A stretch of 39,374 nucleotides of DNA from a candidate division Zixibacteria bacterium RBG_16_53_22 (GCA_001775395.1 MEWP01000028.1:1-39374), one strand, 5' to 3'; numbered from the stretch's first letter, positions 1 through 39,374 are shown. Notes: generated by a model not told the origin, from the sequence alone. Numbers and translations: made by a program.

Positions 1-71
1 CCGGTGATGATCGCCGAGATGCTAGGCCATACGATGGGAGTGTTATTGTCGACCTATGCGCACTTCATCCC
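1..71. repeat. Terminal overlap, left copy (circular closure)
   Basis: Bases 1-71 are identical to 39304-39374 and lie inside int in the same reading frame. The simplest reading is an assembly overlap of a circular or circularly permuted genome of 39,303 bp, not a biological terminal repeat. Confidence 0.9.
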
Positions 72-180
72 GAGTGACCAGTCGGAGGCGGCCCGGGTGA
101 TGGATGAAGTGACCGCGCCGATTTTGGTCAAGATTGATGGAGGTTCTTATGGCTCGCAGAAAAACAAAGCAGCAGGTTAA
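1..180 (+). CDS. int: Tyrosine integrase, C-terminal part (gene continues from window end)
   Basis: This is the last 59 residues of the integrase whose start is at 38311. Frame +1 is open from base 1 to a TAA at 178-180 and joins in frame to the window end once the 71-base overlap is removed, giving a 390-residue protein. It holds the last two catalytic residues of the tyrosine recombinase family: His341 in the LGHTM motif and the nucleophile Tyr350 in LSTYAHFIP. The tail after the tyrosine is Lys/Gly rich and overlaps a small gene that starts at 149. The attP site lies less than 300 bases downstream, the usual arrangement for integrases that insert into tRNA genes. Confidence 0.95.
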   Translation, partial: PVMIAEMLGHTMGVLLSTYAHFIPSDQSEAARVMDEVTAPILVKIDGGSYGSQKNKAAG

Positions 181-289
181 ACCGGTCCCTCAGAAGGCGG
201 TTCCGGTGAAGGGCAAAGTGATGGTGCAGCATGTGATCAGTCCTGGGGAGCCGTTCATTTCCATGAAGAAGGTTGTGACAAGATACTGA
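149..289 (+). CDS. Small basic protein overlapping the integrase end, unknown
   Basis: A 46-residue open frame starts at ATG 149, preceded by GGAGG at about 139-143 within the last codons of int, and ends with TGA at 287-289. The N-terminus is strongly basic (MARRKTKQQ) and Pro/Val rich, followed by a short segment ending KKVVTRY. I do not recognise it. Its overlap with int and its position next to attP would suit a DNA-binding accessory such as an excisionase, but it has no visible helix-turn-helix motif. The good ribosome-binding site is the main reason to believe it is translated. Confidence 0.5.
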   Translation: MARRKTKQQVKPVPQKAVPVKGKVMVQHVISPGEPFISMKKVVTRY

Positions 290-292
290 ATA

Positions 293-317
293 TTTAGCGT
301 CACATTGTGACACTAAA
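293..317. repeat. Inverted repeat after int
   Basis: TTTAGCGTCACA and TGTGACACTAAA form 12-base arms around a single T, with one mismatch. There is no T-run, so it looks more like a protein-binding dyad than a terminator. It lies between the small gene at 149 and attP, so an integrase or accessory-factor site is possible. Confidence 0.6.
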
Positions 318-362
318 TGATCATCTACGTTAAAACTAATTTTCCCCAAAAGATTTTTAAAC

Positions 363-382
363 TGCACACGAATTACCCACGA
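363..382 (+). repeat. 20-bp direct repeat, left of attP core (putative integrase arm site)
   Basis: The 20 bases TGCACACGAATTACCCACGA recur exactly at 624-643 in the same orientation. The two copies flank the tRNA-derived core at 457-500, the geometry expected of arm-type integrase binding sites. Both copies are preceded by an ATTTTT run. The arm-site role is inferred. Confidence 0.75.
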
Positions 383-425
383 AATCAAACTGCTCAAAAA
401 GCATACCCCCATATATGGCAGAAAT

Positions 426-446
426 GCCTAAAAACAGGCGTATTTT
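426..446 (+). terminator. Weak terminator-like hairpin before attP
   Basis: GCCT at 426-429 pairs with AGGC at 436-439 around AAAAAC and is followed by GTATTTTT. The four-base stem is short, so this is only a weak candidate for ending the int transcript. Confidence 0.3.
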
Positions 447-456
447 TCCATATATA

Positions 457-500
457 GGCGCCCCCGGCGGGATTCGAACCCACAACCGTCTGATCCGAAG
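457..500 (-). other. attP: attP core: 3' half of a tRNA-Arg (UCG) gene
   Basis: Read on the minus strand, 500 to 494 gives an anticodon loop CTTCGGA with anticodon TCG at 498-496. The 3' anticodon stem, a 5-nt variable region, the T-arm (GTGGG / TTCGAAT / CCCGC), the acceptor strand CGGGGGC and discriminator G follow, ending at 459 with CC at 458-457. There is no D-arm or 5' acceptor strand, so this is not a working tRNA. It is the identity block that restores the host tRNA after integration. It lies beside int and between the two 20-bp repeats at 363 and 624. Confidence 0.85.
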
Positions 501-532
501 TAAGATGGTAGTGTTTGCATAGTGGGAATATT

Positions 533-559
533 GCGCATACAGCGCATATAGCGCATGGA
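533..559 (+). repeat. Triple 9-bp tandem repeat beside attP
   Basis: GCGCATACA, GCGCATATA and GCGCATGGA are consecutive at 533, 542 and 551. This iteron-like array lies between the attP core and the right arm repeat. Binding by an excisionase or accessory factor is a plausible inference. Confidence 0.65.
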
Positions 560-623
560 ATACATCGTTTTTAAACGTTTTTTTGATTTTTCGGAAATTA
601 TCCGACGAAATTTTTGAATAAAT

Positions 624-643
624 TGCACACGAATTACCCACGA
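624..643 (+). repeat. 20-bp direct repeat, right of attP core (putative integrase arm site)
   Basis: Exact copy of 363-382, 261 bp away on the other side of the attP core. Confidence 0.75.
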
Positions 644-660
644 GTTTCCTTTAACATTAG

Positions 661-688
661 AAAATCCGCCCCTCAACCCAAGGGGCGG
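661..688 (-). terminator. Terminator of the leftward lysogeny operon
   Basis: CCGCCCCT at 666-673 pairs perfectly with AGGGGCGG at 681-688 around a 7-nt loop. On the minus strand the stem is followed by ATTTT (665-661). It begins 8 bases past the stop of the last leftward gene (696). On the plus strand the tail TGTGCTTTT is weaker, so it may work in both directions. Confidence 0.75.
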
Positions 689-695
689 TGTGCTT

Positions 696-848
696 TTAAA
701 AAATACTCCTCATTAGCTGATAAGCCCAAATTGCGCCGATCAAAATACCCAGACCAACGCCGCTGACAAATAGAAAGATCACCTTTTTCTTCGTTACCAT
801 ATATAGAATTAATCCGATCACAAATATGGCAATTCCCCAACCGTCCAT
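696..848 (-). CDS. Small two-helix membrane protein
   Basis: Fifty residues: MDGWGIAIFVIGLILYMVT, a KKKK-type basic turn, then VIFLFVSGVGLGILIGAIWAY. The two hydrophobic segments separated by lysines predict a hairpin in the cytoplasmic membrane with the turn facing inward. ATG at 848 follows AGGAG with 7 nt spacing; another ATG four bases upstream is out of frame. It is the last gene of the repressor operon, so it would be expressed in the lysogen. Small membrane proteins in that position often alter superinfection or host surface properties, but nothing in the sequence proves this. Confidence 0.7.
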   Translation of the reverse strand: MDGWGIAIFVIGLILYMVTKKKVIFLFVSGVGLGILIGAIWAYQLMRSIF

Positions 849-860
849 TTCATTCTCCTA

Positions 861-1760
861 TTATTGATTCAATATCGCATCCTTGAAGTCGTTCTCATGC
901 ACAAGCAGAATATGGTAACCCTGTTTTCGCAAATTTACAGCAGCTTCGACTTTCCTTCCATAGCAGGAATATGCCCAACAAGGATTTCCAGCTGCGCCGA
1001 TGATTAAGTAATCGACCAATTTGCTGATATTGTTAACTACTCGACCACCCAGGTTAATTACAATCTCAGTGAATTGATCTCTGGTATAAAAAGCTGAGGC
1101 GCCGGTGAAACAAAATTGTGATTCGGGTATTTTTATTTTGGGGTTGACTGCACATAATCCTGTTATCAATTGTTGCTCAATAATTGGCGGTTTTATGATC
1201 GTATGTTTATCCAGTAATGGAATATATTCCTGAAAAGTAGCCAGAAGCATTTCGTGTTCTTGTGGATCAATTTTTTTATCAGACAACACGCAGGTGATCA
1301 AACTATCAAGTTCATCATAGGGATAGCAAGTGCGAAGAAATTCATGTTCTCTGAGCCAGGATGAAAGATTATTTAATTCTTCTTCAGTAATAATATTATC
1401 AGCTGAAATTCCTCCGGCGATTGCATGCAGGCGTTGTATATTGGCAGTGATCTGATTATAGTATTCGGTAGAAATCATCCTTTCAGCCAGCCACTGGATA
1501 TCCAGTCGTTCATCTTCAGACAGAATACCATCTTCAAGTGCTTGTGCGACGATGGGTAAAAATTCATTCAATGGATGGCGATCTTTTAAATCCTCAGTTT
1601 CCTTAAGCCAGCTCACCAAATAAGAAACCTCGCGTTTATTGATTTTACGATCAATCGATATACCCTCAATAATACCTGTAAAGGAATTAATTGCTTTATC
1701 CAAACGGGCCTTGCTGGTGAAACTGAAGTAGGAAAGCTGATCCATAAGAAATCCACTCAT
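861..1760 (-). CDS. BRCT-domain protein with tandem helical N-terminal repeats
   Basis: 299 residues. Residues about 213-297 are a BRCT domain of the DNA-ligase type: FCFTG at the start, LGGRVVNNISKLVDYLIIG in the middle, and a final helix after ILLVHENDF. BRCT domains bind phosphopeptides or DNA ends. Residues about 28-88 and 115-175 are two copies of one unit with the pattern G-I-S, I-x3-E, WL-x-E-x-E, P-x2-E, ending in a short acidic D-x2-I-x3-E segment. These look like helical TerB-like or EF-hand-like repeats. No ligase or nuclease catalytic domain is present. An in-frame ATG at residue 6 is an alternative start. It lies in the leftward operon with the repressor, so it is probably expressed during lysogeny. 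Confidence 0.75.
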   Translation of the reverse strand: MSGFLMDQLSYFSFTSKARLDKAINSFTGIIEGISIDRKINKREVSYLVSWLKETEDLKDRHPLNEFLPIVAQALEDGILSEDERLDIQWLAERMISTEYYNQITANIQRLHAIAGGISADNIITEEELNNLSSWLREHEFLRTCYPYDELDSLITCVLSDKKIDPQEHEMLLATFQEYIPLLDKHTIIKPPIIEQQLITGLCAVNPKIKIPESQFCFTGASAFYTRDQFTEIVINLGGRVVNNISKLVDYLIIGAAGNPCWAYSCYGRKVEAAVNLRKQGYHILLVHENDFKDAILNQ

Positions 1761-1772
1761 TATTTTTTTAAT

Positions 1773-2144
1773 TCATGCTTTTTTGAGTTTATTTATATCC
1801 CCTGTAAAAATAACTCTCATCCTGGTTTTAGAACAGATAATTTCATATTCCTGTGATAAATCAATATTAAGGTCTTCACCTCTAAGCCCCTGCCATTCTG
1901 CCAGATAATTTAGGCTTCCATATTTTTTAATCTTCTTTATCTTTCTTTCAATACCACCCTTGAAAACTAATAAAGGAAGTTCTCCATTTTGAGCTAAGGA
2001 TGCGAGTTCTGGATTGATTTGGCGTAAATCTCTTCCAATTTCCCAGCATTTGATTAATCCTTGATCATCACCACGCCAAAGCATATCCCATGTGAGATCA
2101 TTTCGTTTAAATGCGTAATTTGATCTATAAATCTTATTTCCCAT
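1773..2144 (-). CDS. Unknown protein in the repressor operon
   Basis: 123 residues that I do not recognise. It contains aromatic-rich N-terminal sequence (NDLTWDMLWRG), a helical stretch DLRQINPELASLAQ, and a basic segment RKIKKIKK about the middle. The C-terminus looks like beta strand (EYEIICSKTRMRVIFTGD). No HExxH motif is present, so it is not the ImmA-type protease often found beside phage repressors. It starts 8 bases after the repressor stop and is AT-rich like its neighbours. A role in repressor modulation or immunity is only a guess from position. Confidence 0.65.
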   Translation of the reverse strand: MGNKIYRSNYAFKRNDLTWDMLWRGDDQGLIKCWEIGRDLRQINPELASLAQNGELPLLVFKGGIERKIKKIKKYGSLNYLAEWQGLRGEDLNIDLSQEYEIICSKTRMRVIFTGDINKLKKA

Positions 2145-2152
2145 AATTGTTT

Positions 2153-2569
2153 TTATGAACCTAATTCATTATTTATAAATTCATCTAAAATTTGATTTAG
2201 ACGCCTCATAAATTTTATTTGTTGGTTCTGATTCAATTTTGGAAGAATTTCTTCTATTTTTAAAATAGAAATTTCAGGTTCATGGATATTTAGTACTTCA
2301 TATACTTCATCACCATATTTATTCACTAATTTATTAATTATTTGAGGCGATTTTGGTATCTGACCTTCTTTCATAAAATATTGAAAAAGTGATTTATCTG
2401 TAATTCCAATCCACCTAGCAAATTCTGCTTTTGAGCCTTCCCGGCCACTGTGTTCGCCCCGCCATTCAATATATTTTTCATATAACCAATCATGGAAATC
2501 CACAATGGAATTGTAATCATTTATTGTTAAACCCTTGACATTTCCTATATTATATATATAATCTACCAT
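2153..2569 (-). CDS. Helix-turn-helix repressor (CI-like)
   Basis: 138 residues. Residues about 45-95 (KAEFARWIGITDKSLFQYFMKEG, then PQIINKLVNKYG) fit a helix-turn-helix in which the second helix reads DNA. The C-terminal third is helical and acidic (EILPKLNQNQQIKFMRRLNQILDEF), suited to dimer formation. There is no S24 peptidase domain, so induction by RecA-stimulated self-cleavage is not expected from this protein alone. It is divergent from a second HTH gene at 2600, the cI/cro arrangement. The rightward promoter lies within its first codons, so repressor binding near 2564-2592 would block early transcription directly. Confidence 0.8.
   Translation of the reverse strand: MVDYIYNIGNVKGLTINDYNSIVDFHDWLYEKYIEWRGEHSGREGSKAEFARWIGITDKSLFQYFMKEGQIPKSPQIINKLVNKYGDEVYEVLNIHEPEISILKIEEILPKLNQNQQIKFMRRLNQILDEFINNELGS
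2535..2562 (+). promoter_or_regulatory. Rightward early promoter (PR-like), consensus sigma70
   Basis: TTGACA at 2535-2540 and TATAAT at 2557-2562 are both perfect consensus, with 16 nt between. Transcription would start near 2569 and run into the Cro-like gene at 2600. The promoter lies inside the start of the divergent repressor gene, so the two transcripts overlap head to head. Confidence 0.85.
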
Positions 2570-2592
2570 ATAGTAAATCTCTATCGAATAGA
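2564..2592. promoter_or_regulatory. Candidate operator region
   Basis: Two dyads lie between the promoter and the Cro-like gene: TACCATATAGTA (2564-2575, near-palindrome) and TCTAT-CGA-ATAGA (2580-2592). They overlap the expected start of rightward transcription and the repressor start codon, so they are the best operator candidates. The assignment is inferred. Confidence 0.5.
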
Positions 2593-2599
2593 ATAATAA

Positions 2600-2857
2600 A
2601 TGAACATTTCAGAAATTGTTTCCAAATACCGTGGTGAGAAATCCCTGAGAGAGTTTGCAATTGATCTCTCAGATCATCTACCTGAGCCGATCTCCTATCA
2701 ATCGATCAAGAATTGGGAAGATGGCATAAAACCATCCTACTACACTATCCTGGCCATCTTCATAACCTATGACGATTGGCGGGGAGCGTTTGCATTGGAA
2801 ATTCTTCGGGTATTAAAGCCAGAATTATACAAACCAGACCCGATCAAATCAGTATAA
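2600..2857 (+). CDS. Cro-like helix-turn-helix protein
   Basis: 85 residues, first gene of the rightward transcript. The pattern YRGEKSLREFAIDLSDHL, then ISYQSIKNWEDGIKPSYYTILAIF, is the XRE/Cro-type helix-turn-helix, with QSIKNWEDG as the recognition helix and following turn. It starts about 31 nt after the predicted transcription start and has only a weak Shine-Dalgarno. It is expected to bind the same operators as the repressor and favour the lytic course. The C-terminal LRVLKPELYKPD could be the dimer strand. Confidence 0.75.
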   Translation: MNISEIVSKYRGEKSLREFAIDLSDHLPEPISYQSIKNWEDGIKPSYYTILAIFITYDDWRGAFALEILRVLKPELYKPDPIKSV

Positions 2858-2868
2858 GCGGAGGAAAC

Positions 2869-3108
2869 ATGGTGGTTTTTGACGAAACCTGCATCATGGT
2901 TAGGACCCTACTCGGTGAGGAGGCTTATACCAGGCTGATCGGGTTGTTGCCGGACGATTACTTCAAGCTTCTGAACTTTCAAAAACGCATCGTCTTTAAA
3001 AACATCCTTCACGAGGTCAATGAGGGTGAGACCGACCTGAATAAATTGGCCGAGACCGCCCGGAATTTCACCCGGGTAATCCTGGAAGGATCGAAGATCC
3101 CAGCGTGA
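2869..3108 (+). CDS. Small early protein, unknown
   Basis: 79 residues from ATG 2869, which has GGAGG at 2860-2864; the open frame extends further upstream but overlaps the Cro-like gene and lacks a site. The protein looks helical throughout (LLGEEAYTRLIGLLPDDYFKLLNFQKRIVFKNILHEVNEG). I recognise no domain. Its end overlaps the next start, GTG at 3105, so the two are probably translated together. Confidence 0.65.
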   Translation: MVVFDETCIMVRTLLGEEAYTRLIGLLPDDYFKLLNFQKRIVFKNILHEVNEGETDLNKLAETARNFTRVILEGSKIPA

Positions 3109-3320
3109 TCAGTATGCCAGCCACATCGATATTATCCGAAAATAACCCCTCCGAGGAGATGCTCACTGCTAAGGATGTGGCTGCAAACCTCAAGATCTCC
3201 AAGCGCCAGGTTTATAAACTCATCCGGGCGGGCGCATTGCCTTCGGTGCGGATCTGGAAATCGATCAGGGTGATGCGCAGGGACCTAAATCAGTTTATTG
3301 AGCAGCATCGGGATATATGA
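3105..3320 (+). CDS. Excisionase/AlpA-type helix-turn-helix protein
   Basis: 71 residues with the MerR-like excisionase-family fold (HTH_17): LTAKDVAANLKISKRQVYKLIRAGALPSVRI, then KSIRVMRRDLNQFIEQH. The motif TAKDVA...S-x4-Y-x-L-I-x2-G-x-L-P is diagnostic. Such proteins bend DNA as recombination directionality factors or act as transcription regulators. It overlaps the preceding stop by GTGA; an in-frame ATG at 3114 is the alternative start. As the only excisionase-like gene in the genome it is the best candidate for the Xis of this phage, although it lies about 2.6 kb from attP. Confidence 0.8.
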   Translation: MISMPATSILSENNPSEEMLTAKDVAANLKISKRQVYKLIRAGALPSVRIWKSIRVMRRDLNQFIEQHRDI

Positions 3321-3436
3321 TTATTAAGGTGCTGTTCATACTTTAGCAAATTTTATAGAGTATGTCATAAAAAGGATTATATGCGGATGGTTGAGGATGA
3401 AATTCGGGTGGATTACGGACGAAGAGATCATCAATT

Positions 3437-3658
3437 ATGACGGAACGTTGTCGATGGCCCAACCATGCGGAGGAGATACGAGAAAAATGTCTGACCAATA
3501 TCAGGCGAACCAGGGAGATGATCAGATATGCTCAGAAATTATCTAGGGAGATCGAGATCGTGAAGCAATTAGCGGATGCAATCGAATGGACCTACGTGAT
3601 CGAATGCGACTTGAAGGACGTGGGTCCGAAGGCGGATAAAGAGAAGATGGGTTTGTGA
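3437..3658 (+). CDS. Small helical protein, unknown
   Basis: 73 residues: CRWPNHAEEIREKCLTNIRRTREMIRYAQKLSREIEIVKQLADAIEWTYVIECDLKDVG. It is mainly a charged amphipathic helix with three cysteines that do not form a clear zinc site. Its ATG overlaps the TGA of a 19-codon open frame at 3381-3440, which has AAGGA just upstream, so translational coupling is possible. The 3321-3436 gap otherwise shows only a loose dyad (CATACT at 3337, AGTATG at 3359). Function unknown. Confidence 0.6.
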   Translation: MTERCRWPNHAEEIREKCLTNIRRTREMIRYAQKLSREIEIVKQLADAIEWTYVIECDLKDVGPKADKEKMGL

Positions 3659-3970
3659 ACTGGCGTCCAGCGGTCCGCTGATCAGACTGAGTCCTCCCAG
3701 CCTGGCCGGCGGAACGCTGGAAATCAGACCCGTCACCTGGGTCAGTGGTGAGCGCCAGTGGCTACGCTGTGAGACTGCCTGGTGCGCAGTGGCAGCCGGG
3801 AGAGACCGGAATACGAATCGGCCTGCAATGGTCGGTGACAAAGCGGATAGAACGCTTGACAGCCGGACAGACGGCAATGATCGCCGGGGAATGACCTCGG
3901 CTAGTGTGGCGGCACGAAATCAACCCCTGGAGATCCGCCAGTTTCTAGGGGGCGAAATTATCTAAAGGAG
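3659..3970 (+). other. Gap with several hairpins and one unassigned open frame
   Basis: No convincing gene. One plus-strand frame stays open for about 100 codons up to TAA at 3963-3965, but it lacks a good start codon with a ribosome-binding site; its only ATGs are near the middle and end. Several short perfect dyads occur, such as CAGCGG-T-CCGCTG near 3670 and GACCC-7nt-GGGTC near 3728. It could be a structured RNA, the remains of a gene, or a coding region entered by frameshift from 3437-3658. Confidence 0.4.
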
Positions 3971-4261
3971 ATGAGGATATTGGATAAGGAATATTTACGC
4001 CGGTATTATCAGGCTCATGCCGGGGAGATCGCCGAGAAGCAGCGCCGGTATTATCAGGCCCATGCCGGGGAGCTCGCCGAGAAGCGGCGCCGGTATTATC
4101 AGGCCCATGCCGGGGAGATCGCCGATAAGCAGCGCGTGATAAGCGGAGCAACCTGCATCCATTGTGGAGCTCCGATCAAAAAAGGTAATTATCCGCATTA
4201 TTGTTCCAGGCAGTGTTACCTGGCTACATTCGATAAATATCGAATCAGAGCGAGAGTGTGA
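3971..4261 (+). CDS. Tandem-repeat helical protein with C-terminal zinc finger
   Basis: 96 residues from ATG 3971, or 93 from TTG 3980. AAGGAG touches the ATG directly but is 9 nt from the TTG, so TTG 3980 may be the real start. Three 15-residue repeats (RRYYQAHAGEIAEKQ type) follow, each strongly charged and likely helical. The C-terminus is a four-cysteine zinc finger: CIHCGAPI, then YCSRQC. Proteins with YYxxH/N repeats before a CxxC finger are seen in phages and resemble HNH-associated or DNA-binding small proteins, but no nuclease residues are visible. Its stop overlaps the next start by GTGTGA. Confidence 0.7.
   Translation: MRILDKEYLRRYYQAHAGEIAEKQRRYYQAHAGELAEKRRRYYQAHAGEIADKQRVISGATCIHCGAPIKKGNYPHYCSRQCYLATFDKYRIRARV
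3998..4132 (+). repeat. Three 45-bp tandem repeats inside a gene
   Basis: Units at 3998-4042, 4043-4087 and 4088-4132 differ at only a few bases and encode 15 residues each. The high identity suggests recent expansion by slippage or unequal recombination, so copy number may vary among related phages. Confidence 0.9.
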
Positions 4262-4539
4262 AGATCTTTGGATTGCTCATTTTCGATGATACATATAAGC
4301 TTCCGGAAAGGGAGCTGATCGGGGAAGGTGAGATGGCATTCGAGCGGAGAACCGGGACGAAGGCCAGCCTAGCGCTGGTCAACGCATTTATGGAGGATCT
4401 GCCGGTGGTCGAAGGATTGAACGTTGTCAAATCTTATTGGCTGAGGCGGCACCAGGTGATCGTGGGAGAGTTGATAAGTGATCAGCAATCACCAGAGAGC
4501 GATGAGCCGAGAGCAAAGAAGTTTGCAAAGTTCGCATAG
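4258..4539 (+). CDS. Unknown early protein
   Basis: 93 residues from GTG 4258, overlapping the previous stop. The first half looks like a mixed alpha/beta fold (MKIFGLLIFDDTYKLPERELIGEGEMAFE, then ASLALVNAFMEDLP). The end is charged and probably disordered (SPESDEPRAKKFAKFA). No domain recognised. It is followed by an AT-rich spacer and the strong site GGAGG for the next gene. Confidence 0.55.
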   Translation: MKIFGLLIFDDTYKLPERELIGEGEMAFERRTGTKASLALVNAFMEDLPVVEGLNVVKSYWLRRHQVIVGELISDQQSPESDEPRAKKFAKFA

Positions 4540-4573
4540 CCATTATTATAAATAAAAATATGGAGGCAAAATT

Positions 4574-5035
4574 ATGACCATCCCTATTTTCCTAGATGCT
4601 GAAGGCGAGCCGATTTACAACGCCGGGGTGAGCGTGCAGGAGATGATCGACCAGCTTCCGGCGGGGTTGGAGCGGGCGATCCGCAGGATTCTCGATTTTC
4701 ACATCGGGAGGAAGAATACGATCTCTCGCTCCCAGTTAATATCAGATCTGGCCTTGATGGGCTTCAACTATATCGATAAAGATGACCGCCCGGTAAGGGT
4801 ATGTATCAATAAGATACGCAAATCGGAAACACCAGATTCTTGGATCTGTTCGACTGGTGGAGTGGGAGGCGGATATTGGCTGGCTGAAACGAATGCGGAG
4901 CTGGAGAAATTTATCGATCATGAGGAGGAAAGCCGGTTGGGGGATTTTGCAGAACAAATGAAGGCAATGAGAAGGGCAGCTGAGAAGCATTGGGGGAAGT
5001 ATTCGCCGGAGAAGCAGATTTCATTTTTTGGATAA
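4574..5035 (+). CDS. Winged-helix-like early protein
   Basis: 153 residues, ATG 4574 preceded by GGAGG at 4562-4566. Residues about 35-105 resemble a winged helix: helix RAIRRILDFHIGRKNTISRSQLISDL, then helix VRVCINKIRKSE, then a hairpin ending CSTGGVGGGYWLA. The C-terminal 40 residues form a long charged helix (ELEKFIDHEEESRLGDFAEQMKAMRRAAEKHWG). Similar proteins in many phages are listed as hypothetical. A role in DNA binding during replication or early control is likely but not shown. Confidence 0.6.
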   Translation: MTIPIFLDAEGEPIYNAGVSVQEMIDQLPAGLERAIRRILDFHIGRKNTISRSQLISDLALMGFNYIDKDDRPVRVCINKIRKSETPDSWICSTGGVGGGYWLAETNAELEKFIDHEEESRLGDFAEQMKAMRRAAEKHWGKYSPEKQISFFG

Positions 5036-5036
5036 T

Positions 5037-5291
5037 ATGACACGCACAACTGCTTTGCCTTATTATATACGGCACGATAAGTTGGTCTATTACCAGGTCA
5101 ATGTTCCTTGCCCGGGATGTGGGAAGATCGACTGCAAGCAATTATCCATTCACTGTGAATTCTCTGAATATCAACTGAAGAGAATTTATAGATTTTATGT
5201 AGGTTGCCTATGCGGATGGTGTGGACCCTATGGCGCCACGCCAGAGGAAGCGATCCATAAATGGGATACCCGGACGCTCAGATCCGAATAA
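5037..5291 (+). CDS. Lar-like zinc-ribbon protein
   Basis: 84 residues from ATG 5037 (TTG 5028 is an in-frame alternative). The layout CPGCGK...YRFYVGCLCGWCGPYGATPEEAIHKWDTR matches the Lar/restriction-alleviation type zinc ribbon, whose hallmarks are CPxCG, a second Cys pair, and the closing GPxxxTPEEAIxxWNxR motif. Members are common small phage proteins; the E. coli Rac Lar protein modifies type I restriction activity, but most relatives are untested. It follows the previous stop by one base. Antirestriction activity here is an inference from family membership only. Confidence 0.7.
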   Translation: MTRTTALPYYIRHDKLVYYQVNVPCPGCGKIDCKQLSIHCEFSEYQLKRIYRFYVGCLCGWCGPYGATPEEAIHKWDTRTLRSE

Positions 5292-5303
5292 AAAGGAGAC
5301 GAC

Positions 5304-5426
5304 ATGTTTAAAAAATTTGTTCTAACGATCATTTGTTTCTTTAAAGGGCATAAATGGCAGGTATTTCCAACACAACCCTATACCTATTATGCATGCAAGC
5401 GTTGTGGGCTTGATATAAGGAGTTGA
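5304..5426 (+). CDS. DUF1660-like small zinc protein
   Basis: 40 residues with AAGGAG upstream of ATG 5304. A hydrophobic start (MFKKFVLTIICFF) is followed by GHKW and a YYACKRCGLD knuckle, the pattern of small phage proteins of the DUF1660 type. One CxxC pair plus the upstream Cys/His could bind zinc. The last codons carry the AAGGAG that serves the next gene at 5428. Confidence 0.65.
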   Translation: MFKKFVLTIICFFKGHKWQVFPTQPYTYYACKRCGLDIRS

Positions 5427-5427
5427 C

Positions 5428-5676
5428 ATGTTACTACAAGCCAAACCTGGACCTTTAGCCCGAGCGATCGCCCAGCAGAGCGCTGAGTGGCTCGAAGCTG
5501 TATACCCTCTTGTTTACGATGCCCTGGTGCAGGAGCTCGAAGCGGGAAAATCGATCGTGGATGTTAAACAGATCCTGCGGAGGACATTGGGGAGTGAGCT
5601 GCGTGAAGCGTTCGCCTTGCGGGTGTTACAGGCAGCCGAGCACATGATCGGTGAGCGGGTCAGTGTGAGGCAATGA
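5428..5676 (+). CDS. Helical early protein, unknown
   Basis: 82 residues, strong AAGGAG upstream, start one base after the previous stop. The sequence is almost entirely amphipathic helix (LARAIAQQSAEWLEAVYPLVYDALVQELEAGKSIVDVKQILRRTLG as two helices, then REAFALRVLQAAEHMIGE). No known domain seen. The next gene starts 13 bases later but is very different in base composition. Confidence 0.6.
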   Translation: MLLQAKPGPLARAIAQQSAEWLEAVYPLVYDALVQELEAGKSIVDVKQILRRTLGSELREAFALRVLQAAEHMIGERVSVRQ

Positions 5677-5689
5677 TGGATGGCGAAAT

Positions 5690-6550
5690 ATGAATCCTAA
5701 AAATTCAATTTACTATGGAATAATTCATAATAGATACAAAGTTCCCGAAATTGATAATTATTTGCTTAAAGAAATATTTAATGCACATGTATTTTTTATT
5801 GATAATGTCGCAGATTATTATTATTCGATCAGTAAAAAAGATGAATGGCATGAAACAGATTTTCCGAATATTGCTCCGCCACTCGAAATCATGTGGTTCG
5901 AATGGAATATACCGAAGACAATTTATAGTAATGGAGAATTGATATCATTTACAAGAAATTATAAAAATGCGTTGTTAATAAAATCCTTTAAAACAGAAAA
6001 TAAAGGATGGAAGTATATTTGTAATCCTTTCGCATCCTTAGATAGTCTAGAGGACTTAAAAAGAGATAACCCAATAATAATTGAAAATATTCCAAGTGAT
6101 GGTAATAGCCTAAATATTAGATGTATAAAGATCGATGACGCAAAGCAAACCATTAATTTTAAAGTGTCCGATTTTGACATTTCTACTCTCTGGATAAATC
6201 CAGTCTTTCTTGCTCTATCATTCATACATTGTCGAAATGTCCAAATAGTTCCTAAAGGCAAAGGAGTGCTTCACAAGAGCAGGGATAGAAACGCTCCATC
6301 CTTTCGCTATCACTTACTTCAGATCGACCCGATGAAAAGAGTTCTAGCTGAAGCTGCAGAGAAGAATAACACTAATATAAAAATGGCTTTGCATATTTGC
6401 CGAGGGCATTTCAAGGATTATAGAAACGGACCTGGTCTTTTTGGAAAATTCAAAGATGTATATTGGTGGGATCAGCAATTAAGAGGGGATTTAAGCCTGG
6501 GTTATGTTGACAAAGACTATATTCCTCCTAGTAAAGAGGAAGCATCATGA
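5690..6550 (+). CDS. Conserved-motif phage protein of unknown function, AT-rich
   Basis: 286 residues. The N-terminal 200 residues are a mixed alpha/beta region rich in Asn, Ile and Lys. The C-terminal part has a run I associate with many phage and plasmid proteins: LHICRGHFKDY, GLFGKFKDVYWW and a final RG pair, with conserved His, Arg, His and Trp that could form an active or metal site. I cannot name the family. The codons are clearly AT-rich, unlike flanking genes, which suggests separate acquisition. The ribosome-binding site is weak. Its stop overlaps the start of the replication initiator at 6547, so the two may be linked in function. Confidence 0.65.
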   Translation: MNPKNSIYYGIIHNRYKVPEIDNYLLKEIFNAHVFFIDNVADYYYSISKKDEWHETDFPNIAPPLEIMWFEWNIPKTIYSNGELISFTRNYKNALLIKSFKTENKGWKYICNPFASLDSLEDLKRDNPIIIENIPSDGNSLNIRCIKIDDAKQTINFKVSDFDISTLWINPVFLALSFIHCRNVQIVPKGKGVLHKSRDRNAPSFRYHLLQIDPMKRVLAEAAEKNNTNIKMALHICRGHFKDYRNGPGLFGKFKDVYWWDQQLRGDLSLGYVDKDYIPPSKEEAS

Positions 6551-7353
6551 TCTTACAATCTGACAACCCGATCCGCATGGTGCGTGAGCTCAAGGGAGCT
6601 CCTTTATCCATCATAATGGTGCTCAGCCTGGTAAGCCAGCGTGTCACGCAAGAATATTTGGAGCGGTCCACAGGTTATACCGACAAGCCGGTCAGCCAGG
6701 CGCTACAGTACCTGCAGGAGGTTGGGCTGGCGGACCATACACAATCAGGCTGGCAGCTGGTGGAAGAAAATGCCAAACAGTTGCCGCTGGCTTTACAAAT
6801 TGATAAGGAGGTGATCCACGAGGAGCCACAAGAAGCCCAAAAAGGTGAAGGTATCCAGGACCCAGAGAAAATCAAAGAAGCCACGAAAAATCAGACCCTT
6901 GATGTCTCATTAAGTCGGAATAATTCCGACTCTCTTAAGTTAAGTAAGTTAGTAGTAGATAATAATCTTAATTTAAATCAAGATTCTACTAACTTACTTA
7001 CTTTAAGCGAAAAAGTCGGAAAAATTCCGACCCTGGAAGAGATAAAAAAGGTCCTGGATGCAGCCGAGGGTCTTTTTGGGCGTCCAATCATGGGTGATCC
7101 GCGGGATTATGCCGATATAGACCGGTTGATCAGCTGGGTCGCCCAGGCATACCGGGGATGCTACGAGCAGGGACGGTTGAAGATCCAGAACCCGGCGGGC
7201 CTGGTGTATTGGGCATTTCACCAGGGCAGGGATAAGCAGGCAGAAAAGAAATACCAGGATATGGATCACGTTGACCAATATCTGCCGGAGTCTTTTCTGA
7301 GGGCATCCGGAGAGTGGATTTTCGAGGATGTAGAGGATGAAACGGAGGAGTGA
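6547..7353 (+). CDS. Replication initiator (lambda O / replisome-organizer type)
   Basis: 268 residues. Residues about 10-72 are a winged helix (APLSIIMVLSLVSQRVTQEYLERSTG, then KPVSQALQYLQEVGLADHTQSGWQL) that would bind origin repeats. Residues about 85-160 are a low-complexity, Asn/Leu/Ser-rich linker. Residues about 165-268 are a helical C-terminal domain with NPAGLVYWAFHQGRD, typical of phage initiators that hand the helicase to the origin. The linker DNA carries the large symmetric repeat at 6913-7031, just as lambda carries ori within gene O. No helicase or helicase loader gene is seen, so host helicase use is likely. An alternative reading is a transcription regulator, but the internal repeats favour an initiator. 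Confidence 0.7.
   Translation: MILQSDNPIRMVRELKGAPLSIIMVLSLVSQRVTQEYLERSTGYTDKPVSQALQYLQEVGLADHTQSGWQLVEENAKQLPLALQIDKEVIHEEPQEAQKGEGIQDPEKIKEATKNQTLDVSLSRNNSDSLKLSKLVVDNNLNLNQDSTNLLTLSEKVGKIPTLEEIKKVLDAAEGLFGRPIMGDPRDYADIDRLISWVAQAYRGCYEQGRLKIQNPAGLVYWAFHQGRDKQAEKKYQDMDHVDQYLPESFLRASGEWIFEDVEDETEE
6913..7031. other. ori: Candidate phage origin of replication within the initiator gene
   Basis: Two palindromic 17-mers, GTCGGAA-TAA-TTCCGAC (6914-6930) and GTCGGAA-AAA-TTCCGAC (7015-7031), flank an AT-rich inverted repeat. Its arms are 6934-6959 and 6985-7007 (matching through TAAGTAAGTTAGTAG), and its centre, 6964-6985, is a near-palindrome around ATTTAAAT. The whole block is close to symmetric about 6972. 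It falls in the low-complexity linker of the protein, so selection is probably on the DNA. Iterons plus an AT-rich melting region inside the initiator gene is the lambdoid origin design. Confidence 0.7.
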
Positions 7354-7356
7354 CCC

Positions 7357-7908
7357 ATGAACTTCATCCCGGAACAATCTAAAAATAGTCAAAGGGTTCC
7401 TTACTATGAGGACGCCACCAAAGCCGATGGTTGGCAGGGCCAGGCGACGGAAAAGACGATTATGGCATTACAGTCTGAAATCACTCAATCGCTCAGCCGG
7501 CTAGGTGGATTGGTGACAGGCTTTCAACGGGGAACATTCCAGAGCGAGGATGGTGATAGGGAAGGATTTCGCATCCATTATGCAATCGATGCAGCAGATG
7601 GTCGCCAAGTGCCGGGCAGGATCGATATTGCAGCATTGCCATTGGATCCTAATATAAATTGGAGAATGGCGAACAAGGCTAAACATAAAGAACTTTCACT
7701 CAAAATGGCGCTTTATATGCTGCGGATCGCTCTGGATGGTAATTGGTTTCTACAGCAGTTAAGCCCGGGGTTTGCTGCTTTGGTGCCCTTTATGTTAGGA
7801 CCGGGGAAGAAGACAATCTCTGAGTTATGGGCTGAGAGCGCGATCATGAATAATTTATTACCCCCTGGGGATGAAGAATTCCTGGAGGGAGAGGCGAGGG
7901 AGGTTTAA
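7357..7908 (+). CDS. Conserved phage protein next to the replication gene
   Basis: 183 residues starting 4 bases after the initiator stop. A beta-rich first half (GFQRGTFQSEDGDREGFRIHYAID, GRIDIAALPLDP) leads into helices (KELSLKMALYMLRIALDGNWFLQQLSPG, then LVPFMLGPGKKTISELWAES). I have seen proteins of this pattern only as hypothetical phage proteins. Its place between the initiator and the metallopeptidase suggests a DNA-metabolism accessory role, but no catalytic motif is visible. Confidence 0.6.
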   Translation: MNFIPEQSKNSQRVPYYEDATKADGWQGQATEKTIMALQSEITQSLSRLGGLVTGFQRGTFQSEDGDREGFRIHYAIDAADGRQVPGRIDIAALPLDPNINWRMANKAKHKELSLKMALYMLRIALDGNWFLQQLSPGFAALVPFMLGPGKKTISELWAESAIMNNLLPPGDEEFLEGEAREV

Positions 7909-7909
7909 T

Positions 7910-8443
7910 ATGGCTATCGAATATAAAGAAGTACCACATGAAGTTTTGGCAATCGCTCAGGAGCTTATCGATCAATATCACGAGCAGCTCAAGGAGTGCA
8001 AGATCGGGTTTGTGTTCCGGTCGGAGGCGTCCATATCGGGTGGCAAGATGGTTTTGGGCACGACCGGCAAAGTAACCGAGAAGATCAAACCTTTGCTCTC
8101 CGATGAGCTGGATATCTTGATCGTGCTGGCGGAGGACCAGTATGCACTAATGAATTCGTTGCGACGGAAGGCGCTGATCGACCACGAACTGTGCCATATC
8201 GTTAATAACCTCAATACAGGGGGCTGGACCACGAAGGCGCACGACATCAATGAGTTCAAAGAGATCGTCGAGCGTTATGGGCTATGGTCATACGACTTGA
8301 TGAATATTGGCGAGGCAGTGGCGAAGGCTTACCAGCTCGAAATGCCGGCTATTACGGAGGTGACCTTCGAGCACAAGGGGCAGGTGGTCACGCTGAATGC
8401 GGAATCACGCCGGAAGTTGGAGAAGACACTGGAGGGAGGGTGA
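7910..8443 (+). CDS. Phage metallopeptidase (HExCH zinc site)
   Basis: 177 residues from ATG 7910, with GGGAGG at 7898-7903. The motif DHELCHIV at residues 91-98 matches the zinc-binding HExxH of the putative phage metallopeptidase family. The upstream KIGFVFRSE strand and DILIVLAEDQYALM helix also fit that family. The C-terminus (EVTFEHKGQVVTLNAESRRKLEKTL) is a short extra module often found with it. The biological target is unknown. The gene lies in the early region beside ParB-type and methylase remnants, where such proteins are often found. Confidence 0.75.
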   Translation: MAIEYKEVPHEVLAIAQELIDQYHEQLKECKIGFVFRSEASISGGKMVLGTTGKVTEKIKPLLSDELDILIVLAEDQYALMNSLRRKALIDHELCHIVNNLNTGGWTTKAHDINEFKEIVERYGLWSYDLMNIGEAVAKAYQLEMPAITEVTFEHKGQVVTLNAESRRKLEKTLEGG

Positions 8444-8445
8444 AT

Positions 8446-8574
8446 ATGAAAATTTCATTCTCTTTCGCATGGTTTGATTTATGGATCGGGGCTTACTGGG
8501 ATAGCAAGAAACAGATATTGTATTTATGCCCATTACCCTGTTGTGTAATAAAAATAGAACAGGAGGCAAAATGA
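8446..8574 (+). CDS. Small conserved phage protein, unknown
   Basis: 42 residues, ATG 8446 with GGAGGGAGGG at 8431-8440. The sequence FAWFDLWIGAYWDSKKQILYLCPLPCCVIKI is a typical small siphovirus protein with a W-D-L-W-x-G start and CPLPC end. Its predicted strands and aromatic residues suggest a compact beta fold. No function is known to me. Its TGA overlaps the ATG of the truncated ParB gene at 8572. Confidence 0.65.
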   Translation: MKISFSFAWFDLWIGAYWDSKKQILYLCPLPCCVIKIEQEAK

Positions 8575-8780
8575 TCATCAATGTACCGCTCGATAAAATA
8601 ACGTCCAATCCCTGGCAGACCAGGGTGGTAGAGCCGGATCCGGCATATATCAAGGAACTGGCGCGGGATATCGCTGCCAACGGGCTGCTGATATTTGCGC
8701 TCTGCGTGAGCGCAGGTAGACAATCAAGCAATAAAGCCCCTGGCAGTATGGATTACCTGGGTAATCATGATCAATCATAG
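8572..8780 (+). pseudogene. Truncated ParB-like nuclease/DNA-binding protein
   Basis: 69 residues from ATG 8572 with GGAGGCAAA just upstream. Residues 1-40 are the ParB/Srx N-terminal box: VPLDKITSNPWQTRVVEPDPAYIKELARDIAANGLL. In intact relatives this is followed by the ERR-type motif (GHRRLAA) and a C-terminal domain. Here the similarity stops dead and the remaining 29 residues do not match. DNA after the break has two perfect small hairpins (GCGCTC-5nt-GAGCGC near 8698; GATTAC-4nt-GTAATC near 8751). An internal deletion or insertion is the likely cause. It may still make a short peptide. Confidence 0.65.
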
Positions 8781-8842
8781 CGATGTTTGCAGGGTAAACA
8801 TCATCAGAAATCGTGCTGATGGCGATCGAAGTGGAGAAAAAA

Positions 8843-9349
8843 ATGGAAATGAGTAATGCTCATAAATTTGGCATGAATCTCCTTGGAAATGAATTGTATC
8901 CTGATGGCTTAGTTCCCTGGCGAGATGCAGAATCACCGGATATCGAAAAAGGTCATAATACAGGCCGTTTACGTGGTTGTTCATATTGTGGATCGATGCA
9001 TCCGGCAGATGTGGCCACTGCCATTCGAGTAGGTGCAATTGGGGAATGGGCAGATCGGAAATATGGCTGGCCACACAAAGCTTATTTTACGGGTGTTCCC
9101 AATCCACATGCAGGGATGCAGGAAATCAGAGATTCTGCAAATTATAAGGTTTACGAAGATTGGATACGAGCTGGGCCGAAGAACTGGCACGAACCAGGAA
9201 CGCCAGCGCCTGAAACTACCTATGGTAAATTCTATACTGTTCATCTTCTTTATGCATCTCCAGAAGAAAAAGAGACCATTGAAAAACACTTGGGCTTTCA
9301 TTTTGATTTTACGGATGATGGCAAAGTTAGTTGGCGTCCCATCGAATGA
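8843..9349 (+). CDS. Conserved phage protein with CSYCGSMHP motif
   Basis: 168 residues from ATG 8843, preceded by GGAG with 6-nt spacing; the open frame extends to 8813 but without a site. RGCSYCGSMHPADVATAIRVGA, then EWADRKYGWPHKAYF, is a combination widespread in unnamed phage proteins. The Cys pair and neighbouring His may bind a metal. The rest is a mixed fold ending in a FDFTDDGKVSW strand pair. No enzymatic call is possible. It overlaps the next start by ATGA. Confidence 0.65.
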   Translation: MEMSNAHKFGMNLLGNELYPDGLVPWRDAESPDIEKGHNTGRLRGCSYCGSMHPADVATAIRVGAIGEWADRKYGWPHKAYFTGVPNPHAGMQEIRDSANYKVYEDWIRAGPKNWHEPGTPAPETTYGKFYTVHLLYASPEEKETIEKHLGFHFDFTDDGKVSWRPIE

Positions 9350-9468
9350 ATGACATCTTCTTAACCTACCCGGGTGGGAAGAACGGCTCGGGCACATATC
9401 AGAAGATCATCAACCTGATGCATCCGCACCGGACCTACTTCGAAGGTATCGTCGAAGCTGGTGATTAG
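9346..9468 (+). pseudogene. Truncated D12-class DNA adenine methylase (N-terminal fragment)
   Basis: 40 residues: MNDIFLTYPGGKNGSGTYQKI, then INLMHPHRTYFEG. YPGGK is the SAM-binding motif I of Dam/D12-type methylases, and the PPH-x-Y-x-E-P-F-x-G-x-G-A-V motif should follow. Here it degrades after HRTYFE and stops at TAG 9466-9468. The catalytic DPPY motif and everything else are absent, so it cannot methylate. The stretch after the stop can be read in another frame as RSRIARKRV, which resembles a methylase C-terminal tail, so a large internal deletion is the likely history. It starts by ATGA overlap with the intact upstream gene. Confidence 0.7.
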
Positions 9469-9535
9469 ATCTCGCATCGCCAGGAAACGAGTGAGCTGCC
9501 CGGGTGAGCATGAAAATTATTGACGGAGGATAGTT

Positions 9536-9937
9536 ATGGCAGATATTTGGTGTATTGCAGAGCTGATGGGACATTTGACACTTGCCGGCAGGATCACCAA
9601 GCCAGGCGATAATGGTGGGTTTTGGCAGATCGATATCCCGGATGCGGAGAGCTTCCATACAGAGTTTTTCGGCAGCCAATCGGTTTATCGGATCCGGATC
9701 GTGAGCGAACAGATCGCCCGGGCTTATGTCTCTCACCATGAAATGATCGAATACAATGCCCCAATCATCACCCGGGAAGAGCATGAGGCCGCAATGGATC
9801 GAGCTAGAGAGGCGATAGAGAATTTACGAGGTCAGGTGGATAAGCTCAAACATGGATTGCCGGCGGGTGATAGGCTGGATGATCCTGGAGAATATGAAAA
9901 CGATGATGAAGATTTAGATCAGGAGGATGATCTATGA
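9536..9937 (+). CDS. Conserved phage protein (MGH-x-LAG family), unknown
   Basis: 133 residues, GGAGG at 9525-9529. The start IAELMGHLTLAGRITKPGDNGGFWQIDIPD, then FFGSQSVYRIRIVSEQIARAYV, is a beta-rich motif pair common in unnamed phage proteins next to replication or modification genes. After about residue 85 comes a coiled coil (EEHEAAMDRAREAIENLRGQVDKL) and a very acidic tail (ENDDEDLDQEDDL) that may mimic DNA or bind basic proteins. Function unknown. Confidence 0.65.
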   Translation: MADIWCIAELMGHLTLAGRITKPGDNGGFWQIDIPDAESFHTEFFGSQSVYRIRIVSEQIARAYVSHHEMIEYNAPIITREEHEAAMDRAREAIENLRGQVDKLKHGLPAGDRLDDPGEYENDDEDLDQEDDL

Positions 9938-10143
9938 ATCAATCAATGTTAGCTGATCAAATTGCAGACGAAGTCATCGAAGAATTGTTTATGAATGGTG
10001 AAGGGGGAAAAGCACGCCGATTAGTCCTTGAATTAGAGAATGGTCTCAATGGTGATGGATGGAGTAAACATGGGGCACGCAGTCACATTGTTGAAATAAT
10101 CAAAAAACGTCTTGCAAGGGATGGGGAGGCGAAGGAGGTATGA
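9934..10143 (+). CDS. Small early protein, unknown
   Basis: 69 residues overlapping the previous stop by ATGA and the next start by 4 bases. Two helices (LADQIADEVIEELFMNG and ARSHIVEIIKKRLARDG) flank a Gly/Asn-rich loop. No domain recognised. The tight coupling on both sides supports a real gene. Confidence 0.6.
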   Translation: MNQSMLADQIADEVIEELFMNGEGGKARRLVLELENGLNGDGWSKHGARSHIVEIIKKRLARDGEAKEV

Positions 10144-10622
10144 AGGCTTTAACGCTTTATCAACCTTGGGCAACACTTGTCGCAATCCAGGCAAAAAGGA
10201 TTGAGACACGATCCTGGAAAACAGATTATCGAGGTCCGTTGGTGATCCATGCCTCCAAGAAATTCTCGGCAGAGGCAGCCGATCTCTGCAAGGATAGCCC
10301 ATTTTTTGAAGCTCTTTTTCCTCTATTTGGAAGAGTTAATCGAGATGAATATGGAGGCAAAGATGCTTGGATAATGGTCGAGAATATTCCGACTGGTTGC
10401 ATCCTGGCCACATGCCGACTGCTGAATGTGATCGAAATTCCAGATATCCGGCGTGCTTATCCGCACTGGGGGACGTTCTATCTTCCGCCTGATGAACCCG
10501 AATTAAATTTTGGGGATTACACACCAGGTCGGTATGCCTGGTTGTTGGAGAAAGTTGAAGTACTGAAAACTACAATCCCTTGTCGAGGATCTTTGGGATT
10601 ATGGGAGTGTGACAAATTATGA
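10140..10622 (+). CDS. ASCH-domain protein (PUA-like, RNA/nucleotide binding)
   Basis: 160 residues. The opening MKALTLYQPWATLVAIQAKRIETRSWKTDYRG is the hallmark of phage ASCH-domain proteins (LSIRQPWA...K.IE.RSW.T.YRG). The later IPTGCILATCRLLNVIEI, then GRYAWLLEKVEVL, also fit that fold. ASCH domains are PUA-like and bind RNA or modified nucleotides; at least some members act as nucleoside amidohydrolases. The biological role in phages is unsettled. It is translationally coupled to genes on both sides, including the nucleotidyltransferase that follows. Confidence 0.85.
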   Translation: MKALTLYQPWATLVAIQAKRIETRSWKTDYRGPLVIHASKKFSAEAADLCKDSPFFEALFPLFGRVNRDEYGGKDAWIMVENIPTGCILATCRLLNVIEIPDIRRAYPHWGTFYLPPDEPELNFGDYTPGRYAWLLEKVEVLKTTIPCRGSLGLWECDKL

Positions 10623-11173
10623 TCCACGCTCAAGCCGCCCAGATCGCCATCCAAATCCATGACGAGCTCGCCCCGTTCTGTGAGAAGATCTGCATCGCAG
10701 GCTCAGTTCGGCGCGGCAAGCCCGAGGTCCATGATATTGAGCTGGTGCTGAAACCGAAGCTCAACCCTGCGCCTCTTATTTTTCAACACGATTATCACTT
10801 ACTGGATTACCTGGACCATCCCTTGGGCTACCTGGCATGCGCTCGCAAGCTCAAAGGCCAGTCCAAATATCAGCAATGGCAGCTCCCCGAGATCAAGCTG
10901 GAGCTTTATATCGTCACACCACCCGCTCAATATGGAGTAATCCTCGCTCTCAGAACTGGACCGGCCGAGCTCTCCCAGTTACTAGTTACCCAACGCAGGA
11001 AGGGAGGCTACCTGCCCAGTTATGCCAGGGTCCAGGATGGCGCCGTGTGGGGGGATGGCAAAGCGGTCGAAATGCCTGACGAGGTCAACTTCTTCGAGTT
11101 TTGCGCATTACCCTTCATTCCCCCCACCGAACGGGATGAGTTTTTGCTGCAGCAGCAAGAGAAGTGGCGATGA
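10619..11173 (+). CDS. PolX-like nucleotidyltransferase
   Basis: 184 residues. The motif AGSVRRGKPEVHDIELV (Gly28-Ser29, Asp39, Glu41) is the metal-binding palm of DNA polymerase X and related nucleotidyltransferases. A third acidic position is likely in IKLELYIV. The helix-hairpin-helix and fingers of full-length PolX are missing, so this is the short phage form. RTGPAELSQLLVTQRRKGGYLPSYARVQDGAVWGDGK matches the palm-thumb end of the family. It could fill gaps in DNA or modify nucleotides; substrate unknown. It directly follows the ASCH gene with ATGA overlap. Confidence 0.8.
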   Translation: MIHAQAAQIAIQIHDELAPFCEKICIAGSVRRGKPEVHDIELVLKPKLNPAPLIFQHDYHLLDYLDHPLGYLACARKLKGQSKYQQWQLPEIKLELYIVTPPAQYGVILALRTGPAELSQLLVTQRRKGGYLPSYARVQDGAVWGDGKAVEMPDEVNFFEFCALPFIPPTERDEFLLQQQEKWR

Positions 11174-11229
11174 TGGAAAAGATCGGAACAACATAAGACC
11201 TCCAGATATTGGACAATAAAGGGAAAATC

Positions 11230-11466
11230 ATGATTCCTATAAATTTCAAAGAGGCGAATAAAAACTTATTAAAACCAGAAGGAATGACAGACGAGGAATG
11301 TGGTCCGCTACCTATCTATAATGATGGACAACATTGTGTCTCTTGTTGGCGACCATCTTTATATGAACGATTATCAATATTATTTTTTGGTCGTATTTGG
11401 CTTTGTGTATGGAGTGGCAAAACTCAGCCGCCAGTTAGTCTTGAGGGGAAAAATACAATTTTTTAA
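11230..11466 (+). CDS. Small conserved phage protein (KPEGMTDEECG motif)
   Basis: 78 residues from ATG 11230, preceded by AAAGGGA; TTG at 11209 is an in-frame alternative. INFKEANKNLLKPEGMTDEECGPLPIYNDGQHCVSCWRPS, then ILFFGRIWLCVWSGKTQPPVSL, is a pattern I recognise from many phage genomes as a conserved hypothetical. The CVSC pair may bind metal, and the aromatic C-terminal stretch is hydrophobic enough to touch a membrane. It is AT-rich compared with its neighbours. Confidence 0.7.
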   Translation: MIPINFKEANKNLLKPEGMTDEECGPLPIYNDGQHCVSCWRPSLYERLSILFFGRIWLCVWSGKTQPPVSLEGKNTIF

Positions 11467-11476
11467 AACAATAAAA

Positions 11477-11686
11477 ATGGATGATTCCTGGCAAGAATTA
11501 ACAAAGATTTTATCGACAGAATATCGCCAAGAGCTGGCCAAGTCGATATTGGAGGCATTAGCCTCCAGCCAATGGCACCGGATTGAGATCGAAATAAGGG
11601 ATCACCGGATGCATGCGGTCAACGTGACCAGGAGGACCAATTTATCGGAAGTAGAGAATATCACAAATGGTAATTGTAAAATATGA
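11477..11686 (+). CDS. Small protein just before the late promoter; possible late regulator
   Basis: 69 residues from ATG 11477; the same frame extends upstream across the previous gene but lacks support. A helical half (DSWQELTKILSTEYRQELAKSILEALAS) precedes a beta pair (WHRIEIEIRDHRMHAVNVTRRT) resembling DUF2292/YezD-type small proteins. It is the last gene before the promoter-terminator pair at 11674-11766, the position where lambda has its antiterminator gene Q. No sequence similarity to Q is visible, so a late-regulator role rests only on position. Confidence 0.5.
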   Translation: MDDSWQELTKILSTEYRQELAKSILEALASSQWHRIEIEIRDHRMHAVNVTRRTNLSEVENITNGNCKI

Positions 11687-11702
11687 CGTTTTGTGCTAAA
11701 CT
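11674..11702 (+). promoter_or_regulatory. Candidate late promoter with extended -10
   Basis: TTGTAA at 11674-11679, a 17-nt spacer, and TAAACT at 11697-11702 preceded by TGC (extended -10). Transcription would begin near 11709, about 20 bases before the terminator. The arms of an 8-bp inverted repeat (11683-11716) bracket the -10. Confidence 0.6.
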
Positions 11703-11716
11703 ATACATAACGTCAT
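11683..11716. repeat. 8-bp inverted repeat around the late promoter -10
   Basis: ATGACGTT (11683-11690) and AACGTCAT (11709-11716) are perfect complements separated by 18 nt. The arms lie in the spacer and at the expected transcription start, so this is a good operator candidate. It could also form a hairpin in RNA from the early transcript. Confidence 0.65.
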
Positions 11717-11729
11717 GCACGATGCGATG

Positions 11730-11770
11730 AGCCGGGCGGTCCACGTTAGACCGCTCGGCTTTTTTATTTT
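11730..11770 (+). terminator. Strong rho-independent terminator before the late genes
   Basis: AGCCGGGCGGTC (11730-11741) pairs with GACCGCTCGGCT (11749-11760), 12 bp with one G-T wobble and a 7-nt loop, followed by TTTTTATTTT. It ends the early transcript and would also stop transcription from the promoter at 11674-11702 after about 55-60 nt, unless antiterminated. Confidence 0.9.
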
Positions 11771-11797
11771 AAGCCCAGGGAAAAGGAGAATGCGATC

Positions 11798-12238
11798 ATG
11801 AAGAAAAATTCAGGCTTGCTCAAATCAATTATGTTGGTGCTCGGGATCATCGTACTACTGATGATCCCGCTTTCTGTGGCGCGTGCGGCCGGGCCACTCC
11901 AGGAAAGCCCTCCGCCATTCGATCTGATCGAGTTTCTCAAGACGGCCGGGATTATCTTCGTGCCAATGTTATCCATTGTATTCGGGGTAGTTAATTACAT
12001 CGGAAAGCTGGGGGTAAAGGGAAAGTGGCAGCTCGCATCATCGCTTATAGCCGGCCTGCTACTGGGTGGTTTGGTGATGTATTTCACTACGTTGCCGAAT
12101 ACAGCCGTTGGATGGTTCTCTGTAGCCCTGTTTGGGCTGTTGGTGGGCCTGGCTGCGAGCGGTTGTTATGAGGGGATCAGGGCGGCATCGGCCAAAGGCG
12201 CTGAAAGCATAACCATTTATGATCGGTTCCCCAAATAA
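11798..12238 (+). CDS. Putative holin (multi-pass membrane protein)
   Basis: 146 residues. A signal-like first helix (IMLVLGIIVLLMIPLSVARA, with a possible cleavage site at ARA-AG near residue 31) is followed by three more hydrophobic segments at about 48-68, 77-98 and 102-122. The tail is short and polar. ATG 11798 has AAGGAG 8-9 nt upstream. Placement directly before a coiled-coil membrane protein and the endolysin makes a membrane-permeabilising holin the best call; holins share no universal motif, so this rests on topology and context. Confidence 0.65.
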   Translation: MKKNSGLLKSIMLVLGIIVLLMIPLSVARAAGPLQESPPPFDLIEFLKTAGIIFVPMLSIVFGVVNYIGKLGVKGKWQLASSLIAGLLLGGLVMYFTTLPNTAVGWFSVALFGLLVGLAASGCYEGIRAASAKGAESITIYDRFPK

Positions 12239-12250
12239 AGGGCGCCGATC

Positions 12251-12631
12251 ATGGGAGACAGTCCAGGCCGCGTAAGTAACCAAGTGCTCCAGGCTGGGAT
12301 CCTGACCTTGGGAGCCCAGATCACGGATCTTAAGTCATTACTGGAAAGTTATGAGGAAAGGATTCGATGCCTGGAAAGGGTCGGCGATAAAACCACTCCA
12401 TTGATAGAAAAACGACTCGAAATACTGGAAAAGCTCACTGAGGCGCATGCCAAAGAGCTCGAAACACTTAAAACGCTGATCACCACCCAAGCCCAGTCCA
12501 TCAACAAATTAGCCGACAGTTTTAAAAGCATGCAGAAAATCTGGAAATGGGCTCTCGGTTTAATCACTGTCGTAATAACCGCACTGATCATCACGTTTGT
12601 GACAGGACAGGCGACGGTGATATTCAAATGA
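12251..12631 (+). CDS. Coiled-coil protein with C-terminal membrane anchor (second holin-like gene)
   Basis: 126 residues. Residues about 15-95 are heptad-rich (LGAQITDLKSLLESYEERIRCLE, then EKRLEILEKLTEAHAKELETLKTLI), and residues about 97-121 are one membrane span (WALGLITVVITALIITFVTG). This resembles XhlA/hemolysin-type or spanin-like lysis proteins. It lies 12 bases after the holin candidate and 24 before the endolysin. It could aid or antagonise the holin; the sequence cannot decide. Confidence 0.6.
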   Translation: MGDSPGRVSNQVLQAGILTLGAQITDLKSLLESYEERIRCLERVGDKTTPLIEKRLEILEKLTEAHAKELETLKTLITTQAQSINKLADSFKSMQKIWKWALGLITVVITALIITFVTGQATVIFK

Positions 12632-12655
12632 GAACCATCGGAGAGGCGATATAAG

Positions 12656-13678
12656 ATGGATGATGGGTTGATTGTCGGCAAAGGCATGTATACCTGGATC
12701 ATCGAACGCTGTGGTGAACCGGCCGATCTGGTACACCAGGCGAAGGTTGGCGGTTGCTCCCACCTGCTGATCAAGCTCGCGGATGGGGTTTATCCATATT
12801 ACGGTCGCAATTATGCAAGTCCTTCGCAGCGTGATTTCACGATGGAGCTGGTCGACGCGGCGAAACACGAGGGGATCGAGCCGGTTGCCTGGCAATATGT
12901 TTATGGGATTAGCCCAATAGTGGAAGCCGATGTAATCGTCCAGCGTATGAATAGCGCAGGGCTCAAGAAGCTAATCGTTAATGCAGAGGTGGAATATAAG
13001 GCGCCTGGCATGGGGAGTAAAGCCGTGCAATATTGCCAGAGGCTGCGAAGCAAGATGAGCGATATCCGCCTTGGGTTATCGACCTACCGTTATCCGACCT
13101 ATCATCGTAAATTTCCCTGGAGTGAATTTGGTCAATTCATGGAAGGCTATCTGCCGCAGGTGTATTGGCAGGGAGCACATAATCCGGTAGAGCAATTAGG
13201 GAGGTGTTTGCGTGAGTATGCAGGATTGCCCTATCCTAACAAACCTGTGTACCCAACCGGAGCGGCTTACAAACAGGGCAGCTGGAAACCTGGTCCTGGC
13301 GAGGTGACCGCTTTCATGAGTGCTGCTAAAACTGTATATGAATTGGCTGCAGTCGACTTTTGGGAGTGGTATAACGCCACGGTGTATGTGCCCTATTGTT
13401 GGGCTGAGATCGCGGCATTTGATTACGGCGTCACGCCACCTCCATCTCCGCCACCTCCGAGCGACGGTTTCATGATGAGGATCCTGGTCGATGATCTGCG
13501 TGTTAGAGATGCGCCGAATGCGAGCGCTCAGATCAAGGGGCAGCTACATATGGGTGATGTCATTGAGGTCGGGGACATCGGCGGTGCCAATGCCTGGGCT
13601 AAGATTAAGGTTGGACCTTATGCCGGATATTGGTCGGCGGTCAATTACCTGGGCACCAGGTATATGGAGCCAGTATAG
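12656..13678 (+). CDS. Endolysin: TIM-barrel glycoside hydrolase plus SH3-like cell-wall domain
   Basis: 340 residues. Residues 1-260 look like a GH25-like (lysozyme-type) barrel: GMYTWIIERCG, LLIKLADGVYPYYGRN, VAWQYVYG, then LIVNAEVEYK where the acidic residues would be catalytic, LPQVYWQ and VDFWEWYNA at successive strand ends. A PPPSPPPPS linker follows at about 263-271. Residues about 277-340 form a bacterial SH3-like domain (LVDDLRVRDAPNASAQIKGQLHMGDVIEV), which binds peptidoglycan. The single chain without a signal peptide fits holin-dependent release. The exact bond cut is not known. Confidence 0.75.
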   Translation: MDDGLIVGKGMYTWIIERCGEPADLVHQAKVGGCSHLLIKLADGVYPYYGRNYASPSQRDFTMELVDAAKHEGIEPVAWQYVYGISPIVEADVIVQRMNSAGLKKLIVNAEVEYKAPGMGSKAVQYCQRLRSKMSDIRLGLSTYRYPTYHRKFPWSEFGQFMEGYLPQVYWQGAHNPVEQLGRCLREYAGLPYPNKPVYPTGAAYKQGSWKPGPGEVTAFMSAAKTVYELAAVDFWEWYNATVYVPYCWAEIAAFDYGVTPPPSPPPPSDGFMMRILVDDLRVRDAPNASAQIKGQLHMGDVIEVGDIGGANAWAKIKVGPYAGYWSAVNYLGTRYMEPV

Positions 13679-13683
13679 AGATT

Positions 13684-14133
13684 ATGCCCCGTGCTGCTCA
13701 CGTCTGTCCAGAAGTAGGATGCCCCGAATTGGTGTTTGGCAGTGACCGCTACTGTGCCAATCATATGAAGGAGAAACGTCGATTGGTTGATGATAATAGA
13801 CCGAATGCTTCCAAGCGTGGCTACGATGAAGAGTGGAGACGGATACGAGCTGCCTACTTGAAAACACATCCTTGGTGTGTAGTGTGTGGAAGGAAAGCGA
13901 CTGAGGTTGATCATGTGATTCCGATCAGCGATGGTGGAACGAATGATCCAGAGAACCTTCGATCACTTTGCAAGAGCCATCATAGTCAACACACTGCCAA
14001 GTCAGGTGGTGGATTTGGCAATCCACGGGGTAAGGGGGTTGAAAATGCGATTTGTGCGTATAGCCGAGACCGTGCGGGCAGTAGGGAAAATGTGTGTACG
14101 GGTTTGGAAGGGGCACTGATTGAGGAGTCATAA
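13684..14133 (+). CDS. HNH endonuclease linked to packaging
   Basis: 149 residues from ATG 13684. Two zinc Cys pairs (CVVC at 65-68; C96 with the H99/H100 region) hold the HNH core EVDHVIPISDGGTNDPENLRSLCKSHHSQH, with His77, Asn91 and His100 as the signature. HNH proteins beside terminase genes are known to work with the large terminase in cutting DNA of HK97-like cos phages. This gene lies directly before the small terminase with TAATG overlap, so that role is likely. An additional upstream zinc cluster is suggested by CPEVGCPE and YCANH. Confidence 0.9.
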   Translation: MPRAAHVCPEVGCPELVFGSDRYCANHMKEKRRLVDDNRPNASKRGYDEEWRRIRAAYLKTHPWCVVCGRKATEVDHVIPISDGGTNDPENLRSLCKSHHSQHTAKSGGGFGNPRGKGVENAICAYSRDRAGSRENVCTGLEGALIEES

Positions 14134-14582
14134 TGCCTGGTCCATTACCTAAAGACCCAATTTTGCGACAGAGAAGGAATAAAACATCAACGAGAGCGAT
14201 GCTGCCGGCAGAGATTGGGCATCGTAAATATAGGCCGAGGCTTCCGGCACTACCCGAAGGGATGAAATGGGACCCAATGACCATCAGGTTTTGGCAGGAG
14301 GTATGGTCCAGCCCGATGAGCCATATGTACGTTGAAGCGGATTTACCTGCACTTTTCCGATTGTTATTTTTGGTTAATCGATATTGGGATGGTGGCAGCT
14401 TGGAGGTTGCCAAAGAAATCCGCATGTTGGAAAGGGAGTTCGGCCTTACGCCACTTTCGAGACGGCGATTGGAATGGACCATCGCGCAATCCGAAGAAGC
14501 CATTGACCGGCACGAGCTGAAGCGCAGCCGGCGGGCAGTGATCATCGACGGGGATGATCCGCGCGAGGTATTAAGCAAATGA
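14133..14582 (+). CDS. terS: Terminase small subunit
   Basis: 149 residues. The start MPGPLPKDPILRQRRNK is the typical beginning of P27-type small terminases (G-P-x-P-K, then RRRNK). The central helices (PMTIRFWQEVWSS, ADLPALFRLLFLVNRYW, LEVAKEIRMLEREFGLTPLSRRRLEW) match that family's DNA-recognition and oligomer region. The protein recognises the packaging site and recruits the large subunit. It overlaps both neighbours (TAATG with HNH, 4 bases with terL), so production is coupled. Confidence 0.85.
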   Translation: MPGPLPKDPILRQRRNKTSTRAMLPAEIGHRKYRPRLPALPEGMKWDPMTIRFWQEVWSSPMSHMYVEADLPALFRLLFLVNRYWDGGSLEVAKEIRMLEREFGLTPLSRRRLEWTIAQSEEAIDRHELKRSRRAVIIDGDDPREVLSK

Positions 14583-16204
14583 GCGTGCTCATGATCCCGC
14601 AGGACGATAAGAAATTCCCGACCCTGGGACCGCAGGTGTGCGAGTTCATAGAAAGCTACCTGGTGCATGGGCCTGGAGACCTGCGGGGAATGCCAGTCGA
14701 GCTGGACCAGGAGAAGCGTGGGCTGATTTATCGCATGTACGAGGTATACCCGAAGGAGCATCCTCACGCTGGTAGGAGGCGCTTCAAACGTTGTGCGATC
14801 AGCCTGCGCAAGGGCAGCGCTAAGACCGAGCTAGCAGCACTGATCGCAGCGGTGGAGCTGCACCCAGACGGACCGGTTAGATGCGATGGGTTCGATGCCC
14901 AGGGCAACCCGGTTGGGCTTGGAGTGACGGATGCATATATTCCCCTGGTGGCGTACACCGAAGAGCAGTCGGATGAGCTGGCGTACGGTGCCCTGCGCAC
15001 GATCCTGATGTACAGCCAGGTGGCAGAGGATTTCGACATAGGATTGACACGCATTTTACGCATCGGAGGGGATGGTAAGGCGGTGAGCCTGGCGACGGCG
15101 CCGGACGCCAGAGATGGCGAGCGCACGACCTTCCAGGTATTCGACGAAACCCACCGGCTGAACTTGCCACGTTTGAAATCGGCACACCGCACGATGCTGG
15201 CCAACGTCCCTAAGCGATATTTAGCCGATGCATGGACGCTGGAGATCACCACGGCGCCGGCGCCAGGGGAGGGGTCGGTGGCGGAGGATACGATGGAATA
15301 TGCTCGCCAGGTGGCCGGAGGGGTGATCAAGGACAGCCGGCTATTCTTCTTCCACCGGGAGGCATCGTCAACACACGATCTCACGACAGCAGAGGGTATC
15401 AGGGCGGCGGTGATCGAAGCCAGCGGGCCGGTGGCAGAGTGGTCCGACATCGATAATATCGTCGAGCAGTGGAGGGACCCTACGGCGGATAAATCTTATT
15501 TGGAGCGCGTATGGCTCAACCGGCTTGTGCGGTCGAGCGAGCGGGCGTTCGACATGGAGCGCTGGGATGAATTGGCTGACCCGGGTTACATGCCTCCGGA
15601 CGGCGCATGGATGACGCTCGGTTTCGATGGCGGAAGGTGGCACGATGCGACTGCGCTAGTGGGCACGGAGATCCAGACCGGATTTCAGTGCTTATTGGGA
15701 TTATGGGAAAAGCCCGAGATGGAGGACATCCAAAATTGGGAAGTGCCGGCGGAGGATGTAAAAGGAGTGGTGGGGGAGGCCTTCGAGCGCTGGCAGATAT
15801 GGAGAATGTACTGCGACCCTCCGTATTGGGAATCTATCGTGGCGGAATGGGCGGGGCAGTATGGCGAGACAAGGGTGGTCGAGTGGTGGACCAACCGGCA
15901 GAAACAGATGGCGTATGCGATCAAATCATTCAACACGGCGATCACCTCCGGCGAGCTGCTGCACGATGGGAACCCGCATTTCGGGAGGCACATTGGGAAC
16001 GCCGTGCGCCGTGTGCTGAAGATGAGAGACGAAGAAGGCCGCCCACTGTGGACCATTTATAAAGAGCGACCGGATAGCCCGCTCAAGATCGATGCGGCGA
16101 TGGCGGGGATCCTCAGCTGGGAGGCACGCGGCGATGCGCTCAAGGCCGGTGTGGGCGTAAAGCATACCAGCGTGTACGAATCCAGAGGGCTGGTGGTGGC
16201 ATGA
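14579..16204 (+). CDS. terL: Terminase large subunit (ATPase and nuclease)
   Basis: 541 residues. Motor of DNA packaging. The ATPase half has a Walker A-like SLRKGSAKTE at residues 75-84 and Walker B FQVFDE ending in Asp189-Glu190, the HK97/Bxz1-like variant with Arg-Lys before the loop. ITTAP near residue 250 would be the coupling motif. The nuclease half begins about residue 340 with MTLGFDGGRWHDATALVG, where the Asp of GFDGG is a metal ligand, followed by MYCDPPYW and KIDAAMAGILSWEA with further acidic residues. Length and order are normal. The start is the GTG/ATG overlap with terS at 14579. Confidence 0.93.
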   Translation: MSVLMIPQDDKKFPTLGPQVCEFIESYLVHGPGDLRGMPVELDQEKRGLIYRMYEVYPKEHPHAGRRRFKRCAISLRKGSAKTELAALIAAVELHPDGPVRCDGFDAQGNPVGLGVTDAYIPLVAYTEEQSDELAYGALRTILMYSQVAEDFDIGLTRILRIGGDGKAVSLATAPDARDGERTTFQVFDETHRLNLPRLKSAHRTMLANVPKRYLADAWTLEITTAPAPGEGSVAEDTMEYARQVAGGVIKDSRLFFFHREASSTHDLTTAEGIRAAVIEASGPVAEWSDIDNIVEQWRDPTADKSYLERVWLNRLVRSSERAFDMERWDELADPGYMPPDGAWMTLGFDGGRWHDATALVGTEIQTGFQCLLGLWEKPEMEDIQNWEVPAEDVKGVVGEAFERWQIWRMYCDPPYWESIVAEWAGQYGETRVVEWWTNRQKQMAYAIKSFNTAITSGELLHDGNPHFGRHIGNAVRRVLKMRDEEGRPLWTIYKERPDSPLKIDAAMAGILSWEARGDALKAGVGVKHTSVYESRGLVVA

Positions 16205-16434
16205 CTATCATCGAGCGCTTGTTTCCGCCAGCATATCCAACATTAAAAAAGGTGATCGTGAACCTGCGCAGCGGGACGTCATTTAGGGCGGTGGTATGGA
16301 AGTGCGCCGGTGAGTTCGTGGTGCTCAGGAATGCGGAGATGCTCCAAAACTTGGGGCATGCCGAGCGGCATATCGTGGATGGAGAAGTGATCGTGAGATT
16401 GGCAGAAGTCGATTTCATGCAGGTGGTGAGCTGA
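16201..16434 (+). CDS. Small conserved protein between terminase and portal
   Basis: 77 residues, four-base overlap with terL. Beta-rich: KKVIVNLRSGTSFRAVVWKCAGEFVVLRNAEML, then VDGEVIVRLAEVDFMQVV. Short proteins of this pattern lie between terminase and portal genes in many siphoviruses of actinobacteria and other hosts; function is not known. The strand pattern suggests a small Sm-like or SH3-like barrel. Confidence 0.7.
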   Translation: MTIIERLFPPAYPTLKKVIVNLRSGTSFRAVVWKCAGEFVVLRNAEMLQNLGHAERHIVDGEVIVRLAEVDFMQVVS

Positions 16435-16470
16435 CCGGTGAACATGAAGACCGGATCAGGAGAGCTCTGA

Positions 16471-18420
16471 ATGGCTACGATCCAAACATTAGGAACGATC
16501 CAAACGTTATATCCAGCCTGGTCGCCGACCGTGACGCGCACCAGCCTGACAATGTACGACCAATATAATTACGATTACGCCACGATCTACCGGACACAGC
16601 CCAACGTGCGGACGTGCGTGGACTTCTTGGCGCGGAACGTGGCGCAGCTCGGGCTGCACTGGTACAGACGTGTATCAGATACGGACAGGGAACGGCTAAC
16701 AGAATTTGCGGGAGCAAAGCTAATTGCACAACCCCTGCCGCCGACCATGAAGGTGACCACCTACCGATTATTCGAAGCATTGATGTCGGATTTAGGGATT
16801 TATTTCAACGCTTACTGGCTGAAGATGCGCCAGGAGAGCACATTGTCAGGGTTACTGCGCATCCCTCCGATCTACGTCACCCCAAAGGGCAGCCTGGTCC
16901 CGAAGGTATACGAGCTGAACCTGGGAGGCAGACCGATCGAAATACAGCCCAACGATATCGTCCACATCCACGGCTACAACCCGGAGAACCCGATTTCGGG
17001 ATTATCCCCGATGGAAACATTGCGCAGGGTGCTGGCGGAGGAGTGGGAAGCCGGTCAAAACCGGGAATATTTCTGGCAGAACGCAGCCCGCAAGGAGGGC
17101 GTGATCGAACGACCCCGAGAAGCCCCGGAATGGAGCGATACGGCACGCGAGCGCTTCATCGCCGATTTCCAGGAAGCACATGGCGGTGGGGTTAATTCGG
17201 GTAAGGTGATCGTGCTTGAGGAGGGCATGGAATGGAAGGATATCTCATTCAACGCCCGGGAATCCGAGTACATCGCAGGGAGAAAGTTGACGCGGGAGGA
17301 GTGCGCCAGGTCTTATCACATCCCGCTGCCGATGGTGGGCATTTTGGAGCACGCCACACTGACCAACATCAGGGAGCAGCATCAAAATTTGTACCAGGAC
17401 AGCCTTGGTCCGTGGCTGAAAATGATCGAGCAGGATATCGAGCTGCAGATACTGCCCGAGCTCGAAGACAACAAAGACGTGTACCCTGAATTCAACCTGC
17501 AAGAGAAGCTGAAGGGAGACTTCGAAGAGCAGGTCAAGACGCTGCAGAGCGCGATCGGCAGACCGTGGATGACGGCCAACGAAGGGCGGGCGCGGATGAA
17601 TTTACCCAGGATGGACCAGGAGGATGCTGACCAGCTGGTGACGCCGCTCAACGTGATCGTGGGCGGGCAGGCATCGCCTAGAGACAGCGCCCCGCCACCG
17701 AAACAAAAGCTGCTCAGCTCGAAGGGCTTCGATTCGGCGTCCCCGGAGCTGCGGGAGAGGCACCAGCGCAAGTGGGTGGAGATCTTGTCGAAGCATTATA
17801 GGCGCCAGGAGGCAGCCATATTGAGCCGGGTGCCGGCAGCCATATCCTCTAACGATGGAAAATCGGACCTGGGAGGCGGGGTGTGGTGGGATGAAGACCG
17901 CTGGAACGCCGAGCTGATGGCGGACCTGTTACGCCTGAATTACCTGACGGCAACGGAGTGGGCCAAGCGCATGCTGGAGATGATGGGCGAGGAGATCGAA
18001 GACTGGGAGGCATTCAGAGACGGGATGGCGCCCTGGCTGGAGGAGCATTCACGCATCCAGGCGGAATATTTCAATACCCAGACACAAGGGGCGATATCCA
18101 CGGCGCTCTTCGATCCGGACCCGCTTGAAGCGGTGAGGAATGTATTCAACCTGGCGATCACCGTTTGGGCAGTGCGCCAGGCGGTGGGGTCGATCACGAA
18201 CGCCAGCAATTTCGGCTTCCACGAGGTGGCGAACGCCAAGGGTTTCAAGAGTAAACGCTGGCACGTAAACAGTAGCAACCCACGCCCAAGCCACGCGGCG
18301 ATGAGCGGCCAGACGGTTGGCATTCGGGAATTATTCTCTAATGGCCTGCGCTGGCCGGGTGATTCACGCGGCAGCGCGGATGAGACGGCAAATTGTGAGT
18401 GTTCCGTAGAATTCCTATGA
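16471..18420 (+). CDS. Portal protein fused to a MuF-like head morphogenesis domain
   Basis: 649 residues, AGGAG 8 nt before ATG 16471. Residues about 30-400 are an HK97-type portal: NVRTCVDFLARNVAQLGLHWYRR, DIVHIHGYNPENPISGLSPMETLR, then LTREECARSYHIPLPMVGIL and HQNLYQDSLGPWLKMIEQDIE. Portals form the dodecameric DNA gate. Residues about 430-649 carry a second region ending in SKRWHVNSSNPRPSHAAMSGQTVGI, then NCECSVEFL, the conserved end of the SPP1 gp7/MuF family that enters the head with the portal. In most phages these are two genes; here they are one chain. Confidence 0.88.
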   Translation: MATIQTLGTIQTLYPAWSPTVTRTSLTMYDQYNYDYATIYRTQPNVRTCVDFLARNVAQLGLHWYRRVSDTDRERLTEFAGAKLIAQPLPPTMKVTTYRLFEALMSDLGIYFNAYWLKMRQESTLSGLLRIPPIYVTPKGSLVPKVYELNLGGRPIEIQPNDIVHIHGYNPENPISGLSPMETLRRVLAEEWEAGQNREYFWQNAARKEGVIERPREAPEWSDTARERFIADFQEAHGGGVNSGKVIVLEEGMEWKDISFNARESEYIAGRKLTREECARSYHIPLPMVGILEHATLTNIREQHQNLYQDSLGPWLKMIEQDIELQILPELEDNKDVYPEFNLQEKLKGDFEEQVKTLQSAIGRPWMTANEGRARMNLPRMDQEDADQLVTPLNVIVGGQASPRDSAPPPKQKLLSSKGFDSASPELRERHQRKWVEILSKHYRRQEAAILSRVPAAISSNDGKSDLGGGVWWDEDRWNAELMADLLRLNYLTATEWAKRMLEMMGEEIEDWEAFRDGMAPWLEEHSRIQAEYFNTQTQGAISTALFDPDPLEAVRNVFNLAITVWAVRQAVGSITNASNFGFHEVANAKGFKSKRWHVNSSNPRPSHAAMSGQTVGIRELFSNGLRWPGDSRGSADETANCECSVEFL

Positions 18421-18428
18421 GGTGAAAG

Positions 18429-19340
18429 ATGAAGAAAATATTTCGAGCACCGATTGTATTGAAACAGGACGGCGCCGCGGGTGAATTCAGCGCCGAGTTT
18501 GCCACACTGGAAGTGATCGACCACGACGGCGATATCACCAGGCATGGCGCCTTCCGGGAAGGGCAGGAAACATTAATCGAGCCCTGGAACCATAACTACC
18601 ACGAGCCGCCGGTCGGAAAAGGTGTGATCCATGAGCGGGAAAATAAGGCGGTCATCGAAGGACAATTCTTCTTGGATACGCAATCTGGACTGGAGCATTA
18701 CAAGGTAGTAAAGAATTTAGGACCGCTCCAGGAATGGTCCTACACATTCGAGATCGAGGAGAGCAGCCGGGGTACCGTGGAGGACCAGGATGTGCAGTAC
18801 CTGGAAAAACTCGACGTGTGGGGAGTGGCGCCGGTTACCCGAGGGGCGGGGATCGACACCCGCACGGTAAATATCAAAGGGGAAAAGCGGGCGGTATCAA
18901 CCCATACGACCGCCACCAGCGACGCAGCCTGGGACGGACCGGCGAACGGAGCACGCGTGCGCAGCGGAGAGGGGGCGGCGTATTACAAGCGCATCTACGC
19001 CTGGCAGGACACGGAGGGCGACCCGGAGGTCAAATCATCGTGGCGTTTTATCCACCACATGGTGGATGGAGAGGGCAACCCGGGGGCAGCCAATATCAGG
19101 GCATGCCAGACCGGGATAGGGGTGCTCAATGGCGGGAGGGGCGGCACGACCATCCCGGACGCCGATCGCCAGGGCGTGTGGAACCATTTAGCGAAGCATT
19201 TGAGGGATGCGGACCTGGAGCCTCCAGAGCTCAAATCCCTTGACCCTTTATCGACCGAAGACGAGGCCGGAGACGGTAAGTCGAGCGGAGAGGTTAGCGT
19301 AATCAAGACCCAAATCGACATACTTGAATTAGAGGAGTAA
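18429..19340 (+). CDS. Prohead serine protease with extra C-terminal domain
   Basis: 303 residues. Residues 1-160 are the HK97-type prohead protease: FATLEVIDHDGDITRHGAF, the His55 of PWNHNYHEPP, FFLDTQSGLEHYKVVKNLG, and Ser104 in QEWSYTFE. It cleaves scaffold and capsid delta domains during head maturation. Residues about 175-275 form an added domain (SDAAWDGPANGARVRSGEGAAYYKRIYAWQDTEGDPE, then GRGGTTIPDADRQGVWNHLAKHLRDADLEPPEL) known to me from many phage and prophage proteases. The second domain probably binds or is packaged with the capsid. The last 25 residues are acidic and helical. Confidence 0.88.
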   Translation: MKKIFRAPIVLKQDGAAGEFSAEFATLEVIDHDGDITRHGAFREGQETLIEPWNHNYHEPPVGKGVIHERENKAVIEGQFFLDTQSGLEHYKVVKNLGPLQEWSYTFEIEESSRGTVEDQDVQYLEKLDVWGVAPVTRGAGIDTRTVNIKGEKRAVSTHTTATSDAAWDGPANGARVRSGEGAAYYKRIYAWQDTEGDPEVKSSWRFIHHMVDGEGNPGAANIRACQTGIGVLNGGRGGTTIPDADRQGVWNHLAKHLRDADLEPPELKSLDPLSTEDEAGDGKSSGEVSVIKTQIDILELEE

Positions 19341-19343
19341 AAC

Positions 19344-20678
19344 ATGAAGACCTTAAAAGAGCTTCAGGAAAGCCTGAAGAAATTTCTAACCGAAGCCCGC
19401 GACTTATGCGATCTAGTCGACAAAGAAAAGCGGGACTTCACGGCCGAGGAGCGCCAGAAGGTAGCCGGGCTGCTGGAAGACGCTAAGAAAGTGAAGGCCG
19501 AGATCAAAACCGTCCAGGACGACGAGGCAATGCGCAAGAGCATCCTCGACCTGGGCGAGGGCATCGAGATCAAAGACGGTGGACAGAACGGCAACGGCCA
19601 CGGAAACGGGCGCGTGAAGGGCGCTCAGTTCCTGGCGGAAGCCCAATTCGACACCCTGGGCGACGCATTCGTGCGGTCCAAAGCCTGGCAGGATTGGCTG
19701 AAGCAAGTAGCGCCGGGAGGCCACATCGCCGACAGCCGCAAGGGCATCTCATCGCCACCCCTGGAATTCAAGCGCTTCGGGTTGTTCCGCAAGGACCTGA
19801 TCACCGGCGCTGCCGATACCAGTGCGGGTGCTTTCTTGATGGCGGAGGATACCGGCATCTACGAGCCGTTGGGGCGCTACCCGCTTACGCTGCGGGACCT
19901 GATCAGCACACGGACCACGACCAGCGACGCGGTGGAGTTCGTGCGCCAGACGACGCAGGTGCACCAGGCTGCACCGACAGCGGAGGCCAACGTCACAGAT
20001 TACACCGGCGCGACAGGGCAGGTGAGCGGCGAGAAACCGGAAGGATCCACGACCTTCGAGCGGGTGACCGAGAACGTGAAGACCATCGCGGTGTGGATCC
20101 CAGCTACGAAACGGGCGCTGTCGGACGTCGGGCAGCTGCGGGGTCTCATCGACCAGGAACTGCGCGAAGACCTGGGGGAGGAGCTCGAAGACCAGCTCCT
20201 GAACGGAGACGGGATCGGCGAGAACTTCACCGGTCTCGCCAACACAGCCAACGTCCTGGTGCAGGCCTGGGATACCGATTTGATCACCACGGCGCGCAAG
20301 GCGATCACCAATCTTTTAGTCAACGGCAAACAGGTGCCCACGGCCTGGCTGCTCAACCCGCAGGACTGGGAGACGATCGACCTGCTGCAGGACCTGCAGG
20401 GGCGCTATTACTGGGGCGGCCCGCAGACACCCGGGCAGCGAACCATGTGGGGCGTGCCGGTGGTGCAGAACTTCTTCGTGCCGCAGGGCACAGGATACCT
20501 GGGCAACTGGCGCAAGATGGTGCTGTGGGACCGTGAACAGGCGACCATCTCGGTGAGCGATTCGCACGCAGACTTCTTCATCCGCAACATGGTGGCGATT
20601 TTGGCAGAGCTCCGGGCGGCTATGGGAGTGATCCGGCCGACCGGGTTCGTCGAAGTGGACCTGGAGAGCGGAAGCTAA
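19344..20678 (+). CDS. Major capsid protein, HK97 fold
   Basis: 444 residues starting 3 bases after the protease stop. Residues 1-75 form a long charged helix (LKELQESLKKFLTEARDLCDLVDKEKRDFTAEE), the scaffold-like delta domain removed by the protease. A Gly/Asn-rich hinge (NGNGHGNGR) precedes the mature shell region. E-loop and P-domain features of the HK97 family follow: FLMAEDTGIYEPLGRYPLTLRDLI, then IDQELREDLGEELEDQLLNGDGIGENFTGL, AWLLNPQDWETIDLLQD, and the closing FFIRNMVAILAELRAAMGVIRPTGFVEV. No separate scaffold gene is present, as expected for this type. Confidence 0.93.
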   Translation: MKTLKELQESLKKFLTEARDLCDLVDKEKRDFTAEERQKVAGLLEDAKKVKAEIKTVQDDEAMRKSILDLGEGIEIKDGGQNGNGHGNGRVKGAQFLAEAQFDTLGDAFVRSKAWQDWLKQVAPGGHIADSRKGISSPPLEFKRFGLFRKDLITGAADTSAGAFLMAEDTGIYEPLGRYPLTLRDLISTRTTTSDAVEFVRQTTQVHQAAPTAEANVTDYTGATGQVSGEKPEGSTTFERVTENVKTIAVWIPATKRALSDVGQLRGLIDQELREDLGEELEDQLLNGDGIGENFTGLANTANVLVQAWDTDLITTARKAITNLLVNGKQVPTAWLLNPQDWETIDLLQDLQGRYYWGGPQTPGQRTMWGVPVVQNFFVPQGTGYLGNWRKMVLWDREQATISVSDSHADFFIRNMVAILAELRAAMGVIRPTGFVEVDLESGS

Positions 20679-20692
20679 CCACCTCACCCCGG

Positions 20693-20714
20693 CCCCTCTC
20701 CTAAAGGAGAGGGG
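20693..20714 (+). promoter_or_regulatory. Perfect 10-bp hairpin between capsid gene and sugar module
   Basis: CCCCTCTCCT pairs with AGGAGAGGGG across a 2-nt loop. The surrounding CCTCACCCCGGCC run resembles palindromes repeated in several bacterial genomes, including Chloroflexota (recall, not a search result). It may attenuate transcription after the capsid gene or mark the insertion edge of the module. The Shine-Dalgarno for 20726 (AGGAG, 20717-20721) lies outside the stem. Confidence 0.6.
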
Positions 20715-20725
20715 AGAGGAGAACT

Positions 20726-22255
20726 ATGGATCTGGCGGTCAATATCATCTGCCGAAATGCGCAAGAAGACCGGGTGATCCCGAGGTTTTCGAGATACCTG
20801 GCGAATAATTTGGGCTGGATAGTGACCGCCAGACCGGACCCATCGGCGGAGGCTTACTACCTCTCGGGTTACTTCGAGGAGACATACCTACGACCGTGGC
20901 CAAGGAAACCCGTGGCGGCTTATTTCACCCACCGTGAGACGCAGCCACCGGGAAATGGAAAAGCCAAACTGTTCGATAGGCTGGCGGCGAAAGTGAACCT
21001 AAGGATCGCCACGGCAGCGATGTACGCCGATATGCTGACAGATTACGGGCCGACGGCGCAGATCAACCCACCGGTGGAGCGAGAGCGCTTCACCATCCCT
21101 GCCAAGAAAGCCAAGGGACGCCTGGTGGCGGGCTTTTCAGGATACACCTACGCCAACAAACGCAAGGGCGAGAATCTGGCCAAGATGCTGATCGGGTCGA
21201 AGGTGGGTAGGTCGGTAGAGTGGAGGGCATCAGGGCGGGGCTGGCCGGTGATGACACGGCGCTACCCCTGGTCGGCGATGCCGAGCTTCTACCAGTCGCT
21301 GGACGTGTACGTAGCGACTGGCACAGTGGAGGGGGTGCCGATGCCGCCGCTGGAGTGTTTAGCGTGCGGGGTGTCGGTGGTGGTGCCCCTACACGTGGGC
21401 TTATTGGATGAGCTTCCGGAGGTACTCGGGATCCACCGTTATAAAGCTGGCGACGTGAGCAGCATGATCACAGCGCTAGCGGAGGCGCTGGAGATGCGCA
21501 GCCAGGTGGACCGCCAGGCGCTCAGAGATGCAACAGAGCGGTACACGGTCAGGAACTGGTGCGAACAGCACCGCCTGGCTTTCGAAGGGATTTATCCCAA
21601 CAAGGAGCGCATATTGAACCAAACATTGACCGCGGAAGATGATGTGATATTGAGCTGGGTGCGCGATGTATATCCCAATGTTGGCGCTGTCCTGGCGTGG
21701 ACGGGGAGGCATATCCCATACATCAAGCGGCAGATCGCGCCTTACCAGGGAGCGATCCTGGCTTATTTTGCACACCACCAAAACCGGCAGGGAGCGCACT
21801 TTCTTGAAATCGGTACAGCGCTGGGCTACTCAGCCTGTTTGATGGCTACTGCGGCGCCATTAGCCCAAATAACGACCCTCAATCCCAAGGATAACGAATT
21901 CGAAAAAGCCCGCGATAGTCTCAAGATACGTTCCACTGTGCGTGTGGTCAAAAGCACCTCTCAAGATTTCTGGATGGCCAGGGATGGCGAGCTATATAAC
22001 CTTATTTTTGTGGACGGCGACCATTCCTATAACATGGTGCTGCACGACAGCCAATTTTTCAATTGCTTGTACACGGGCGGCCTGATTCTCTTTCACGATT
22101 ACTCCCCCAATGGCAGCGCCCGGCCAAGCGATGGCAGCTTTCAGGCGTTGAACGATCTCCAGACTCGACATCGACAGGCCGATATTAAGATCATCGGTTC
22201 GGGTCAGATCGGGATGTTGGGATGGGTGCGGCGGGAGGGCGAGGTATGGGCGTGA
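20726..22255 (+). CDS. Bifunctional glycosyltransferase (GT4) - class I methyltransferase
   Basis: 509 residues. Residues about 1-295 are a GT4/GT-B glycosyltransferase: PPVERERF, RLVAGFSGYTYANKRKGENLAKML, then the EX7E sugar-nucleotide motif Glu202-Glu210 in TVEGVPMPPLECLACGVSVV. Residues about 345-509 are a SAM-dependent O-methyltransferase (Methyltransf_24 type): HFLEIGTALGYSACL (SAM loop, Glu361-Gly363), FVDGDHSYNMVLHD (428-441) and ILFHDYSPNG. The acceptor is unknown; candidates are virion proteins or host wall polymers. The C-terminal half has different codon style from the GT half, as if two genes had fused. It lies amid head genes, bounded by hairpins. Confidence 0.85.
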   Translation: MDLAVNIICRNAQEDRVIPRFSRYLANNLGWIVTARPDPSAEAYYLSGYFEETYLRPWPRKPVAAYFTHRETQPPGNGKAKLFDRLAAKVNLRIATAAMYADMLTDYGPTAQINPPVERERFTIPAKKAKGRLVAGFSGYTYANKRKGENLAKMLIGSKVGRSVEWRASGRGWPVMTRRYPWSAMPSFYQSLDVYVATGTVEGVPMPPLECLACGVSVVVPLHVGLLDELPEVLGIHRYKAGDVSSMITALAEALEMRSQVDRQALRDATERYTVRNWCEQHRLAFEGIYPNKERILNQTLTAEDDVILSWVRDVYPNVGAVLAWTGRHIPYIKRQIAPYQGAILAYFAHHQNRQGAHFLEIGTALGYSACLMATAAPLAQITTLNPKDNEFEKARDSLKIRSTVRVVKSTSQDFWMARDGELYNLIFVDGDHSYNMVLHDSQFFNCLYTGGLILFHDYSPNGSARPSDGSFQALNDLQTRHRQADIKIIGSGQIGMLGWVRREGEVWA

Positions 22256-23007
22256 CGCGAGGCATCTATGCAGTGGCCTTTGGAGACCCGGCGCGCAGAT
22301 GCGCACAGCGCATGTTGCAGTCGGCTCGCTGCCATCTGCCAGAGATTCCAGTCATGATCTGTTCCACCGAGCCATTGGGAGGGGAAGATTACTTTGTGCC
22401 CCGGCCCGACAGAGACATTGGCGGGCGCGGCACCAAACTAATGGCCTACGAACTCACCCCTCCCGAATGGCAGACAGTCTTATACCTGGATGCCGACACA
22501 GAAATTGTAGGTGATATCCGCCTCTACTTTCAACTGATAGAGGACGGTTGGGAATTCGTCATCTGCAAGGACCCCATGCGCGAAGACGTGGCACAACTGC
22601 CGCGGCACAAATACATGGCAGCAGAACTGGTAGAACTGGAGGCCAGCATGGGCACGCTGCACACGCTCATGCTGAACGGCGGTGTGTGGAGTTTTGCCCG
22701 TAACGAGCGCGTGGCCGCATTTTTCACCCGCTGGCAGGCCGAATGGCAGCGGCACGGCATGCGCGATCAAGGTGCATTGCTGCGGGCGCTCTATGCTGAC
22801 CCGCTCAAGGTTTATATTTTGGGCAATGAGTGGAATTTCTTTCCACAATATTCATCCCGGATCACCAAGCCTGCCGGCCTGATGCACTATCCAGGGCAGG
22901 CGCGGCGTTGGAGCGGGCAGATACCAGGACGTCTGGATAGCCAGGTTGCCTGGCAGCATGTGCGGCAGTGGCTAGGCGCAAATGTCAATGGGAGAGGGCG
23001 TAGATGA
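22246..23007 (+). CDS. Glycosyltransferase, GT-A fold with DxD motif (GT8-like)
   Basis: 253 residues from ATG 22246, which overlaps the previous gene and has GGGAGGGCGAGG upstream. TKLMAYELTPPEWQTVLYLDADTEIVGD gives the DxD metal motif Asp82-Ala-Asp84 within the GT8 context. LMLNGGVWSFARNERVAAFFTRW, then RDQGALLRAL, and NEWNFFPQY with a MHYPG ending complete the pattern. The enzyme would add a sugar from a nucleotide donor; acceptor unknown. Together with the GT4-methyltransferase it makes a two-sugar pathway in one coupled unit. Confidence 0.82.
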   Translation: MGVTRGIYAVAFGDPARRCAQRMLQSARCHLPEIPVMICSTEPLGGEDYFVPRPDRDIGGRGTKLMAYELTPPEWQTVLYLDADTEIVGDIRLYFQLIEDGWEFVICKDPMREDVAQLPRHKYMAAELVELEASMGTLHTLMLNGGVWSFARNERVAAFFTRWQAEWQRHGMRDQGALLRALYADPLKVYILGNEWNFFPQYSSRITKPAGLMHYPGQARRWSGQIPGRLDSQVAWQHVRQWLGANVNGRGRR

Positions 23008-23639
23008 GCGGTATTCTGCTCTTAGGCAGGGATGACGTGATCGAGAGCCGGGCGCGCGGCCACAAGGTGCCTCTGGAACACGGCAGTTCACCAGCATTGC
23101 CTTTTGACAAAACGCTCATTACCTCTCCGGGAATACGCGTGCCGTGGGACTTGTTGCCGGTTGCCTGGGGTCTCCTGGACCATTGGGATGCAGCCGTCCC
23201 ACTATGGCGCTACGATATCACCGCTGAGGGTCTCGGTACTACCAATGAGCGACAGGCAACACAGGCCATTATTCGGGATCTGCGGGTGCTCTTGCATTCC
23301 TACGAGCTGCTCTTTGTGCGCTGCAACGAGGCAGGGCGAGCGCTGGTTGAAACCTGGGTTCAGGAATACGCCGAAGGTGGTGAAAAACGACTGGCGCTCT
23401 TACGGGCTCTATATATCGTGAAGCCTCGTGCCTGCGTGCTGCCGACCTCCTGGCTGGCCAATATCCGCACGGATAGTGCCCAGACGGTAGCCAGGGGGAG
23501 GGTTAGATCAGCCGCTACGCGCAATACGGGCAGGCCGCTGGTAAAGGTGGAGGTGGCGCCGGGGCGGTACGTGAAGTGCAGACCGGGAGACGAACAAAAA
23601 GTGCTGGAACAGTTCAGGCGGCAGGTGGTGAGGAAATAA
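23004..23639 (+). CDS. Unknown third protein of the sugar module
   Basis: 211 residues overlapping the GT8-like stop. I do not recognise it. The middle (DLLPVAWGLLDHWDAAVPLWRYDI, then QAIIRDLRVLLHSYELLFVRCNEAGRALVETWVQEY) is alpha/beta with a likely nucleotide- or acceptor-binding look. The last 40 residues (RPLVKVEVAPGRYVKCRPGDEQKVLEQF) resemble the basic beta start of the next protein at 23798 (LVRVELRKGQFVKMYEADA), a short module that may attach these proteins to the capsid. This similarity hints that the sugar module acts on the virion. Confidence 0.55.
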   Translation: MSGILLLGRDDVIESRARGHKVPLEHGSSPALPFDKTLITSPGIRVPWDLLPVAWGLLDHWDAAVPLWRYDITAEGLGTTNERQATQAIIRDLRVLLHSYELLFVRCNEAGRALVETWVQEYAEGGEKRLALLRALYIVKPRACVLPTSWLANIRTDSAQTVARGRVRSAATRNTGRPLVKVEVAPGRYVKCRPGDEQKVLEQFRRQVVRK

Positions 23640-23698
23640 GAGATTAGCTATTAGTTATTAGCAAGACAAAGAAAGAAGAGTTGCATTGGAGGTAGACA

Positions 23699-23743
23699 GT
23701 GAAACCAGGCGGACACTGTCAATTCTCCAAAGGAGAGAATTGA
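23699..23743 (+). CDS. 14-codon leader peptide ending at a hairpin
   Basis: GTG 23699 has GGAGG 6 nt upstream and reads MKPGGHCQFSKGEN, with TGA immediately before ATG 23744. The GTG lies inside one hairpin (GACAGTG 23695-23701 with CACTGTC 23714-23720). The peptide end CQFSKGEN closely matches the one at 28677-28736 (CQLSKGDN). Ribosomes on it would open the second hairpin at 23720-23742. Confidence 0.5.
   Translation: MKPGGHCQFSKGEN
23720..23742 (+). promoter_or_regulatory. Hairpin covering the ribosome-binding site of 23744
   Basis: CAATTCTCC (23720-23728) pairs with GGAGAGAATTG (23732-23742) around AAA, with a small bulge. The SD sequence AAAGGAG lies in the loop and 3' arm, just before ATG 23744. 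It is a near copy of the hairpin at 28713-28735. Confidence 0.7.
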
Positions 23744-24166
23744 ATGGCAGTTATTGGAGATAAAAAATCTTGGCCAGTTGATACACAGGAGGTACGAATG
23801 AGCAAAGGTAAATTAGTGCGAGTGGAGCTTAGAAAAGGGCAGTTCGTCAAAATGTACGAGGCGGACGCCATCGCCAAGGGATTACTAGCCCCAAAAGCGA
23901 AGCCCCAGGCGACAAACAAGATGCGCACACCCCCGGAGAATAAATCGGCGCCAGCTGAGACAGAGACCGGACGGGCGCAGCCCGAGCATACGCAACCCCC
24001 AGCTGGGGATGACTTTACCACTATACCAGGAATTGGAAAAGGCACGGCGCGGGCGCTGGCAGCCAACGGGATCACCACCTTCGAACAGCTCAAGGCGGCA
24101 GGCAAGCTGGATTACCTGACGCCCAAGGCCAGGCAGGCGATCGAGGATTGGATCGGAAGTACTTAA
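23744..24166 (+). CDS. Helix-hairpin-helix capsid-region protein, with two possible starts
   Basis: 140 residues from ATG 23744 or 122 from ATG 23798. The second start has AGGAGGT 5 nt upstream and is probably the main one; the first depends on a hairpin-covered site. From residue 23 the sequence LVRVELRKGQFVKMYEADAIAKGL is a basic beta module. A Pro/Glu-rich linker follows. The last 50 residues (FTTIPGIGKGTARALAANGITTFEQLKAAG) are a helix-hairpin-helix DNA- or protein-binding domain. Similar proteins lie between capsid and connector genes in other phages. Role unknown, perhaps head completion. Confidence 0.7.
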   Translation: MAVIGDKKSWPVDTQEVRMSKGKLVRVELRKGQFVKMYEADAIAKGLLAPKAKPQATNKMRTPPENKSAPAETETGRAQPEHTQPPAGDDFTTIPGIGKGTARALAANGITTFEQLKAAGKLDYLTPKARQAIEDWIGST

Positions 24167-24192
24167 AAAACTACACATTGAAAGGGAAAGTT

Positions 24193-24333
24193 ATGAGGAA
24201 ATTTATCTGGACTATCCGTGTCAAGCTGGGTGATTGGTGGAGGATGATCTACCGGAAAATTCATCCGGCGAAGAAGCATTATCGATTGGATATCCAAGAT
24301 TCGGATTTAAAGATAGGAGATGACAATGACTAA
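24193..24333 (+). CDS. Small basic protein, unknown
   Basis: 46 residues from ATG 24193, after AAAGGGAAAG. Basic and aromatic start (RKFIWTIRVKLGDWWRMIYRKIHP), acidic end (DIQDSDLKIGDDND). It overlaps the next gene. No domain recognised; the amphipathic first helix might contact membrane or nucleic acid. Confidence 0.5.
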   Translation: MRKFIWTIRVKLGDWWRMIYRKIHPAKKHYRLDIQDSDLKIGDDND

Positions 24334-24919
24334 GAGCGCACATGCAGATGTTTTAGATGGATCCGGTGGAATAGTCGACGCTAACTGCAACCTGATGACA
24401 GTTTGTTCGCAAGAACCAACCACACGGACGGAGGCGGTAACAACCTATGCACTGGCGGACGTGGCGATGTCGGGAGCGGACTTCACCCCAGCGGCAGACG
24501 GCACGGGACGGAAGCTGACGGTAGGAGCGAAATCAGCAGTGCCGATCGATGTGACCGGGATGGGAAATCACGTAGCTTTGGTCGACGGCGCCCGGCTATT
24601 ATATGTGACCGAGCTGGGAACCGTGCGGCAAAATACGGCACAGGGAGGCGCGGCAACAACGATCACGCTGGATACGGGTGCATCGGCGGTGGACCAATAC
24701 TACCAGTATATGGCAATCACCATCCTAAGCGGGACCGGCGCAGGCCAGACACGCATCATCACCAACTACGTGGGTTCGACGAAGGTAGCAACGGTGGCAA
24801 CCTGGACGGTCAACCCGGATGCAACCAGCGTATTCCGCATCTATGGGCAGGCTTTGACGAGCGGCGGGACGGTAGATTTTCCGAGCTTTGCAATCTGCAA
24901 GATCCCGCAGCCGACATAA
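24326..24919 (+). CDS. Putative head/decoration protein, beta-rich
   Basis: 197 residues from ATG 24326; another ATG at 24320 is too close to AGGAG (24315-24319). Almost all beta strand with Gly/Thr/Ala: GADFTPAADGTGRKLTVG, ARLLYVTELGTVRQNTAQGG, then ILSGTGAGQTRIITNYVGSTKVATVATWTVNPDATSVFRIYG. The GTGAGQTRxI...TxVATV...NPDxTSxFxI run recurs in phage structural proteins. Location before the repeat fibre and connectors fits a capsid decoration or fibre-base role. The exact function is not visible. Confidence 0.6.
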   Translation: MTKSAHADVLDGSGGIVDANCNLMTVCSQEPTTRTEAVTTYALADVAMSGADFTPAADGTGRKLTVGAKSAVPIDVTGMGNHVALVDGARLLYVTELGTVRQNTAQGGAATTITLDTGASAVDQYYQYMAITILSGTGAGQTRIITNYVGSTKVATVATWTVNPDATSVFRIYGQALTSGGTVDFPSFAICKIPQPT

Positions 24920-24942
24920 TAGTAAGGGCATGTGGTGAGTAG

Positions 24943-26991
24943 ATGAGTGTTAAGTGGGCTGGCGCTGCTGGCATTGAAACTACGTCTGCCGTTGCTGGCA
25001 GGGAGATTTCGAGTGTCTCTGGAACAGTTGACATTGAAACCTCTCTGGTGCGAGACAGCGGCAAGGCATATCGCTTCACGCCTGGAACCACCAAGCAAAT
25101 TCAACACAACTCTTATAGTGCCGGGCAAGGCATTCACTATTATAGGGTTTATCTTCGTCTAGTGACTGCACCTGCGGGACAACGTGCCTGGGTTTCGATA
25201 GACAACTCATCTGCCTTGAAAATCGGTGTGCGTCTAGGCACTGACAGGACTTTGCAGCTATACAACGAAGAAGATTTAGCTAACATTGGTAGTGCTTCTT
25301 CTGCAATCAATACGGGTGAGTATTATCGCTTAGAGTTGAAAGTAGACAGCACAACTCTTGCTTCGACCGTGGTTGAGGCAAGACTGTATGCCGCTAGTGC
25401 AGAAGGTACTTTGCTTTGGAACCCTTCTGGTACTGTCAATATGTCGGTTGACCCCAATCGGCTCAGTATAACCAATCGTAATGATGCTAACCTGGATTTC
25501 ATCGCCACGGACTTGGTCATCATCCGAGACGATGGCACTGCACCTAACTCTTGGGCGGAGCAAGGCAGTCTGGTATATCTCAGACCCGACGGCGTCAGCG
25601 GCACACCCCAGTGGACACGGGGTGGGACGGATACAGGCGCAAACTGGTCACAGTTGACTGAAACTCCTCCTGATGGTGTAACAACCTATGTAACGAGTAA
25701 CACAAGTGGACAAATAGACGATTACACGATGGCAGCTACTCCAGCAGCAGTAGGTTCGTCTGATGTCATCAATTGGTTGGCGATTGGCACTTGGTTTGCT
25801 ATTTCATCTGCATCCGGCGCCGACCCAGACTTTGTAACTCGGATTACATACGGTGGAAATACGGATGAAAGCGGCAATCTGTCTACTCAATCTGGTGGCA
25901 CTGGTTATAAGGCTTATCAAACAGGACCTCCACTTCTTGTGTTTCCACAGGTCAGCGTGGACTTGCCAGGTGCAAGCACAACCGCATGGACAAAGGCAGC
26001 ATTAGATGCTGTGGTGGTTGGTATTCGTGAGAGTGCAACCGATACCAATCTTGTACGTGTCTCGGCGGTCTGGCTGATATTCGACCATAAGCCGGCTATC
26101 AATACTCTGGTTATAGATGATGCCAGCCATGCTCACACGGCAGAGAGCCCGGCACTCACGCAGCACAATGTCCTGGCGGTCCAGGATGGGGCGCATGCCC
26201 ATACAGCGGAGACGATTGCACTGGTGCAGCACAACATCCTGGGGATCGATGATGCGGCGCATGGGCATACGGCGGAGAACCCGACTCTGACAGCGCACGA
26301 GGCAAGTACGTCACTGACGGTCCAGGATGCAAGCCATTCCCATACGGCGGATAGCCTGGCACTGACACAGCATAATATCCTTTCCATTCAGGATGGAGCT
26401 CACGCACACACGGCAGAGACCCCGGCGCTGACGCAGCACAACATTTTATCGATAGCGGATGCAACGCATGGACATCAGGCGGAGAACATCAGCCTGACGC
26501 AGCATAACGTCCTATCGATCGCAGATGCCAGCCACGGGCACCAGGCGGACGATCTGGCGCTGACGCAACATAATGTTTTATCGATCGCAGATGCAGCGCA
26601 TACACATGGGGCGGATGCCCTGGCGTTGACACAGCACAATGTATTATCGCTTGCGGATGCAACGCATGGACACCAGGCGGAGAACGTAACCCTCACTGCA
26701 CACGAGCCCAGCGGAACGGTTTTGACCATCGCAGATGCCAGCCACGGGCATACGGCAGAAACGATCAGCCTGACGCAGCATAACGTTTTGACCATTGCAG
26801 ATGCAAGTCATGCTCACTCAGCGGATGGAATTAGCCTGGTGCAACATCACGTATTAACCATAACGGATGCGAGCCATAGCCATCAAGCAGAAAATATCTC
26901 GCTTACTGCTCATCTTCCAGGAGGGCAGGGCGAGCACAAGATGACGATGATCGGCATCTTCGAGGGGATTGCGATCGGAATGGAGACATAA
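24943..26991 (+). CDS. Repeat fibre: LamG-like domain plus twelve His-rich repeats
   Basis: 682 residues. Residues about 20-210 look like a LamG/concanavalin-type jelly roll (AYRFTPGTTKQIQHN, YYRVYLRLV, YYRLELKVDSTTLASTVVEARLYA). Residues about 215-385 form a second beta domain common in phage fibres. Residues 389-660 are twelve repeats of about 22 residues, pattern L-x-I-x-D-A-S-H-x-H-x-A-(E/D)-x3-L-T-x-H-N-(I/V), with two short insertions. Three His per unit could coordinate metal, as HxH motifs do in T4 gp37. It lies among head genes, so a head or neck fibre is possible, although a tail fibre cannot be excluded. Confidence 0.7.
   Translation: MSVKWAGAAGIETTSAVAGREISSVSGTVDIETSLVRDSGKAYRFTPGTTKQIQHNSYSAGQGIHYYRVYLRLVTAPAGQRAWVSIDNSSALKIGVRLGTDRTLQLYNEEDLANIGSASSAINTGEYYRLELKVDSTTLASTVVEARLYAASAEGTLLWNPSGTVNMSVDPNRLSITNRNDANLDFIATDLVIIRDDGTAPNSWAEQGSLVYLRPDGVSGTPQWTRGGTDTGANWSQLTETPPDGVTTYVTSNTSGQIDDYTMAATPAAVGSSDVINWLAIGTWFAISSASGADPDFVTRITYGGNTDESGNLSTQSGGTGYKAYQTGPPLLVFPQVSVDLPGASTTAWTKAALDAVVVGIRESATDTNLVRVSAVWLIFDHKPAINTLVIDDASHAHTAESPALTQHNVLAVQDGAHAHTAETIALVQHNILGIDDAAHGHTAENPTLTAHEASTSLTVQDASHSHTADSLALTQHNILSIQDGAHAHTAETPALTQHNILSIADATHGHQAENISLTQHNVLSIADASHGHQADDLALTQHNVLSIADAAHTHGADALALTQHNVLSLADATHGHQAENVTLTAHEPSGTVLTIADASHGHTAETISLTQHNVLTIADASHAHSADGISLVQHHVLTITDASHSHQAENISLTAHLPGGQGEHKMTMIGIFEGIAIGMET
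26107..26925 (+). repeat. Twelve 66-bp-class tandem repeats encoding His-rich units
   Basis: Degenerate tandem repeats of about 66 bp, with copies 3 and 9 longer by a few codons. Codons vary between copies while the residue pattern is kept, which indicates selection on the protein and an old array. Confidence 0.9.
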
Positions 26992-27891
26992 ATGGATATC
27001 CAGATCGGGACTACGAAAAAACTGGTTTTCGTGCTCTTGGATATAGCCGGTAATGAGGTGACCGGCCTGGGTAGCACTTTCACGGTGACCTATTCCAAAA
27101 ATGGCGTGGCATTTGTAGCTGGCAGCGGCGCCAAGACCGAGGTTGGATCCGGAGCATACACCTATGACCAGGTGGCAGATGAGACCGATACGCAGGGTCC
27201 ATTATTGTATGAGATCATTGGCGCAGGGACGGATGTGCAGAGGCTACTTTACGAGGTCGTGGGTTATCTTTCAACCCCTCACCTTTTGGGCACAATTTTT
27301 GCCACGATCCAAGATATCGAAGCCTTCCTGCAGATCGAGATCACGACACCGGCGCAGATCCTCTCAGCTCAGAGGGCGCTAATCGAAGCTACGGCGGCGA
27401 TCCGCAATTACACCCACCAATACCTGGGGCGGGTGGACGACGATGCGATCACTCTGGATTCGAAAGGCTGGACGCGCATGTTCCTGCCCGAGCTGCCGGT
27501 AATCGACGTGAGCGCGGTGGTCGAGGATGGAGAGACGTTGACCGTGGATGACGATTACAAGCTGGGTCAATACGGGGTGCTGCACCGCATAGGCCAGAAG
27601 TGGGCGAGCGGCATCCAGATCATCACGATCACCTATTCACACGGTTACGAGACGATCCCGGATGATATCGTAGCGGTGTGCACGCGGGCAGCCAGCCGGG
27701 GATACCAGGCCGGGCTGCGGGCAGCCGACAGCGCCGGCGTGATGGGGGTGGCGTCGAAACAACTGGGCGACTTCTCGGTATCGTTCGTCTCGGAGGCGGG
27801 CGGCGGGGTTGGAGAGGGCGTGATGGGCGCATCGGCGGCGAGGATGCTACTGCTGAGCGAGAAGGAAATGCTGGATAAGTACCGGATGTAA
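26992..27891 (+). CDS. Head-tail connector (gp6-like adaptor) with N-terminal beta domain
   Basis: 299 residues, GGAG 6 nt before ATG 26992. Residues about 100-299 match the HK97 gp6-like adaptor: TIQDIEAFLQIEITTPAQILSAQRALIEATAAIRNYTHQYLG, then VIDVSAVVEDG, GIQIITITYSHGY, PDDIVAVCTRAASRGYQ, FSVSF and LSEKEMLDKYRM. It would form the ring below the portal. Residues 1-90 are an additional beta domain (KLVFVLLDIAGNEVTGLGSTFTVTYSKNG, GAYTYDQVADETDTQGPLLYEI) resembling phage 'BppU-like' or carbohydrate-binding strands, unusual at this place. Confidence 0.75.
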   Translation: MDIQIGTTKKLVFVLLDIAGNEVTGLGSTFTVTYSKNGVAFVAGSGAKTEVGSGAYTYDQVADETDTQGPLLYEIIGAGTDVQRLLYEVVGYLSTPHLLGTIFATIQDIEAFLQIEITTPAQILSAQRALIEATAAIRNYTHQYLGRVDDDAITLDSKGWTRMFLPELPVIDVSAVVEDGETLTVDDDYKLGQYGVLHRIGQKWASGIQIITITYSHGYETIPDDIVAVCTRAASRGYQAGLRAADSAGVMGVASKQLGDFSVSFVSEAGGGVGEGVMGASAARMLLLSEKEMLDKYRM

Positions 27892-27893
27892 CT

Positions 27894-28286
27894 ATGAGCG
27901 TGTTCACTTCGCTACTCAACAAGGAATACCACGTGGGTCGCCGCCGACGGACGCCGGACGGGCAGGGGGGCTGGGCGATAGATTACGTGGAGATCGACCC
28001 GATCCAGGGTCGCATGCGCCCGGCGAGCTCGCACGAGCGGGAAGTGGCGATGCTGGAGGAACGGGTGATCACGCACGTGTTCTATTGCGTGGAAGGTTCC
28101 GACATCGTACGGGGCGACGTGATCTCCCCGGGGAACCTGGTCTTCATCGATGCTGACGTCTTATCGGCAACCGGGGAGGTGGTGGTGGAAGTAGATGCCA
28201 TCCGTGAGCCGTCGCAGGCGGACGAACACTACGAGATCGACTGCCGCGAGCGCCAGCACGAGCAAGCAACGGAGGAGGGTTCCTGA
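27894..28286 (+). CDS. Head-tail joining (stopper) protein
   Basis: 130 residues. Start LLNKEYHVGRRRRTPDGQGGWAIDYVEIDPIQGRMRPAS, then AMLEERVITHVFYCVEGSDIVRGDVI and EVDAIREPSQADEHYEIDCRE are the beta-barrel pattern of phage head-tail joining proteins (SPP1 gp16 type, Phage_H_T_join). They cap the connector before tail docking. Its stop overlaps the next start, and it lies in the canonical adaptor-stopper-tail completion order. Confidence 0.78.
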   Translation: MSVFTSLLNKEYHVGRRRRTPDGQGGWAIDYVEIDPIQGRMRPASSHEREVAMLEERVITHVFYCVEGSDIVRGDVISPGNLVFIDADVLSATGEVVVEVDAIREPSQADEHYEIDCRERQHEQATEEGS

Positions 28287-28642
28287 TGCTCACCTGGCGA
28301 CCGAACGATTTCAAGAAGAAGCTGATCAGCGAGCTGGCCGAGAATGCGGAGATCGTGGGCAAGTTCGTGGAGACGGACGCCAGGCAGCGGCTGCTGGCGA
28401 TCAAGGACCCGGCGTGGGGACTGGCATACCGCAGCAAGCTGGTCTCAAGATTGCTGGGCTACACGGTGGAGGTGAAACCCAACGAGGTGGTGATCACGGT
28501 GGGCGTGCGCCCATCGAGCGAAGGCAGACACCACGGCTTTTACATCGAGATGGGATCCAAGACGGCGCCGGCGCACCCGTACCTCCGACCGGCAGTGTTC
28601 ATGAACGCAGCCAAGATATTGGCGCTACTCCGAGGCAAATAG
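28286..28642 (+). CDS. HK97 gp10-like tail/neck protein
   Basis: 118 residues. A helical start (FKKKLISELAENAEIVGKFVETDARQRLLAIKDP) and the hallmark ending HGFYIEMGSKTAPAHPYLRPAVFM identify the HK97 gp10 family, which acts in joining tails to heads. One-base overlap with the stopper gene supports coupling. Length is normal. Confidence 0.85.
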   Translation: MLTWRPNDFKKKLISELAENAEIVGKFVETDARQRLLAIKDPAWGLAYRSKLVSRLLGYTVEVKPNEVVITVGVRPSSEGRHHGFYIEMGSKTAPAHPYLRPAVFMNAAKILALLRGK

Positions 28643-28676
28643 CAATGAACCGCACAAAAATCGTGCAGGTGACCCT

Positions 28677-28736
28677 ATGCAGACATCTCGCAAAGAACGC
28701 TGGACTAGTTGTCAATTATCCAAAGGGGATAATTGA
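28677..28736 (+). CDS. 19-codon leader peptide before the tail terminator gene
   Basis: ATG 28677 with AGGTGA upstream reads MQTSRKERWTSCQLSKGDN and stops with TGA just before ATG 28737. Its end matches the leader at 23699-23743. A second frame, ATG 28645 to TGA 28740, covers the same DNA with 31 codons, so which one is used is uncertain. Confidence 0.45.
   Translation: MQTSRKERWTSCQLSKGDN
28713..28735 (+). promoter_or_regulatory. Hairpin covering the ribosome-binding site of 28737
   Basis: CAATTATCC (28713-28721) pairs perfectly with GGATAATTG (28727-28735), loop AAAGG. The SD AAGGGG sits in the loop and 3' arm before ATG 28737. Near copy of 23720-23742. Confidence 0.75.
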
Positions 28737-29150
28737 ATGAGCATCCTGACGTCCGCCATCTCCGAGAGGTTAGCCCAGGATGCGACGCTGACTGGATTGC
28801 TGGCGACCTATAAAGGGTCACCGGCGGTCTTCACGACCGACCCGGCGCCTGGCGACACAGAGCTGCCTTACATCGTGACGGCCGGGGAAGTGGCGCAGGT
28901 GCCATTCGACACGAAGACCACGCGAGGGCGGGACCTGATGCGGGACGTGCGCTGCTACGCCAAGGCGGACGGGTCGGCAGTGGTGATCGAGACCATCGCC
29001 GAGCGGGTGCGTTTTTTGCTCCATAGGCATAAGCTGGTGATCAACGGATACCAGACTATCGTTTCAAATTGTGCAGGACCGATCGTGGCAGATGAAAAAG
29101 ACTTCTACGGTCGGATCATAAGTGTGAGCTTAATAGCTCAGGAGGTATAA
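28737..29150 (+). CDS. Tail terminator / completion protein (DUF3168-like)
   Basis: 137 residues. ISERLAQDATLTGLLATYKGSPAVFTTDPAPGDTELPYIV, then DVRCYAKADGSAVVIETIAERVRFLLHRHKLVINGYQTI, is the pattern of the DUF3168/tail completion family that caps the tail tube end. Its position between gp10-like and tail tube genes is standard. Translation is likely tuned by the hairpin directly before the start. Confidence 0.82.
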   Translation: MSILTSAISERLAQDATLTGLLATYKGSPAVFTTDPAPGDTELPYIVTAGEVAQVPFDTKTTRGRDLMRDVRCYAKADGSAVVIETIAERVRFLLHRHKLVINGYQTIVSNCAGPIVADEKDFYGRIISVSLIAQEV

Positions 29151-29154
29151 AGCA

Positions 29155-29562
29155 ATGGCAATGAATGGAACAGATCTACTTATTTTGGTAAACACCGGGA
29201 CGCCGGAAGTGCCGGCTTACTCGGTGGTAGGCAGCCAGCGGGATGCAAAGCTGGACGAAGCCACGGCCACCGTCGACGTATCATCCAAGGACAGCCGCGC
29301 TCAGCGGGTGCTGCCCGGGCGATATTCATCAACGCTCACCCTGGATGCGCTATATGTGCCGGATGACGCGGCTTACCAGGCACTCCAGAATGCCAACCGG
29401 GATGGGGAGCTGATCCTGGTGGCGCGGGAGGAAAACGAGATCGTGATCGAGACAGCCCTGGCGAAGATCGACACGATGAGCTCGTCATACCCTGACCAGG
29501 GCGAATCAACCATCTCCATCACCTTCACCATCGACGGGTTCTGGACAGAGGTAGGCAGCTAA
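29155..29562 (+). CDS. Major tail tube protein
   Basis: 135 residues, strong AGGAGG upstream. NGTDLLILVNTGTPEVPAYSVVGSQRDAKLDEATATVDVSSKDSRAQRVLPG, then STLTLDALYVPDDAAYQALQNA and STISITFTIDG, fit the TP901-1-type tail tube fold (beta barrel plus one helix). Hexamer rings of it form the tail tube. It is followed by the chaperone pair with the programmed frameshift, which confirms the assignment. Confidence 0.88.
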   Translation: MAMNGTDLLILVNTGTPEVPAYSVVGSQRDAKLDEATATVDVSSKDSRAQRVLPGRYSSTLTLDALYVPDDAAYQALQNANRDGELILVAREENEIVIETALAKIDTMSSSYPDQGESTISITFTIDGFWTEVGS

Positions 29563-29930
29563 TGGGGGCGCGGGGCGAGGGCGTTATCCATTGCAAGAAT
29601 AAAGACATCAACCTGCTGTTCACCAACCGGGCACTGCTCAGCGCCGAAAAGCAGATGGGCAAGGGGATCCTGGAGGTGTCTCAGGGTTTCATCGGCGGAT
29701 CGAGCGGTCTCACCGAGCTAGTGGCGCTGCTGCGCTGCGGGATGGAGGCGGCCAACCAGGAAGCTCGCAGGGGTTCCAGACCGGTCTCTAACAACGATGC
29801 CCTGGACATCATCGACGAGGTGGGCTTTACGACAGCGATCGAGCCGGTGATGACGGCGGTGGCGGCAGTGATCAGCTATAAGCCCGATGAAGATGGTAGC
29901 GCTCCGGAGGACGATTCGGACCCAAACTGA
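29562..29930 (+). CDS. Tail assembly chaperone, zero-frame product (gpG-like)
   Basis: 122 residues. Begins at ATG 29562, overlapping the tail tube stop. Beta-rich start (GVIHCKNKDINLLFTNRALLSAEKQMGKGIL) and helices (LTELVALLRCGMEAANQEAR, DIIDEVGFTTAIEPVMTAVAAVISYK) are typical of phage tail chaperones. The tail is acidic (DEDGSAPEDDSDPN). The stop codon follows directly after the slippery heptamer, so a share of ribosomes shift to -1 and make the longer protein. The chaperone coats the tape measure during tail assembly. Confidence 0.85.
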   Translation: MGARGEGVIHCKNKDINLLFTNRALLSAEKQMGKGILEVSQGFIGGSSGLTELVALLRCGMEAANQEARRGSRPVSNNDALDIIDEVGFTTAIEPVMTAVAAVISYKPDEDGSAPEDDSDPN

Positions 29931-29962
29931 AGCAGGAGCCCCTCGATTTTGAGGAGCTCCTG
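29921..29962 (+). promoter_or_regulatory. Programmed -1 ribosomal frameshift site
   Basis: Slippery heptamer C CCA AAC (29921-29927) in the chaperone frame is followed at once by TGA 29928-29930. A stem-loop begins 5 nt after the heptamer: CAGGAGC (29933-29939) with GCTCCTG (29956-29962), then inner CCTC with GAGG and loop GATTTT. After the shift the frame reads CCC AAA CTG and stays open to 30262. This is the lambda G/GT design. Confidence 0.92.
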
Positions 29963-30262
29963 AAGCAGGCGCTGCGCAGCGGGATCGGCGTGATTGAATT
30001 TTGGAAGATGACGCCCAAGGAGACGTACATGGCCATCGAAGCATCCATCTTGCGGGACGAACGGCAGCAGAGGCAGAACATCATCCAGGCCTGGCAGATG
30101 GCAGTATTGATGCGCGCCAAGCGCATACCGTCGCTCAAGCAGCTGCTGGACCCCAAGCCTGCCAAGCCATTGCGCGGGAAAGAGCTGGAGGAGCGGCGGC
30201 GTGAATTCAGGCAAATGACGAAAAACTTAGATATGAGCAAGCTGATGCCGAAGAAGAAATAG
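29928..30262 (+). CDS. Tail assembly chaperone, -1 frame extension (gpT-like part of gpGT)
   Basis: This open frame is entered by the -1 shift at 29921-29927; it has no credible own start (GTG 29990 lacks a site). It adds about 111 residues to the zero-frame protein, for a fusion of about 233 residues. The sequence FEELLKQALRSGIGVIEFWKMTPKETYMAIEASILRDE, then AWQMAVLMRAKRIPSLKQLL, is the T-domain pattern (FW.MTP.E......), known to bind the tape measure. The end is highly basic (RREFRQMTKNLDMSKLMPKKK). It directly precedes the tape measure gene. Confidence 0.88.
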
Positions 30263-30270
30263 GGTAAACG

Positions 30271-32352
30271 ATGGGCACAGAGCTGGGTGAAGCAAAAATT
30301 CCGATCCGGGCGACGCTGGATAAGCTAGACGGCGACCTGAACTCTGCACGCGGCAAGGTTGAGAGGATGCTGGACGGGGTCAAACGCAGTGTACAGAGCC
30401 TGGGCACGATTGCCCTGGGCGGGTTGGGGGTTGCTCTGACAGCGGTTGGCGGTGTCTTTGCGTTCGCCGCTAAGCGAGCCATCGAGATGAACTCGACCCT
30501 GGAGACCTCCACGCTCCAATTCGAGACCCTGATGGGGGATGCGGACCGGGCCAGGGAGCACGTAGCATCTTTATTCGAGTTTGCCAAGAAGACCCCCTTC
30601 GAGACCGGTCCGATCATCGAAGCTTCGAGATTACTGCGTACCTTCGGCGGGGATGCGCTTGATACGGAAGACAACCTGCGGTTGATCGGGGATGCGGCGG
30701 CGGCGACCAACGCGCCTATCGACGAGCTGGGCTTCTGGACAGGGCGGTTGTTCTCGCAATTACAGGCCGGGAAGCCATTCGGAGAGGCAGCAGCCAGGCT
30801 GAGCGAGCTGGCGGTGATATCCCCCCAGGCGCGGGCGCAGATGGAGGAGCTGCAAGCAGCGGGGGCCTCAGCGGACGAAGTGTGGGCGGCCTTCACCGGA
30901 GACCTGGGGCGGTTCTCAGGGGCGATGGAGAAACAGGCCAGTACCTGGAAGGGACTGACATCGACCATAAAAGATGCCATCGACCTGACTATCGCCAAGG
31001 CGCTGAAACCATTCTTCGAGCTGGCGGAACAAGGGTTGGCGGGTCTGATCGACTGGCTTTCCAGCCCGGAGATCGAAGCGGCGATCGACAATTTGACGGT
31101 ATTCTTCGAAAACTTATTTGGCAGCATCGCAAAATTCCCGGCATTATTGGAGGAGGGGTTCACACCGCTGGAGGCTTTCGGCGAGATATTGAAGATGCTC
31201 CTACCTCCGGAGATGGTCCCCACCATCGACAACATCGTGGCGGGGATACAGGGTTTCATCGACACGGCGACCACGGCGATCAAGCCGATCGTCGAATTCA
31301 TCACCCAATTTGTGACCTGGAAGGACGTGGCATTGGCATTGGCGATCGCCATCGCATCGGTGGTGCTGCCGATCATCGGGAGCATCGCGTCGACCATGCT
31401 ACCGATCATTGCGGTGGGTGCATTGCTTATAGCCGGGATAGCGCTGCTCCGGACCGCCTGGGAGACCGATTGGGGCGGCATCCGCACCAGCCTGACGAGC
31501 TGGTGGAACGAAACCGGCAGCCCGATCTTCACGCTATTGAAGGAGTGGCTGGCGGTCAACATCCCGGTGGCCATCCAGATCCTATCCGATTTCTGGACCA
31601 ATACGCTGCAGCCGGCCATCCAAACAGTCTGGGCTTGGATAAGCGGGACACTTATTCCATTCCTTAGTGACACACTCTTTCCCTGGCTGCAGGAGAAGAT
31701 TCCGGCCGCGATCCAGACGCTTTCCGACTTCTGGACCAATACTTTACAACCGGCTCTACAAGATGTCTGGGATTTTCTGGATACCAAGATCATTCCCGTT
31801 TGGCAGGCAGTTATCGATATATTGGGTCCACTTGGCGAGGTAACGATCACGGTCCTGGCCGCCTTCTGGCAAAACGTCTTATTACCGGCGCTCACCGATG
31901 TCTATAACTTCCTGAACGAGCACCTCACTCCGGCGTTTACCTGGCTGAAAGATAACGTGATTGGTCCACTTGGAACAGCCATCATCGATCTTCGTAATCG
32001 AGCATTAGCCTGGCTATTAACCGCACTTGAGAATATCAAAAATTTCCTGGATAACTTCGAACTTCCGGACTGGCTCCAGTCACACAGCCCCACGCCCTTC
32101 GAGGTTGGGCTGTTAGGAATAACGAACCAACTGGAAGACCTGGACCGGGTGATGAGCCAGAGCATGCTGTTCAACCCATCACGGTTGAATGTGGGAGGCT
32201 TACTGCCAATGATGGCGATGGCAGGAGTGGAGGGAAGTGACCGCGACACACGACCCAGCTACAGCTCGACGACGACGATCTACACCAGCCGTGACCCGAT
32301 GAGGATTTTACGTGCATCCCGGCATCTGGATAAACTGGGAGAAACACTATGA
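30271..32352 (+). CDS. Tape measure protein
   Basis: 693 residues. The start FRATLDKLDG-like helix (RATLDKLDGDLNSARGKVERM) and ALGGLGVALTAVGGVFAFAAKRAIEM, LETSTLQFETLMGDADRAREHVASLFEFAKKTPFE are the conserved N-terminal of phage tape measures. Several hydrophobic stretches (about 360-400) and Trp-spaced repeats (LSDFWTNTLQPAIQTVWAWI, repeated as LSDFWTNTLQPALQDVWDFL) follow. With about 0.15 nm per residue the tail would be near 100 nm, an estimate from the family rule. A long minus-strand open frame covers the same DNA but has no site and is a shadow. Confidence 0.88.
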   Translation: MGTELGEAKIPIRATLDKLDGDLNSARGKVERMLDGVKRSVQSLGTIALGGLGVALTAVGGVFAFAAKRAIEMNSTLETSTLQFETLMGDADRAREHVASLFEFAKKTPFETGPIIEASRLLRTFGGDALDTEDNLRLIGDAAAATNAPIDELGFWTGRLFSQLQAGKPFGEAAARLSELAVISPQARAQMEELQAAGASADEVWAAFTGDLGRFSGAMEKQASTWKGLTSTIKDAIDLTIAKALKPFFELAEQGLAGLIDWLSSPEIEAAIDNLTVFFENLFGSIAKFPALLEEGFTPLEAFGEILKMLLPPEMVPTIDNIVAGIQGFIDTATTAIKPIVEFITQFVTWKDVALALAIAIASVVLPIIGSIASTMLPIIAVGALLIAGIALLRTAWETDWGGIRTSLTSWWNETGSPIFTLLKEWLAVNIPVAIQILSDFWTNTLQPAIQTVWAWISGTLIPFLSDTLFPWLQEKIPAAIQTLSDFWTNTLQPALQDVWDFLDTKIIPVWQAVIDILGPLGEVTITVLAAFWQNVLLPALTDVYNFLNEHLTPAFTWLKDNVIGPLGTAIIDLRNRALAWLLTALENIKNFLDNFELPDWLQSHSPTPFEVGLLGITNQLEDLDRVMSQSMLFNPSRLNVGGLLPMMAMAGVEGSDRDTRPSYSSTTTIYTSRDPMRILRASRHLDKLGETL

Positions 32353-33302
32353 GCGGAATCAAAACCGTGGGCCTTATAGTGAACGTGGCAGGTGAATCGT
32401 ACGACCTCAACGATGGCGATGAGATCCGCTTGCTGGATTACGACCTGGGGACTGCTCCGGTGCGGAGGCTGGCACAGCGGGCGCCGGCGCAATTGGGCGA
32501 TACGGACCTGGGATGGAGGATGGACCCGCGCTTCGTCGACCTGTTCTGGACGATTCGGGGGGTGGACGTGGATGCATATAGGGATCTGCGCGAGCGCTTT
32601 TTGATCGCCTTCCAGCCGCGCGACGAGGATGCGGCGCAGCTGGTGTTCGATTTTGGATCCAAGGTGCGGGCGCTGGACGTGAACCTGGATGGCGAGCTGA
32701 ACTGGACGAACAGGGTGGAGAAGATCGAGCGGGTGAGCGGGGTGTTCAAAGCCTCCGACCCGCGATTGTACGACCCTGAGGTGCATACCATCTTATTTTC
32801 CCTGGAAGCTTCGGGCGTGGCGACCACAGGCTGGGCGATCCCGTGGCCGATCCCGTGGCCGATCGGGACGGACGTGCTCAACATGGGGGTCAAGTTCTCG
32901 TATGCAGGTAACAGCAGGCTGGGAGCGCCAGAATACCCGGTAATGCGCATCTTCGGGCCGATCACCGGACCGATCCTCACCAACGATACGACCGAGGAAG
33001 TGATTGATCTTACGGATAACGGAGGGCTGGTGCTGGCAGATGCGAGCGAGTGGGTGGAGATCGACCTGGCCAGCCCACCCAGGAGGGACGCCAAGACGAT
33101 CAGAGACCAGGATGGGAACAGCATGGACCAATACCTGACAACCGCCAGCGACCTGGCGACCTGGCATTTAGCGCCGGCGGGTGAGAGGTTGCCGGCGGGT
33201 AACTATTGCACAGGGCTCAATGTGGTCCGATTGTATGGGACAGGCGTTACCAAAGATACGATGGCGACACTGAATTACTATCATCGATATTGGGGAGTTT
33301 AG
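32349..33302 (+). CDS. Distal tail protein (Dit-like)
   Basis: 317 residues overlapping the tape measure stop by ATGA. ESYDLNDGDEIRLLDYDLGTAPVRRLAQRAPAQLGDTDLGW, then RERFLIAFQPRDEDAAQLVFDFGSKVRALDVNLDGELNWTN, look like the N-terminal ring domain of Dit proteins (first gene after tape measure). The C-terminal half is beta-rich (EYPVMRIFGPITGPILTNDTTEEVIDLT) like the galectin-type Dit extension. A PWPIPWPIG direct repeat near residue 165 is odd but short. Confidence 0.72.
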   Translation: MSGIKTVGLIVNVAGESYDLNDGDEIRLLDYDLGTAPVRRLAQRAPAQLGDTDLGWRMDPRFVDLFWTIRGVDVDAYRDLRERFLIAFQPRDEDAAQLVFDFGSKVRALDVNLDGELNWTNRVEKIERVSGVFKASDPRLYDPEVHTILFSLEASGVATTGWAIPWPIPWPIGTDVLNMGVKFSYAGNSRLGAPEYPVMRIFGPITGPILTNDTTEEVIDLTDNGGLVLADASEWVEIDLASPPRRDAKTIRDQDGNSMDQYLTTASDLATWHLAPAGERLPAGNYCTGLNVVRLYGTGVTKDTMATLNYYHRYWGV

Positions 33303-33311
33303 GAGACAGAT

Positions 33312-34226
33312 ATGACCGAAAAATCTTGGCCGTGGAGCACGGTCGCAGGTTTGGGAGATGGAGCATCCGAATTAGGAGAGGCTAATTCAAGGGAGTTCCT
33401 TGCGCTGTATTTTGGCGTGCAGGACCCTAACGTGGAGGGGGTGTGCAAGGGATTGTCGCTCGGTGAATTGGAAGTTTCGGGCGTGGCAACGCCGCTTTCA
33501 GTGGACCGAGGGGCGGCAATCTGCTATGGCTTATACATCAACGACGCCGTCAAGACGCTGGCTGTATCGACGCCTGCATTAGGCACGACCGGCGGGCGGG
33601 TGGTGCTACAGACCAACTGGGCCGGAACGGGCGGGGCTGGGCTGGAAGCGCGTACCAGGCTGGCAGTGATCATGAGCCCGGACGGCAACCCGGCCATCCC
33701 GGCGCTGACCCAGGCATTTGGGACGACCTGGGAGATCAGCCTGGCGACCTTCACCATCACGACCGGTGGGGTGATCACGGTGACCGACGACCGGACCTTC
33801 AGACGCCCGACAACGCTTACGATGACTGATGACATCGATGACAATGCCGTGGACGATACGAAAGTTGGCAATCGTGTCGCACAGTTCTACCGACGCCAGG
33901 GAGGTAATGCAACCAACTGGGACACACCGGGATCAACGGATTATACGCCAACTGCCGTAAGGAAGCAGCTTGGTGTAAGAACCCTTGAAATCTTGAGCGG
34001 GAATTATTCCGCCAGCGTGGCAATAACTTTTCCGGTCGCTTTTAGCGTCGTCCCAGCTGTCAAGATTGGTATCCAGGGTATTGCTGGCACAGTCGATGGG
34101 AGATCATTCTTTGGTCATGCATCCGGGTTAACCGCGGCGGGATTCACGCTCATCGCAGCAAGGAGTACAAACCCTGCGTCACAAAACGACGTTACTTTAG
34201 TTTGGGAGGCAACTGGGACCGAGTGA
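33312..34226 (+). CDS. Tail tip protein with H-type-lectin-like C-terminus
   Basis: 304 residues. The N-terminal 190 residues (SWPWSTVAGLGDGASELGEANSREFLALYFG, PLSVDRGAAICYGLYINDA) match the base of phage baseplate upper/short-fibre proteins. The C-terminal 80 residues (TLEILSGNYSASVAITFPVAFSVVPAVKIGIQGIAG, then GHASGLTAAGFTLIAAR) fit an H-type lectin fold (VTFP-x-x-F-x3-P-x-V). Such domains bind sugars, so it could touch the host wall. A coiled trimer linker DDIDDNAVDDTKVGNR joins the two. Confidence 0.68.
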   Translation: MTEKSWPWSTVAGLGDGASELGEANSREFLALYFGVQDPNVEGVCKGLSLGELEVSGVATPLSVDRGAAICYGLYINDAVKTLAVSTPALGTTGGRVVLQTNWAGTGGAGLEARTRLAVIMSPDGNPAIPALTQAFGTTWEISLATFTITTGGVITVTDDRTFRRPTTLTMTDDIDDNAVDDTKVGNRVAQFYRRQGGNATNWDTPGSTDYTPTAVRKQLGVRTLEILSGNYSASVAITFPVAFSVVPAVKIGIQGIAGTVDGRSFFGHASGLTAAGFTLIAARSTNPASQNDVTLVWEATGTE

Positions 34227-34233
34227 GCGATGT

Positions 34234-35403
34234 ATGAGCTATGAATTACACTTACGCCAATACGACCGCACCGGTGTGCTTAAAAAAGCGGTGCTCCAGC
34301 CGTTGTGGGCGCGCTATAGCGAGAGCGTGGATGGCCAGGAACCCCTGGTGTTCGCGCTCAACTACGAGAGCGAAGCGGCGGTCGACTTCGACGAGTTCGA
34401 CATCCTGCAGGTGATGATCCGCAACAAGGAGCTGGGCATCCAGGATGTGGATGGGGGCTTCGTAGGGGCGTTCGTGGGGCTCCTGCGGGACTGGGACATC
34501 GAGACGGACGAGGACGGGCTGACATTCATCCAATTCAAAGCGCCGAACGAGAAGCACATCTTGAGCTGGAGATCGGTGCTATGGTATACGGGCGTGGCCA
34601 ACCGCAGCACGTTCAGCAACGTGCCGGCCGAGACGATCATGAAGACGTTGGTGCAGTACAATTTCACGGCAGATGCGAGCGTGGCGAACGACAGGCTGAG
34701 GGAAGGGAACCTCTCGACCGGCATGGGCATCGATATTACGATCGCAGCGGACCTGGCACGCGGGAACAACCTGAGCAGAGCTTTCATGGGGGGGAATATT
34801 TTACCCATCATGCAAAGATTGGCTGAGCAGGCAGGGGGAGATTTCTCGCTCACCTGGCAGGGAGGCAATGATTGGGAATTCGAATATCACCCAGGGCAGT
34901 TGGGGACCGATAAATCGACGGGCAGCGAGCGGGTGCTGTTCTCGATTTTAAACAATACGATGCGAAACCCGCGCCTGGTGAGGAAAGGCGCCCGGGCAAC
35001 GGCGGCGATCTCGGGCGGCCAGGGAGAGGGGTTAGCGAGGGCTATGACGGAGGTGGAGGGAGCGGACTACGCGCTCGATTACGACCTGGAGACGTTCGTG
35101 GATGCGCGGCGTGAAGCGACCGAGGAGGGGCGGATCTTCAAAGGATTGGAACAGCTGGAGCCGATGGGGATATCCGCAGAGCTTACCTTCGACGTGCTGC
35201 AGACCGGCAACCAATTCTATTCACCGGTGGCAGTGACCGGGCGGAAGACGTACCGGGCGGGGAACCTGGTGACAGCGGTGTATGCGGGGGTGGAGCAGGT
35301 GCGGAAGATCGAGCGGGTGGAGGTGGAGTGGAAGGTTCCGAGCAACGAAGATGCATTCCAGGTTTCGCTCACGACCAAAGAGGTGATCTATGGTGGATCA
35401 TGA
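34234..35403 (+). CDS. ReqiPepy6 Gp37-like baseplate/tail-hub protein
   Basis: 389 residues. The first residues YELHLRQYDRTGVLKKAVLQPLWARYSESVDGQEPLVF, then FVGLLRDWDIETDEDGLTFIQFKAPNEKHILSWRSVLWYTG and ETIMKTLVQYN, are the layout of the siphovirus ReqiPepy6 Gp37-like family. The middle (ILPIMQRLAEQAGGDFSLTW) and the end (VTGRKTYRAGNLVTAVYAGVEQVRKIERVEVEW) also fit. The protein is the tail hub equivalent of gp27/Tal, closing the tube. No lysin domain is fused to it here. Confidence 0.85.
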   Translation: MSYELHLRQYDRTGVLKKAVLQPLWARYSESVDGQEPLVFALNYESEAAVDFDEFDILQVMIRNKELGIQDVDGGFVGAFVGLLRDWDIETDEDGLTFIQFKAPNEKHILSWRSVLWYTGVANRSTFSNVPAETIMKTLVQYNFTADASVANDRLREGNLSTGMGIDITIAADLARGNNLSRAFMGGNILPIMQRLAEQAGGDFSLTWQGGNDWEFEYHPGQLGTDKSTGSERVLFSILNNTMRNPRLVRKGARATAAISGGQGEGLARAMTEVEGADYALDYDLETFVDARREATEEGRIFKGLEQLEPMGISAELTFDVLQTGNQFYSPVAVTGRKTYRAGNLVTAVYAGVEQVRKIERVEVEWKVPSNEDAFQVSLTTKEVIYGGS

Positions 35404-36136
35404 CATAGACGACCTGGTAGAAGAACTGATTGAAAAGATTAAAGATCTGAACAGCCGGGTGGGTGAGCTGGAGAAGATGGAGCAGAGCGGAGGGGGCGGG
35501 GGTGGAGGGCATACCATCGAGGATGAAGGCGTGCCTTTGCCTGCCAGGACGAACCTGGATTTTCAAGGTGCGGGTGTGCAGGCGTTGGATGGAGGCGCTG
35601 GTCCTGATAGCACGATTGTCACGATTACAGGAAATGACCAATATGCCATTCACGACAATGTAGCTGCTGAAATTTCAGCCATTGCCAATAAAGCAACTCC
35701 TGTGGGCGCTGACATGGCAGTCATCGAAGATAGCGCGGCAGCGAATATCAAGAAAATGATTTATTTACAGAAGATGTTTGTCAAAATGGTGCATTTTCAG
35801 GTCACAGGACAGCTTGGTGTAGTTGACCAAATTGGGGTATTGCGTTGTTACAACACGTTGGGTCGCAATATGACTATCGAAGAAGTTGAGATTTCAGTCG
35901 GTACTGCACCGACTGGGCAGGCAATCGTCGTAGATATCAACAAAAACGGTGTGACGATTTTCACCAACCAGGCACACAGACCACAGATAGCTGCAGGCGC
36001 TAACGTTGGAACAACCACTGACATAGACGTGCCTGCATGGAACGATGGAGATTACCTGACAATGGACGTTGACCAGACTGGCTCGATAGTCCCTGGGTCA
36101 TATTTGACTTGTATGATTAGAGCGAGGCTGACATGA
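35390..36136 (+). CDS. Tail fibre / receptor-binding protein with coiled coil
   Basis: 248 residues; its start overlaps the previous gene. A short coiled coil (IDDLVEELIEKIKDLNSRVGELEKME) is followed by a Gly7 linker, then the fibre-shaft motif HTIEDEGVPLPARTNLDFQGAGV that recurs in phage fibres. Residues about 125-248 are a beta-sandwich head (MVHFQVTGQLGVVDQIGVLRCYNTLGRNMTIEEVEISVGTAPTGQAIVVDINKNG). This domain order is common in adsorption proteins of siphoviruses. Receptor unknown. Confidence 0.72.
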   Translation: MVDHDIDDLVEELIEKIKDLNSRVGELEKMEQSGGGGGGGHTIEDEGVPLPARTNLDFQGAGVQALDGGAGPDSTIVTITGNDQYAIHDNVAAEISAIANKATPVGADMAVIEDSAAANIKKMIYLQKMFVKMVHFQVTGQLGVVDQIGVLRCYNTLGRNMTIEEVEISVGTAPTGQAIVVDINKNGVTIFTNQAHRPQIAAGANVGTTTDIDVPAWNDGDYLTMDVDQTGSIVPGSYLTCMIRARLT

Positions 36137-36657
36137 AATTATTGCAATACGTTGGTACATTCGACCTGGTTATCCTGCGAGACCAACTGCTCGCAGCCTT
36201 CCCGGCATGGCGAGTGGATTACGGCAACGGCGTGATCATCGAATATTTCGGGATGGCTTATGATGAGACAAATAGTATCCTGACTTTGATGGTGCCCAAT
36301 GACGCTGATGAGCAGATGGTACAGCAGGTCATCGACGGGCACGACCCGTCGGCGCAGCTTTACTTGCCTCTCAGCTGGCAGGATATATTGGGTGCAAGAC
36401 AAGCGTTTCTAAATCTTCCAAACTGGGCGACCTGGACGCCAGAGGAAGCAGAAGCATTTGTAAATGCAGATATTCTTAGTGGGATGACGAAAGTGGAAAT
36501 CGAAGGCTGGATAGAGACAAACGTTACTAACTTGGATACAGCAAAGACCGCACTAAAGTTGGTGGGTGGTGAAATAGTAGATTTACGGCTTATCTGCTCG
36601 AAGATGGCTTATTCAATTATGTTATTAAGAAACGTTGCGATACGAAGGAGAGTGTAA
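36133..36657 (+). CDS. Unknown tail-tip or chaperone protein
   Basis: 174 residues, overlapping the previous stop by four bases. The N-terminal half (LLQYVGTFDLVILRDQLLAAFPAWRVDYGNGVIIEYFGMAYDET) looks alpha/beta and the C-terminal half is helical (TPEEAEAFVNADILSGMTKVEIEGWIETNVTNLDTAKTALKLVGGEIVDLRLICSKMA). Small proteins after fibre genes often act as fibre chaperones; this is a guess from position. No domain recognised. Confidence 0.6.
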   Translation: MKLLQYVGTFDLVILRDQLLAAFPAWRVDYGNGVIIEYFGMAYDETNSILTLMVPNDADEQMVQQVIDGHDPSAQLYLPLSWQDILGARQAFLNLPNWATWTPEEAEAFVNADILSGMTKVEIEGWIETNVTNLDTAKTALKLVGGEIVDLRLICSKMAYSIMLLRNVAIRRRV

Positions 36658-36658
36658 T

Positions 36659-37714
36659 ATGGCACGTATATTCACTACTGGAGCGGAAGAATCCGATCCA
36701 AGTGCGTTGTGGGATGTAATATTTTCGGACCCTGGGACTGGTCAAAGTGGTCAGTTTCACGCATTCGGCAAGACTGACATCATAAACTTTTTACCGCGTA
36801 CCGGGCGAGGTATGTATGTTTTATATCCCAACCAATACTTAGAAAAGAACTTTGGTATAGTCACTACGTATACCGAGTTATTTTGGGGATTCAACATTCA
36901 TCCCAGCGAATTACCGTCTTCAAACCAGGCAATATTTTATTCATATAATGACGACCCAGATGTGTATGCGAGTGAATGCCACGTTACTATTACTCCTGCC
37001 GGAGCCATAGCAGCTTACCGGGTATCTACACTCCTGGCATCTAGCGCCAATGGTGTGATCGCCGCAGGAAACGATTATTATATTGAGGTTTGGCATAAAC
37101 CGCTTGACGCCGCTGGTCGCTTTACGATAAAAGTTGATGGTGTATTAGTGGTCGATTTCACGGGAGATACAACACAAGAGGAGACGTTTATATCAGCATA
37201 TAGGTGGATTGGAATGGGGTCAAGCACTAGCCAGGGGATGGGATTGGACGATATAGTAGTCAATGATGCATCTGGCTCTTTCAACAACTCTTATCCTGGT
37301 ATGGTGAGATTATTACCTATTCGGTCACAGTCAGCGGGCACTTACCAGCAGTGGGCAAGGGCTGGCGTCAATTTAGGTTTCGATGCAGCTCAAGCTCGGA
37401 ATGGGACGTTCGAGTTTACCATGATGCAGACGGCAGATATTGATAAAAAGGAAACGTTTGTGCCGGAACTACCAGACCTCCCTGCGGGAGCATCTATTAC
37501 CAATATCATCATATCGTTACGCGCCAGGGTGCAGGCGGGTGCAGGCGTGATTGCACCGATGGTTATTTCGGGTGCAACTGAAGACATATCGGCTGACCAA
37601 ACACTTATCTCGAACTGGCAATATTACCAGTACGCCTGGCCTGAAGACCCGGCCGATAGCAACCCGTGGGTAGAGGCTGATCTTGCAAACCTGCAAATAG
37701 GATACTCGAGCTAA
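36659..37714 (+). CDS. LamG-like carbohydrate-binding tail protein
   Basis: 351 residues from ATG 36659 with AAGGAG 8 nt upstream; an upstream in-frame GTG/ATG at 36635 overlaps the previous gene. Residues about 30-210 are a concanavalin A/LamG-type jelly roll (TELFWGFNIHPSELPSSNQAIFYSYNDD, AAYRVSTLLASSANGVIAAGNDYYIEVWHKPLDAAGRFTIKVDGVLVVDFTGDT, GLDDIVVND). The rest is a second beta domain ending PWVEADLANLQIGYSS, a motif seen at the ends of phage structural proteins. Probably binds host surface sugars. Confidence 0.68.
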   Translation: MARIFTTGAEESDPSALWDVIFSDPGTGQSGQFHAFGKTDIINFLPRTGRGMYVLYPNQYLEKNFGIVTTYTELFWGFNIHPSELPSSNQAIFYSYNDDPDVYASECHVTITPAGAIAAYRVSTLLASSANGVIAAGNDYYIEVWHKPLDAAGRFTIKVDGVLVVDFTGDTTQEETFISAYRWIGMGSSTSQGMGLDDIVVNDASGSFNNSYPGMVRLLPIRSQSAGTYQQWARAGVNLGFDAAQARNGTFEFTMMQTADIDKKETFVPELPDLPAGASITNIIISLRARVQAGAGVIAPMVISGATEDISADQTLISNWQYYQYAWPEDPADSNPWVEADLANLQIGYSS

Positions 37715-37715
37715 C

Positions 37716-38246
37716 ATGCCGCCTCTGTTCGCAGAAGATGTTGCTGAGTTCGTTTGTTACATCGAGTATATCGATGAGAACGAAGGCATGCGGGATTCCG
37801 GTGAACTCGTCGGATATGTCGAGTATACCGGCGACCCTGCAGGTTCGTATACGTCCGACATCGATACCGCCGGTGAGTTGATCGGTTACGTCGAGCACAT
37901 AGATGAAGTTGCAAGTTTACATGGAGCGAGCGAATTTGTCGGATATTTGGAGTATATACAATATCCTGAGTACCAGTTTTCCGGTGAGCTAATCGGTTAC
38001 GCCGAGTATATTGATGAGAACGAAGGCATGCGAGATGCCAGTGAACTCGTCGGATATGTCGAGTATACAGGAGACCACGCAGGTTCATATACGTCCGACA
38101 TCAATACCGTCGGTGAGTTGATCGGTTACGTCGAATATACGGATATCAATGATGTGTCCGATTCAGGCGAGTTGGTGGGTTACGTGGAGATTATTAATGT
38201 TCCACTAGCGCAAACCCACATCACCTACACGATTTTCATCATATAG
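37716..38246 (+). CDS. Beta-repeat tail protein with GELVGYVEY units
   Basis: 176 residues starting one base after the previous stop. Eight units of the core G-E-L-(V/I)-G-Y-V-E-Y are spaced by 8-15 variable acidic residues, e.g. IDENEGMRDS or TGDPAGSYTSDIDTA. Each core is probably one beta strand, giving a stacked or solenoid shape. A block of about 132 bp is duplicated (37763-37895 and 38003-38135), so the gene grew by internal duplication. It is the last gene of the tail operon. No family recognised; surface exposure at the tail tip is likely. Confidence 0.65.
   Translation: MPPLFAEDVAEFVCYIEYIDENEGMRDSGELVGYVEYTGDPAGSYTSDIDTAGELIGYVEHIDEVASLHGASEFVGYLEYIQYPEYQFSGELIGYAEYIDENEGMRDASELVGYVEYTGDHAGSYTSDINTVGELIGYVEYTDINDVSDSGELVGYVEIINVPLAQTHITYTIFII
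37763..38135 (+). repeat. Internal duplication (two ~132-bp blocks, 240 bp apart)
   Basis: 37763-37895 and 38003-38135 share most bases, e.g. GATGAGAACGAAGGCATGCG in both. Differences are mostly third positions and a few changes such as Gly-Asp-Pro to Gly-Asp-His, so the event is fairly recent. Confidence 0.85.
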
Positions 38247-38280
38247 AGACGAGCTGTAGGGCTTTCCCTTAGAAAATATG

Positions 38281-38289
38281 TGCTATACT
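38281..38289 (+). promoter_or_regulatory. Candidate int promoter (extended -10)
   Basis: TGCTATACT is an extended -10 (TG-n-TATACT) 21 bases before the int ATG. The -35 at the usual distance is poor (GCTTTC area), which extended -10 promoters tolerate. The word TGTGCTATACT is close to TGTGCTAAACT at the late promoter (11692-11702). No terminator is seen in 38247-38310. Confidence 0.5.
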
Positions 38290-38310
38290 TTGTGAAAAGC
38301 GAAGGTATTT

Positions 38311-39374
38311 ATGAGCAGAAGGCGTTCTAGAGGTGAGGGAACACTGGTCCAATTGCCCTCCGGGAGTTGGCGGGCGCAGGTGTGCATCGATCGCAAGCGG
38401 CTCTCGATCACGAAGAAGACTCGGGGAGAAGCCAGGGAATGGGTGCGGGAGATGCAAGAGAAGATCTCGCTGGGGATGACTTATGAAGCATCGCAGACCA
38501 GGCTTTCACAGTTCATGGAAAACTGGTTAAGGGTCAAACGTTACTCCATCCGCCCGGCGACCGACCGGCAATATAGCGATGCAGTGCGGATCTACATCCT
38601 GCCCTCCTTAGGCGAACTGAAGCTGATCGACATTACCCCGAAAACTATCCAGGCCTTCATCGATTCGCTGAGCGATGCCCACGTGGGTCGTCGAACGATC
38701 CAGATCGTGAGGCTCATCCTGCATAGCTGTCTTCAGCATGCGGTGGACCTGGCGGTGATCAAATATAACCCGGTGGAGATCGTCAAGGCGCCGAAATCCG
38801 ATAAGCGGGATCTGCAGGTCTGGAACGAAGATGAGGTCAGCTTATTCCTGCGCTCCATCGAAGGAGAGCGCAATGAGAATTTTTACTACCTGGCGTTGAC
38901 CACCGGCATGCGGCAGGGAGAGCTGCTGGGTTTAAAGTGGCCCGACATCGAATGGAAGCGGGGCGTGATCATGGTCAAGCGCCAGGCGGTGAGGGTGAGG
39001 GGCGGTGGCTATGGCTTTGCCGAACCGAAATCGAAACGTGGCCGGCGGGTAGTGGACCTTGGCATAGGGTCTATTGAGAAGCTTAGAACGCAATACGAGC
39101 TGATCAATATCGGGCGCCAGGCAATGAAAGAATCTTGGACCGAGAATGAGCTGGTGTTCCCCACGAAGCGTGGCACCCCACAGGAAGGCACGAATATCGA
39201 TCGAGAGTTCAAGCGCCTGGTGGCGCAGGCGGGCTTGCCGAAGATCCGCTTCCACGACCTGAGGCATACGGCGGCCTCGATCTTGCTTTCACGGGGCATT
39301 CCTCCGGTGATGATCGCCGAGATGCTAGGCCATACGATGGGAGTGTTATTGTCGACCTATGCGCACTTCATCCC
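38311..39374 (+). CDS. int: Tyrosine integrase, N-terminal and catalytic part (runs off the window)
   Basis: Site-specific recombinase that integrates and excises the phage. ATG at 38311 follows GAAGGT with 5 nt spacing. Residues 1-60 look like an arm-binding or AP2-like N-terminal domain (LPSGSWRAQV, then ITKKTRGEA). Residues 65-155 form the helical core-binding domain. Residues 168-390 form the catalytic domain, with Arg201 in TTGMRQGELLGLKW, Lys240/Lys242 in the beta-hairpin and His315-x2-Arg318 in RFHDLRHT. The last catalytic residues are encoded at window positions 1-60. The total of 390 residues is typical for phage integrases. An extended -10 promoter (38281-38289) lies just upstream, so int can be expressed apart from the tail operon. 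The call is secure; the att specificity is inferred from the neighbouring tRNA fragment. Confidence 0.96.
   Translation, partial: MSRRRSRGEGTLVQLPSGSWRAQVCIDRKRLSITKKTRGEAREWVREMQEKISLGMTYEASQTRLSQFMENWLRVKRYSIRPATDRQYSDAVRIYILPSLGELKLIDITPKTIQAFIDSLSDAHVGRRTIQIVRLILHSCLQHAVDLAVIKYNPVEIVKAPKSDKRDLQVWNEDEVSLFLRSIEGERNENFYYLALTTGMRQGELLGLKWPDIEWKRGVIMVKRQAVRVRGGGYGFAEPKSKRGRRVVDLGIGSIEKLRTQYELINIGRQAMKESWTENELVFPTKRGTPQEGTNIDREFKRLVAQAGLPKIRFHDLRHTAASILLSRGIPPVMIAEMLGHTMGVLLSTYAHFI
39304..39374. repeat. Terminal overlap, right copy (circular closure)
   Basis: Identical to bases 1-71. Joining at this overlap restores a single intact integrase reading frame, which strongly supports closure. Confidence 0.9.

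Follow-up and report, generated by a model that had tools for sequence, protein, structure and literature searches.

Why would a phage place sugar-transferring enzymes between the genes for its capsid and its connector? The question is raised by the window, that is, the whole 39,374-base stretch of DNA analysed here (bases 1-39374 of a 45,697-base contig), which belongs to a 3.86 Mb metagenome-assembled genome (MAG) and carries a siphovirus with an integrase. The terminase of this phage is ~50% identical to those of actinobacteriophages, and its capsid protein (MCP) is 46% identical to those of cluster N mycobacteriophages. Three ORFs spanning 2.9 kb (hereafter, the cassette) lie between MCP and the connector (Table 1). 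They encode a fusion of a GT4-type glycosyltransferase (GT) and a methyltransferase (GT4-MT), a GT8 glycosyltransferase and a third protein (hereafter, p3).

The tyrosine integrase gene runs from 38311 in the window to 39537 of the contig, of which bases 39375-39510 are masked as N, and the contig beyond the window, up to 45,697, carries HTH-like genes. Because an integrase is present and the contig continues with HTH-like genes, the phage is probably temperate. Besides the window, p3 was found on three bacterial MAG contigs, two from Anaerolineae/Anaerolineales and one from Dehalococcoidia. As all of these are Chloroflexota, the host is probably an uncultured Chloroflexota bacterium, the taxonomy of the three p3-bearing contigs being the sole basis for this assignment. 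A p3 search of 133 genomes of the same phylum (placement by tool) returned none except the window's own.

Table 1 Features of the head operon and the cassette in the window.
Feature	Position	Strand	Evidence or remark
MCP, HK97 type	19344..20678	+	PF05065 3.3e-42, PHROG 10 1.5e-61; cassette directly 3'
Left hairpin, CCCCTCTCCT/AGGAGAGGGG	20693..20714	.	Fold analysis; 10-bp stem, just 5' of the GT4-MT ribosome-binding site
GT4-MT gene	20726-22255	+	509 aa
GT4-type glycosyltransferase domain, residues 1-290 (approx.)	20726..21595	+	PF00534/PF13692, EX7E motif EGVPMPPLE
O-methyltransferase-like domain, residues ~311-509	21656..22252	+	PF13578 (Methyltransf_24) 9.5e-14, residues 360-459
GT8 glycosyltransferase	22246..23007	+	PF01501 9.4e-7, above cut-off; DxD (LYLDADTE) intact, C-terminal His
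p3 gene	23004-23639	+	Third cassette ORF
p3 GT-A/GT8-like domain, residues 1-150, without DxD	23004..23453	+	hhalign, AlphaFold2, Foldseek
p3 C-terminal basic module (PLVKVEVAPGRYVKCRPGDEQKV...)	23529..23636	+	hhalign; conserved in p3 tails
Two hairpins 5' of the 23744 gene	23695..23743	.	Fold analysis; Shine-Dalgarno AAAGGA in the loop of the second
Small head-region protein (23744 protein)	23744..24166	+	PF14520 3.2e-6
Module of the 23744 protein, KLVRVELRKGQFVKMYEADAIAKGLL	~23801-23893		Followed by NKMRTPPENK linker
Helix-hairpin-helix (HHH) domain of the 23744 protein	~24011-24127		C-terminal
Genes between the 23744 protein and the head-tail adaptor	24320, 24943
Head-tail adaptor	26992

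Enzymes of the cassette

The original prediction of a GT4-methyltransferase fusion and a GT8-like enzyme between capsid and connector was borne out by the profile matches, just sub-threshold for GT4, and by the intact DxD of GT8. Residues 180-255 of the GT4 domain matched GT1/GT4 profiles (PF00534/PF13692) at E 7e-6 to 9e-6, which is 0.4-0.6 bits under Pfam's cut-off, and the catalytic EX7E motif is largely kept (67 of 85 relatives, by a strict pattern). The nearest solved structures to the methyltransferase domain were O-methyltransferases in the PDB (5e-5). Apart from the window, only a handful of close relatives (L003, L004, L006, L041 and L047) have this domain between GT4 and GT8. The single hydrophobic stretch of the cassette above the usual threshold lies in GT4-MT and is probably part of the SAM-binding fold; no membrane-protein partner, including GtrA/flippase-like ones, was found in the cassette by Pfam or hydrophobicity.

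The start of GT8 was best placed at 22246 by the alignment of relatives, in which D82, D84 and H214 are invariant. The DxD motif was detected in 87/88 relatives, the exception (L094) being a locus-end case whose match covers residues 4-87 only. With its profile match, DxD and metal-binding His, the protein is assigned to the GT8 family, and it weakly resembles glycogenin-2. GT4-MT and GT8 overlap by 10 bp (22246/22255), and GT8 and p3 by ATGA (23004/23007); because of these overlaps, the three genes look translationally coupled.

Hairpins had been proposed to bound the module on both sides. Both exist and fold better than shuffled sequences (z -2.4 at 20693-20714 and -3.1 at 23695-23743), and the left one is single-copy in the assembly, but they are neither terminator-like nor conserved in relatives, where the gap between MCP and GT4 is often <20 nt with no hairpin; we thus rejected them as module boundaries. 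The Shine-Dalgarno sequence of the 23744 gene sits in the loop of a 9-bp hairpin (23719-23743), and the hairpin before GT4-MT has a similar CTCC(T)AAAGGAG core. Translational control by these non-conserved hairpins is possible.

A GT8-like protein sharing a module with a head protein

p3 matched no family in Pfam, PHROG or NCBIfam, and to that extent its earlier description as an unknown protein stands; its fold and motifs tell more. In profile alignment (hhalign), p3 matched GT8 with a probability of 86.9 (E 4e-6). The AlphaFold2 model of p3 (pLDDT 90.8) retrieved GT-A nucleotide-diphospho-sugar transferases including LgtC from the PDB, and viral glycosyltransferases from BFVD, when searched with Foldseek; the best PDB and viral matches had a probability of 0.95-1.00 but a TM of only 0.3-0.5. 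p3 is accordingly modelled with a GT-A, Rossmann-like nucleotide-diphospho-sugar transferase fold, and the idea of an unrelated protein of unknown fold was ruled out by hhalign, the model, Foldseek and motif comparison taken together.

The place of the DxD in the window p3 is taken by SPG, and in relatives mostly by xPG or xAG, with a DxD in 0/52 aligned members. The NGG motif, the DQ motif and the C-terminal metal-binding His are missing as well. Since the DxD is absent, p3 does not count as an active GT8, and it is apparently an inactive GT8-like protein, which forms a single group in the tree apart from the active GT8 types. Residues including W61, P66, W68, Y70, D92, R94, R134, K140, P141 and W150 are invariant in a 35-member alignment, which shows the p3 gene to be under selection. 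One relative (L008:11934-12740) has a p3 with an in-frame run of DHDGA/HHDGA repeats within the GT8-like domain.

The C-terminus of p3 had been predicted to resemble the beginning of the head protein that follows. The profile-profile comparison (hhalign) of the p3 C-terminus with the N-terminus of the 23744 protein confirmed this, with a probability of 96.8 and E 2e-10. Both sequences have the pattern PLVxVEIxPGRFVKxxxxDE, and strand-strand-helix was predicted at the module in both structures (for the 23744 protein, an alignment of 21 sequences and a model with pLDDT 74.5). By sequence and predicted structure, the two segments are homologous. In some phages with no detected HHH gene, the p3 tails continue as DK-rich repeats resembling the HHH protein's linker. 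A gene fusion of p3 and HHH was found on one contig only (L004), and we treated it as a weak sign of joint action. In two distant phages (L075 and L081), the dead domain of p3 carries a short N-terminal extension resembling a small module, in place of the C-terminal one (by eye only). The N-terminal p3 extensions in L089, L131 and L056 were dismissed by eye as upstream read-through without coding character.

Relatives, variable slot and cassette exchange

Uncultivated-virus contigs were scanned with GT8, MCP, p3 and terminase to collect relatives. More than 70 contigs showed the order portal - protease - MCP - GT4 - GT8 - (0 to 4 kb) - p3 - (HHH protein) - adaptor, of which short contigs show only part. 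In 110 loci (some overlapping, from one contig) MCP is followed immediately by GT4, often <20 nt away, and in most relatives one ORF of ~545-620 aa encodes both GT4 and GT8. In one relative, an inserted ORF resembling an HNH homing endonuclease separates MCP from GT4 (L055:6367-7011, by eye).

We then profiled the slot ORFs, defined as those between MCP and adaptor other than GT4, GT8, p3 and HHH (n=67). The matches were to Methyltransf_11 (26), GT2 (15), Sulfotransfer_3 (10), Methyltransf_24 (5), Sulfotransfer_4 (3), NAD-dependent epimerase (2) and UDPG/MGDP dehydrogenase (1), and no other functional class stood out among them. Judging from these matches, glycan enzymes make up most of what occupies the slot separating GT8 from p3. 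Sulfotransferase genes adjoin glycosyltransferases in several head operons (L039:9773-10303, L090:8846-10048 and L068:3428-4429), and a literature search for phage sulfotransferases found no account of them among the papers covered.

The linkage of cassette and capsid was profiled in relatives picked by terminase, not by cassette or capsid. Cassette-type glycosyltransferases were found behind MCP in 17/17 loci with the MCP type of the window versus 0/19 with other capsids (Fisher P 1e-10; some loci are interrelated). The 19 loci with other capsids have terminases 64-76% identical and no recognisable cassette gene. The cassette thus appears to go with the capsid type, which supports, but does not prove, the capsid as acceptor, since some loci are interrelated and the adjacency of MCP and cassette makes co-inheritance expected, so that the linkage may partly reflect hitch-hiking. 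No glycosylation site was recognised in MCP. Its SGS C-terminus was rejected as a candidate, being also present in phage Charlie, which has no GT by its capsid gene, and absent from some cassette phages.

Four loci (L082-L085) have an MCP 80-84% identical to that of the window, and a terminase 92% identical where present, yet have another cassette in this position. In L082 and L085, where it could be read completely, the swapped cassette consists of a GT8, a methyltransferase and a methyltransferase-GT8 fusion ending in a p3-type module. This module-bearing GT8 homologue (GT8m) keeps a DxE and the C-terminal His. Between L082 and the window, DNA homology ends at the MCP stop codon and resumes within the 23744 gene. 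By sequence comparison, the difference between these loci and the window is a cassette exchange at a fixed site.

Described systems and proposed role

The original prediction knew of no described phage pathway with this set, and here it has to be corrected. According to Freeman et al. 2023, as cited in PMC11600133, PMC12363180 and PMC12619734, the capsid and tail tube of Corndogvirus (cluster O mycobacteriophage) are glycosylated by phage enzymes. Its gene order is portal - O-methyltransferase - three GTs - protease - capsid, and both phages have a PF13578 methyltransferase and several GTs inside a siphovirus head operon. However, the Corndogvirus cassette is upstream of the protease, whereas that of the window is behind MCP, and the Corndogvirus GTs are GT2/GT7C-like, GT25-like and one unassigned, in contrast to GT4 and GT8. 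The GT8 and p3 profiles had hhalign probabilities <1 against Firecracker gp34-36, and blastp gave nothing significant. Searches of the window GTs against 50,697 phage records returned no match, and no p3-like protein was found in the phage collection. Phage-encoded GTs are also reported to glycosylate virion proteins in Che8 (cluster F1) and Myrna (cluster C) (PMC11256854, PMC12363180). The GTs of the F1 phage Maravista are placed elsewhere, towards the 3' terminus of its genome (PMC11256854). Judged by its EX7E and DxD motifs and its place in a head operon with an O-methyltransferase, the window cassette is a candidate for the Corndog/Che8 type of virion-glycosylation cassette, but its GTs show no detectable homology to those of Corndogvirus.

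An unoccupied arrangement is seen in Charlie (cluster N), whose MCP is 46% identical to that of the window and whose head operon has the same order of MCP, small protein and head-tail adaptor, with GT and methyltransferase genes absent between MCP and adaptor. Charlie gp7 (77 aa) was rejected as a clear homologue of the head module, since the likeness in module and NK-rich linker is weak (hhalign probability 9). With respect to the GT8 family (LgtC, glycogenin), the window GT8 matches PF01501 and the p3 fold matches LgtC; unlike in that family, the cassette GT8 is fused behind GT4 in most relatives, and p3 has lost the DxD, the DQ motif and the C-terminal His. The kind of cassette is therefore known; new are the GT4-GT8 pair, a p3 that carries a head module, the presence of sulfotransferases and the swapping linked to the capsid.

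With a probability of roughly 0.7, we consider the three genes to be a virion-glycosylation cassette of the late head operon. The GT4 and GT8 domains would act in the cytoplasm during head making, each in turn adding a sugar to a head protein, and the methyltransferase would cap a sugar. p3, itself non-catalytic, would serve as an adaptor or scaffold, using its module either to bring the enzymes to the head or to join the head. The likeliest acceptor would be the capsid protein, with another head or tail protein possible. That the GTs have no membrane partner and sit inside a late operon agrees with a head protein being glycosylated directly as heads assemble. The predicted tie to head assembly is supported, and so is virion modification as the likeliest role; the His-repeat fibre has lost its standing as the natural target, its gene lying outside the conserved cassette of relatives. 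That gene (24943-26991) encodes a protein of 682 aa, whose N-terminus matches PHROG 14065 and which contains a His-rich repeat of ~22 residues (66-bp unit). A locus with an unrelated capsid and a terminase 74% identical (L203) terminates in a homologous repeat.

Relatives may lengthen or cap the glycan differently, with further GT2s, methyltransferases, sulfotransferases and epimerases. Given these differing enzymes and the exchange of the cassette as one block, the sugar coat is probably a surface trait that varies. Only tentatively do we go further and propose p3 as a dedicated pseudo-glycosyltransferase adaptor, a dead GT8 fold with a head module, that would dock onto the capsid, as it assembles, the enzymes that transfer sugars, methyl groups and sulfate. 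The phage lineage (probably of Chloroflexota) would then have interchangeable, sometimes sulfated glycan coats, their type switched by cassette exchange behind a near-constant capsid gene.

Other acceptors were weighed against the virion. Phage GTs that modify host polysaccharide are well known, and as this phage has an integrase, its enzymes could act as prophage seroconversion genes do, altering the host surface so as to mask receptors or exclude superinfecting phages, their late-operon place being accidental. Such GTs are mentioned in PMC10955285. We consider this unlikely, given that the cassette has no GtrA/flippase-like partner, is within the late head operon and not adjoining the integrase, and tracks the capsid type, and that the p3 module is common to a head protein. 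It is more improbable still that the GTs glycosylate the phage's own DNA, giving hypermodified bases, and that the methyltransferase works on this DNA or on the sugar. Phage GTs commonly glycosylate DNA, and one PHROG matching the methyltransferase domain is labelled 'DNA methyltransferase'; however, thymidylate-synthase-like, hydroxymethylase and TET-like genes were absent among the contig ORFs scanned with Pfam, so no base-hydroxylating step is at hand, and neither the sulfotransferases and sugar epimerases of relatives nor the head-operon position fit.

p3 could also be a structural or decoration protein of the head, made from a recycled dead GT8 fold, with the GTs acting on p3 or beside it. 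Its gene usually closes the cassette, ahead of the head proteins, and p3 shares the module and DK-type tails with them and has lost its catalytic motifs, all of which agree with such a part. The swapped cassettes, however, carry the module on GT8m with its DxE and C-terminal His, which suggests enzyme targeting and not a purely structural role, and we regard decoration by p3 as improbable too, though well above DNA modification.

A few mycobacteriophages have been shown to glycosylate their virions, which was interpreted as a shield against mammalian antibodies. An exchangeable glycan cassette tied to the capsid across a broad environmental phage group, as proposed here, argues for a role of the sugar coat in the environment or the bacterial host. 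The p3 family offers a testable idea of how glycan enzymes may get aimed at the capsid.
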